DNA of 43,111 nucleotides from a virus. The notes under the pieces are model-generated. The model was given only the letters and a program-made list of their open reading frames with translations. It was not told the origin of the DNA and did not search any database. Where the stretch lies: the IMG/VR virus record IMGVR_UViG_3300001683_000035, positions 1-43,111 of that record. The stretch is one strand, 5' to 3'. This document shows, piece by piece, positions 1-43,111 of this stretch; the stretch's first letter is position 1, and every line of letters begins with the position of its first letter. The translations under genes were made by a program, and so were the position numbers.

Positions 1-96
1 AGGGAGAACGCAGTGGAGTTTAAGCTCCCCAGAGAGAGGGTGATTATGGAAGATGACCCAGACCATAAAAATAACTGGGGGCGCTATAGAGAATAA
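1..96 (+). CDS. C-terminal end of an unidentified protein (cut by window edge)
   Basis: The first frame is open from the window edge to a TAA at 94-96 and encodes about 31 residues, charged and ending NNWGRYRE. Only this tail is visible, so no family can be assigned. In T4 the gene before the sheath gene is the large terminase gene 17, and that position is compatible here, but nothing in these residues proves it. About 100 bases of leader separate it from the sheath start. Confidence 0.55.
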   Translation, partial: RENAVEFKLPRERVIMEDDPDHKNNWGRYRE

Positions 97-118
97 AAAG
101 CATTTGCTGATTTTTAAA

Positions 119-127
119 ACTATTTAC
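119..127 (+). promoter_or_regulatory. ACTATTTAC motif, candidate late promoter element (sheath)
   Basis: ACTATTTAC preceded by AAA lies in the 103-base gap before the tail sheath start at 200. It is one of eight copies of a shared intergenic motif (others near 3039, 4846, 8349, 35483, 37545, 38319, 41583). Role as a late promoter element is inferred from recurrence and position only. Confidence 0.4.
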
Positions 128-199
128 AGAAGGTAAAAGCACCATAATATAAAAGTGCGCGGACAAGCACAAAAACTTTCACAAGGAGAGCACAGCACT

Positions 200-3025
200 A
201 TGTCAGTCAAGAAATTCAAATTTGTATCACCAGGGATCTTCGTAGCGGAGATTGATAACTCACAATTACCAGAAGAGCCCAGAGGGGTTGGCCCAGTAAT
301 TGTCGGCCGCGCCCTCAAAGGCCCAGCTCTTATGCCCGTTCAGGTAAACTCTTTTTCAGATTTTGTAGAAACATTTGGAGACCCCATTTTTGGTGGAGGA
401 AGTAGCGACACTTGGAGAGCCGGACCTAACGTTTCGGGCCCTTCTTATGCGACATATGCTGCTCAAGCTTATTTGAAAAACAAGACTCCTTGTGTCTTCG
501 TAAGACTAGCTGGTGTTGAAGCAGAGACAGCTGCAAACACTTATTTAGGACGAGCCGGCTGGGAAGCCAGTGAGACTGATATTACCTCAGCCGACTCCAC
601 TGGTGGGGCATTTGGTTTGTTTCTTGTCGATTCAGGTTCAACCCCGTCAGCTCTTGGAACGGGATCACTGGCAGCAGTGTTCTATTGCAAGACAGGTGTT
701 GTTGAACTTTCTGGAACAATGGCAGACGGCTCCACTATAGCCACAGGCACCGCTGGCTTGTTCCAATCTACTGGCGATGGACATCAGTTTACTGCGCAGG
801 TTCGGGATGAAGACGGCATAACTGACAAGGTTGTTTTCAATTTCAATGAGAACAGCAAGTTGTATGCTCGTAGTGTATTCAACACAAATCCAACTCTTTT
901 GAACGAAACCACAAACGTTGCAGCGTCTAGGAAATCTTATTTCTTGGGTGAAACTTTTGATAGGAACATAGAAGACAACTGCACGCCCACGAACACAACT
1001 CTAGGCATTATTTTAGGACTAGCATCCGGCTCGGTACAACAGCATATCCAAGATATGCAGCTAGCACCCCCTAATACTGGGTGGTTCATATCGCAGGATC
1101 TTGGCTTGGCTTCAAACTACAGCGCTCTGAGCATGCAAAAGCTGTTCAGGTTCATTGGTCTTGACAATGGCGAGTGGCCACAATCGAATCTCAAGATGTC
1201 TATTACAGACATCAAAGCATCTCCAAATGAAGATGCACCGTTTGGCACCTTTGATGTGCAAATAAGAAAGATAGGCGATAGCGACAATAATGTTCAGCCT
1301 GTTGAGACATTCAGCAATGTCAACCTCAACCCCAACTCTTCTAAGTATCTCGCCAGGGTGATTGGCGACGCTTACACACAGTGGGACCATAGTCAAAAAC
1401 GATACCTTGCAAAGGGCGACTATGTAAATCAGTCTCGCTATGTGAGAGTGGAAATCGACGATCAGGTTGCAAATGGCGTATCAGATCCCAAGTATCTCCC
1501 CTTTGGAGTATATGGGCCTTCTAAGTATACTGGAATTCAAATCTCTAGCGGTACCGCAATCACATATGATGATGATAAGTTCATTTTAGGAAACGCTTCA
1601 ATCCCACGTTCTTTGGCTTCAGCGTCTTTTCTGATTAACGTTGGCGATCTAACTGGAGACTTGACTTGTTCTTTCAAGTTCCCAGAAGTTCCATTGCGAA
1701 TAAGCAGTTCATCTGGTGTCATTACGAACCAAAAGAATGCTTACTTTGGAGCAACCACAAACCAAACTACTTCAAATAGACTACAAAGAGACATTATTGA
1801 TATGGTCAGAAGAAAACCTGACGCACTGGATGACAATTCCATTGCTGGAACAGCCGTACTAGATTACTCTTGGGTGTTCTCACTCGATGATGTCAAGACA
1901 GGCGCCGCAGGAACTCTTGGGGTATACGCATCAGGCTCCCGAGCAGACGGATCTTCAATTAGCGCGACAGGCTCTAATGACTATACCGATACAATTGACG
2001 CAGGCCATAACAAGTTTACTACAGTATTTCAGGGCGGCTTTGATGGTCTAGATATCCGCGAAAGAGAGCCTTTCCGAAACACTCTCTTGGCTGGTGCCGG
2101 AGGAAATGCCTCGATTGTGTCCGCATATGCTTCAATAGAGAGGGCCATCGACGCCGTTTCTGATGCTGAAGTTGTGGAATGCAACATGATGTCAATTCCT
2201 GGGGTAACAGAGCCAACTCTCACTTCCAAACTTATTGATGTTTGTGAAGCGAGAGCAGATGCCTTGGCCATCATTGACTTAGAGAATGGATACGTTCCGA
2301 CCACCGAAGGAACTTCAGTCGAATATGGCTCGGTACAATCGACCATTAGCACTTTGAATCAGAGAAATCTTAACAGCAGCTATGGTTGTGCTTACTATCC
2401 ATGGGTGCAGGTTGTCGATACCGTGACCACAGGAGGCTCCTTGTGGGTGCCACCTAGTGTTGTAGTGTTGGGAACTCTCGCTTCTAGTGAAGCGAACAGC
2501 GAACTTTGGTTTGCTCCAGCTGGATTTACCAGAGGTGGATTGACAGAAGGTAGCGCAGGCTTACCAGTCTCTAATGTTAGAGAGAGGCTCTCGTCAGATG
2601 ACAGAGACAAGCTCTACACCGCTAACGTCAATCCGATTGCTCAATTCCCAGCAGAGGGCATTGTAATCTTCGGACAGAAGACCTTGCAAGTAACTCGATC
2701 TGCTCTTGATAGAGTAAATGTGAGAAGGCTCCTCATCTATGTGAAGAGAGAAATCTCCAGGATTGCTTCTACGTTGCTGTTCGATCAGAACGTAAAATCA
2801 ACTTGGAATCGATTCTTGGGCCAAGCAAACCCATTCTTGGGAAGTGTAAAAACACGCCTAGGCTTGCTTGATTATAAGATTATCTTAGATGAGACAACGA
2901 CAACCCCTGACTTGATTGATAGGAACGTCATGTACGCTAAGATCTTCTTGAAGCCTGCCAAGGCAATAGAATTCATCGCACTTGATTTTGTTATCACAAG
3001 ATCCGGAGCAAGTTTTGATGACTAA
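200..3025 (+). CDS. Contractile tail sheath protein (T4 gp18-like)
   Basis: This is the tail sheath subunit, which polymerises around the tail tube and contracts to drive it through the cell envelope. The N-terminus begins MSVKKFKFVSPGIFVAEIDNS, a typical gp18-type opening in which the chain enters the sheath core at an SPGI/V-x-E segment. The C-terminus (KPAKAIEFIALDFVITRSG) matches the conserved sheath core strand at the end of the family. At 941 residues it is longer than T4 gp18 (659), so the middle (roughly 130-600) probably carries extra surface domains. I chose ATG 200, preceded by AAGGAGAG at 183-190, over an upstream GTG at 155 that only adds 15 unrelated residues. It is followed directly by the tail tube gene, as in T4. 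Confidence 0.95.
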   Translation: MSVKKFKFVSPGIFVAEIDNSQLPEEPRGVGPVIVGRALKGPALMPVQVNSFSDFVETFGDPIFGGGSSDTWRAGPNVSGPSYATYAAQAYLKNKTPCVFVRLAGVEAETAANTYLGRAGWEASETDITSADSTGGAFGLFLVDSGSTPSALGTGSLAAVFYCKTGVVELSGTMADGSTIATGTAGLFQSTGDGHQFTAQVRDEDGITDKVVFNFNENSKLYARSVFNTNPTLLNETTNVAASRKSYFLGETFDRNIEDNCTPTNTTLGIILGLASGSVQQHIQDMQLAPPNTGWFISQDLGLASNYSALSMQKLFRFIGLDNGEWPQSNLKMSITDIKASPNEDAPFGTFDVQIRKIGDSDNNVQPVETFSNVNLNPNSSKYLARVIGDAYTQWDHSQKRYLAKGDYVNQSRYVRVEIDDQVANGVSDPKYLPFGVYGPSKYTGIQISSGTAITYDDDKFILGNASIPRSLASASFLINVGDLTGDLTCSFKFPEVPLRISSSSGVITNQKNAYFGATTNQTTSNRLQRDIIDMVRRKPDALDDNSIAGTAVLDYSWVFSLDDVKTGAAGTLGVYASGSRADGSSISATGSNDYTDTIDAGHNKFTTVFQGGFDGLDIREREPFRNTLLAGAGGNASIVSAYASIERAIDAVSDAEVVECNMMSIPGVTEPTLTSKLIDVCEARADALAIIDLENGYVPTTEGTSVEYGSVQSTISTLNQRNLNSSYGCAYYPWVQVVDTVTTGGSLWVPPSVVVLGTLASSEANSELWFAPAGFTRGGLTEGSAGLPVSNVRERLSSDDRDKLYTANVNPIAQFPAEGIVIFGQKTLQVTRSALDRVNVRRLLIYVKREISRIASTLLFDQNVKSTWNRFLGQANPFLGSVKTRLGLLDYKIILDETTTTPDLIDRNVMYAKIFLKPAKAIEFIALDFVITRSGASFDD

Positions 3026-3038
3026 AATAAAAAATAAA

Positions 3039-3047
3039 ACTATTTAT
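3039..3047 (+). promoter_or_regulatory. ACTATTTAT motif, candidate late promoter element (tube)
   Basis: AAAACTATTTATAG lies in the 55-base gap between sheath and tube genes, 33 bases before the tube ATG. It is the same motif as before the sheath gene, and is followed by AACGCTTAT, a string that also follows the copy at 38319. Late promoter function is inferred. Confidence 0.45.
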
Positions 3048-3080
3048 AGTAACGCTTATAATAAAGGGAGAAAATAAAAA

Positions 3081-3668
3081 ATGGCATTTTGGAGTACAGC
3101 AAACATTACAGATCCTAAAAGGAACCATCGCTGGCTTTTTGAGCTTGGTAGCACCAATGCGGACACTAATGATTTTTCGGCTAACATCGCATACATTTGT
3201 AAAAAAACTAGTCGGCCGTCTATTGAGATTAACGCAGCAGAACACAAGTTCCTAAACCACACTTTCTATTATCCTGGCAACGTTACATATGAAGCCCTCT
3301 CTGTTACCTTAGTTGACCCATCGGATCCTGACTCTTCGGCGAACTTACATAAACTTATTCAGCACTCTGGCTATGTTCTTCCAACAAACATCACTGATAC
3401 TGTCGGTGACGGAGGCGCACAGGCTGGGACAACTAGTAAGTTTAGAGCCACGCAGGCGATTGGTAACACCGCTAGAATCAGAATGATAGACGGCGATGGC
3501 AATGACGTTGAAGTCATTACACTCCAGAACCCATGGATCTCAAAAGTTGACTTTGGTGGCGATTTAGCTTATGATAGTGATGACTTGATGGAAATCACTT
3601 TGGATATCAGGTTTGATTGGTTCTTGATGACATCTGCTTTGGGCGGCGATACGAATATCTTAGCTTAG
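3081..3668 (+). CDS. Tail tube protein (T4 gp19-like)
   Basis: This encodes the major tail tube subunit that stacks as hexamers inside the sheath. The 195-residue product starts MAFWSTANITDPKRNHRWLF, and the KRN-x-RW-x-F/L segment is characteristic of gp19-like tube proteins. It is slightly longer than T4 gp19 (163 residues). The C-terminal DIRFDWF strand also fits the family. AAAGGGAG at 3064-3071 precedes the ATG at normal spacing. Its position straight after the sheath gene matches T4 gene order 18-19. Confidence 0.93.
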   Translation: MAFWSTANITDPKRNHRWLFELGSTNADTNDFSANIAYICKKTSRPSIEINAAEHKFLNHTFYYPGNVTYEALSVTLVDPSDPDSSANLHKLIQHSGYVLPTNITDTVGDGGAQAGTTSKFRATQAIGNTARIRMIDGDGNDVEVITLQNPWISKVDFGGDLAYDSDDLMEITLDIRFDWFLMTSALGGDTNILA

Positions 3669-3701
3669 CTGGCTAATAAAGCTTAAATTCTTTTATATTG
3701 T

Positions 3702-3733
3702 GTTGTATCGTGTATATGTAGGCATGATACAAC
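3702..3733 (+). repeat. Inverted repeat between tube and gp26-like genes
   Basis: Arms GTTGTATCGTG (3702-3712) and CATGATACAAC (3723-3733) are reverse complements except for one position, with a 10-base spacer. No T run follows, so it is not a standard terminator. It ends 18 bases before the ATG at 3752, so it could be an operator or an mRNA stem upstream of the ribosome binding site. Function unknown. Confidence 0.5.
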
Positions 3734-3751
3734 CAAAGAGAAGAGGTGGAA

Positions 3752-4639
3752 ATGACAAAAAGAAATAATGAGGAACGTTTGGGCCTCCCTTCGACGGGAG
3801 CCAAAGGCGCTGACGATCCTCCTGTTGAAACAGGGACACCTGAAGGCGCCTTATCCTATGTCAATCCAACAGAATTCGTAGATTTGCCATCGAAAGGTAA
3901 GTTCTACAAAGAGGGCCATCCGCTTCATGGTAAAGCAGAAGTTGAGGTTCGGGAAATGACAGCGAAAGAAGAAGACATCTTGTCTTCAAAATCCTTGATT
4001 CAGAAGGGCGTAGTTTTGGATAGACTATTACAAAGCGTTCTTGTTGATAAGACAATAAATGTAGAGGATTTGTTGGTTGGCGATAAGAGCGCCATACTAA
4101 TGGCAGTTAGAATTAGTGGATATGGGGAAGAGTACGAGACGAAGGTGACCTGTCCTGGCTGCACATCGGTTTCCAAAGGCTCTTTCAATCTAAATGAGTG
4201 TGATGTCCGCAGCCCGTATTCTCCCGAAACGTGCGAAGACGAAAAGATATCTTCTGCTATAACAGAGACACCGGATGGCACATATCTAGTTAATTTACCC
4301 AGGAGCAAAGCACAGGTTGAGCTTAGGATGCTGTCGGGGAAAGAGGAAAAGAAGATAGTTGCACACCAAGAGATGAGAAGGAAGAAAAAGCTTCCGGAGA
4401 ATATCTTGACAACTCAATTTAAGATACTAATTCAATCTGTCAATAATAGTGCGGAACCACACCATGTAGCCGGCTTTGTAGATAATATGCCAGCACTAGA
4501 TTCTAGGTTCCTAAGAAAAGTTATGGTTGAAATATCGCCAAATGTTGATTTAACGCAGGAGTTCGTCTGCGAAGAGTGTGGCTACGAACAGGACATGGGG
4601 GTTCCTATTTCAGCGGACTTTTTTTGGCCTGAGCACTGA
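3752..4639 (+). CDS. Baseplate hub assembly protein (T4 gp26-like)
   Basis: The 295-residue protein matches the T4 base plate protein family that contains gp26. Recognisable segments are NPTEFVDLPSKGKFY near residue 30, MTAKEEDIL near 70, DRLLQSVLVDKTINVEDLLVGDK near 90, and VRISGYGEEYETKVTCPGC near 120. It has two CxxC pairs (CPGC mid-protein and CEECGYEQ near the end) that could bind one zinc. ATG 3752 follows AGAGGTGG; a GTG two codons upstream is less likely because it overlaps that site. The frame ends SADFFWPEH in a run of seven T, and the alternative frame at that run leads into the next small gene. In many tailed phages the position between tube and tape measure holds tail assembly chaperones. 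Confidence 0.85.
   Translation: MTKRNNEERLGLPSTGAKGADDPPVETGTPEGALSYVNPTEFVDLPSKGKFYKEGHPLHGKAEVEVREMTAKEEDILSSKSLIQKGVVLDRLLQSVLVDKTINVEDLLVGDKSAILMAVRISGYGEEYETKVTCPGCTSVSKGSFNLNECDVRSPYSPETCEDEKISSAITETPDGTYLVNLPRSKAQVELRMLSGKEEKKIVAHQEMRRKKKLPENILTTQFKILIQSVNNSAEPHHVAGFVDNMPALDSRFLRKVMVEISPNVDLTQEFVCEECGYEQDMGVPISADFFWPEH
4619..4625 (+). other. Run of seven T, candidate ribosomal frameshift site
   Basis: Codons TTT TTT TGG near the end of the gp26-like frame sit on TTTTTTT. A +1 (or -2) shift here changes the reading from FFWPEH-stop to FFGLSTEYMESV, entering the small downstream frame, which is open from at least 4578 to 4805. The frame relationship is seen in the sequence; use of the shift is inferred. 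Confidence 0.45.
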
Positions 4640-4643
4640 ATAC

Positions 4644-4805
4644 ATGGAGAGTGTTTATGAACAGTTTTTTGTTCTTAAATACCACGGCGGATGGAGCTTC
4701 ATTGAGTCGTATAATCTTCCAATACAATTGAGGAACTGGTTTGTCAAGAGGTTGGCCAAGCAGCTAGAAGATGAAAGCGACGCAATAAAGAAAGCATCCA
4801 AGTAA
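4644..4805 (+). CDS. Small tail/baseplate assembly chaperone-like protein, possibly made by frameshift
   Basis: From ATG 4644 this gives 53 residues: a short helical protein with EQFFVLKYHGGWSF and NLPIQLRNWFVKRL segments that I recognise as common in marine T4-like phages right after the gp26-like gene. The frame is open upstream to 4578, and the family-like residues FFGLSTEY begin before the first ATG, exactly at the seven-T run. No good ribosome binding site precedes 4644 (GCACTGAATAC). This suggests expression as a C-terminal extension of the gp26-like protein by +1/-2 frameshifting, analogous in layout to lambda G/GT chaperones. Independent translation from 4644 by coupling remains possible. 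It is followed by a strong terminator. Confidence 0.65.
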   Translation: MESVYEQFFVLKYHGGWSFIESYNLPIQLRNWFVKRLAKQLEDESDAIKKASK

Positions 4806-4809
4806 GAAA

Positions 4810-4838
4810 GGGCACCTAGCTAGGTGCCCTTTTCTTTT
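4810..4838 (+). terminator. Rho-independent terminator
   Basis: GGGCACCTAG/CTAGGTGCCC (4810-4829) is a perfect 20-base palindrome followed by TTTTCTTTT and preceded by AAGAAA. It is a strong intrinsic terminator closing the tube/gp26-like transcript. Confidence 0.92.
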
Positions 4839-4845
4839 GTGGAAA

Positions 4846-4854
4846 ACTATTTAT
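4846..4854 (+). promoter_or_regulatory. ACTATTTAT motif, candidate late promoter element
   Basis: AAAACTATTTATTC begins 8 bases after the terminator T run and ends 34 bases before the ATG at 4889. Location straight after a terminator and before a new gene is what a promoter element would show. Confidence 0.48.
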
Positions 4855-4888
4855 TCGTAGAATTACATTCTACAAAGGAGCTGTTGTT

Positions 4889-5227
4889 ATGGAAGACAAA
4901 GATTTAGTACCGGCCGTGATTGACTTTGCTGAGGCCAGAGACCAAAATGGTGAACTGAAAGAATCATGGGGTATCGCTTTTGGTTCTCTGATGAGGTGGG
5001 TAATGCCAGCTCTTTTCGATCCGAACAACCTGTTTCCTCTTGAGATAAGAGGGAATAAACAAGAGGTGCAGAGTTTGGCTAGAGTACTGGCCAGAGAGAA
5101 GAACTACTTGAGATCCTGGAAAGACCATGGACTAGACAACCCTCAAACATATAAAAGCAAAAGCAAATTAGATAAAGCAGTTGGACAATTTGAAAGAACA
5201 ACAGGGCTCAAATGGCCGTTTAAGTAA
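4889..5227 (+). CDS. Conserved phage protein of unknown function, tail region
   Basis: This encodes 112 residues with no signal peptide or membrane segment. The C-terminus (LRSWKDHGLDNPQTYKSK, then TGLKWPFK) resembles short conserved proteins in the tail regions of marine T4-like phages, but I cannot assign a role. AAAGGAG at 4874-4880 gives a good start. It sits between the chaperone-like gene and the tape measure gene, so a role in tail assembly is likely by context only. Confidence 0.8.
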   Translation: MEDKDLVPAVIDFAEARDQNGELKESWGIAFGSLMRWVMPALFDPNNLFPLEIRGNKQEVQSLARVLAREKNYLRSWKDHGLDNPQTYKSKSKLDKAVGQFERTTGLKWPFK

Positions 5228-5255
5228 AAAGAAAACCTAGGGAAACCACAAAGAA

Positions 5256-8200
5256 ATGGCAGATACAAAAGATGAACTACTAGGCGCAGCAGAAGCTGCG
5301 GCAAAGCTAAATAAAGAATTGGCGAAAATCCAAAACTCTAAAGCTTTGCAAGATCTAAAAAATGATACCACCGCTGCTCAAGAAGAGATAAAACTATATC
5401 AAGATAATATGGGACTCTTGAGCCAGACTATGACTAACACTGCGAAAGAGAATTTTAATCTTTTGGAGCATGAACTTGGCGCGCAACAAAGAATAATAGA
5501 AAATAAGATAAAAGAAAGAGACCTAGAAATTGAGAAGATAGAGTTGATAAAAGGACAACTCAAAGAAAACGAAGATCTTTCTGCATCCCACCAAAACCTC
5601 CTTGCGACTCTTCGCCAAGAGAATGTAGAAGACGAAGGAAGGCTTGTAACGGCCGGAAAAACTACCCAAGCATACCAGGCGATGGGTACTATTATAAACA
5701 AGAACTATGAAGTTCTCACCAAGATCGGCGGTGTCATGGGCCTCCAAAGAAATATGCTTGTTGATGGTGTGAAATATTATGGCGAGCAATATAAAGCTGT
5801 TGTGCAAAACGTGCAAGGATGGGGCGCCCTAGAAAAACGAATGGCCGGCGCCGGTAAAACGCAGGCGATGATGCTAGGCGGCCTGAACGGTGCTATCAAG
5901 CATACGAAAGCACTAGGGGTGGTGGCCGCCAATGCAGCAAAATCGTTTTTTGATATATTCAGCGTCTCTAACATACTAGGCTCGGTAATAAAAAAGATAT
6001 GGAGTACAAGCCTAGGCTTCATGAAGGAAATATCCGCAGCAACATCTCAATTTAATGCAGCATCTGGTACCGCAGGAACGATGGCGAAAGATGTGACTGC
6101 TGCTATGGATTTTGGCATAGGCGTAAGCGCCGCCGAAGTTGGCGAAGCAGCCAGTGGGTTGGCCAATAGCTTTACTGAATTTACTTCTGTGTCTGGAGAC
6201 GCGAGAACATCCTTGGTAAAAACAGCATCAGGCTTAGGAAGGCTTGGCATCAGTTCTACAACGACTGGTAAGAATTTGCAGTTTATGACAAAAGCGATGG
6301 GGCAATCTTCAGAGGACGCAGAGAATACACTAAAAGGATTAGCTTCCGCAGCATCTACTTTAGGTAAAACACCAGCTGCTCTAATGGAAGACTTGGGAAG
6401 CTTTAGTGGAGACTTGGCTGCTTATGGATCAGAGTGGGAAGATGTTCTTCTTGGTGCCGCAGCAGCAGCAAAACAAAGCGGACTAGAAATGAGCAAACTA
6501 ATGTCACTAACAGAGAAGTTTACGACATTTGATTCGGCAGCTACTGCCGTTGGCGGATTGAACGCATTGCTCGGCGGAGACTTTGTTAACTCACTAGAAA
6601 TGATGGAAGCAGCTGCCCAAGGTCCAGAGCGCGTTGCTGGTATGCTAAGTGATGCTATGAAAGCAGGCGGCAAGAGTTTTGAGATGATGTCTTTCTGGGA
6701 AAGAAAGGCTTTGGCAGAGCAAGTAGGAATGACCACTTCAGAGCTGTCAATGTTGATGGGGATCGAAACAGAAGAAGGCAAGAAAGCAAAGGCAGAAGCA
6801 CAAGCGAAATCCAAAGCACAAGAGAACTACAGAAAGATACTTTCCAGCACTGTTGACATAGCAAGAAGGTTAGAGCTTTTTTGGAAAGGGCTGTTCGGAA
6901 GTAAAAAGTTGATGACGGCAATGTCAGATGGTATTGAGGCAATAATGGATGCGCTAAAAACACCAGCTGTAAAGAATGCAATTGATGAGATAGGCATCCT
7001 TATGGGCAAGGCTCTTAAGTTTGGTGCCAAAATTCTTCCAGATGTTGTTGCTGCCGTAATCTGGCTCATGGAATCGTTTCAGTCTCTTGTCAACTTTTTT
7101 GGTGGCTCTGGAACAAGCGCCATCGTAGCTTTTATTGTTGTGTTGGGCTCTCTAAAGCTAGCTAGTGGATTAGCTGCCGTGGCTATGAACAAGATGATAT
7201 CAGGTACCTCAGCTGGTATATCTAAGGTGGGCAACAAGGCAGCAGAAGGGGCCGGCAAGATGCTTGGCTTTACAGAAAAAGTTGACAAGGGCAGCGATGC
7301 GATGAAGAAATCCGGCCCGAAGGCTGCTAGTGCTGTTGGACCCCTATTGGCTTTCGGCGCTGCTATACTTATGATTGGTGCTGGTATTGGTCTCGCGGCA
7401 TACGGCTTCTCTCTTTTGGTTGCGTCGTTCAATGGTATCACAAATGCCGGAATGGCTTTGGGCGCAGTTGCCATAGTGATGGGCGGCTTTGTTCTTGTGC
7501 TGCTTCTTATGATACCAGTTATTAGTGCTCTGGGCGCTGTAACTTATGCCGTCGGAGCGCCTCTGTTAGCTTTAGGTTTGGTTTTCCTAATGATGGGTGT
7601 CGGTGTCTTGGCAGCGGCATTTGGAATATCTCTGTTAGTTGCAGCACTAAATGGTGTTAGTGCAGAGGTATTGTGGGAACAATCAAAATCGCTTATGCTC
7701 TTAGGAGCAGCAATAGCAATCATCAGCGCCGCATCCGTTTTGGCCGGCCCAGGGTTGGTAATATTGAGCCTGGGTCTTGTGGGCTTGGCAGGCGCATTAT
7801 TTATATTGTCTTTCCCTTTGAGTAAAATATCAGAAGACTTGACGAACCTTATGAGTGTTATGATAATGCCAAAGACCAAGGGTTCGTCTATGTTTGCGCA
7901 AATCAGTTCAGAGATCCCGACAGCAATTGGCCATATCAACGCATTCACAGAAGCCTGGGAAAAAATGATTAAGGCAGTGAATATGATGGCAACTAATCCA
8001 AAGCCAACAATAATCACCACCATAATGATGGAAAGGTTGTTTGGGAGCATATCTTCCGTAAGTCCAAAATCAGCAGCTAGCACTGTAAGGGTTATTGAGA
8101 AAGCGAAAGAATATCAAAAAGAAGTTGTAAAGAACAAGGACAATGTTGACGCTCTCGTTGAACTACTCAAGGCGAAGGGCGATGTTCCGGGCGGCGGATC

Positions 8201-8333
8201 CGGCGGCGGCCCATCTTTAGATGGCGCAGTTATTAGGCTTGAAGTGGGTGGCAATCGATTTGGCGACTACATAATCAAAACAAATACTGAATATGCTAAC
8301 AGAACTGGACTGGGAGAGTATACGGCTAGCTAA
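5256..8333 (+). CDS. Tail tape measure protein
   Basis: At 1025 residues this is the longest protein of the tail block. It has the usual tape measure layout: an Ala/Lys/Glu-rich coiled-coil N-terminus (about 1-130), a long helical Ala/Gly-rich middle, and a cluster of hydrophobic segments between about residues 690 and 855 (for example LAFGAAILMIGAGIGLAAYG and LLALGLVFLMMGVGVLAAAF). A Gly-rich linker (PGGGSGGG near 975) precedes a short C-terminal domain. Tape measure proteins set tail length and often leave the tail tip to act at the inner membrane; the T4 counterpart is gp29. ATG 5256 has only a weak upstream purine stretch. Confidence 0.85.
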   Translation: MADTKDELLGAAEAAAKLNKELAKIQNSKALQDLKNDTTAAQEEIKLYQDNMGLLSQTMTNTAKENFNLLEHELGAQQRIIENKIKERDLEIEKIELIKGQLKENEDLSASHQNLLATLRQENVEDEGRLVTAGKTTQAYQAMGTIINKNYEVLTKIGGVMGLQRNMLVDGVKYYGEQYKAVVQNVQGWGALEKRMAGAGKTQAMMLGGLNGAIKHTKALGVVAANAAKSFFDIFSVSNILGSVIKKIWSTSLGFMKEISAATSQFNAASGTAGTMAKDVTAAMDFGIGVSAAEVGEAASGLANSFTEFTSVSGDARTSLVKTASGLGRLGISSTTTGKNLQFMTKAMGQSSEDAENTLKGLASAASTLGKTPAALMEDLGSFSGDLAAYGSEWEDVLLGAAAAAKQSGLEMSKLMSLTEKFTTFDSAATAVGGLNALLGGDFVNSLEMMEAAAQGPERVAGMLSDAMKAGGKSFEMMSFWERKALAEQVGMTTSELSMLMGIETEEGKKAKAEAQAKSKAQENYRKILSSTVDIARRLELFWKGLFGSKKLMTAMSDGIEAIMDALKTPAVKNAIDEIGILMGKALKFGAKILPDVVAAVIWLMESFQSLVNFFGGSGTSAIVAFIVVLGSLKLASGLAAVAMNKMISGTSAGISKVGNKAAEGAGKMLGFTEKVDKGSDAMKKSGPKAASAVGPLLAFGAAILMIGAGIGLAAYGFSLLVASFNGITNAGMALGAVAIVMGGFVLVLLLMIPVISALGAVTYAVGAPLLALGLVFLMMGVGVLAAAFGISLLVAALNGVSAEVLWEQSKSLMLLGAAIAIISAASVLAGPGLVILSLGLVGLAGALFILSFPLSKISEDLTNLMSVMIMPKTKGSSMFAQISSEIPTAIGHINAFTEAWEKMIKAVNMMATNPKPTIITTIMMERLFGSISSVSPKSAASTVRVIEKAKEYQKEVVKNKDNVDALVELLKAKGDVPGGGSGGGPSLDGAVIRLEVGGNRFGDYIIKTNTEYANRTGLGEYTAS

Positions 8334-8348
8334 AAAACTTTTTACTTT

Positions 8349-8357
8349 TCTATTTAT
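8349..8357 (+). promoter_or_regulatory. TCTATTTAT motif, candidate late promoter element
   Basis: TTCTATTTATAGGG lies in the 50-base gap after the tape measure gene, 26 bases before the next ATG. It differs from the other copies by T instead of A at the first position. Confidence 0.4.
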
Positions 8358-8383
8358 AGGGAGAAGATAAGAGGGTTTTTAGA

Positions 8384-9382
8384 ATGCCAAGAAAACAAAT
8401 AAGCGTAGAGCAATTTGACGCCAACACATATGTGCAGCGAATCAACAAGCAGATGAACGGATCCATCTCCGATGGGAAGAATAGCTATAACGACATAACC
8501 GATCAGATAGCTACGCAGAAAGGTCAAGTTGTTGAGATATACCATGTGAACACTGGATATTCAGTCATGTTCAAGGCAATGCTCACAGATTTCAAAGATG
8601 ATTTTAAGATGGATTATAAGAGAGAAACCGTCTTTGGTCGCGCAGATCCCATTGCTACATATAAAGGAACAGAGAGGACCATTAGTTTGGCATGGAAAGT
8701 TGTAGCTTCTCATCTAGACGAAGCAAAGTCCAATCTAAGAAAGATTGAGCAGTTCGCTTCTATGTTATATGCGACATATGATTCGGCCGGTTCGAATTTA
8801 ACAAACTCTAGCGCAACTCAAATACAAGCAGGCCCTTTGTTCAAAATCAAATACAGTAATTTGATAGTAAAAGCCGGCCATAGAGAGGAAGGCATGCTAA
8901 CATCTGCGGAAGAGACAGGGCTAGCCGGAACTATAGATGGATTCACTTTTACGCCCGAGATCTCAGACAGTGCGCCATGGTATTCACCAGGTGTAGAAGG
9001 GGTATTTCCCGCTTCGATTGATATATCTTTAGATTTCCACGTTCTTCACGAGACCGCTTTGGGGTGGGATCCTGATGGCAAGCTAAGGATAGATTCTTGG
9101 GCTAATGGCGCGCCAGGAATAGATCAGCGACAGATATTTTATGGAGGCCAACAAAAAACATCCTCTGGAAAGAAAGAAGAAACGATTCGAACTCCAGTTG
9201 ACACACCTCCTCCCCCAGGTCCAGAACCCTTCTTCGACCAACTTACTGACGCCCTAGAAAGGGTGCCTGATGTTCTTGAGGCTAAAGCAAAAGACTTTCT
9301 TAACACTCAGAGAAACGAAATTCGGTCAAAAGTTATGGGAGTAAGAGATGATATTTTGGGCGCCCTCGCAGGTAAATGGTAA
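8384..9382 (+). CDS. Baseplate tail-tube cap/initiator-like protein (gp48/gp54-like)
   Basis: This 332-residue protein carries FGRADPIATYKGTERTISLAW near residue 85 followed by a helical LDEAKSNLRKIEQFASMLYATY segment. That pair is typical of baseplate proteins that cap or start the tube, where a tube-like beta domain is followed by a conserved helix. The C-terminal 70 residues are Pro-rich then helical. Placement after the tape measure and before the gp53-like gene fits T4 proteins gp48/gp54, but which of the two it corresponds to is not decided. A GAGGG site precedes ATG 8384. Confidence 0.65.
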   Translation: MPRKQISVEQFDANTYVQRINKQMNGSISDGKNSYNDITDQIATQKGQVVEIYHVNTGYSVMFKAMLTDFKDDFKMDYKRETVFGRADPIATYKGTERTISLAWKVVASHLDEAKSNLRKIEQFASMLYATYDSAGSNLTNSSATQIQAGPLFKIKYSNLIVKAGHREEGMLTSAEETGLAGTIDGFTFTPEISDSAPWYSPGVEGVFPASIDISLDFHVLHETALGWDPDGKLRIDSWANGAPGIDQRQIFYGGQQKTSSGKKEETIRTPVDTPPPPGPEPFFDQLTDALERVPDVLEAKAKDFLNTQRNEIRSKVMGVRDDILGALAGKW

Positions 9383-9388
9383 ATAATT

Positions 9389-9733
9389 ATGGCATCTAGA
9401 TATGACAACAAAGTAGCAGCACTAAACGATTCAGAAATGTATAAGAAGCTCTTCAACAGAAGGGGCATTACATTTATAAATCAATATAGAACACCCGAAA
9501 TTTACTTTCCAACTGATGAAGAGTATCTACAACTTGAGAACGTTGATCACGTTTGGAAGATGGGAGATAGGTATTATAAACTAGCCCATCAATATTATGG
9601 CAAGCCGTCTTACTGGTGGCTACTGGCTTGGTATAATCAAAAGCCAACAGAATCACATCTTGAGAATGGAGACTTGATTCAAATTCCACTTCCATTTGAT
9701 GCAGCACTAATGCTGTATATGAGAAGCGTATAG
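9389..9733 (+). CDS. Baseplate wedge protein with LysM-like domain (T4 gp53-like)
   Basis: The 114-residue product has the gp53 signature in its second half: HVWKMGDRYYKLAHQYYGKPSYWW then AWYNQKPTES and GDLIQIP. This is the LysM-like fold used by gp53-type baseplate proteins to clamp neighbouring wedges, not necessarily to bind peptidoglycan. It is shorter than T4 gp53 (196 residues) and lacks most of its N-terminal domain, as is usual in marine relatives. It starts 6 bases after the preceding stop with little room for a ribosome binding site, so translational coupling is likely. Confidence 0.82.
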   Translation: MASRYDNKVAALNDSEMYKKLFNRRGITFINQYRTPEIYFPTDEEYLQLENVDHVWKMGDRYYKLAHQYYGKPSYWWLLAWYNQKPTESHLENGDLIQIPLPFDAALMLYMRSV

Positions 9734-9746
9734 GAGGCAATAAGAA

Positions 9747-12050
9747 GTGGGCAATGAGAACTCAAAAATCAGTTTCGCGACGCCACCCGTTGTCAAAGAA
9801 GAGGCAGCAGCCGAACTGAAGGAGACGCGGGAGGCGAACGAAAAAGCCCGCCTCGCCGCCCTAACACCTACCCAGCGGAAGGCTGAGGATGCAAACCGTG
9901 CCGTAAAAAAGGAGGAGCGGGAAAAAAAGGCCGCAGCGAAAGCAAAAGAAAAACAAGACGACTGCGTTGAAGATATATTCGATGCACAGTATGAAGAGCA
10001 GGTCGGGACAGAACTCATAGATGACATTGCTGAATTTGGCCTTAAAGCCGGCGCCTTTCTCTCCAGTGTGCCCCTTATCGGGGGGCTCTTTGGGGACGCT
10101 CAAACCGCAAACGATATTCTACTAGAACATCAGGACCGAAAAGAAGTAGCGAAAAACCTTGCGGAAAAGAACGCCAAAGCCATAGCAAACCTAGATTGTG
10201 GTGTCGTGACCACCAAGCCAAAGCCCCGCAGAAGAAAAAGAAAGAGCGTCCTAAAAGAACTCAAAAAACGACAGATTGAGCAAGCATACCTTCTTCAAAA
10301 TTTAGAAGCCATAGCGACTGATGCCATCAGTCCGGATCCGCAAACGCTTGAGAACCTAATACAAGTTGAGGCAGGCGGAGAGCTTATGAACGACCTAACA
10401 ACAAGCCGGCTCTTGACTCCTCTTTTCTCCGCGCTCCCAGCTGACTTGAGCAGCCTTACGCCATATGTAAAGATGTATAGAAGAGACAGGGATGAGAACG
10501 GGAATTATATAGATAGAGTCTTTCGTTTTGCTAACTCAATGCCAGACGTGGTAGACCTTTTTAGGGAGACAAAGGGCCTAGGCCACGGCGTCGGGCTTAA
10601 AAGCTTTAGGTGGGAAACTACAGGAAAGAATCCATACTCCGCGCCACGAACACTAATAGCATCAATGAAGATACACTTCCAGTCAATCTCAGAACTATAT
10701 GGGAGCGCCGAAGGTGGAAATGAATTGGGCGAACTAAGATGGGCAGAGCTTCTAATGCCGCCTGGCCCCACAACCACACTTATGGGAAACCTATGTTGGG
10801 CGGATGTAAAAAAGAAATATCCAGGTCAGTTCGATAACGTAAAAGAATACGAAGACAGAGTAAAACTAGAATCTGAAAAAAAGCAAAAGGGCGCTTCTAG
10901 CACAACGCTGATGGTAGAGACTGGCTGGGCTTATACGAAGAAGAATATATTATCCGAAGAGATGAAGATGGCAGTTGACAAAGCGAAAATGGTTTTTTCT
11001 TTGAGGTTGAATCGCCACAACTTCAACTTCAATCAGGATGGAACAATTGATTTGGACATCGATTTCAACTCCTCTATGGAAACAAGGGCCGGCGCTCCTG
11101 AGAGTGACGTACTGACACTAGGTTTAGATGGTAAAAGTGCGATACAGAAAGAGATCAAGAACCTAGAAACCAAAATAGGGACAGAAAACACTAGTGTTGC
11201 AGGCTTGGCATGCAAGATAGCTGAAGAGAAAGCAGCCGGCGCCAAGACTGATGGAAAATCACCACAGGAAATAGAAAAGAAAGCAAAGGAAGAGTGTCTG
11301 ACAGAGTACAAGAAAGCATTGGCAGCGGCCAAGAAGGAAAGGCGCATTTCCAATTATGGGAGATTTGTGCAAAATCTCCTAAAAAAGGAAAGGCTTTTTA
11401 GGATAGTCGTAAGCGAAGAACAATATGAAGCCGGCCAGCTTCCACTAAGAAAGCCTCAGCCGGCCTCCAACCGTAATGCTGCTGATAAGCTAGCAGAAGG
11501 CACAGTAGCTGCCGAAAAGAAGAGGGGCAAGAAAAAGAGAAAGAGCAAGAGAGGTAAGAAAAACTCTGAACAGGCAGAGATAAAATCTGGCACACTCCTA
11601 TCGAGACTGAGGGCTGAATTCAAAGCAGATAAATCTTTGAAGCGCGGCCAGAAGGCAGTATATTTTTTCTATCTCGGAGACTTGCTAGACTACTATACTG
11701 ATGCCATGTCAAATTCAGCCAGAAATATGAAAAAGGATGAATCTGCCAACAAGGAAACTCCGTTTAGGATGATATTGGGAGAGTTCAACGTATATAATTA
11801 TAAGGCGATAGTAAGGGACAAGATCAACATATATGATGCCGATGACGAGGAGTTGCTGGATAAAGAGAAATACGCGACACGGACCAACTTGGCGAACCTT
11901 CCCATTTCTCTAGATTTGTATTCGATGTGGTTCACTGATAAGATGGTCAACAAGGCAGACGAATTTAGTTTTAAAAGATTTATTGATTTGCTGATGCCAG
12001 AAGTCACATCGAACGCTTTGAGCGTTTTGTTGATAGTGATCCAAATTTGA
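9747..12050 (+). CDS. Large baseplate/structural protein, N-terminal part of a probable split gene
   Basis: GTG 9747 follows AGGAGG at 9732-9737 and opens a 767-residue frame. Residues 1-80 are a Lys/Glu/Ala-rich helix, about 95-130 is hydrophobic, about 150-170 is very basic (KPKPRRRKRK), and near 235-310 is a conserved-looking domain (TPYVKMYRRD, then GHGVGLKSFRWE and MKIHFQSISELYG) that I recognise in large baseplate proteins of uncultured marine phages. A second basic patch lies near 590. The last 15 residues look unlike the rest, and the continuation of the expected family sequence is in the -1 frame from about 12011 into the next gene. The first 200 codons are visibly more G+C-rich than neighbours. 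Confidence 0.72.
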   Translation: MGNENSKISFATPPVVKEEAAAELKETREANEKARLAALTPTQRKAEDANRAVKKEEREKKAAAKAKEKQDDCVEDIFDAQYEEQVGTELIDDIAEFGLKAGAFLSSVPLIGGLFGDAQTANDILLEHQDRKEVAKNLAEKNAKAIANLDCGVVTTKPKPRRRKRKSVLKELKKRQIEQAYLLQNLEAIATDAISPDPQTLENLIQVEAGGELMNDLTTSRLLTPLFSALPADLSSLTPYVKMYRRDRDENGNYIDRVFRFANSMPDVVDLFRETKGLGHGVGLKSFRWETTGKNPYSAPRTLIASMKIHFQSISELYGSAEGGNELGELRWAELLMPPGPTTTLMGNLCWADVKKKYPGQFDNVKEYEDRVKLESEKKQKGASSTTLMVETGWAYTKKNILSEEMKMAVDKAKMVFSLRLNRHNFNFNQDGTIDLDIDFNSSMETRAGAPESDVLTLGLDGKSAIQKEIKNLETKIGTENTSVAGLACKIAEEKAAGAKTDGKSPQEIEKKAKEECLTEYKKALAAAKKERRISNYGRFVQNLLKKERLFRIVVSEEQYEAGQLPLRKPQPASNRNAADKLAEGTVAAEKKRGKKKRKSKRGKKNSEQAEIKSGTLLSRLRAEFKADKSLKRGQKAVYFFYLGDLLDYYTDAMSNSARNMKKDESANKETPFRMILGEFNVYNYKAIVRDKINIYDADDEELLDKEKYATRTNLANLPISLDLYSMWFTDKMVNKADEFSFKRFIDLLMPEVTSNALSVLLIVIQI

Positions 12051-12820
12051 ATGAAAAGATTAGAATATCAGAAAAGGGGCTGCCCATTAAAACGTCAATT
12101 GCTTATGGAGCAAATAGCCTACTAGAGGAGCGAAGCCAGAATCACTACCCGATTGAAGCCAGAGATCTTTCTAACTTGGTTGGGGGCGAGAGCCCAATCT
12201 TGCTTGAAAGAGACCTTATTGGCAATCAGAATGGCGCCGCCGATTATATGATACTATATTCAAAGCGCTTGCCGGCAGGATTTACTGAAGTGAACGAAGC
12301 GGAGAATGCCAAGAGCGGCATATATCATTTTAGGCTGGGATCTGACAGGGGCATAGTAAAGAGTATCGAACTACAAAAGACAGACAACAAGGCAATACAA
12401 GCCAGAAACATAATGCACGCCTACAACCGGAAGGATGGGTATGGCCTTCTCCAAGAGCCATATGATGGTAATATTACGATATTTGGTGGAGCAATGTTTC
12501 AGCCGGGCCAGTATATTTACATTAATCCTACCGGGGCAGGACTAGGCACAGGGCTAGAAAGGCTTTCCATTGCTCACCGACTAGGGTTAGGGGGCTTCTA
12601 TTTGATAACTAAAGTTACGACAGACTTGGAAGCTGGAATGCTAGAAACCAAACTGGAATGTAAGTTTGAGCACTATGGGAAACTACTGGGTGAGAAGTTT
12701 GTAGGAATAGATGCTGATAATAATAAGACTCGAACTGCCGTCAAGCTAACAGGAATTTCAGGCGGAGGTCAAAGAGCACCCAATAAAATAGAGGATCCTT
12801 CGCGCGGAGCCACGGGGTAA
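12047..12820 (+). CDS. Baseplate structural protein, C-terminal part of a probable split gene
   Basis: The annotated start is TTG 12047, overlapping the previous stop as TTGA, which gives 257 residues. The frame is already open from 11987 with plausible residues (RSHIERFERFVDSDPNLNEK) but contains no ATG. Segments GIYHFRLGSDRGIVKSIELQKT, ITIFGGAMFQPGQYIYINPTG and LGLGGFYLITKV are the C-terminal hallmarks of the same large baseplate family whose N-terminal half is the preceding gene. Either the gene is naturally split and coupled, a -1 frameshift joins the two, or one base is in error. Confidence 0.7.
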   Translation: MNEKIRISEKGLPIKTSIAYGANSLLEERSQNHYPIEARDLSNLVGGESPILLERDLIGNQNGAADYMILYSKRLPAGFTEVNEAENAKSGIYHFRLGSDRGIVKSIELQKTDNKAIQARNIMHAYNRKDGYGLLQEPYDGNITIFGGAMFQPGQYIYINPTGAGLGTGLERLSIAHRLGLGGFYLITKVTTDLEAGMLETKLECKFEHYGKLLGEKFVGIDADNNKTRTAVKLTGISGGGQRAPNKIEDPSRGATG

Positions 12821-12826
12821 CATAAT

Positions 12827-14044
12827 ATGGAAATAAGTTTCGGCTCCAATGATCTCCCCGCTAGCGCCTCTTTCAACCAGAGGTTAGCATACAAAAACAA
12901 TTATCCGGCTGGGATAAATGAGTATAGAACTCTGGACTTCTGGTATGACGATATGTTATACGGCAGAGTCGATACGCAGGGCGACACCATCTATCCTTCC
13001 GAAGCTCGCTTGAAGCAACTAAAAACAGACGGCAATGAGTCGCTCTTCGCGCTAGACTTTGTGGTAGATGCTTATAATGGTTTCATTGGGGCGATGCAAC
13101 AGCAAGAAAACAATGGAAACTTTATTCTTTTAGATGGTTCTGTTTTTGCTAGCCGCTTTACTGCTGTTCGTGGGTGGTATAATATCAATGAGAAATATGC
13201 TGCCTATATGAAGTTCTATTACGACAACAACATCTTTCCATACATGACGGATGAATCTAGAACTGATGAGATAGTTGATTTTGACGATTTCATTGAAGTT
13301 TTTACACGCTTGATAGAAGAGACGACCATAAATTCCCCATTTACTAGAACTGAGCTTATAACGAGCAAATACTCTTCCCCTCACAGCAGCGGATTATCTA
13401 TTGAGTTTGCAGAGTCAGATCATGGAGAAGATTTCATAAAGGCTCTTGGATATATGAACAATATTAATTTTGAACTATATCGAGAGACCGCCAGACAGCA
13501 TGGCTTTTCTGTTGATAAGAATGCGCCATGGCGCTTGACTGCTGATGTCGGCTCAAACCGAATGCAGGCTTATATGAAGAGATACGATGTTAGTTTTGAG
13601 ACATTTTTTGACAAATATTTTTATAAGTCTCACCTTCTCGATATCGCCACGATGAAGGCTTACATATTTCAATTCTATGAATTTTTTGTTCAATCTTTTC
13701 CGGATGCTACGGTCCCGCTCGTCGAAAACGTAGGCGGCAAAAGTATTAGCTTGACAAAGCGGATGCCTCGTGCTACAATGAGCCAAGTAGAATACCGAGA
13801 AAGGTATGACAACCTCTTTTGGATACGGCTGTATATCTACGTGAGGGCGAAAGAGACAAACAGGAAATGGGATCAACACAAGTTTGATCAAACAGTCAAG
13901 AAAGCTAGTGATTTTTTTGTTTATAGTGGCGAAGCGGCTTTATTCAAATTTATCAACAAAGAAGTGAAGAGAGCGCCGGGTGAATTCTTCCGAGAGGAGG
14001 AGCCCAGAAGAGGCACTTTTAGGTTTAGAAGAAAGAGAGGGTAG
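12827..14044 (+). CDS. Structural-looking phage protein, function unknown
   Basis: This 405-residue protein is rich in Tyr and Phe and has no membrane segment. It contains NAPWRLTADVGSNRMQAYMKRY near residue 230 followed by DKYFYKSHLLDIATMKAYIFQFYEFFV, a pattern I have seen in proteins at the end of baseplate blocks in marine phages. Its C-terminus is Arg-rich (RRGTFRFRRKRG). It follows the baseplate gene after 6 bases and precedes the polymerase gene by one base, so it is likely the last gene of the late tail operon. No biochemical role can be assigned. Confidence 0.75.
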   Translation: MEISFGSNDLPASASFNQRLAYKNNYPAGINEYRTLDFWYDDMLYGRVDTQGDTIYPSEARLKQLKTDGNESLFALDFVVDAYNGFIGAMQQQENNGNFILLDGSVFASRFTAVRGWYNINEKYAAYMKFYYDNNIFPYMTDESRTDEIVDFDDFIEVFTRLIEETTINSPFTRTELITSKYSSPHSSGLSIEFAESDHGEDFIKALGYMNNINFELYRETARQHGFSVDKNAPWRLTADVGSNRMQAYMKRYDVSFETFFDKYFYKSHLLDIATMKAYIFQFYEFFVQSFPDATVPLVENVGGKSISLTKRMPRATMSQVEYRERYDNLFWIRLYIYVRAKETNRKWDQHKFDQTVKKASDFFVYSGEAALFKFINKEVKRAPGEFFREEEPRRGTFRFRRKRG

Positions 14045-14045
14045 T

Positions 14046-15218
14046 TTGCGGTTTGTTGTATTAGATTCAAAGAAAGAATGCTTAGGATACTATTACGATG
14101 GAAAGATTAACGATACTCCCCCCAACAACGCATCAACAACTTGGGATTACAGGCATCATCACCATGATGATAAATATGAGTATGCTTCTCTCTACGTGAA
14201 GGGCAAAAGCCTAACGGATTCATGTCCAGATTACATGAAGCCCGAATGGGATAAACTACAAGAGCAAAAGAAAGCATATCAGAATGCTATTACCAAGTCA
14301 AGAATAAACATTGACGACGTGTGCGCTTTTGATTTGATACCGGAGTGGTTTCTCAGAGAAATGTCGCAAGCAAAGTGTGACATCATCAAACATGTGGTAG
14401 AGGAAGTAGAGAAGCCTATCACTTACGACTTTACACTTCAACTAGAAAAGTTGTTTGGCGAGATAAGACAGAACACACTAAACTTGGACATGGAGTCCGT
14501 GAAAGATAGAATGCTCTTCCCGTCAGCCAAGAGCCTGATACAGAGAATCAAAAAGGCAGACAAGAGCATTCAGTACAGTCAGTTTGGCTCTATAACAGGA
14601 CGCCTTGTTAGCACCAAGACCAGCTTCCCTATTCTAAACCTACATAAATCTTTCAGAAAGATGGTAAAGCCAAACAATGACTTCTTTATTGAGTTTGACT
14701 ACAACGCAGCAGAGCTAAGAACTCTATTGGCTCTCTCCGGAGAGGAACAGCCTCAAGAAGATATGCACATCTGGAACATGAAGAATATCTTCAATAAAGA
14801 GATTACGAGAGACGAGGCAAAGAAGAAAATCTTTGCAGCCCTCTACAATTCTAAGAGCAAACAGAAATACTACAAGATAGAAGAAGTGGTGGCCAAACAT
14901 TATAGTGCTGAGACCGTCTCAACGCCCTTCTATCGCACGATAAAGACTGACAGGCATCACGCCCTCAACTATCTGCTACAGAGCACTACAAGCGATCTGG
15001 TGCTGGAGCAAGTGCTAAGGGTAAATGAGCTTCTGAAAGGAAAGCGCTCGAAAATAGTTTTTTTGATCCACGACAGTTTTGTGCTTGACATGGCAGCCGA
15101 AGACAGGTATACTGTACCAGAGATCAAAAAGATATTTTCCGAAAATCGCTTTGGGAAGTATCTTGTCGGCGTCAAGGCTGGAAAAGACTTTGATTCTATG
15201 AAAGAGATAAAGTTATAA
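14046..15218 (+). CDS. Compact family-A DNA polymerase
   Basis: This is a small DNA polymerase of the Pol I/T7 type. The template-binding segment FGSITGRLVSTKTSFPILNL lies near residue 180. Motif A is DYNAAELR with Asp218; motif B (O helix) is RDEAKKKIFAALY with Arg255, Lys259 and Phe263; motif C is HDS with Asp343. All key catalytic positions are therefore present. At about 391 residues it lacks room for a normal 3'-5' exonuclease; the first 130 residues show no DxE exonuclease motif. I chose TTG 14046, preceded by AGAGAGGG, since the earlier GTG 13980 lies inside the previous gene. It overlaps the tubulin-like gene by one base (TAATG). Because a DnaE replicase is also encoded, this enzyme may do repair, gap filling or Okazaki processing. 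Confidence 0.82.
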   Translation: MRFVVLDSKKECLGYYYDGKINDTPPNNASTTWDYRHHHHDDKYEYASLYVKGKSLTDSCPDYMKPEWDKLQEQKKAYQNAITKSRINIDDVCAFDLIPEWFLREMSQAKCDIIKHVVEEVEKPITYDFTLQLEKLFGEIRQNTLNLDMESVKDRMLFPSAKSLIQRIKKADKSIQYSQFGSITGRLVSTKTSFPILNLHKSFRKMVKPNNDFFIEFDYNAAELRTLLALSGEEQPQEDMHIWNMKNIFNKEITRDEAKKKIFAALYNSKSKQKYYKIEEVVAKHYSAETVSTPFYRTIKTDRHHALNYLLQSTTSDLVLEQVLRVNELLKGKRSKIVFLIHDSFVLDMAAEDRYTVPEIKKIFSENRFGKYLVGVKAGKDFDSMKEIKL

Positions 15219-16057
15219 TGAACGTTATAGGATTAGGCAGCGCAGGGTGTAATATAGCTGACAAACTATCAGGATATCCTCAGTACACCATTCACAAGAT
15301 AGACGTCGGCCTCAAGAAGGGTAAAGGTAATCACCCTCTAACTAAACGATCCTCTACGGAGCAATATGAGGAAAAATTTCCCAAGAAGGTTTTTTCAGAT
15401 TTGCAAAAGATAGAAGGGGATGCATTATTTATTGTTGGTGGCGGTGGAAGTGTTTCTTCTGCTTCTTTGAGGATACTGGAAGCTCTGAAGGGCAATAGGA
15501 CAGAAGTTATTTATGTGAGGCCAGACACTTCATTTATGAATGAGGCTGGCGTAATGCTTGATAGGGCAGTTTTCAACATTCTTCAAGAATATGCCCGGTC
15601 TGGCATCCTTGAGAAATTATATATTGTATCTAATTCCGAGATAGAGAGAGTCGTTGGTGACCTTCCAGTCTCAAAATATCATGACAAGATTAATGAAATA
15701 ATAGCGTCTACCATTCACATGGTAAATGTCTATCGAAACTCAGAAACGCCCTTAAGCAATATCGCAGAAGGGGCAGGCGTTTCAAGAATATCAACCATTG
15801 GGGTAGGAACGATGGAGAAGGTCATTGATCAAATGTTCTTCTCTCTCGACCATACATCTGAAAAGGTTTATTATTTCGCAATTAACAAAAAACAAATGGA
15901 GGAAGACAACCAACTATTGTTTTCGATAAAAAACAGAATAAGGCAAGACGATTCAACCACAAAGACTAGTTTCGGAGTATTCCCTTCTTTATATGAGGAG
16001 AACTACATATACATCGTTGCTAGCACAAAGATTATACAAGGAGTAGAGTATGAATAA
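15218..16057 (+). CDS. Tubulin/FtsZ-like GTPase homologue
   Basis: The 279-residue protein begins MNVIGLGSAGCNIADKL, matching the first nucleotide-binding strand and loop of FtsZ/tubulin (VIGVGGAGxN). At residues 74-80 it has GGGGSVS preceded by the hydrophobic strand LFIV, the place of the tubulin signature GGGTGTG. The middle helix region (INEIIASTIHMVN) and later beta strands (ISTIGVG, YYFAINKK) fit the fold. It is shorter than FtsZ (about 380) and phage PhuZ (about 315), and the signature is altered, so GTPase activity is not assured. It overlaps the polymerase upstream by 1 base and the next gene by 8, so it is co-expressed with replication genes. A role in positioning replicating phage DNA or virions is inferred from PhuZ/TubZ. 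Confidence 0.7.
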   Translation: MNVIGLGSAGCNIADKLSGYPQYTIHKIDVGLKKGKGNHPLTKRSSTEQYEEKFPKKVFSDLQKIEGDALFIVGGGGSVSSASLRILEALKGNRTEVIYVRPDTSFMNEAGVMLDRAVFNILQEYARSGILEKLYIVSNSEIERVVGDLPVSKYHDKINEIIASTIHMVNVYRNSETPLSNIAEGAGVSRISTIGVGTMEKVIDQMFFSLDHTSEKVYYFAINKKQMEEDNQLLFSIKNRIRQDDSTTKTSFGVFPSLYEENYIYIVASTKIIQGVEYE

Positions 16058-16325
16058 TGAAAAAGCCTATGTAGGCACCTTTCGAAAAAAGAACAACGAC
16101 TTTAGAACAATGGTGTTCGTAAAGTTAGAAGATTTACCAGCTTCTTTTCTGGAGACGAAAATCAAAGGAAAAGAGACCGACAGAAAGTTGGCAGAAGGCT
16201 CAGAGCTGGTATGGGATGTTGAGAGCGATGGATTCCGAGTTTTTAATTGGAACACCATCATCGGAGAGGTCGAGAAATACAGCGCTTTTGAAGAAAAACG
16301 CACACCGACAGAAAAAACCTCTTGA
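16050..16325 (+). CDS. Small conserved phage protein, unknown function
   Basis: This encodes 91 residues, mixed beta/alpha, with VKLEDLPASFLETKIKG and ELVWDVESDGFRVFNWNTIIGEV. I recognise this type as recurring in marine T4-like phages beside gp32 but know no function. AAGGAG at 16038-16043 precedes the ATG. It overlaps the tubulin-like gene by 8 bases, suggesting translational coupling and perhaps a linked role. Its stop is directly followed by the gp32 promoter. Confidence 0.75.
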   Translation: MNNEKAYVGTFRKKNNDFRTMVFVKLEDLPASFLETKIKGKETDRKLAEGSELVWDVESDGFRVFNWNTIIGEVEKYSAFEEKRTPTEKTS

Positions 16326-16350
16326 CAAATGAAAAATGATCTGTTACAAT
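16322..16350 (+). promoter_or_regulatory. Sigma70-type promoter for gp32
   Basis: TTGACA (16322-16327), 17-base spacer, TACAAT (16345-16350). Predicted start of transcription is near 16357. The leader contains a small AGCG-AAAAA-CGCT hairpin (16362-16374) just before the AAAAGGAG ribosome binding site, which could take part in the autoregulation known for T4 gp32 mRNA; that last point is speculative. Confidence 0.85.
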
Positions 16351-16390
16351 ACGGGTTCACGAGCGAAAAACGCTTTTAAAAGGAGAAAAA

Positions 16391-17125
16391 ATGGCAATTG
16401 ACATGAAGAAAATGAGATCAAAACTAACTCAACTTAAGAGTCGCGGAAGCGGCGGAGGGAACTTTTGGAAGCCACAAGATGGTAACCAGACTATCCGCAT
16501 TCTTCCTACGGAAGATGAAGACCCTTTTAAGCAGTTCTTCTTTCACTATAACGTGGGTGAAGGAGGAGGGTTCTTGTGTCCAAAGAATAATTTTGGAGAC
16601 AATTGTCCAGTGTGTGGTTTTGTAAAGACTCTCTATCAGCAAGGTGATGATGAGAGCAAGGAAGTGGCCCGCGGACTCAATGTAAAGAGTCGCTTCTTTT
16701 CCCCTGTGCTTGTTCGAGGGGAAGATGATTCGGGAGTCCGTGTCTATGGGTATAGCAAGACCGTGTATGAAACACTACTTGGGCTTGTTCTAAACCCTGA
16801 ATATGGTGATATTACCGACTTGGAGACTGGAGTTGATCTGGGTCTTCAATACGGTAAGCCACCGGGTGGAAACTTCCCCGTTACCAAGATTACCCCCAAG
16901 AGGCAATCTAGCTCGCTTTGTGATAAACTAAGCGATGATCAGTGTAAAGAAATGCTTGAGAGCATTCCTGATTTTAGCACTCTTTTCGAGCGACGCTCTT
17001 CGGAAGATGTGCAAAAGTTGCTGGATGAGCACATGGCTGGTAATAATGCGGAAGGTTTCTCTAAGGAAACTGAAAAGTACACCGACACGGAGAAGGTAGA
17101 CAGCGCGTTTAACGAGTTGCTCTAG
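16391..17125 (+). CDS. Single-stranded DNA-binding protein (T4 gp32-like)
   Basis: This 244-residue protein coats single-stranded DNA during replication and recombination. It has a basic N-terminus (MKKMRSKLTQLKSRG), corresponding to the gp32 cooperativity region, then NFWKPQDGNQTIRILP, a hallmark of the family. CPKNNFGDNCPVCGF near residue 58-72 supplies cysteines for the zinc site, and NVKSRFFSPVLVRG lies in the OB fold. The C-terminus is acidic, which in T4 contacts other replication proteins. AAAAGGAG precedes the ATG. It is under its own strong promoter, in keeping with the large amounts of gp32 needed. Confidence 0.92.
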   Translation: MAIDMKKMRSKLTQLKSRGSGGGNFWKPQDGNQTIRILPTEDEDPFKQFFFHYNVGEGGGFLCPKNNFGDNCPVCGFVKTLYQQGDDESKEVARGLNVKSRFFSPVLVRGEDDSGVRVYGYSKTVYETLLGLVLNPEYGDITDLETGVDLGLQYGKPPGGNFPVTKITPKRQSSSLCDKLSDDQCKEMLESIPDFSTLFERRSSEDVQKLLDEHMAGNNAEGFSKETEKYTDTEKVDSAFNELL

Positions 17126-17133
17126 CGCTCCCG

Positions 17134-17175
17134 CTCCCACAGGGAGGCATAGGGTTATCAGGTGCCTCACTTTTT
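17134..17175 (+). promoter_or_regulatory. Competing hairpins between gp32 and uvsX
   Basis: CTCCC-ACA-GGGAG (17134-17146) overlaps a second stem GAGGCA (17144-17149)/TGCCTC (17163-17168), the latter followed by ACTTTTTAC. The stems share bases and so are mutually exclusive. The second resembles a weak terminator. An attenuator that lowers read-through from gp32 into the recombinase gene is a reasonable guess. Confidence 0.4.
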
Positions 17176-17189
17176 ACAAGGATTCTTAT

Positions 17190-18329
17190 ATGGCAAGAAA
17201 TAAAAGCAAGTCAGCAGGCAAACTAAGTATTGCTGAAATGCGAAATTTGATAAATAAAAAAGCCGGCATGACAGTTTCCCATGATCTAACTTCTAAGAAT
17301 CCTTCCGAAGTTACTGACTGGATACCGACAGGCTCAACATGGTTAAATAGTATTATTTGTAGGGGCAAGACTGCCGGCATTCCAGTAGGAAAGATTACTG
17401 AGATCGCCGGCATGGAGTCTAGCGGGAAAAGCTACATGGCAGCGCAAACTTGCGCTAGCGCGCAGAAGAAAGGGATAGAGGTTGTCTATTTCGATTCTGA
17501 GTCTGCCATAGATCCATCATTTTTAGAGAGGAGCGGCGTCAATTTAAGTGAACTTTTATATACACAAGCAATTTCTGTTGAATTTGTCTTGGAAACTATA
17601 GAAGATTTGCTCAATTCTAATGACGCTAGGTTTCTCTTCGTGTGGGACTCTTTAGCATTGACTCCCGCCATTAGTGATGTAGAAGGGTCTTTCAACCCGA
17701 ATGAATCGGTAGCAGTAAAGGCGAGAGTCCTGGCAAAGGGGATGTCAAAATTGATAGTGACACTGGCCAACTCTCAGTCAACGCTCTTGGTTCTAAATCA
17801 ATTGAAAACAAACTTGCAGGTTGCCAACCCGAAATATGCAACTGATAGCGAAAAGTATACTTGTCCAGGTGGGAAGGCAATGAACTATGCTTATAGTTTG
17901 CGCGTCTGGCTCACAGGAAGAAAGGGCAAGAATAGTGTAATTTTAGATGACAAAGGGTATAGAATAGGAAATGAAGTTAAGGCACGTTTAGAGAAATCGC
18001 GCTTTGGTACGGCCGGCCGCATTTGTAACTTCAAAATTATGTGGGGTGGCGATATTGGGGTAAGGGATGACGAGAGTCTATTTGAAGCAATTCAAAGCTC
18101 CAAGCATCTGAACAATGCAGGTGCATGGTGGACCTTATCCTATGAAGACGGCAGCAAAGAAAAGTTTCAAGCATCCAAATGGCCACAGCTAATGACTGGA
18201 GAAAAGTTTAGGGACCGAGTGATGGCTATCCTCGATGAGGAAGTTGTTTTGAAATTCGACAAGAGATTGGTGGATGCCGATGTCTTTTATGAAGAAGAAG
18301 ACGAAGAAGCGACGAAAGAAAGCGCGTAA
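17190..18329 (+). CDS. uvsX: RecA/UvsX recombinase
   Basis: This 379-residue ATPase forms filaments on single-stranded DNA and promotes strand exchange, the basis of recombination-dependent replication in T4-type phages. Walker A is GMESSGKS (residues 74-81), preceded by IPVGKITEIAG; the Walker B strand is FLFVWDSLALTP; later LLVLNQLKTNL and the GGKAMNYAYSLRVWL region correspond to the RecA core loops. The C-terminus is strongly acidic (YEEEDEEATKESA), as in many RecA proteins. ATG 17190 follows ACAAGGATT. It is 64 bases downstream of gp32 with which it works. Confidence 0.92.
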   Translation: MARNKSKSAGKLSIAEMRNLINKKAGMTVSHDLTSKNPSEVTDWIPTGSTWLNSIICRGKTAGIPVGKITEIAGMESSGKSYMAAQTCASAQKKGIEVVYFDSESAIDPSFLERSGVNLSELLYTQAISVEFVLETIEDLLNSNDARFLFVWDSLALTPAISDVEGSFNPNESVAVKARVLAKGMSKLIVTLANSQSTLLVLNQLKTNLQVANPKYATDSEKYTCPGGKAMNYAYSLRVWLTGRKGKNSVILDDKGYRIGNEVKARLEKSRFGTAGRICNFKIMWGGDIGVRDDESLFEAIQSSKHLNNAGAWWTLSYEDGSKEKFQASKWPQLMTGEKFRDRVMAILDEEVVLKFDKRLVDADVFYEEEDEEATKESA

Positions 18330-18342
18330 GTTGTAAAAGTGC

Positions 18343-18371
18343 TTGACAAACTGCCTCTCATGTGGTATAAT
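18343..18371 (+). promoter_or_regulatory. Perfect consensus sigma70 promoter
   Basis: TTGACA (18343-18348), 17-base spacer, TATAAT (18366-18371). It drives the deaminase/nuclease group with a predicted start near 18379. The -10 hexamer lies at the left of the loop of the inverted repeat at 18354-18386. Confidence 0.92.
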
Positions 18372-18386
18372 GTGCCACATGAGAGG
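18354..18386 (+). promoter_or_regulatory. 12-bp inverted repeat around the -10 box, covering the Shine-Dalgarno
   Basis: CCTCTCATGTGG (18354-18365) and CCACATGAGAGG (18375-18386) are perfect reverse complements with TATAATGTG between. The right arm contains the GAGAGG ribosome binding site of the gene at 18392 and is followed by TTTTT. Read-through RNA from uvsX could fold this stem, ending transcription or hiding the ribosome binding site, while RNA begun near 18379 lacks the left arm. As DNA it could also be an operator. Confidence 0.75.
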
Positions 18387-18391
18387 TTTTT

Positions 18392-18787
18392 ATGTTTCCA
18401 AAGAGGCACAAGAGAGCACTAGAACTCGCAAGAAGAGTGGCGTTTAGATCGACCTACTGTAGACAGCGCCACGGCGCAGTTTTACTAAAAGGTGGCACAG
18501 TAAGAAATGTATCTACAAACAGCATCAATTATTGCTCCTTTGCAGGAAGGTTCCGGCCGCATGATATGTGTGGCCATGCGACACAACACGCAGAGGTTGG
18601 AGCGGTATTAGGGCTGGATAGAAGCGTCACAGAGGGAAGCATAGTTTATGTTGTTAGAATAAATAAGTCTGGTGACCTGCTGCTATCCAAACCATGTCCA
18701 ATGTGTGAGTGCATTCTAAGACATTGCGGCGTGAAAAAGGTGATATACTCTGTTAGTGATAAGGAAATAGGAGAACATAGAATATGA
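18392..18787 (+). CDS. Zinc-dependent cytidine/deoxycytidylate deaminase-like protein
   Basis: The 131-residue product has the cytidine deaminase superfamily zinc site: HAEVGAVLG in mid-protein and PCPMCECILRHCGVKKVIYS later, giving His plus two Cys ligands and the proton-shuttling Glu. RHGAVLLKGG near residue 28 is the usual first core strand. A dCMP deaminase role, feeding dUMP to ThyX, fits a phage that also encodes ThyX and dUTPase; substrate is inferred. T4 Cd is larger (193 residues). It starts 6 bases after the promoter hairpin and overlaps the next gene by 4 bases. Confidence 0.8.
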   Translation: MFPKRHKRALELARRVAFRSTYCRQRHGAVLLKGGTVRNVSTNSINYCSFAGRFRPHDMCGHATQHAEVGAVLGLDRSVTEGSIVYVVRINKSGDLLLSKPCPMCECILRHCGVKKVIYSVSDKEIGEHRI

Positions 18788-18966
18788 CAGAAAAAGATAA
18801 AGATAAAGAAATAAAGAAGCTGCGCGAGACAATAGAGTTGTCCGTAGATGCACTTCATAAGAATATGGCAATTTTGGGATCTCTATATACAAAGATAGGA
18901 ATTCTTGAAGCGAAAAACACTGAACTAGAACAAAAGGTGAAAGACCTGGAGGAGAAAGTATCTTGA
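18784..18966 (+). CDS. Small coiled-coil protein
   Basis: This is a 60-residue, highly charged, entirely helical protein with heptad-like spacing (KIGILEAKNTELEQKVKDLEEKV), predicted to form a coiled coil. It starts with an ATGA overlap with the deaminase gene and ends overlapping the nuclease start (TTGA). No function can be assigned. Its place in a tight operon with good coding character supports it being real. Confidence 0.7.
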   Translation: MTEKDKDKEIKKLRETIELSVDALHKNMAILGSLYTKIGILEAKNTELEQKVKDLEEKVS

Positions 18967-19940
18967 AAAGACTAATGATTGTTGACGGAAATAATGATTT
19001 TGTTAGGCACTATATTGTCAACCCATCGCTGTCCACCAATGGCCAGCCAGTTGGTGGTATTGTGGGCTTCCTTCAAAGTTTACAGAAGCTTGATCGCTCA
19101 ATCAAGCCGGATTCTATTGTCGTGGTGTGGGATGGCGCCGGCGGCAGCAAGAAGAGAAAGTCTCTTGTTAAAACATACAAGGAAGGCCGAAAGCCTATCC
19201 GCCTAAACAGAAACGTTAGGAACCTGGAGGCAAACGAAGAGACAGATAACCGGATTTGGCAGCAGGTGAGGATTTTAGAATATCTCAACAAGACTCCAGT
19301 AATCCAATTTATGAAGCCAGACATAGAGGCGGATGATATTGTTGCTTTTGTTAGCATGCTTCCGCGGTTCTCTGAGTGGCAAAAGGTTATTGTATCGAGC
19401 GACAAAGATTTCATCCAGCTATGTGATGATAACACCGTCCTTTTCCGCCCGATCCAAAAAGAAGTCTTGAACAAGAAGGCTATAATTAGCGACTTCTCTA
19501 TTAGTCCGACAAACTTTGCATTGGCCCGAGCAATGGTAGGCGATAAATCAGATAACCTGCCAGGAGTTCCAGGTGTAGGATTAGCCACCGCTGCCAAGCG
19601 CCTGCCTTTTCTGGTAGAAGAAAAATCTTACTTTATTGAAGATGTCATGAACTACTGCCAGAAGAAAGTTGATGAGGATACAAACATTAGGTTTTATTCT
19701 TCGATCTTAGAACACGAGGATGTGGTAAATTTGAATTATAAGATGATGCAACTATATAGCCCAAGTCTGTCAACCCAAGCTGTGCGCTCTATAAGGGAGT
19801 CTCTCGAAAAGCACGAGCCAGAGTTTAGCGAGACTGAGGTTGTCAAGATGTTGTTCCAAGATGGCTTCCCCCAAATTAACTTAGATGAACTATATGCCAC
19901 CTTCCGAAAAATAATCCGTGAGCACAAAGAAAGCTCTTGA
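18963..19940 (+). CDS. 5'-3' exonuclease/flap endonuclease (T4 RNase H-like)
   Basis: The 325-residue protein belongs to the FEN/PIN-type 5' nucleases that remove RNA primers and flaps. Metal-binding acidic residues appear in order: IVDGNNDF near residue 7, VVVWDGAGG near 53, DIEADDIVAFV near 120, SSDKDFIQL near 142, and MVGDKSDNLPGVPGVG near 190, which is also the helix-hairpin-helix DNA-binding loop. The start is TTG 18963 with GGAGGAGA just upstream. It probably processes Okazaki fragments together with the phage polymerases. Confidence 0.88.
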   Translation: MKRLMIVDGNNDFVRHYIVNPSLSTNGQPVGGIVGFLQSLQKLDRSIKPDSIVVVWDGAGGSKKRKSLVKTYKEGRKPIRLNRNVRNLEANEETDNRIWQQVRILEYLNKTPVIQFMKPDIEADDIVAFVSMLPRFSEWQKVIVSSDKDFIQLCDDNTVLFRPIQKEVLNKKAIISDFSISPTNFALARAMVGDKSDNLPGVPGVGLATAAKRLPFLVEEKSYFIEDVMNYCQKKVDEDTNIRFYSSILEHEDVVNLNYKMMQLYSPSLSTQAVRSIRESLEKHEPEFSETEVVKMLFQDGFPQINLDELYATFRKIIREHKESS

Positions 19941-19965
19941 CGTTCTTTCGAAAATAGCGTAAACT
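19937..19965 (+). promoter_or_regulatory. Sigma70-type promoter for helicase gene
   Basis: TTGACG (19937-19942), 17-base spacer, TAAACT (19960-19965). The -10 is weak. TTGAC here and GTCAA at 19966-19970 form a short inverted repeat. The helicase GTG at 19988 lies about 16 bases after the expected transcription start. Confidence 0.6.
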
Positions 19966-19987
19966 GTCAAATATTGGAGCGTCAAAA

Positions 19988-21343
19988 GTGTTAGAGCAAG
20001 AGATTAAAACGTTTGGTTCTTTCGGGAAACCATTTCAAGAAGTATTAGCAAAATTGATATTAGAAGATTCGAAGTTCGCCACGCAGCTTGGTGAGATTCT
20101 GGATATCAACTTTTTTGAATTAAGATACCTTCAGGATTTCGTAAATAAGATTTATGTGCACAAAAAAGGCTACGAGGTGCACCCGTCAAAAGGAACTTTT
20201 GAGAGCATTCTTAAGAATGAATCGAAAGATGCTATCAGCGAGACACTGAGAAAGCAAGTAAGAGACTATTATGTCAAGATGGCATCTGGCCGCATTGATG
20301 AAGTAGATGAAGAGTATGTAAAAAGTAAAGCATTAGATTTCTGCAAGAAGCAGAAGCTTCAAGAGGCGATGCTAAAGAGCGTAAAGCTGATGAAGGAATC
20401 TTCTTTCGACGAGATCAGCAAGATAATCAATGACGCGCTCAAGCTAGGGCTGGATACAGACTTTGGATACAACTTTTTAGAAGACTTCGAGAAAAGATAC
20501 GAACTCAAATATAGAAACCCAATATCAACAGGGTGGTTAGAGATCGATGATATTCTACGTGGCGGACTGGGAAATGGTGAACTTGGTGTCGTTATTGCTC
20601 CTACAGGGGTTGGCAAAAGTATGGTCTTGGCTCACTTGGGAGCGAAAGCAATCCTGGCCGGCCACAACGTAGTTCATTATACACTAGAGTTGCAGGACAT
20701 TACCATAGGAAATAGATATGATTCTTGCTTGACGGGGATTCGACTAAACGAATTATATTCCAGGAAAGATGAAGTTTACGAAAAGATCAAGGAGACTCCA
20801 GGAAAACTTTTGATCAAAGAGTACCCTACAAAATCTGCAACAACAAATACCATACGCAATCATTTAGAGAAGTTACGGCAACGAGATTTTAAGGTTGATA
20901 CCCTTATTGTAGACTATGGCGATCTTTTAAAACCTATTTTATATTCAAAAGAGAAAAGAGAAAACCTCGAAACTATTTATGAAGAGTTGAGGGGAATCGC
21001 TCAAGAATTTGAGTGCCCAGTCTGGACAGCCTCACAAACCAACAGGAGCGGAATAAACGCAGAAGTCATAACGATGGAAGCAATCAGCGAAGCGTTCTCT
21101 AAATGCTTTGTTGCGGATTTTATTTTTTCAGTTTCGAGGACGGGCACAGACAAAGTGAACAACACAGGTAGAATTTTCATTGCAAAAAATAGAAATGGTA
21201 TTGATGGCATCGTGTTTCCAATTTTTATGGACGCATCAAATGTTGACATCAAGGTGCTGCCTCAATCTGAATTGCCAAAAGATGAGAATGGGCTGACAAA
21301 GCCTCAACAAATTTACAAACTACAAAGGGAAAAGGGAAAATAA
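19988..21343 (+). CDS. Replicative DNA helicase (T4 gp41/DnaB-like)
   Basis: This is a 451-residue hexameric 5'-3' replicative helicase. The N-terminal 150 residues are helical, then ISTGWLEIDDILRGGLGNGE leads to Walker A in VIAPTGVGKSMVLAHLG near residue 210. LIVDYGDLLKP is Walker B, and WTASQTNRSG with later VSRTGTDK are DnaB-family motifs III/IV. GTG 19988 is preceded by TTGGAG. Length is close to T4 gp41 (475). No primase is evident in this window, so priming is presumably encoded elsewhere. Confidence 0.9.
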   Translation: MLEQEIKTFGSFGKPFQEVLAKLILEDSKFATQLGEILDINFFELRYLQDFVNKIYVHKKGYEVHPSKGTFESILKNESKDAISETLRKQVRDYYVKMASGRIDEVDEEYVKSKALDFCKKQKLQEAMLKSVKLMKESSFDEISKIINDALKLGLDTDFGYNFLEDFEKRYELKYRNPISTGWLEIDDILRGGLGNGELGVVIAPTGVGKSMVLAHLGAKAILAGHNVVHYTLELQDITIGNRYDSCLTGIRLNELYSRKDEVYEKIKETPGKLLIKEYPTKSATTNTIRNHLEKLRQRDFKVDTLIVDYGDLLKPILYSKEKRENLETIYEELRGIAQEFECPVWTASQTNRSGINAEVITMEAISEAFSKCFVADFIFSVSRTGTDKVNNTGRIFIAKNRNGIDGIVFPIFMDASNVDIKVLPQSELPKDENGLTKPQQIYKLQREKGK

Positions 21344-21344
21344 C

Positions 21345-23201
21345 ATGGAACTATCCAATCAAATTTTGAGCGACATTACAATTCATATGAAATATGCCCG
21401 GTTTCAGGAACATCTAAGCAGGCGGGAGACGTGGGAAGAGTTAGTTACGAGAAACAAAGAGATGCACAAGAAGAAGTATCCGGAACTAAAGGATGAGATC
21501 GAAGAGGCATATGCCCTGGTTTATGAGAAGAAGGTATTACCTTCCATGAGATCGCTTCAATTTGGGGGAAAGCCAATTGAGATATCTCCAAACAGAGTTT
21601 ATAACTGCGCATTTCTTCCTGTTGACGATTGGAGAGCGTTTAGCGAGATTCTTTTTTTGCTTTTAGGGGGTACTGGTGTTGGATATAGTGTCCAGACGCA
21701 TCATATTGAGAAGCTCCCAGAGATCAAAAAACCAAACTTCGCCAAAAGGAAAAGGTACCTTGTTGGTGACAGCATAGAAGGGTGGGCAGATGCAGTTAAA
21801 GTTCTAATGAAGTCGTACTTCAAGGGCACCAGTGCGTTGGAATTTGATTATAGCGATATTCGAGAAAAAGGCTCTCTCTTGGTAACAAGCGGAGGAAAAG
21901 CGCCTGGCCCAGAGCCCCTCAAGACATGCTTACGCCAAATCAAGAGCATTCTAAATCATAAGGAAGATGGCGATCAGCTTAGAGCAATTGAAGTGCATGA
22001 CATTATTTGCCACATTGCTGATGCAGTATTGGCTGGTGGTATCCGTCGTGCCGCACTAATTTCTTTATTCTCTGCTGATGATGAAGAGATGATTTCTTGT
22101 AAGTATGGCAATTGGCATGAAACCAATCCGCAAAGAGGCAGGTCAAACAATAGTGTTGTTTTGTTGCGCCACAAAATTGAAGAGGATTTCTTTTTTGAGT
22201 TGTGGGAGAAAATTAAGTTAAGTAATTCGGGCGAGCCAGGGATCTATTTCTCTAACGACAAAGACTATGGCACGAACCCTTGTTGTGAAATCGCATTACG
22301 GCCATTCCAATTTTGCAACCTTTGTGAAGTTAACGCATCCAATGTCGAGACACAAGAAGACTTGAACCAGAGAGTATCTGCGGCAGCATTTATTGGCACT
22401 CTTCAGGCAGGCTATACGGACTTCCATTATCTTCGCTCAAACTGGAAGAAGACCACAGAACGCGAGGCTCTTTTAGGAGTTAGTCTTACTGGCATTGCTA
22501 GCAACAAAGTACAGCAATTAGATATGAAGGAAGCAGCCAGATTTGCAACACAGATAAACAAGACAGTATCACAGGTATTAGGTATCAATCCAGCAGCTCG
22601 AATTACAACAGTGAAGCCAGCTGGAACTACCTCTTTAGCTCTTGGGTGCAGTTCCGGCATTCATGCGTGGCACAATGAATATTACATTCGCAGAATAAGG
22701 GTGGCTAAGAATGAATCGATTTATGGGTATCTCCTCAAGAACCACCCAGAGCTAGTAGAAGACGAGTTCTTTCGGCCTCACGATACAGCAGTTATTTCAG
22801 TACCACAAAAGGCGCCAGAGGGAGCAACTCTGAGGGTAGAGTCTCCTCTTGACTTGCTTGAGAGAATAAAGCACTTTGCAAAGAACTGGATCAAGCCAGG
22901 GCACAAGAGAGGCTCCAATACACATAACATTTCAGCGACTATCTCTATCAAAGAAGATGAGTGGGAAACCGTCGGCAAATGGATGTGGGAAAACAGGAAG
23001 TTTTATAATGGTATCTCAGTCCTTCCTTACGATGGAGGCACATATGTGCAGGCACCATTTGAAGACTGCGATGAACTAACCTACGAAAGGATGATGAGAT
23101 CCCTAAAAGAAATTGACTTAAGTAAAATCAAAGAAACGGAAGATAACACGGACTTACGAGGAGAGCTTGCTTGTGCAGGCGGAGCGTGTGAAATAAGATG
23201 A
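21345..23201 (+). CDS. nrdJ: Adenosylcobalamin-dependent (class II) ribonucleotide reductase
   Basis: This 618-residue protein resembles monomeric class II reductases that reduce ribonucleotides to deoxyribonucleotides with vitamin B12. Diagnostic parts are LPSMRSLQFGG near residue 65, LLLGGTGVGYSVQT near 105, NPCCEIALRPFQFCNLCEVN near 320, TVKPAGTTSLALGCSSGIHAWH near 430, and a redox CAGGAC near the C-terminus. It needs no separate small subunit, and none is seen beside it. ATG 21345 lies one base after the helicase stop. It supplies dNTPs for phage replication and depends on host cobalamin. No intein or intron is apparent. Confidence 0.9.
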   Translation: MELSNQILSDITIHMKYARFQEHLSRRETWEELVTRNKEMHKKKYPELKDEIEEAYALVYEKKVLPSMRSLQFGGKPIEISPNRVYNCAFLPVDDWRAFSEILFLLLGGTGVGYSVQTHHIEKLPEIKKPNFAKRKRYLVGDSIEGWADAVKVLMKSYFKGTSALEFDYSDIREKGSLLVTSGGKAPGPEPLKTCLRQIKSILNHKEDGDQLRAIEVHDIICHIADAVLAGGIRRAALISLFSADDEEMISCKYGNWHETNPQRGRSNNSVVLLRHKIEEDFFFELWEKIKLSNSGEPGIYFSNDKDYGTNPCCEIALRPFQFCNLCEVNASNVETQEDLNQRVSAAAFIGTLQAGYTDFHYLRSNWKKTTEREALLGVSLTGIASNKVQQLDMKEAARFATQINKTVSQVLGINPAARITTVKPAGTTSLALGCSSGIHAWHNEYYIRRIRVAKNESIYGYLLKNHPELVEDEFFRPHDTAVISVPQKAPEGATLRVESPLDLLERIKHFAKNWIKPGHKRGSNTHNISATISIKEDEWETVGKWMWENRKFYNGISVLPYDGGTYVQAPFEDCDELTYERMMRSLKEIDLSKIKETEDNTDLRGELACAGGACEIR

Positions 23202-23710
23202 AAAAACTTATGACAGAATGGCGAAAGCATCTCAACGAGATGATATCAACTAGAGAGTTGGAAGATTTTGATGCAAAGTACAAGAATCCTGAAAATGTTC
23301 AGATCCTAGCGTCAGAACTGCTTGATTTAGGTTGGGCGCGAGAAGCAGTCGAACATCACAAGACTGAAATTCCGCCTTTTTCGGAAATTAGAAATGTTAT
23401 ATTGAACCTAGAGAAGTACGATGCGCCAAAAACAGCAGAAGTAGTCAATGCTGACGAACTTTTTGTTTCAGGCGACAACATGAGAGACAGGGAACAGAAA
23501 TATCAAGATTATAAGTCGGGAAAGATAGACAGGTATTTTCGCGATAGCGATAAAGACCCAGACGGCATTGATTTTGCGAACCTGCCCCCAGTCACGGCAG
23601 TGGAAGAACCCGATGGCAGACTCGAAGTTGCTGACGGCAACCATCGTGTTTTCTTGGCGAAGAAGTCTGGTGCGAGTGTGCCGGCATGGATAATAAGATT
23701 AAAAAAATAA
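23198..23710 (+). CDS. ParB/sulfiredoxin-fold-like protein, unknown role
   Basis: The 170-residue product opens MKKLMTEWRKHLNE, a leader I have seen at the start of unrelated proteins in marine phages, and ends with LPPVTAVEEPDGRLEVADGNHRVFLAKKSGASVPAWII, which resembles the ParB-like nuclease fold (substrate-binding GNHR segment). ParB-like domains may bind DNA, cut DNA or hydrolyse nucleotides, so function is open. It overlaps the reductase stop (ATGA). The next gene has a separate promoter, so this is the last gene of the helicase-reductase transcript. Confidence 0.7.
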   Translation: MKKLMTEWRKHLNEMISTRELEDFDAKYKNPENVQILASELLDLGWAREAVEHHKTEIPPFSEIRNVILNLEKYDAPKTAEVVNADELFVSGDNMRDREQKYQDYKSGKIDRYFRDSDKDPDGIDFANLPPVTAVEEPDGRLEVADGNHRVFLAKKSGASVPAWIIRLKK

Positions 23711-23715
23711 AAAGC

Positions 23716-23744
23716 TTGACAAGCGCTCTGTTCTGTGCTATAAT
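23716..23744 (+). promoter_or_regulatory. Perfect consensus sigma70 promoter
   Basis: TTGACA (23716-23721), 17-base spacer, TATAAT (23739-23744). It drives the GapR-like/GroES-like/ThyX group; predicted start is near 23751. The -10 hexamer is exactly the loop of an inverted repeat. Confidence 0.92.
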
Positions 23745-23755
23745 GCCAGAACAGA
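23727..23755 (+). promoter_or_regulatory. Inverted repeat enclosing the -10 box
   Basis: TCTGTTCTG (23727-23735) pairs with CAGAACAGA (23747-23755); inner GC/GC pairs extend the stem so that TATAAT is the loop. This repeats the design at 18354-18386. It could act as an operator or, on read-through RNA, as a stem-loop, like the promoter/stem-loop cassettes known in T4-type phages. Confidence 0.65.
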
Positions 23756-23777
23756 CTAAACTAATAAAGGAGTGATA

Positions 23778-24062
23778 ATGTCTAATAGTAACTTAAAAGT
23801 TGTCAAAAAAGAAGAAGATGAAATAACAGCAAAGGAAGATCGGATTACCGATTATGTTAAGTCCCTTGTCGCCATCGAAGAAGAGATGGAACCATACAAG
23901 GAACAGAAGCGAGCCCTAAAAAGCAACTATGTAGAAAATGGCTGGCTGAGTAAGGATGAAATTAGTATCGCCATAAAGGCGTTACGCCTAATGAAGAGTG
24001 ATGTTGATCTTGAACAGATTCAAGACTTCATTGATCTATATAAGAAAACAAAGGTGGGATGA
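23778..24062 (+). CDS. Small helical protein, weakly GapR/DUF2312-like
   Basis: From ATG 23778 (AAAGGAG at 23766-23772) this is a 94-residue helical protein. DRITDYVKSLVAIEEEMEPYKEQKRALKSN resembles the coiled-coil region of GapR/DUF2312 proteins, which bind overtwisted AT-rich DNA, and ENGWLSKDEISIAIKALRLMK resembles their second helix pair. The similarity is by pattern only. It is first in the transcript from the consensus promoter and overlaps the next gene by 4 bases, consistent with an early regulatory or DNA-associated role. Confidence 0.6.
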   Translation: MSNSNLKVVKKEEDEITAKEDRITDYVKSLVAIEEEMEPYKEQKRALKSNYVENGWLSKDEISIAIKALRLMKSDVDLEQIQDFIDLYKKTKVG

Positions 24063-24343
24063 TGAGAGAGTTCGCTCCCTGTAACAGACATTTGTCGATA
24101 GTGAGGATTGAAGATGAGGATTCCAAAGAGGAAAATGTTACTACGAAGGTATTATTGCCTGATGAGTATAAAGCTTCTAAAGATCACGGTACTTATAGGG
24201 TTGTGGGCTCTGCTCCTGACTGTTTGCAAGAATTTAGAACTGATAGCCTCGTGGTTGTAGAGGAGCACCTTGTAAGGTCTCTTAGGGCAGATAAGGAATA
24301 TCTTATTATTCCAGAGGGTGCGGTTTTGATGGTGTCAAAGTGA
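24059..24343 (+). CDS. GroES/gp31-like co-chaperonin
   Basis: This 94-residue protein has the GroES beta-barrel pattern: REFAPCNRHLSIVRIEDEDS at the start (compare RPLHDRVIVKRxE), a mobile-loop-like segment with LLPDEYKAS, then YRVVGSAPDC, DSLVVVEEHLV and a final YLIIPEGAVLMV strand (compare EVLIMSESDILAIV). In T4 the co-chaperonin gp31 replaces GroES for capsid folding. Here the phage also carries a GroEL-type gene at 40031, distant and in a late-type region. Two adjacent ATGs (24059 and 24062) are possible starts; the first overlaps the preceding stop. Confidence 0.72.
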   Translation: MMREFAPCNRHLSIVRIEDEDSKEENVTTKVLLPDEYKASKDHGTYRVVGSAPDCLQEFRTDSLVVVEEHLVRSLRADKEYLIIPEGAVLMVSK

Positions 24344-25092
24344 GCGATAAGCTAGACCTGACCTTTCGGTTCTCTCACACTCATCCGAGAGAGCCGAAAG
24401 CCATTAAGATCAAGAAAGATCTGTATGGCGATGGCATTGGTTCAGTAGAATATGTGGAACACATGGGCAGCGATTTATCAGTGGTAAATTCTGCCCGTGT
24501 TTCATTTGGTGCTCAAAAAGAGAAACTGGATAAGAAAGATGAAAAGCTCATTTCTTATCTAATCAAACATAAGCACACTTCTACACTTGAACACTGTCTT
24601 ATTACCTTTCGCTTTGTGGTCCCTCTGTTTGTGCGCTCACAACATCACAGGCACAGAACTTGGTCATATAATGAAATATCTCGTCGCTATACAGACGTTG
24701 ATATCAATTTCTACGAACCAAAAGAGTTTAGGACGCAGCATGAGAGCAACAGGCAGGCAAGCAATGAGAGTGATTTGGTTGACCCTTTTTTATTGGGCTC
24801 TTCCTATCCTGCCTCGCAAGCAGTAAGAGAACACCATGTGATATCAATAGACTTGTTTGATAGACTTATCAATGCAGGCGTTTGTCGTGAACAAGCAAGA
24901 GGCATCTTGCCGCAGAATATGTACACACAATACTATGGCACAGTAAACCTAAACAACTTACTAAAGTTTATTGACTTGCGAACTCACGAAGGAGCACAGT
25001 GGGAAATACAAAAGGTCGCTGAAGCTTGTTTGGAGATAGCAACTGAATTGTTTCCTATTACTGTCGGTGCATATAGAAAGGAAAGAAAATGA
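24340..25092 (+). CDS. thyX: FAD-dependent thymidylate synthase
   Basis: This 250-residue enzyme makes dTMP from dUMP using methylenetetrahydrofolate, NADPH and FAD. The ThyX signature RHRTWSYNEISRRY is complete (RHRxxSxNExSRRY), and HTSTLEHCLITFRFVVPLFVRSQ precedes it as usual. QARGILPQNMYTQYYGT and FIDLRTHEGAQWEIQ supply the second conserved region. GTG 24340 overlaps the previous stop (GTGA). It fits with the dCMP deaminase and dUTPase, both of which yield dUMP. Confidence 0.95.
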   Translation: MSDKLDLTFRFSHTHPREPKAIKIKKDLYGDGIGSVEYVEHMGSDLSVVNSARVSFGAQKEKLDKKDEKLISYLIKHKHTSTLEHCLITFRFVVPLFVRSQHHRHRTWSYNEISRRYTDVDINFYEPKEFRTQHESNRQASNESDLVDPFLLGSSYPASQAVREHHVISIDLFDRLINAGVCREQARGILPQNMYTQYYGTVNLNNLLKFIDLRTHEGAQWEIQKVAEACLEIATELFPITVGAYRKERK

Positions 25093-25748
25093 AAAAGGTT
25101 CATTTGTGGCAAAACGGAAACGCACTTTCAGACAAATTCGCTATAGTTGATGATGAAGATTATGATATGGTAATTAATTTTGCAATGAAGTATAAAAAGG
25201 ATGGTTCTCCATATAAAAATACCGGGAAGTGGTTTGGGTGGAAGATGACACCTCAAAGCGGATGCTATTATGCTTGCCTAGGCAATAAAACCACTACAAT
25301 GCATAGAGTAATCACGAATATTTCTGATAGCAACATGTGTGTTGATCATATCAATGGCGACACCTTAGATAACCGAAAAGAAAACCTAAGAATTTGCAGC
25401 AGATCAGAAAACTCAAGAAATAGAAAACTTCGATGCGATTCTCGCTCGGGGTATAAGGGTGTATACGAGCAAGTGAAACCCACGCGCGGGAGGCAGTCAT
25501 ATACTAAAAAAGATGGTGAAGTGTCGCTTTATGAATATGAATGTATGCCGAAAAAGAGATTCACTGCATATACGGGAAACGGACGCGGCGGTCATATCCA
25601 GAAAGGGCGCTATCTAACTGCCGAAGAGGCCGCCATGGCAAGAGACATATTGTTCATTAGAAAGTGGGGAACGTCAGTCCCAGAAAGGGAGTTGAACTTT
25701 CCAGAAAAGTTAGAAGAGTACCTCAAAGAAATGATAGAAAGAAAATGA
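25089..25748 (+). CDS. HNH homing endonuclease with AP2-like DNA-binding domain
   Basis: The 219-residue product has an HNH core: MHRVITN, then CVDHINGDTLDNRKENLRIC with the His-Asn pattern. It is followed by an AP2-like segment (SGYKGVYE, later FTAYTGNGRGGHIQKGRYLTAEEAAMARD) common in free-standing phage homing endonucleases. Such genes spread by cutting a related genome at the insertion site. It starts ATGA-overlapping thyX and its own stop overlaps the next start, so it has inserted without disturbing its neighbours. No intron is evident around it. Confidence 0.88.
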   Translation: MKKVHLWQNGNALSDKFAIVDDEDYDMVINFAMKYKKDGSPYKNTGKWFGWKMTPQSGCYYACLGNKTTTMHRVITNISDSNMCVDHINGDTLDNRKENLRICSRSENSRNRKLRCDSRSGYKGVYEQVKPTRGRQSYTKKDGEVSLYEYECMPKKRFTAYTGNGRGGHIQKGRYLTAEEAAMARDILFIRKWGTSVPERELNFPEKLEEYLKEMIERK

Positions 25749-26554
25749 TCCCTCCTCACGATAAGATAATCATTGGAGGCAGTCTTGCCTCTTTACTTTA
25801 TGGGTACTACAATGACATCCCAGTCATTTATGTGAAACCAAGAGTACCTCTCTTTTATGAGGAGGACGAGGAAGGCAACTCAAAAGAGTTTATGTGGAGG
25901 GAGCTAGCATTTCAATTATCAATGGCTGGCTTGATGCCGATGAGTGACAAAGCGGTGGGCCTTAGAGTAGAGGAAGGAAACTTACTCAAGGTCTTTACGG
26001 AAGGTGCTTACTATGCTTCATACACGTTCAACGAACTTGTTGTGTTTGATGACGAGAAACTAGAAGGCTGGGAAGGGACTCTTGAGAAGGAAGATAGATA
26101 CAGGGTGCTAGACTGGATAAACGATAGGCGCAGCTCTCCTCACAATGTAACACACTTGCAAACGGAAGATGATTTTGTGAAACATGTTTATTTTTATCCT
26201 TCGAAAAGAATACCAGGAAATTGGAGTGAAAAGAAGGACATCCTTACGGTATCCTATCTTACAAAAGAGCAGGTGTCGCATATAGAATACTCAGATATCT
26301 ATGTTAAGTTCAAAGTTTTAGATATGATGAAGGGTGCTGGCATTCAAGGGAAGAAGAATGGCAAGAGCATAAAGGATCCAACCAAATCTAATCGCCTCTC
26401 CATCAAAATAGAAACAGAGAAGAGGGAGACGCAGAGGGTGATAAAAGAGCCTTATTTGGAAGAGGAGCTGCTTGCCAATTATAGAGACAAAGAATCAAAG
26501 AATAAGAACATACGCAAGTTAAGGAAATATTTGGATGGATGGCAAAAGTTTTGA
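25745..26554 (+). CDS. Conserved phage protein with possible dinucleotide-binding N-terminus
   Basis: From ATG 25745 the product is about 269 residues. It starts MIPPHDKIIIGGSLASLLYG, a strand-loop-helix resembling a Rossmann GxGxxG (here GGSLAS) for FAD or NAD, followed by IPVIYVKPR. The rest shows no motif I can name; the last 60 residues are very basic and helical. It overlaps the HNH stop by 4 bases (ATGA) and the next gene by 20 bases. Association with the nucleotidyltransferase-like gene suggests a joint role, perhaps in nucleotide or sugar metabolism. An upstream GTG (25664) would put its start inside the HNH gene and is less likely. Confidence 0.68.
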   Translation: MIPPHDKIIIGGSLASLLYGYYNDIPVIYVKPRVPLFYEEDEEGNSKEFMWRELAFQLSMAGLMPMSDKAVGLRVEEGNLLKVFTEGAYYASYTFNELVVFDDEKLEGWEGTLEKEDRYRVLDWINDRRSSPHNVTHLQTEDDFVKHVYFYPSKRIPGNWSEKKDILTVSYLTKEQVSHIEYSDIYVKFKVLDMMKGAGIQGKKNGKSIKDPTKSNRLSIKIETEKRETQRVIKEPYLEEELLANYRDKESKNKNIRKLRKYLDGWQKF

Positions 26555-27482
26555 TACAACATATTTCAGCTTAGCAGGAGTTATTCCTGTTGCTGGCCAG
26601 CCATTAGATTATAAGTTTCCATGGCACGATAGTTTGATGCCAATTGGAAACAACTATTTGGCAGTAGAAAGAAGTGTCTACGAATGCGCAATGGCGGGCT
26701 GTGAGAGCATATGGATTGTTTGCCACAAAGAGATGCAGTCTATTATAAGACATAGAATAGGGGACTGGATATTAGACCCTGCAACTCACCCCTCAATTAA
26801 GCACCATTTTGTTTGGCAACCATCAGACCATAGAAAGTTTGTTCCAATCTACTATGTGCCCATTCACCCAAAAGATAGAGATAAGAGAGACTGCCTGTCT
26901 TGGAGTGTAATATACGGAGCCATGAGAGCATTCTCACTATCAAAGATTATAAGCAAGTGGGTAGTTCCAGACAAGTATTACGTTTCTTTCCCTTTTGGCG
27001 TTCATTATACACACGATCTTAGGAAGCAGAGAAAGAACATATCAAATAAGAAGAAGTTCTATATGACATACAATGGGAAGACAGTAAAGGACGGTGAGTA
27101 TTTATCTTTTACGTTTGATGCCGAAGACTGGAAGAAGTTCCGCAGAGTCATTAGAGGGGGCACAGGAAAGTATAGTCCGGACTCCTATTATGATGAAAAA
27201 GAAAACACTGTAAAAGGGGATAAGTTACCAGTTAGTGAGAGATATAGTGCCAAGAACTTCCCTATAGAAAAGGTCTTTGGCTGCGTTGATACAACAGATC
27301 AGAACACGTATGAGGTTGAGTGGCATCACAATATAGACAACTGGGAAGGCTATTGTAAATACATAGGGAGCGAAGAAGCGAAGAAGATTCAAAGGCCAAA
27401 CTACATCCTAAAGTATCACGAACACAATCCTTTTGGAAAAGACAAAGAAGAAATCGTCAGCCCTCCCGAAGAAAGCACTTGA
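26535..27482 (+). CDS. Nucleotidyltransferase-like conserved phage protein
   Basis: This 315-residue protein begins with a GT-A-type pattern: VIPVAGQPLDYKFPWHDSLMPIG, then LAVERSVYECAMAGCESIWIV, resembling sugar-nucleotide transferases (xxPAAGxxxR and later lPIgnkpLl). The remainder, including YYVPIHPKDRDKRDCLSWSVIYGA and VSFPFGVHYTHDL, is conserved in marine T4-like phages as far as I recall, without known biochemistry. Possible roles are modification of DNA bases or surface sugars. It overlaps the previous gene by 20 bases. The last codons run into the promoter at 27479. Confidence 0.65.
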   Translation: MDGKSFDTTYFSLAGVIPVAGQPLDYKFPWHDSLMPIGNNYLAVERSVYECAMAGCESIWIVCHKEMQSIIRHRIGDWILDPATHPSIKHHFVWQPSDHRKFVPIYYVPIHPKDRDKRDCLSWSVIYGAMRAFSLSKIISKWVVPDKYYVSFPFGVHYTHDLRKQRKNISNKKKFYMTYNGKTVKDGEYLSFTFDAEDWKKFRRVIRGGTGKYSPDSYYDEKENTVKGDKLPVSERYSAKNFPIEKVFGCVDTTDQNTYEVEWHHNIDNWEGYCKYIGSEEAKKIQRPNYILKYHEHNPFGKDKEEIVSPPEEST

Positions 27483-27507
27483 CATATTCAAAAATATGTG
27501 CTATACT
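27479..27507 (+). promoter_or_regulatory. Sigma70-type promoter upstream of small gene and dnaE
   Basis: TTGACA (27479-27484), 17-base spacer, TATACT (27502-27507). A dyad ACATATT (27482-27488)/AATATGT (27493-27499) fills the spacer. The promoter overlaps the end of the preceding gene and drives the 27552 gene and dnaE. Confidence 0.82.
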
Positions 27508-27551
27508 ACCATTCCGCGACGGACAGCACAAGGCGAGAAATAGGAGTTTTG

Positions 27552-27767
27552 GTGAAAAGAAAAGTAAAGAATAAAGAATTTTTAGATTCTTTGAAAAAGT
27601 ATTTTGAAGCAGAAGTAAGTAAGAACGTAGCTACTCTTAAGTTATACCTGGATGACCCGCTAGCGGTAGCCGATCATGAAGGTCTTGTCGAGAGTATGAT
27701 TAAGCTAACTCATAAGGTAGCAGAAGCAGAAGAAGCCCTAGCTACACTAGAAATTCATTTCGAGTAG
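27552..27767 (+). CDS. Small helical protein, unknown function
   Basis: The start GTG 27552 is set by TAGGAG at 27541-27546; an earlier in-frame GTG at 27498 lies within the promoter and cannot be used by its transcript. The 71-residue product is charged and helical, likely a coiled coil (LVESMIKLTHKVAEAEEALATLEIHFE). It is the first gene of the dnaE transcript. Function unknown. Confidence 0.68.
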   Translation: MKRKVKNKEFLDSLKKYFEAEVSKNVATLKLYLDDPLAVADHEGLVESMIKLTHKVAEAEEALATLEIHFE

Positions 27768-27781
27768 AAAGTTAAAACAAC

Positions 27782-30700
27782 ATGGAAAGAAAAGAATCAA
27801 AGCTCCCCTTTGTTGGTCTACACGCACATAGTGTGGCAAGCGTATTTGACGGATTGGGATACCCATCAGAGCATATGGATTTCGCCTATAATAATGGCAT
27901 GGATGCTTTAGCTCTTACTGATCACGGGAATATGAATGGCTTGGCCTATCAAGTGATGCATGCCAAGAAGATGGAGAAAGAAGGCAAAGACTTCAAGCCC
28001 ATCTTTGGTGTGGAGGCATACTTTCTCCCTTCCGTTGCGGAATGGAAAGAGGACTATAATCGCATTCGCGAAGAAAAGATCAAGCTAAAGAAGAGGATCA
28101 CCAAAGATGAGGAGACTAGTGGCGCCACGATTGAAGTAGAAGAAGACACGAAGGCTGCCATTAAGAATATCCTAAACCGCCGCCGCCACTTGGTATTGTT
28201 GGCGCAGAACCAGACAGGATTATATAACCTGTTTCAGCTAATCTCTAAGAGCTACATGCAAGAGAACTATTACAGGTTTCCTCGCTTGGACTATGCACTA
28301 CTCAAAGAACACAATGAAGGGATTATTGCTTCTTCTGCATGTCTTGGTGGCGTGTATGCTGGAGACTTTTGGCAGAATAGAGAGCAGGGCGATGATGCTG
28401 TCCTAGATGCCATGAGGGAAACAAGCAAGTCCATGGTAGATATCTATGGAGATAGGTGGTATGCGGAGATTCAGTGGAACAGGATCAAAGAACAACACGA
28501 ATTAAATAAATATGTCATTCAAGTTGCTGAAGAGTTTGATATTAAGCTAGTCAGCACTGCCGACAGTCATTACCCTAATCCCCTGCTTTGGAAACAACGA
28601 GAGATCTATAAGCAGATTGGATGGAAAGGATTCCAGAGTGAAAGCAAGCTTCCCGATAGCATTGAAGAGATGCCTTACCAACTTTATCCAAAGAATGGCG
28701 ATCAAATGTGGGATTCGTACAAAGAGTATTCCAAAGATTGCGGATTCGAATATGATGATAATGTGGTACGCGACTCTATCACCGAAACACATCACATTGC
28801 CCATGAAAGAATATCCCGGTTCCTACCAAGCAACGAGGTACGGCTTCCAAGTTTTGTGGTCCCCAAAGATAAAAGCGCCGCCGCAGCCCTTATTGATTGC
28901 GCAACTGAGGGACTTCAGCATGCCGGCCTTAGTAAAAAGACCGTTTATGTAGAGAGGTTGAATGAGGAGTTGGAGGTAATCAATGCTAACGACTTTGCTC
29001 AATACTTTTTGACAATGAAAGCAATTGCTGATATCGCTTCATCCAAACAGTTGGTTGGTACCGCTCGTGGTAGCGCTGCTGGCTCTCTAGTCTCTTATGT
29101 CCTTGGCATCACACAGATTGACCCCATTGAACACAACTTGTTGTTTGAGAGGTTCATGACAAGGAACCAAAAAGATATCGGGTTTCCCGATATTGACTAT
29201 GATGTTTCAGATCCGATGGAACTCAAGGAAGATTTGATCAAACGATGGGGAGAGGACAAAGTTATTCCAATTTCAAACTGGAATACTTTGCAACTGAAAT
29301 CTCTTATCAAGGATATTAGTAAGCTTCAAAACATCCCCTTTACAGAAGTGAATACGGTTACAATGAGGATGATGCAGGAGGCAACTCCACCAGCTAAGGC
29401 AGCGAAGGGTATCACTTCTGGTATGTATATTCCTGACTTCGAAGAAGTGAAGAAATACAGCCAGTCGCTTCAGGACTATTTTCGTAGATATCCTGAAGTG
29501 GCAACTCATGTTGACGTTCTATATGGACAGATCCGCAGTTGTTCACGACACGCTGGAGGCGTTGTTGTGGGGGACAACCTAGACAAGTATATGCCGCTCA
29601 TTAATAGTGGTGGCGTGAGGCAGACTCCATGGAGCGAAGGCCAGAACGTTAGACACTTAGAGCCCATGGGTTTTATTAAGTTTGATATCCTTGGACTAAC
29701 CACATTGCGAATGATGGAAGGAGCAATCCGCCACATACTCAAACGTCATTATGACAACAAGGATCCATCTTTCGAGGAAGTGAGGGACTTTTATAATAAG
29801 AAACTTCATCCGAAGAAGATAGACTTGAAGGACAAGAAGGTCTACAAGAATGTGTTCCAAAAAGGCAATTGGGCTGGAGTCTTTCAGTTTACAGAAGGTG
29901 GAGCACAGAGGCTTTGCCAGCAAGTAAAGCCAGAGAACATTGTTGATCTATCTGCTATCACAAGCATCTATCGTCCAGGCCCATTGTCGGCAAAGGTTGA
30001 CAAACACTACATGGAAGCCAAGAGCGATCCAAGCAGCATCAAGTATGCACACAAGATTGTGAAAGAAGTCACAAAGGAAACTTATGGGTTCCTAATCTTT
30101 CAGGAACAAATCGCTATGTTGGCTCATCGTCTTGGAAAAGATATTTCTCTGGATGAAGGAAACATCCTAAGAAAGATTCTCACCAAGAAAGGGAGCAAGA
30201 AGGATAAGGTCAAGGATGGTATCTATAATAGATTCATTGCTGGGTGTGAAGAGAAGGGGATGACTTTCCGTTCTGCTCAAAAGCTTTGGGAAACATTTGA
30301 ATACTTCTCAGGATATGGTTTCAACAAATCACATGCTTTGAGCTATAGCATTCTATCGTTTCAGTGTGCTTGGCTGCTGACATACTATCCTGTTGAGTGG
30401 ATGTCGGCGTTCTTAGATAAAGAACCAGAGGCTCGCAAAGAGAAGGCAATCAACATTGCTCAAAGCATGGGTTTTGGCATCGAGAGACTAAATATCAACA
30501 CCAGCGGTCTTACCTGGGAAATATCAGAAGACGGCAAGACTCTAATCCAGCCCCTGACTAGTGTTAAGGGGATGGGCGAGGCAGCGATTAAAGAGATTAT
30601 AAACTACCGACCATTCAATACCATTGAAGAGTTTTTGTTTCACGATAGGATGTCATATTCTAAAGTAAATAAAAAGACTTTGGATGTGCTGGTTCGCTCG

Positions 30701-31210
30701 CAAACACTAAACAGTCTCATGGATGATAGGTTTAGCGGGATGAAGCACTTCTGGACGGCAGTAGCAAGCGAGCGGCCAAGAAAGGAGAAGAACCTTTTAG
30801 AGAACATAGAGAAGTATGTAACAGAAGGCGACTTCACTCCAGAGGAGAGATTACAACACTTGATTGACTTGACAGGGTTGTTTCCATTTGACTTGGTTAT
30901 GTCAGATGAGATCAAGGTGAGACTAGAGGAGAAGTTTGTTCCCCCTATTAGTGAATTTGATCCTGACTTGGGCTTGGCGTGGTTCATTCCACGCAAAGTG
31001 ATTCCCAAGAAAACAAAGTTTGGAAAGGACTGGTGGCTGGTTGAAGTTATTGATGACAACAGCACTGTCACCGCGATCAAGTGTTGGGGAGTGAAACCTG
31101 GAACGGATGTCATCCACCTCAACCGACCATACATAGCAAGACTAGAATGTGATCCCGTGTGGGGATTTAGCACTAGAAGTGTACGACATACTTTTAGATT
31201 ATTAGGATAG
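27782..31210 (+). CDS. dnaE: DNA polymerase III alpha subunit (family C replicase)
   Basis: This is a full-length bacterial-type replicase of 1142 residues (E. coli DnaE is 1160). The PHP domain is at the N-terminus (FVGLHAHSVASVFDGLG, ALALTDHGNMNGL, GVEAYF, DSHYPN). The catalytic palm has GTARGSAAGSLVSYVLGI near residue 425 and FPDIDYD with Asp470 and Asp472. GVFQFTEGGAQRL and IYRPGPL are further family C motifs, and SGYGFNKSHALSYS and the HhH region (VKGMGEAAIKEI) follow. It lacks an obvious beta-clamp motif that I can place. No intein is seen. Most T4-type phages use a family B polymerase (gp43), so this is unusual. It stands 14 bases after the small gene. Confidence 0.93.
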   Translation: MERKESKLPFVGLHAHSVASVFDGLGYPSEHMDFAYNNGMDALALTDHGNMNGLAYQVMHAKKMEKEGKDFKPIFGVEAYFLPSVAEWKEDYNRIREEKIKLKKRITKDEETSGATIEVEEDTKAAIKNILNRRRHLVLLAQNQTGLYNLFQLISKSYMQENYYRFPRLDYALLKEHNEGIIASSACLGGVYAGDFWQNREQGDDAVLDAMRETSKSMVDIYGDRWYAEIQWNRIKEQHELNKYVIQVAEEFDIKLVSTADSHYPNPLLWKQREIYKQIGWKGFQSESKLPDSIEEMPYQLYPKNGDQMWDSYKEYSKDCGFEYDDNVVRDSITETHHIAHERISRFLPSNEVRLPSFVVPKDKSAAAALIDCATEGLQHAGLSKKTVYVERLNEELEVINANDFAQYFLTMKAIADIASSKQLVGTARGSAAGSLVSYVLGITQIDPIEHNLLFERFMTRNQKDIGFPDIDYDVSDPMELKEDLIKRWGEDKVIPISNWNTLQLKSLIKDISKLQNIPFTEVNTVTMRMMQEATPPAKAAKGITSGMYIPDFEEVKKYSQSLQDYFRRYPEVATHVDVLYGQIRSCSRHAGGVVVGDNLDKYMPLINSGGVRQTPWSEGQNVRHLEPMGFIKFDILGLTTLRMMEGAIRHILKRHYDNKDPSFEEVRDFYNKKLHPKKIDLKDKKVYKNVFQKGNWAGVFQFTEGGAQRLCQQVKPENIVDLSAITSIYRPGPLSAKVDKHYMEAKSDPSSIKYAHKIVKEVTKETYGFLIFQEQIAMLAHRLGKDISLDEGNILRKILTKKGSKKDKVKDGIYNRFIAGCEEKGMTFRSAQKLWETFEYFSGYGFNKSHALSYSILSFQCAWLLTYYPVEWMSAFLDKEPEARKEKAINIAQSMGFGIERLNINTSGLTWEISEDGKTLIQPLTSVKGMGEAAIKEIINYRPFNTIEEFLFHDRMSYSKVNKKTLDVLVRSQTLNSLMDDRFSGMKHFWTAVASERPRKEKNLLENIEKYVTEGDFTPEERLQHLIDLTGLFPFDLVMSDEIKVRLEEKFVPPISEFDPDLGLAWFIPRKVIPKKTKFGKDWWLVEVIDDNSTVTAIKCWGVKPGTDVIHLNRPYIARLECDPVWGFSTRSVRHTFRLLG

Positions 31211-31217
31211 GAGAACC

Positions 31218-31801
31218 ATGAAGAATATTGTGAGTGTAAAAAAGAAGAGGTTACTTTTGATTATGGAAATGCGGCTCTCATTGATGATTTTGTCAAAGTG
31301 TTGAACAAAGAAGGTAATACCCTGAAGTGTTACAAGATCTATGATATTGAGGCGGCGATAAACGCAACGGGGTATACTTATAAAATGGCTGACGGATATG
31401 AAAGTGACTTCTCTTCTAAAAATGGGTGGGTGTATTGTCTCACTATCGACCGTCGCATAGTTAAGATAGGAATGACAGAGGTGACACTGAAAAGTCGCTT
31501 TAGTTCCTATTGCGCAGGCACGCTTAAAGCCCGACAAAAAGGTACCTGCTCAGTTACCAACTACTATTGCTCTGAAACTATACGAACTTGTTTGCGTGCG
31601 GGGAATAAGGTGGAAGTATTTGCGTGGCATGCCCCGGACATGTCGGTGGAGATAATGCTTTTTGGGAATCCAGCCAAGGCGCTTGCAAAGACTGCATACT
31701 TGTATGAAGATGCGTGGATGAGTCTTTACGAGAAAATAAACGGGTCGAAGCCGGCGCTCTGTAGAAATACGAGCAAGAGTATGATAGTGGAAAGAAAATA
31801 G
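31218..31801 (+). CDS. GIY-YIG/T5orf172-like nuclease, apparently reached by -1 frameshift
   Basis: ATG 31218 has AGGAGA before it but its frame stops after 28 codons (31304). The long frame, open from 31208 to 31801, has no good start; its first GTG is 31298, in mid-domain. The two frames meet at A AAA AAG (31238-31244), in phase with the ATG; a -1 slip there yields MKNIVSVKKEEVTFDYGN and about 193 residues. The domain GWVYCLTIDRRIVKIGMTEVTLKSRF-SSYCAGT resembles GIY-YIG-type nucleases (YxL/KIG-x-T pattern). It sits 2 bases from an adenine methyltransferase. An assembly error of one A is the main alternative. Confidence 0.6.
31238..31244 (+). other. A AAA AAG slippery heptamer
   Basis: AAAAAAG stands in the phase X XXY YYZ relative to ATG 31218, the classical bacterial -1 site (as in dnaX). 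A -1 shift joins the short leader frame to the nuclease frame. I see no strong downstream stem-loop, so efficiency is uncertain. Confidence 0.55.
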
Positions 31802-31802
31802 T

Positions 31803-33065
31803 ATGAATATATATGACAGCACTTTTGCGGACTTAAAGAAGAACTTTGATGACAATTTAAATGTAGATAAATCTACTTATTTGACTTCCAACGATGAACC
31901 TACTCCAATTGGGTGCGTTGAGGAGATGTTGAATAAAATACCTGATGCCGCATGGAGCAATGATGTTAAGATATTAGATCCGTGTTGCGGCAACGGAAAT
32001 TTTCATCTTTTTGCATGGGACAAATTAAGAAAGATGGGAGTAAGTGACAGCGATATAGTTAAGAAACATCTTTATTTTAACGACACCAATCGAGAGAGAT
32101 TAGAGAATGTAAAAAGACTTTATGGTGCAGAAGCAAATATTACATATTTAGATTTCTTGCAGTATCCTGAAGATCAAAAGTATGATATTATATATGCCAA
32201 CCCTCCTTACGCTAAGTTTACGATTGAGGGTAAAAGAGCTAGCAAGAACCATACGATGGTGCGAGATTTTCTTTCCAAATCACTCAAGTTGTTGAAACCG
32301 GGGGGATATCTGGTGTATATCGTGCCTGATAATTGGATGTCGTTTGCCGACAGGAATACTGTTATCAAGGAACTTACAAAATATCAGTTCGTGCACCTTA
32401 ATATACACGGAGCAAAAAAATGGTTTCCAAAGATAGGAAGTTCTTTTACGTGGCTTGTTCTTCGAAAGACGCCGGGCCTTCACCACTTTAGGGTGGAGTC
32501 TACTTATCGTGGAAAAAGATTTACAAGCTACGTTAAACCAGGGGAAAGATCTTATATGCCTCTCCTGTGGACGCGGGAATCTCAAAGTATCTTTGATAAG
32601 ACTATAGACGCCCCAGGAGAAAAGTTCAAGGTAGAAACATCAAGCGATTTGCATAAGTATACAAAGAAAGAAAATATCTCCGCTGACCGGAGTCCAAACT
32701 TTAGATATAAGTTAATTCACACACCTAAGCAGACAGTGTGGGGGGACAGACCACACAAGTTTCAGGCGGGGTATAAATGCTTTATAAGCACTACAGATAA
32801 ATACGCTACTTTTGTGGATGCGTGTGGAATGACCCAATCGATTGCATTCGTGCGGTGTAAGGACAAGGAAGAAGCAGAATCAGTTTCGGGAATACTAAAT
32901 CATAAATTATATGTATTTTTAAATAATTTGTGCCGCTGGGGTAATTTCAACAATATTAGAATCCTCCAAAGGTTTCCAGTTCCTGCTAACGCAGCGGATA
33001 TTTATGGATCTTTTGGAATAACATCCGGAGAGATAGAATTCTTAGAAGAGATTGTCGGCAAATAG
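31803..33065 (+). CDS. Adenine-N6 DNA methyltransferase
   Basis: The 420-residue protein has a class I methyltransferase core: ILDPCCGNGNFHLFAWDKL (AdoMet-binding motif I) near residue 58 and the catalytic IIYANPPYAKF (NPPY) near 130, then LLKPGGYLVYIVPDNW. The C-terminal half, with KIGSSFTWLVLRKTPG and FNNIRILQRFPVP, looks like a target recognition domain of a type II-like enzyme. It is directly behind the GIY-YIG-like nuclease gene, so the pair may be a restriction-modification unit or a protective methylase with a nuclease that attacks competing DNA. Alternatively it only masks phage DNA from host enzymes. Confidence 0.85.
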   Translation: MNIYDSTFADLKKNFDDNLNVDKSTYLTSNDEPTPIGCVEEMLNKIPDAAWSNDVKILDPCCGNGNFHLFAWDKLRKMGVSDSDIVKKHLYFNDTNRERLENVKRLYGAEANITYLDFLQYPEDQKYDIIYANPPYAKFTIEGKRASKNHTMVRDFLSKSLKLLKPGGYLVYIVPDNWMSFADRNTVIKELTKYQFVHLNIHGAKKWFPKIGSSFTWLVLRKTPGLHHFRVESTYRGKRFTSYVKPGERSYMPLLWTRESQSIFDKTIDAPGEKFKVETSSDLHKYTKKENISADRSPNFRYKLIHTPKQTVWGDRPHKFQAGYKCFISTTDKYATFVDACGMTQSIAFVRCKDKEEAESVSGILNHKLYVFLNNLCRWGNFNNIRILQRFPVPANAADIYGSFGITSGEIEFLEEIVGK

Positions 33066-33077
33066 GATACATTAAGG

Positions 33078-33221
33078 ATGAGATTAATTATAATAACAAC
33101 TCTGTTGTGTTTAACGGGTTGTGGTACCAACCCCCGAGTGGCTTGCAACGCAGGTGTTTGGGGCGCGGGATTTAAAAATGGTGGTGTAGCGGAGAATTGC
33201 ACCCAAGGAGATAACAAGTGA
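33078..33221 (+). CDS. Small lipoprotein
   Basis: ATG 33078 with AAGGATG opens a 47-residue protein with a signal sequence and lipobox LTGC (MRLIIITTLLCLTGC). The mature part is short and Gly/Asn-rich with two more Cys. Its size recalls Rz1-type spanin lipoproteins, but it is not Pro-rich and no inner-membrane partner overlaps it, so that is only a possibility. It overlaps the next lipoprotein gene by 4 bases (GTGA). Confidence 0.62.
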   Translation: MRLIIITTLLCLTGCGTNPRVACNAGVWGAGFKNGGVAENCTQGDNK

Positions 33222-33385
33222 AAAAAATTATATTTGTGGGCATTTTATGCTTGACATCGTGTGGAAAAGATGATAGAGTAAGGTGTGCCGACTTGGACGG
33301 GGGAACTGTCGATGGCGGCGATGCTGGATGCGTTGAAGATCAAATCATCGCATTTCCAGATATGTTAGTGCATTTTGAACGATAG
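33218..33385 (+). CDS. Small lipoprotein
   Basis: GTG 33218 has AAGGAG upstream (33205-33210) and encodes 55 residues beginning MKKIIFVGILCLTSCGKDD, a clear lipoprotein signal with lipobox LTSC. The mature part is acidic with three more Cys. Immediately follows a second lipoprotein gene. The pair may act at the outer membrane, for example in exclusion or lysis; no direct evidence. Confidence 0.62.
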   Translation: MKKIIFVGILCLTSCGKDDRVRCADLDGGTVDGGDAGCVEDQIIAFPDMLVHFER

Positions 33386-33393
33386 GAGAAAAG

Positions 33394-33567
33394 ATGATTA
33401 GAATTGAACTCGTAAGAGATCCAGATGGAAGAGAAGATGATTTTACAATCATTGATTATGATGGTGACTTGAAGTCATATAACGAAACTGAGTTTAAAGT
33501 GGACATCGATGGGGATAGCGTAAGCATTATTCCGAGGCAGATTCCATTTTACTCATCAAGAGGATAA
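33394..33567 (+). CDS. Small acidic protein, unknown
   Basis: ATG 33394 follows AGGAGAAAAG and encodes 57 residues, mostly beta-like and acidic (MIRIELVRDPDGREDDF, ending PRQIPFYSSRG). The stop at 33565-33567 is one base before the dUTPase ATG, so they are co-translated. No family recognised. Confidence 0.6.
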   Translation: MIRIELVRDPDGREDDFTIIDYDGDLKSYNETEFKVDIDGDSVSIIPRQIPFYSSRG

Positions 33568-33568
33568 G

Positions 33569-34087
33569 ATGATTTTAGAATATGTTAGAACGAGAGAGAA
33601 TGTTATTCCGCCGACTAGGGCAAACCCAAGTGATGCTGGATTAGATCTGTTTTATAATCCAGCAGACGGGCAGGAAATAACACTACAACCAGGATGCACA
33701 GCTTTATTCCAAACTGGATATAAGTTCGGCATTCCACATGGCTATTGTTTGGAGGTAAAGAACCGTTCAGGTAATGCCTCTAAGCGAAGTTTGCTTGTGG
33801 GCGCCTGTATCATTGACCCTGGCTACGATGGAGAAGTTTTTGTTAATCTACATAACGTAGGCAAAGAAGAACAAACAATTTACTTGGGTGATAAGATCGC
33901 TCAAGTGGTAATGTATCCAGTTGTGCACTTCAAAGCTTTTGAAAAGCATGATAGTGATCTATACAACTATTATCCTATCGCGATGAGTGATAGGAAGGAT
34001 GGTGCTTTAGGTAGCACAGACAATAAAAGTCGTCAGCTCGACTTAAAATATGCTGATTTGCATTTCGATCACGAAGGTGAGAGATAA
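33569..34087 (+). CDS. dut: dUTP diphosphatase
   Basis: This trimeric dUTPase hydrolyses dUTP to dUMP, lowering uracil in DNA and feeding ThyX. All five motifs are visible in order: SDAGLDLF (motif 1), RSGNAS (motif 2), IIDPGYDGEV (motif 3 with substrate-binding residues), GDKIAQVVM (motif 4), and GALGSTD (motif 5). At 172 residues it is slightly longer than usual, with a short charged tail. It forms a nucleotide-metabolism set with the deaminase, NrdJ and ThyX. Confidence 0.95.
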   Translation: MILEYVRTRENVIPPTRANPSDAGLDLFYNPADGQEITLQPGCTALFQTGYKFGIPHGYCLEVKNRSGNASKRSLLVGACIIDPGYDGEVFVNLHNVGKEEQTIYLGDKIAQVVMYPVVHFKAFEKHDSDLYNYYPIAMSDRKDGALGSTDNKSRQLDLKYADLHFDHEGER

Positions 34088-34099
34088 AGGAGAAAAAAT

Positions 34100-34795
34100 A
34101 TGAAAAACATTATGTATGTTTTAGTGGCTTCCTTGCTAGGAAGTAGTGCGGCGTATGCTGGCTCTCATGCGAGAGTAACGGCTACGGGAAAGGTTGACCT
34201 CAAAGGGGTTGACATTACAGTGGAAGAGCAAGTGAGGGAGAATATCGATATCAGTAACATCGATCCTCTTTCGTTGCCTGAATACAACCACACTCAGCTT
34301 ACTCTTAGTAAGACGTTTACTGATATTTACACCCTAAAAGGGACCAGTGTTACTATTGGGGCAGCCGGCCGCAACGCAATTGCGGGTGGTGAAACTCTCA
34401 ATCGTTTGCAGCTTGACGGGGAAGCAAAGTATAGTTTCCGCGGCTTAGGGCTGGCTCTAGGAAAGAGTGTCCAACAAAATGTTGATAGTGCAAATATTGC
34501 AAATGTCGGCTTGGGCTCATTTGTCATGAGAGACAAGTTGACGTTGGACTATTCCCATACGTTATATGATTTGACTTTTGGTGCACACGTTGGTGATGAA
34601 GTATTTGTCAGCGAAGGTGGCCTTGTTGAAAACCGTGCGCTAGTCGGGGCATCAGTAACTGCACTCGATAACGTTACTTTGGTAGCAGAATACTTCTTGC
34701 AAACGCAAGGAGACCTTCTAACGCCCAACTTGCAAGTGTTGGGTGACCATGAGAATGCGCACGTTGTTGCGCTAAACGCAATCGTCTCCTTTTAG
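34100..34795 (+). CDS. Secreted outer-membrane beta-barrel-like protein
   Basis: AAGGAG precedes ATG 34100. The 231-residue product has a Sec signal peptide (MKNIMYVLVASLLGSSAAYA, cleavage after AYA) and then alternating short strands (LTLSKTF, KYSFRGLGLALGKS, RDKLTLDYSHTL, LVAEYFLQT), ending VALNAIVSF. The terminal Phe is the usual signal for outer-membrane insertion by the Bam machinery. The pattern resembles DUF2490-type small barrels. Phage-encoded outer-membrane proteins can block superinfection or change host surface receptors; this role is inferred. Confidence 0.7.
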   Translation: MKNIMYVLVASLLGSSAAYAGSHARVTATGKVDLKGVDITVEEQVRENIDISNIDPLSLPEYNHTQLTLSKTFTDIYTLKGTSVTIGAAGRNAIAGGETLNRLQLDGEAKYSFRGLGLALGKSVQQNVDSANIANVGLGSFVMRDKLTLDYSHTLYDLTFGAHVGDEVFVSEGGLVENRALVGASVTALDNVTLVAEYFLQTQGDLLTPNLQVLGDHENAHVVALNAIVSF

Positions 34796-34855
34796 TTAGA
34801 CGATTTTTATGCGCCTCAACCGGCTAGCATATAGGTATTCCTTATGCTCCTGACC

Positions 34856-34892
34856 GGGAGGGCAGGATGGCGCAATGAACCCTCCCATTTTT
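34856..34892 (+). terminator. Probable terminator before tRNA-Gly
   Basis: GGGAGGG (34856-34862) and CCCTCCC (34880-34886) are perfectly complementary with a 17-base loop, followed by ATTTTT. It lies 60 bases after the outer-membrane-like gene and just before the tRNA. The loop is large, so strength is uncertain. Confidence 0.6.
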
Positions 34893-34964
<72 letters not shown>

Positions 34965-34998
34965 CAGTCAACATAATATAGAAAGAAAGGCTCTGAAA

Positions 34999-35478
34999 AT
35001 GGATAAGCACACTAAAGATGTTATGTTCAGTAGCAAAGATATGGAATGGGAAACCCCGCAAGATTTTTTCGACAAACTAAATCGAGATTTTAACTTTGAT
35101 TTGGATCCATGTGCAACGAAAGAAACTGCAAAATGTAAGGACTATTATACCGAAGATGATGACGGACTGGCTAAAGATTGGGGTCCGTGTAAAACAGTAT
35201 TTGTTAACCCACCATATGGACGAGACATAAAGAAGTGGGTAAAAAAGGGATATGAGGAATCCCAAAAGGATAAAACGACAGTTGTAATGCTCATGCCGGC
35301 CAGAACTGACACTTCTTATTGGCACGAATACTGCATGAAAGCATCTCAAATCTTTTTTGTAAAGGGAAGATTGAAGTTTGGAGGTGCAAAAACAGGAGCA
35401 CCATTTCCTTCTGCTGTGGTGGTTTTCAAGTGGTATTTCAATGGGCCCTTTCCTAGTATGGCGTCAATTGATAGGTAA
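34999..35478 (+). CDS. Phage Dam-like DNA adenine-N6 methyltransferase
   Basis: The 159-residue protein matches the phage-type N6-adenine methylase family: WETPQDFFDKLNRDFNFDLDPCAT at the start, then TVFVNPPYGRDIKKWVKKGYE with the catalytic NPPY, and VVMLMPARTDTSYWHEY followed by FFVKGRLKFGG. Such methylases protect phage DNA or alter host gene expression. This is the second adenine methylase in the window, not closely similar to the one at 31803. ATG 34999 is preceded by AGAAAGAAAGG. Confidence 0.92.
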   Translation: MDKHTKDVMFSSKDMEWETPQDFFDKLNRDFNFDLDPCATKETAKCKDYYTEDDDGLAKDWGPCKTVFVNPPYGRDIKKWVKKGYEESQKDKTTVVMLMPARTDTSYWHEYCMKASQIFFVKGRLKFGGAKTGAPFPSAVVVFKWYFNGPFPSMASIDR

Positions 35479-35482
35479 AAGA

Positions 35483-35491
35483 ACTATTTAT
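35483..35491 (+). promoter_or_regulatory. ACTATTTAT motif near the metallopeptidase-like gene
   Basis: GAACTATTTATTAG follows the methylase stop by 4 bases. Only 4 bases separate it from the likely GTG start at 35496, too close for a -10 element with a leader, so either transcription here is leaderless, the start is wrong, or the motif is not a -10 element. Confidence 0.35.
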
Positions 35492-35495
35492 TAGT

Positions 35496-36116
35496 GTGTT
35501 CTTAAGATACTTATCTTATTCTTTATTGGGTGCAGCTGTTATGAGTGCAACAATAATAGGATGCTTGACGGTCAAAGACAAAGTGTTGCAACTAAACAGG
35601 AAGCCAAATTGTTTGGAGCCCAACGAGATAACAAGAATACCAACTTTCAAGTATGCATACCAAACGCAGGCAGACTGTGAAATACCAGATAAAAATGATG
35701 TTTCTTTGGCACTAACAGTTTTTTACATTTACTGGTATGATGAGTTCGGAGACACTGGAGACTTAATCTTGGAAAATCTAAATGAAATGTTTATTGAGTG
35801 GTCACCGGAGCTAATGACTTTTAATAATGGTTATGATATTAATGGAAATTTTATTGCAGAGGGAAAGGCTTCCGGCTTAGCATTCGGGAAGAAACATATT
35901 CAGGTATACCTTGGGAAAGAAATGGAAATATATGAAACGTCACTCGTGCACGAACTTATACACGCCTCAATTCGCGCACTAAACCACATACACGGAGATC
36001 CCGATCATGAAGGGAAGAAGTATGAAGGCTGGACTTTCAAGCACACAAAAATGATAAAAGAAATCAATGAAGAACTGAAATATATGATGGAGCCAAATGA
36101 TGCCAAAAAAGATTAA
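35496..36116 (+). CDS. Lipoprotein with HExxH zinc-metallopeptidase motif
   Basis: The best start is GTG 35496, since MFLRYLSYSLLGAAVMSATIIGC forms a complete lipoprotein signal ending in a Cys; an ATG at 35540 would remove most of it. The mature protein carries VHELIHASIRALNHIHGDPDHEG near residue 150, an HELIH (HExxH) zinc site with further His downstream, typical of small metallopeptidases. The rest is not recognised. A periplasmic or outer-membrane peptidase could act in lysis, host envelope change or exclusion. The ribosome binding site is weak. It overlaps the next gene by 20 bases. Confidence 0.65.
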   Translation: MFLRYLSYSLLGAAVMSATIIGCLTVKDKVLQLNRKPNCLEPNEITRIPTFKYAYQTQADCEIPDKNDVSLALTVFYIYWYDEFGDTGDLILENLNEMFIEWSPELMTFNNGYDINGNFIAEGKASGLAFGKKHIQVYLGKEMEIYETSLVHELIHASIRALNHIHGDPDHEGKKYEGWTFKHTKMIKEINEELKYMMEPNDAKKD

Positions 36117-36354
36117 GAAAACAACACTTACTAAGAAGCAAGCAGAAAAAGATCTAAGAGATAAACTAAACATGTTTGACAGATTGCCTGAAGAGTGCAC
36201 TGCATGCCAAACACCATTTGATAAACAAAACAGAGATATGGTCAAGTCTTGGAATGTTGTTGTAAGAACGAACGAAGATGCAGTGAGGATATACTGCCCA
36301 ACATGCTGGGAGACAGCGATATCAGTAGTAAAAACTATTACGGAGGAAGAGTGA
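36097..36354 (+). CDS. Small zinc-ribbon protein
   Basis: The 85-residue protein has a basic N-terminus (MPKKIKKTTLTKKQAEK) and two CxxC pairs: CTACQTPFD near residue 35 and YCPTCWE near 68, likely one zinc ribbon. I recall similar proteins just before ClpP-like genes in marine T4-like phages, but not a function. Two ATGs (36097, 36100) are possible. It overlaps the lipoprotein gene by 20 bases and the ClpP-like gene by 4 (GTGA). Confidence 0.7.
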   Translation: MMPKKIKKTTLTKKQAEKDLRDKLNMFDRLPEECTACQTPFDKQNRDMVKSWNVVVRTNEDAVRIYCPTCWETAISVVKTITEEE

Positions 36355-36968
36355 GAGACCTAAAGACAAAACAAGATAAATTTTGGGGCAATACAGATAA
36401 CGATCCCAACGACGCAGGAGACAACAATGAAAATCAAGTCTCCACGACAAACAACAGAATATATTTTTATTCAGAGGTAACAAGGCCAGACTGCCTAAAC
36501 CTCAATAGAAACATCCAGACTCTATCAGATGCGATGGTTAACACATCCCATAGCTATGGCGTGTCCATTCCCCCCATCAAACTACATATAAATTCTTATG
36601 GTGGAAGCGTCTTTGCCGGGCTGTCGTCTGTTGATTATATTGCCTCTTCGAAAGCACCCATACATTCTATCGTTGAGGGTTGCGCAGCTAGCGCAGCTAC
36701 AATAATGAGTGTCGTTGCAGAAAAGAGATATATGCGGAAAAATGCTTACATGCTGATCCACCAACTTTCTTCTGGAATGTGGGGCAAGTACGAAGAGCTA
36801 AAAGATGATATGGAAAACAATGAGCGCCTAATGGAAACAATTAGGGACATCTATGCTCACCATACAAAGATACCAAAAAAGAAGCTAAATGAAATACTAA
36901 AGCACGATCTTTGGTTTGACTCAGATACCTGTCTAGAGTATGGGTTGGTAGATGAGATACTCTCCTAA
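36351..36968 (+). CDS. ClpP-like serine protease
   Basis: GTG 36351 follows GGAGGAAGA at short spacing and gives about 205 residues. ClpP features are HINSYGGSVFAGLSSVDYI (oxyanion-hole Gly-Gly), EGCAASAATIMSVVAEKRYM with the nucleophile Ser in the GxASAA context, and YMLIHQLSSG with the catalytic His. An Asp-containing segment (LVDEI) ends the protein. No ATPase partner lies nearby, so it may use host ClpX/A or act alone. Such genes in phages may process virion proteins or degrade host proteins. The start overlaps the zinc-ribbon gene; its stop overlaps the next ATG by one base. Confidence 0.88.
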   Translation: MRDLKTKQDKFWGNTDNDPNDAGDNNENQVSTTNNRIYFYSEVTRPDCLNLNRNIQTLSDAMVNTSHSYGVSIPPIKLHINSYGGSVFAGLSSVDYIASSKAPIHSIVEGCAASAATIMSVVAEKRYMRKNAYMLIHQLSSGMWGKYEELKDDMENNERLMETIRDIYAHHTKIPKKKLNEILKHDLWFDSDTCLEYGLVDEILS

Positions 36969-37270
36969 TGATTATTGGGTTTGAGGACGCCGACGACACA
37001 TATGCTAAGTTGCTAATAAGGCTTAAGCACGAAGGAATAACTAAGCGCGAGTTTTTTCGCGGAGTAGTGTCATCTTTTTTGGAAGAAGATCCGTCTTTCA
37101 TGCAATATATTCTTGAGTTCAAAAAAAGAAAACATTTATATGTCAAGAGCAAACAAAAAGTCCTTGACAAGGAAAGGGAAGTGTGCGATAATACTGAGAA
37201 GCAGTTCGGCTTATCCAATGATGAGATAGAGGACTTGTTTGATATGTTTGAAGAAGAAATGGATTTATAA
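36968..37270 (+). CDS. Small helical protein, unknown
   Basis: This 100-residue protein is helical and charged (TKREFFRGVVSSFLEEDPSFMQYI, then LSNDEIEDLFDMFEEEMDL). It begins one base into the ClpP stop (TAATG) and ends one base before the sigma-like gene. I recognise the pattern from marine phages without function; the tight grouping with the sigma-4-like gene could mean a shared role in transcription. Confidence 0.68.
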   Translation: MIIGFEDADDTYAKLLIRLKHEGITKREFFRGVVSSFLEEDPSFMQYILEFKKRKHLYVKSKQKVLDKEREVCDNTEKQFGLSNDEIEDLFDMFEEEMDL

Positions 37271-37271
37271 A

Positions 37272-37535
37272 ATGAAAGATTGTGCTAGCGAATGCTTGAA
37301 GAAGAATGAAGGATGTAAAAAAGAAGAGTGTCGTTTGTGGATAGACTATAAAGAAGATAATAATTGCACTCTCATAGCTATAAAGAAACACGGAGAAATG
37401 ACTCTAATGGAAGTAGCAGAGAGAATGAAGGTTAGTTTTGTAAGGATAAAACAGATACAAGACAAGGCAGTAAAGAAAATAAGTAAGGAAAAGTTCGAAG
37501 AAGACCTTTTTACACAAGAAGATGGTTTTTTTTGA
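37272..37535 (+). CDS. Small Cys-rich protein with sigma70 region 4-like helix-turn-helix
   Basis: From ATG 37272 this gives 87 residues. The N-terminal half has five Cys (MKDCASECLKKNEGCKKEEC, then NNC), possibly a metal site. The C-terminal half, MTLMEVAERMKVSFVRIKQIQDKAVKKI, closely follows sigma70 region 4.2 (TLEEVGKxFxVTRERIRQIExKALxKL), which reads the -35 element. No region 2 is present, so it is not a full sigma factor. It could be a phage transcription factor that directs late promoters, perhaps the recurring ACTATTTAY motif; this is inferred. Confidence 0.72.
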   Translation: MKDCASECLKKNEGCKKEECRLWIDYKEDNNCTLIAIKKHGEMTLMEVAERMKVSFVRIKQIQDKAVKKISKEKFEEDLFTQEDGFF

Positions 37536-37544
37536 AAACTGGAT

Positions 37545-37553
37545 ACTATTTAC
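37545..37553 (+). promoter_or_regulatory. ACTATTTAC motif, candidate late promoter element
   Basis: GATACTATTTACC lies in the 70-base gap after the sigma-like gene, 52 bases before the acidic repeat protein ATG at 37606. Confidence 0.42.
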
Positions 37554-37605
37554 CTTTGTTAACATTCCTGTGCCTTTCTTGGGCATTTGAAAAGGAGATA
37601 TCTCA

Positions 37606-38223
37606 ATGTCAAAGAAGAAAGTATTAATAGAAGAAGGTACAGTCCGCCAGTTTATGAAATTGGCGAACCTTACTCCACTATCCGAAGAGTTTGTTTCCGG
37701 CCTATATGAAGAGGAAGTGGTCGAGGAAGGTGAAGAGGAAGTGGTCGAGGAAGGTGAAGAGGAGGTGGTCGAAGTTGCTCTCAAAGAAGAGCTAGAAGAC
37801 CCTGCTTTAGAAGACGTGGCACTAGAAGCGCCACCAGAAGAAGGGGGTGAAGACCTAGGTTTAGAAGAGCCAGCTCCAGAAGAAGGGGGTGAAGATAAAT
37901 CTGCTGTTGTTGCTGACGCACTACAAGTTATTGCTGATGCGCTTAGTGATGCCGGCGTTGACGTAAGTGTCGAAGCTGGCGGAGAAGAAGAAGCTCCACT
38001 AGAAGAGCCAGCTTTAGACGCAGCTCCAGAAGAAGAGATACCTTTACCAGATGAGGAAGCCCCAGCTAATATGGGCACCTATGAAGAGAACATGGAGAAC
38101 GCTGTCTCTGCCATTGCCGAAAGGGTGATGAATAGAATTACTAAAGAGAAAAAGAAAGAAGACGCAGCATCTCTTGTTGCTGAGCGGGTTATGAAAAGAA
38201 TTGAAAAAATGAATAAGAAATAA
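37606..38223 (+). CDS. Acidic repeat protein, possibly scaffold or capsid-associated
   Basis: AAGGAGA precedes ATG 37606. The 205-residue protein has a basic/neutral N-terminal helix (LIEEGTVRQFMKLANLTPLSEEFVSGLYE), a very acidic low-complexity middle with EEVVEEGE repeats and Pro/Ala/Glu repeats, and a basic helical C-terminus with duplicated ERVMNRITK/ERVMKRIEK. Similar N-termini occur in marine phages. The composition fits a scaffold, linker or DNA-mimic, none proven. It is bounded by late-type motifs and a strong terminator. Confidence 0.78.
   Translation: MSKKKVLIEEGTVRQFMKLANLTPLSEEFVSGLYEEEVVEEGEEEVVEEGEEEVVEVALKEELEDPALEDVALEAPPEEGGEDLGLEEPAPEEGGEDKSAVVADALQVIADALSDAGVDVSVEAGGEEEAPLEEPALDAAPEEEIPLPDEEAPANMGTYEENMENAVSAIAERVMNRITKEKKKEDAASLVAERVMKRIEKMNKK
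37711..37774 (+). repeat. 24-bp tandem repeat in acidic protein
   Basis: Two exact 24-base units (37711-37734, 37735-37758), followed by a partial degenerate third, encode EEVVEEGE repeats. Being in-frame multiples of three, changes in copy number would keep the frame open. Confidence 0.8.
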
Positions 38224-38254
38224 AATAATCAATTTCATTTTCAATAACAATAGA

Positions 38255-38290
38255 ATAAGCCACCAAGTTCCGCTTGGTGGTTATTTTTTT
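38255..38290 (+). terminator. Rho-independent terminator
   Basis: CCACCAAG (38260-38267) and CTTGGTGG (38273-38280) form a perfect 8-bp stem with loop TTCCG, extended by AATAA/TTATT, and are followed by a run of seven T. It ends the acidic repeat gene transcript. Confidence 0.93.
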
Positions 38291-38292
38291 AC

Positions 38293-38321
38293 TTGACAGA
38301 CTATAAGAATTGTTGTAAACT
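38293..38321 (+). promoter_or_regulatory. Sigma70-type promoter, next to late-type motif
   Basis: TTGACA (38293-38298), 17-base spacer, TAAACT (38316-38321). The -10 is weak and overlaps the ACTATTTAT motif at 38319, so the two elements may serve early and late expression of the same genes. Confidence 0.58.
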
Positions 38322-38327
38322 ATTTAT
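38319..38327 (+). promoter_or_regulatory. ACTATTTAT motif, candidate late promoter element
   Basis: GTAAACTATTTATATAG, 28 bases before ATG 38356, is followed by GAACGCTTAT, recalling AACGCTTAT after the copy at 3039. Confidence 0.45.
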
Positions 38328-38355
38328 ATAGAACGCTTATGGAATATCTTCAAAA

Positions 38356-38553
38356 ATGTTGGAATCTATTAAAAGAACGTGTAATAAGCTTTATTATGCC
38401 CTCATCTTATTCACTCTCACCCGTCGCAATAAGGCGCAATGGGAGAAATGCCTCGAACTACAGAAGAAGAGGCAGTTCGCAGAGCTGGCAAGAGCGTTTA
38501 TGAAGTTTCAGTATATGGAAAAGAAGATCAAATCAATGAAGGAAAGAATATAA
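38356..38553 (+). CDS. Small basic helical protein, unknown
   Basis: This encodes 65 residues, strongly basic and helical (LTRRNKAQWEKCLELQKKRQF, ending KIKSMKERI). Start ATG 38356 has little Shine-Dalgarno sequence (ATCTTCAAAA). It is followed after one base by the 486-residue gene, suggesting coupled translation. No family recognised. Confidence 0.62.
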   Translation: MLESIKRTCNKLYYALILFTLTRRNKAQWEKCLELQKKRQFAELARAFMKFQYMEKKIKSMKERI

Positions 38554-38554
38554 T

Positions 38555-40015
38555 ATGGACACCAAACTATTATTAGAGCTTATCGACACAGAGATAAATG
38601 GACTGCTTGGAATAACAGAAGAAAAAGAACTAGCTCCAATAAACGAGGAGAACAAACTAGCTGCTGATAAAGGAAAAATACTTGACCTCTTTAAGCTGCA
38701 AATATCAGAGAATTGGGGTAAGCTTGATACGGTAGAGCGCCAAGAGTTGGAACGCATTGTTAGAACTGCTACTGCCGGGCAAACAACCGTTGCAGGGCGC
38801 TTGATGAAGATTGAGGAGCAGATGACACAATTGAGAGAGGGCACTCTTGGAAAGATTAAGAACCCGAGGAGAATCCTATCTCAGATTATTTTGTTAGAAA
38901 CTTTCAACAGGCTGTTTAAGGGCTTTCAACCTTCTCCGGCAGGCTTTATTAATGAGGGGTTGCTAAGCGTTTTCTATGGTTCGACTCAAGAAGAAGCGGG
39001 AGAGGCGAATAAAGCCTTTCAGATTGGCGATGTTATAGCCGCCGATGGATCGCCAATTTCAGTTAAAACGAAAATCGATGGCAAGGCAATAGTTGATGGT
39101 AGTATCAAGAATCTCTATCATTCTCTCAACGGCAGTTCTACAGGAAAAGTATATTTTGACATTTTTTTGAAAAAGGCGACTGCAAAAGGTGAAAAAGAAG
39201 TTGGCTCTTTGACATATATCAGGTTCGTCGTAGATGCTTCAAACATAAATGATTTTTTGGGTAAGGATTTTTTCGATCCCGATCCCGAAGATCCAACCAA
39301 GGTCGTATTGAAGCCAGAGTATAGCGACACTCACTTGTCCTCCAAAGCTGTTAATGAGGGCATCGCGAGCACGAAATATGGATCTAAAGCCATCCGCGAT
39401 TATTTTCAGCAGCAAGCAGCCAAAGAAGCTGAAGGCGCTGAGCCCGTTGGCTCTCTTGACATTGGTGCAGAATCTTTGGCAAACTTGTTTGGTGTTAAAA
39501 GCGCAGACCAACTAGCTCAATTCTTGTCTGGCCTGCTTAGTAGTAAAGAGTTTACACGCGGCGCGATAGGTGAAGAGGGTGAAAGGGAAATTTACAATGG
39601 ATATGTACAAGACATAGCCAAATTGAGCCAAGAAATCAACAGAGGGAAAAAGAAAATTCAGCACGACCCAAAGACGGGGAAAATAGAGACGGAGTTTAAG
39701 TTAGAGCAAGGGGCGTGGGAGAATTTTGCTATGGCGCAAGGAAATATGGTACAAGAACCAATTGTGTTGAACTTTTCAGAGGCAGACATCGCAAAGACTA
39801 TTGAAGTAGCCGTAGAGCAGATTGACGAAGCGATAACTGATATGTTCAACAGCTTGGCTGTGTTTACCGAAACCGTTCAAACTTATCTAACTACAATAGC
39901 TTCCAACAGGGGCTCTATCGGTATCAAAGCAACCGAAGAGGCTAACAAGCTACCAGAGAAAACCGAGAAAGTTGTGGCTGTTGCTGCTGCGGACCCGGAT
40001 GAAGAAGGCGTATAA
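38555..40015 (+). CDS. Large conserved phage protein, probably structural
   Basis: This 486-residue protein has no catalytic motif I can identify. IKNPRRILSQIILLETFNRLFKGFQPSPAGFINEGLLSVFYG near residue 105-145 is the most distinctive part and I recall it from marine T4-like phages, in which it is unassigned. The middle is beta-rich, and the C-terminal third is helical and ends acidic/Ala-rich (AVAAADPDEEGV). Position between the acidic repeat protein and the chaperonin, downstream of a late-type motif, makes a virion role likely but unproven. Confidence 0.75.
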   Translation: MDTKLLLELIDTEINGLLGITEEKELAPINEENKLAADKGKILDLFKLQISENWGKLDTVERQELERIVRTATAGQTTVAGRLMKIEEQMTQLREGTLGKIKNPRRILSQIILLETFNRLFKGFQPSPAGFINEGLLSVFYGSTQEEAGEANKAFQIGDVIAADGSPISVKTKIDGKAIVDGSIKNLYHSLNGSSTGKVYFDIFLKKATAKGEKEVGSLTYIRFVVDASNINDFLGKDFFDPDPEDPTKVVLKPEYSDTHLSSKAVNEGIASTKYGSKAIRDYFQQQAAKEAEGAEPVGSLDIGAESLANLFGVKSADQLAQFLSGLLSSKEFTRGAIGEEGEREIYNGYVQDIAKLSQEINRGKKKIQHDPKTGKIETEFKLEQGAWENFAMAQGNMVQEPIVLNFSEADIAKTIEVAVEQIDEAITDMFNSLAVFTETVQTYLTTIASNRGSIGIKATEEANKLPEKTEKVVAVAAADPDEEGV

Positions 40016-40030
40016 ACAAACGGAGGGATA

Positions 40031-41579
40031 ATGTCAAAAGAGTATCTTGACACAGAAAAAGGTTTAAATCAGAAAATAGTAGACGGAGTAAATAAGTTAG
40101 CAGACAACGTTGCTGCTACAATGGGACCAAGAGGAAGAAACGTTATTCTCTATCCCAAAAACAGTAACCCAATAATAACAAAAGATGGTGTAACGGTAGC
40201 AAGGTTTGTAAGCCTTGAAGATCCATTTGAAAATGTTGGGGCACAAATAATCAAACAGGCAAGTGAAGAAACTAATTCAAGCGCAGGAGATGGCACAACC
40301 ACTGCGACTGTATTGGCTCGCTCATTGCTCATAGAATCGCAAAAGTATCTCGCTGCGGGTTCGTCACCGGTAGAGCTAAAGAAAGGCATTGAGAAGGCAT
40401 CTGAGCGCGTTGTAGGGCACATTAAAGACATGTCCCAAGAGGTAAAGTCTCTTGATGATATAGAATCTATTGCAACCATCTCAGCAAATGGTGACAAGAG
40501 TATTGGAAAGCTTATTGCAACAGCAATTGATATGATAGGCAAAGACGGCTCCATCACAATAGAAGAGGGCCGCTCTCTTGAGACAAGTTTAGATGTAGTA
40601 GAAGGGTTTAGATTTGACAGCGGGTATGCCGCCGGCGCATTCATTACCGACGAGCGAAGAGGGGTGATGAAACATAACGATCCGCTCTTTCTTATCACTG
40701 ACGAAAAGATAGAGTTTGTAGAAGACATACTTCCAGCGCTGGAATTAGCTGCAAGAGACTCAAGACCGCTAATCATTGTGGCCGAAGAAGTAGAAGGTCA
40801 GGCGCTAGCTGCCGTTATCATGAACTCTGTTCGTGGTTCAATGAAGGTTGCTGCCATCAAGGCTCCGAAATATGGTGACGAAAGAAGGAACATATTAGAA
40901 GATTTATCAATAAGCGTTGGTGCTACTTTTATGTCTAGACAATCAGGGCTATCGCTCAAGGGCGTAAAGCTTAAGCACTTGGGCAATGCAAAATCAATTG
41001 AAAGCTCCAGGTTCGTTACAACAATTGTTGGCGGCAAGGGAGACGACGAAGAGACAGAAAAGAGAATAGAGTCTCTCAAGTCATTGTTCGAGCAGACAGA
41101 CAATATGCATGCATGCGAGCTTATACAAGAAAGAATAACAAGGCTGGCCAGCGGCATTGCCATTATTAATGTCGGTGCTGCGACAGAGATAGAGATGATA
41201 GAGAAGAAGCATAGAATAGAAGACTCTCTTGAGGCAGTAAAGTCTGCGCAACAAGCTTCTCAATGCCGCCGCTATGGTTGACAGAGAGGATCTTAGTTTA
41301 GAGAACAAAGAGCAAGAGTGCGGAGCAGACATACTATTTAAGATATGTGAAGCACCACTAAGACAAATGGTGCTAAACGCAGGAGGAAAGCCGGATGTTG
41401 TTATTAGCGAAGTCTTGTCTTCTGACGGGCTAGGGTATGACATCCTTAAAGAGGAGAAGGTCGATCTGGTAAAGGAAGGCATCATAGATCCGGCAAAAGT
41501 AACACGCTGTGCTCTTCAGAACGCTGTATCAGCAGCCGGCACACTTATCACTACAAGCCACGCTATTATTGAGGAATAA
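40031..41579 (+). pseudogene. GroEL-type chaperonin with internal lesion
   Basis: CGGAGGG precedes ATG 40031. The frame codes for group I chaperonin: MGPRGRNVILY, KDGVTVARF, SSAGDGTTTATVLAR (ATP site), RGSMKVAAIKAPKYG, and IEMIEKKHRIEDSLEAVKSAQ. It then shifts and stops at 41281. The remaining third continues in the +1 frame from about 41256 (LLNAAAMVDRED, APLRQMVLNAGGKPDVV, DPAKVTRCALQNAVSAAG) to 41579. Compared with GroEL, 11 residues (EEGVVAGGGVA, which binds nucleotide) are missing and only 4 bases lie in their place, a net loss of about 29 bases. As written the gene cannot make a whole chaperonin. A real deletion, a mixed population or an assembly error are possible. A GroES-like gene is at 24059. 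Confidence 0.82.
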
Positions 41580-41582
41580 CAC

Positions 41583-41591
41583 ACTATTTAT
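41583..41591 (+). promoter_or_regulatory. ACTATTTAT motif, candidate late promoter element
   Basis: ACACTATTTATACTATTG lies in the 35-base gap between the chaperonin and the tail-anchored protein, 23 bases before ATG 41615. Confidence 0.45.
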
Positions 41592-41614
41592 ACTATTGAA
41601 TGAGGGTGTAAATT

Positions 41615-41893
41615 ATGGTGGAGAAGAAGGCAACTAAAGAAGTCTGCTTAGCAATGCTAGATGGGAAATTGGATATGTTGGATTTGAAAATAGACGAACT
41701 TAAAGATAAGCAAGAAGACATGGCGGAAGACATCTCTAAAGTAAAAGATGCAGTTTATCATCCCGATGAAGGATTATACGCAAGGCTGAGAGAGTTAGAG
41801 GGCTGGAAAAAAACATCTTCTAAGCTGTTGTGGATGCTCATTTCTTCGATGATTGGCGTCATCTCATACATCATAACAAAGATAATAAGCTAA
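41615..41893 (+). CDS. Tail-anchored coiled-coil protein, holin/XhlA-like
   Basis: The 92-residue protein has a charged coiled coil (KLDMLDLKIDELKDKQEDMAED) followed by a single C-terminal membrane segment (LLWMLISSMIGVISYIITKII). This layout, including the GLYARLRELEGWKK turn, resembles hemolysin XhlA-type holin partners and other phage tail-anchored proteins. A role in lysis is plausible, but no endolysin lies in this window to support it. A GAGGGTG site precedes the ATG. Confidence 0.6.
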   Translation: MVEKKATKEVCLAMLDGKLDMLDLKIDELKDKQEDMAEDISKVKDAVYHPDEGLYARLRELEGWKKTSSKLLWMLISSMIGVISYIITKIIS

Positions 41894-41902
41894 AGAAAGT
41901 GC

Positions 41903-41931
41903 TTGACACGCCGCCGAAGGTGTGCTATTCT
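41903..41931 (+). promoter_or_regulatory. Sigma70-type promoter
   Basis: TTGACA (41903-41908), 17-base spacer, TATTCT (41926-41931). An imperfect dyad CACGCC/GGTGTG lies in the spacer. Predicted start is near 41938, 28 bases before ATG 41966. Confidence 0.8.
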
Positions 41932-41965
41932 GTCTTTGATTTCCGTTTTGGAAGAAAGGTTTTAC

Positions 41966-42304
41966 ATGTCAAAAGAGGTAAATATCACTCTAAAGACTTC
42001 TCTGGATGATATTCCGGCTGAAGTGGCAGAGTTATTAGAAGTTTTAGTATTGAAGCTAGCGAAAGAACTAGACAATCTAAAAGTCGTAACGAACAATATT
42101 GCAAACTCCAGAAGCGTGTCTGAATACGGGCATTGTTTGGTGGATATGGAAAGCTTGCGCCGCGGCTTATACAAAATAGATAATAGGGTGGAGGATACGA
42201 TGGGCATATTAGCAGCATACCAGCAACATATATCTGGCGCGCCCCAACAACCTTCTCAAGAGGATCTTCCCGTAGCAGAGGAGATAGTTGCGAACTATGA
42301 TTAA
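41966..42304 (+). CDS. Small helical protein, unknown
   Basis: ATG 41966 follows GAAAGG and lies just after the predicted transcription start, which rules out the earlier in-frame codons. The 112-residue product is helical with heptad-like Leu spacing (EVAELLEVLVLKLAKELDNL). The C-terminus is Pro/Gln-rich. No family recognised. Its end overlaps the next start. Confidence 0.68.
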   Translation: MSKEVNITLKTSLDDIPAEVAELLEVLVLKLAKELDNLKVVTNNIANSRSVSEYGHCLVDMESLRRGLYKIDNRVEDTMGILAAYQQHISGAPQQPSQEDLPVAEEIVANYD

Positions 42305-42548
42305 GACTGGAGACTTGGTGCACGTTCCAGAGAACGTATTGTTGTTCGATCCCACGAGCAAAGATGAAACTAAGTTTGATTACACTTACACCTTATCCCC
42401 ACAAGTGGGGATGGTGCTAGGCGAACCACGCTTCTTTAATGATCTAGAGAGTCCAACTTTTCCAAATAAATACTGTAAGATTTTTTGTATGGGGAGAATC
42501 TACAATGTCAGCAGGGAAAGTGTTTTTCCCCTCAAAGAAGGAGAGTGA
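42297..42548 (+). CDS. Small beta-rich protein, SH3-like
   Basis: From ATG 42297 the product is 83 residues, beta-rich with an SH3-barrel-like pattern (GDLVHVPENVLLFD, QVGMVLGEPRF, CKIFCMGRIYNV). TTG 42288 is an alternative start with better spacing from GAGGAG. It overlaps the previous gene by 8 bases. Function unknown. Confidence 0.62.
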   Translation: MIKTGDLVHVPENVLLFDPTSKDETKFDYTYTLSPQVGMVLGEPRFFNDLESPTFPNKYCKIFCMGRIYNVSRESVFPLKEGE

Positions 42549-42550
42549 TT

Positions 42551-42850
42551 ATGTTAGTAGAATTAGTAGAAGTAAAAAAGAAAAACCATTATGGTACTGG
42601 CGCAGGTGTGCAAAAACTAGAAAAAGTTTTCATAAACCCAGAGCACATAGTTAGTGTGCGCACCGACGATGTTGTAACAGCTTTATTTAGAGAAGGAAAA
42701 CTACCGTGGAGTGAGTTGAATCACGCTACTTCGTTTTCAGTAGTTACTTTGAGCGGCGGCAGTGCCGGCACCAGCATTACAGTTGTTGGCGCCCCCGAGA
42801 TAGTTCAAAAGAAATGCTTCGAATCGAAGAGAACTCTTCTTAGGGGATAA
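42551..42850 (+). CDS. Small beta-rich protein, weakly FlbD-like
   Basis: AAGGAGAG at 42539-42546 sets ATG 42551. The 99-residue product has strands LVELVEVKKK, LEKVFINPEHIVSVR, and FSVVTLSGG then TSITVVGAPEIV, a layout reminiscent of the small FlbD family. Similarity is by pattern only, with no function assigned. Confidence 0.6.
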   Translation: MLVELVEVKKKNHYGTGAGVQKLEKVFINPEHIVSVRTDDVVTALFREGKLPWSELNHATSFSVVTLSGGSAGTSITVVGAPEIVQKKCFESKRTLLRG

Positions 42851-42852
42851 AG

Positions 42853-43111
42853 ATGTTTAAATACATTCACGCCTACATCAAAGTCGATTGCCCTTATTGC
42901 AAGGATGCAATAGATTTGTTGGAAGAAAAAGAGAAGGATTATGTCATAACTGTGATGGACAAGTGTGAGACGTTCATGAGTGGCTTGAAGACACAGCTCA
43001 ACCATAAGACAGTTCCTGTTGTGATGGAGTGCGCGAGCGATGGGAGCACTAAACTAATTGGTGGGTTTACAGAATTAAAACCCTACCTCCTGAAAGAAGA
43101 GAAGAAGAAGT
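42853..43111 (+). CDS. Glutaredoxin (cut by window edge)
   Basis: ATG 42853 opens a frame that runs off the window after 86 codons. It starts with a strand then VDCPYCKDAIDLLEE, the CPYC redox motif of glutaredoxins, and later has the cis-Pro segment KTVPVV and a GGF turn, all typical of the thioredoxin fold. It probably donates electrons to the phage reductase or reduces protein disulfides. T4 has a comparable glutaredoxin, NrdC. Confidence 0.88.
   Translation, partial: MFKYIHAYIKVDCPYCKDAIDLLEEKEKDYVITVMDKCETFMSGLKTQLNHKTVPVVMECASDGSTKLIGGFTELKPYLLKEEKKK

Follow-up and report, generated by a model that had tools for sequence, protein, structure and literature searches.

To our knowledge, proteins with the tubulin fold are discussed almost wholly as filaments driven by GTP. 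In canonical tubulin hydrolysis each active site is completed by the T7 loop of the neighbouring subunit, and T7 and helix H8 make up much of the longitudinal contact in FtsZ and tubulin. The phage tubulins in the literature that we searched are the PhuZ and TubZ proteins of jumbo or plasmid-like phages, and PhuZ carries its catalytic Asp in T7 (PMC3678025, PMC4244570). The PhuZ mutant D190A, from which this Asp has been removed, still assembles with GTP and forms stable, non-dynamic filaments (PMC4244570). FtsZl1 and FtsZl2 are divergent branches of the superfamily which were found through remote homology (Makarova and Koonin 2010, PMC2875224), and hot-spring viral communities contain unspecified tubulin/FtsZ clusters (PMC8597652).

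We analysed one stretch of DNA, called the window here, which is a virus record of 43,111 bases. An earlier note on this DNA had marked out an ORF that overlaps a polymerase gene by one base and a small ORF by eight, and its coordinates were correct: the ORF starts at ATG on the base where the polymerase stop ends (15218), and its last eight bases are shared with the 91-aa ORF downstream (Table 1). It is a genuine conserved gene, because it has 155 distinct full-length homologues and is under purifying selection (dN/dS about 0.06-0.16 across eight pairs with 76-95% identity). These 155 family members, taken from the loci fetched, form the alignment used for all residue counts.

Table 1. Features of the tubulin-like gene and its replication block, in positions of the window.
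Feature	Position	Strand	Basis
Exo-less family-A DNA polymerase (PolA-like)	14046..15218	+	PF00476 E 3.5e-14; motif residues D240, R277, K281, H364, D365 conserved
Tubulin/FtsZ-fold protein (predicted fold)	15218..16057	+	279 aa, T7-less
T1 glycine loop, residues 5-12 GLGSAGCN	15230..15253	+	G5/G7/G10 in 154-155 of 155
Altered T4 phosphate loop, residues 74-83 GGGGSVSSAS, replacing GGGTGTG	15437..15466	+	G75 148/155, S/T80 152/155
N139, Asn directly after strand S6, at the FtsZ N165 position	15632..15634	+	155/155; profile register; strand 133-138
Core helix H7, residues 151-173, with N159	15668..15736	+	Model; N159 155/155
Loop 174-190, expected site of T7 and helix H8; no NxDxxD, no helix	15737..15787	+	Models and alignment
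Small protein, 91 aa	16050..16325	+	Weak WYL_2 (Sm-like SH3) PF10902 E 0.019; phrog_1086 E 3.1e-4
gp32-like single-strand DNA-binding protein	16391..17125	+	PF08804 E 1.8e-14
RecA-like recombinase	17190..18329	+	tblastn to phage RecA proteins
Exonuclease-like protein (putative function)	18963..19940	+	Same family as a Mel-JY01 gene annotated as DNA polymerase I
DnaB-like replicative helicase	19988..21343	+	phrog_19 E 1.9e-74

AlphaFold was used to predict the structure of the protein from a 30-sequence alignment (pLDDT 92.6, pTM 0.91), and a second model, seeded on a homologue of 33% identity (pLDDT 90.3), had the same elements and gave the same structure matches. A Rossmann-like GTPase core, a long core helix H7 and a C-terminal activation domain are all present in the models. 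Foldseek against the PDB placed FtsZ first (E 1.8e-14) and found 421 chains at E <= 0.001, and the top rows from both Foldseek and VIA are tubulin-superfamily chains without exception. The best VIA alignment is to CetZ (Z 25.1, rmsd 3.1 over 257 residues), and the whole chain is also spanned by FtsZ (Z about 22-24), TubZ (22.7) and tubulin (about 22), though differences in Z of this size do not set the protein firmly nearer to any one of them. At the level of the predicted fold, membership in the tubulin/FtsZ superfamily is strongly supported, and the tubulin/FtsZ-like assignment made in the earlier note from two glycine loops stands.

Sequence annotation hardly detects the family, which has therefore probably stayed unnamed in viral metagenomes. 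Pfam, PHROGs, NCBIfam, PADLOC and the PDB sequences gave just chance-level or Rossmann GxGxxG matches. Pfam PF00091 (Tubulin) gave no score for the window's protein, with its sequence-level cut-off not reached, and its best value for any family member was 0.1 in the protein scan, with weak T1-only matches in some contigs. Profile comparison with 11 FtsZ sequences put 160 residues in collinear register (P 0.0041, yet 8% probability), and a deeper 155-row profile brought no improvement over that probability. Some members have weak Pfam matches to TrkA_N and ApbA (best 1.5e-4), which would fit a plain Rossmann protein that binds NAD(P) and carries a GxGxxG loop, rather than a tubulin. We give this explanation almost no credence: those matches accompany the N-terminal GxGxxG motif, whereas tubulin and FtsZ structures match the protein over its full length at Z 22-25, H7 and the C-terminal domain included. 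The family is described nowhere among the literature sources searched, a scope outside which subscription journals and most preprints fall.

The family has at least 583 relatives in IMG/VR viral contigs, among 599 candidates scanned. Starting from the window's protein, three successive IMG/VR scans raised the number of relatives from 3 to 69 and then to at least 583, and a fourth, whose profile was built from a divergent member, reached 583 as well. No member was found in 50,697 phage records by tblastn with four family queries. A search of 84,980 prokaryote genomes gave one match, in CP070664, a WOR-3 MAG; it was rejected as evidence of a host because it is a viral fragment inside a scaffold, with N runs on both sides. 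That stretch (CP070664.1 2243225-2260037) is a fragment of the same phage lineage within the MAG chromosome and is likely scaffolding contamination.

The two loops lie where the earlier note had placed them, GLGSAGCN at residues 5-12 and GGGGSVS at residues 74-80, the second after a hydrophobic strand which the model puts at residues 69-74. Its observation that the nucleotide-binding signature is altered holds for the whole family: the T4 signature GGGTG or GGGTG[ST]G, a GAG-type T3 loop and the catalytic NxDxxD of T7 each occur in 0 of the 155 members, and neither AlphaFold model has an H8-like helix between H7 and strand S7. Conservation of the second loop is real at G75 and at S/T80, at the counts given in Table 1, while the GGGG run is confined to the window's protein and some close relatives. 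G5, G7, G10 and G75 are nearly invariant, and position 76 is S, A or G.

Other positions are held as firmly. Q123, R127 and S128 are invariant (155/155), and H167 (154/155) and N170 (150/155), in the C-terminal half of H7, are nearly so. Position 155 is aromatic or His in 146 of 155 members and is His in the window's protein. We take N139, position 155 and N159 to be the counterparts of beta-tubulin N206, Y224 and N228, which hold guanine, and N139 and N159 are, judged by sequence, the presumed guanine-contacting Asn residues. The loop after H7 has at least one acidic residue in 148 of 155 members but at no fixed place, and [DE]xx[DE] in 62 of 155, so a remodelled catalytic site is still allowed. 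The C-terminal tail is short; in the model the chain ends 9 residues past the last strand.

These motifs bear on whether the protein makes filaments. A tubulin fold encoded in a phage genome could mean a dynamic phage tubulin of the PhuZ or TubZ kind, which positions or segregates viral DNA. Here that is highly improbable, with the catalytic T7 motif found in none of the members and no meaningful alignment in a profile comparison between phiKZ PhuZ and the family. The phiKZ shell protein, chimallin, likewise had no match in 29 carrier contigs, although these contigs are incomplete and the search was run without a positive control. A static filament is a serious rival, because PhuZ without its catalytic Asp still forms stable filaments with GTP. 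In that case the protein would polymerise head to tail with GTP but without hydrolysis, and the stable protofilaments would organise or anchor viral replication sites. The tubulin fold with both domains kept and the strong conservation of H167 and N170 are in keeping with this, but T7 and H8 are missing and there is no PhuZ-type C-terminal tail, and we regard it as possible but rather unlikely. The earlier note had offered a replication-linked filament or a remodelled GTPase. Of the two, the remodelled GTPase is the better fit, since the family lacks the catalytic T7 loop and both models are without an H8-like helix.

The gene sits in a replication block whose order is conserved: two upstream genes of the tail region (clusters 6 and 4), a family-A polymerase of about 400 aa, the tubulin-like gene, in just part of the family the small 91-aa gene, and then the gp32-like SSB, RecA, the exonuclease-like protein and DnaB. 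In the window the polymerase ORF opens at GTG 13980; a TTG at 14046 follows directly after the upstream stop, and homologues together with that stop suggest that this TTG is the true start. The window also has a gene for a DnaE-like DNA polymerase III alpha at 27782-31210, and a DnaE-like polymerase was found in 22 of the 29 contigs searched, the window included. Since most of these viruses also have this second polymerase, their main replicase is probably an enzyme other than the PolA-like one. Elsewhere in the window, a groEL-like chaperonin gene lies at 40031-41281 (phrog_5725, E 3.9e-108).

Linkage of the tubulin-like gene to the polymerase gene is strong. When the polymerase was used as the query, the tubulin-like gene was present in 79 of 79 loci with room downstream, a set biased towards the window, being drawn from the 80 matches closest to it. 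The tubulin-like gene lies directly 3' of the polymerase gene in 124 of 187 distinct loci, and the commonest offsets between the two are small overlaps. A MazG-like gene stands between them in 46 of the 187 (46 of the 63 non-adjacent loci); two of these genes have weak Pfam matches (best E 3.9e-4), and the KLVRDKIP motif presumably marks them as MazG-like. In one locus, L082:779-1954 (compare L013:5691-6005), the MazG-like and tubulin-like parts form a single 391-aa ORF; this could be a real fusion, or an error of assembly could have produced it. Among 23 contigs chosen for a second viral FtsZ-like family, described below, the tubulin-like gene and the close polymerase either occur together (7 contigs) or are missing together (16). 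Synteny and the two locus counts thus bear out the link to replication that the earlier note had drawn from the overlaps.

Evolutionary distances between tubulin-like proteins correlate with those of the replication genes (r 0.68-0.83) and somewhat less with those of the two upstream genes (r 0.60-0.69). A special pairing with the polymerase, read from r 0.92 in 56 loci, was dropped: in the 28 loci left without near-duplicates the polymerase, at r 0.83, does no better than RecA, at r 0.82, and the distance correlation gives no special pairing. Linkage is not contact, and operon neighbours can act separately.

Gene order also bears on a quite different role. Phages target FtsZ, and a protein that kept the nucleotide face of the fold and lost the T7 face might suit a one-sided cap, which would bind or cap host FtsZ filaments and so block cell division during infection. 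This is improbable: wherever a locus extends far enough downstream, the gene lies between the polymerase and the SSB, and it passes down together with the polymerase, unlike a mobile takeover gene.

Among cultured phages, the nearest relative found is Microcystis phage Mel-JY01, which carries the block: the PolA-like gene at 50397-51623, gp32, RecA, the exonuclease-like gene and DnaB. Its PolA and gp32 genes, however, are separated by three unrelated ORFs, and a tubulin-like gene was detected nowhere in its 190 kb. The gene is therefore typical of an uncultured clade and not of all phages with the block. The earlier note had remarked that a phage tubulin is not typical of a T4-type phage, which is right for the phages described so far, while in this large uncultured lineage of sheath-bearing phages the gene is standard.

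Our favoured reading, held tentatively, is that this tubulin-fold protein binds guanine nucleotide, is silenced in hydrolysis and partners the exo-less PolA, serving as a scaffold or switch and not as a dynamic filament of the PhuZ/TubZ type. Computation supports the predicted fold, its conservation, the loss of motifs and the polymerase linkage, and we infer nucleotide binding, lack of hydrolysis, polymerase contact, oligomeric state and function. The protein would be a minimal member of the superfamily, with a nucleotide-binding domain, H7 and a C-terminal domain but no T7 motif and no H8-like helix. Guanine nucleotide is probably bound between the T1 and T4 loops and N139 and N159, and canonical GTP hydrolysis is probably absent. 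The protein would be made together with the polymerase and most likely works with it, presumably in contact, at the phage replication complex, either as a scaffold loaded with GTP or as an accessory factor that responds to nucleotide; it would not push or pull there. A bolder form, in which it is an obligate, hydrolysis-silent subunit of the DNA polymerase in a widespread phage lineage and guanine nucleotide is a structural or regulatory ligand, seems unlikely to us. If it were true, tubulin would here be a polymerase cofactor rather than cytoskeleton.

The family is a large viral branch which keeps the presumed guanine-recognition residues, lacks the catalytic loop motif in all 155 members and is inherited with a DNA polymerase. 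From it one would learn either that this fold can be put to use beyond the cytoskeleton or that phage replication relies on static scaffolds of tubulin. It is also a small natural experiment that could separate the parts of the fold required to bind nucleotide from those required to assemble.

The second viral FtsZ-like family has proteins of about 344-364 aa with an intact GGGGGTGS and a T7-like FDxKDL. IMG/VR contains at least 107 relatives of it; the phage records searched yielded none. One contig with both families, IMGVR_UViG_3300025131_009739, encodes one such protein of 364 aa (L152:5387-6481, minus strand), in which the motifs read GGGGGTGS and, T7-like, FDSKDL. Both families occur together in 7 of the 23 contigs carrying the second, and the second occurs in one of 25 contigs chosen for the present family; some viruses therefore carry a canonical-looking tubulin besides the silenced one.

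Compared with known systems, the protein resembles FtsZ and CetZ, the division and shape tubulins of bacteria and archaea, in its whole-length fold and, by profile comparison, in the register of T1, T4, the T6 Asn and H7. It differs from them in its length, its short C-terminal tail and its lack of GGGTGTG, the T3 GAG, the T7 NxDxxD and the H8-like helix. FtsZ also has a C-terminal conserved peptide and a division context, whereas this protein has neither and belongs to a viral replication operon. Like PhuZ of the phiKZ-type, nucleus-forming jumbo phages it is a phage-encoded tubulin fold, and its viral-model matches include a putative tubulin-like protein from Edwardsiella phage pEt-SU (TMq 0.54), but the family lacks the motif that carries the PhuZ catalytic Asp and is encoded in a PolA-gp32-RecA-DnaB block. 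It shares the fold of B. cereus TubZ, but is much shorter, has no catalytic T7 and lies among replication genes, with no segregation cassette recognised. FtsZ-like proteins of other uncultured phages are likewise viral and tubulin-folded; A0A6J5RW92, which matched best among the viral models (TMq 0.79), is one of them. The second family retains GGGGGTGS and FDxKDL and aligns to FtsZ by profile at E 1.8e-11, whereas the present family does neither. FtsZl1 has an S6-T7 region that is likewise not compatible with FtsZ (PMC2875224). FtsZl1 and FtsZl2, however, are cellular and sit in vWA/OmpA membrane-remodelling operons, whereas the present family sits among replication and tail genes, and where the C-terminal part of FtsZl1 is unrelated to FtsZ, this family keeps H7 and a C-terminal domain of the FtsZ type.
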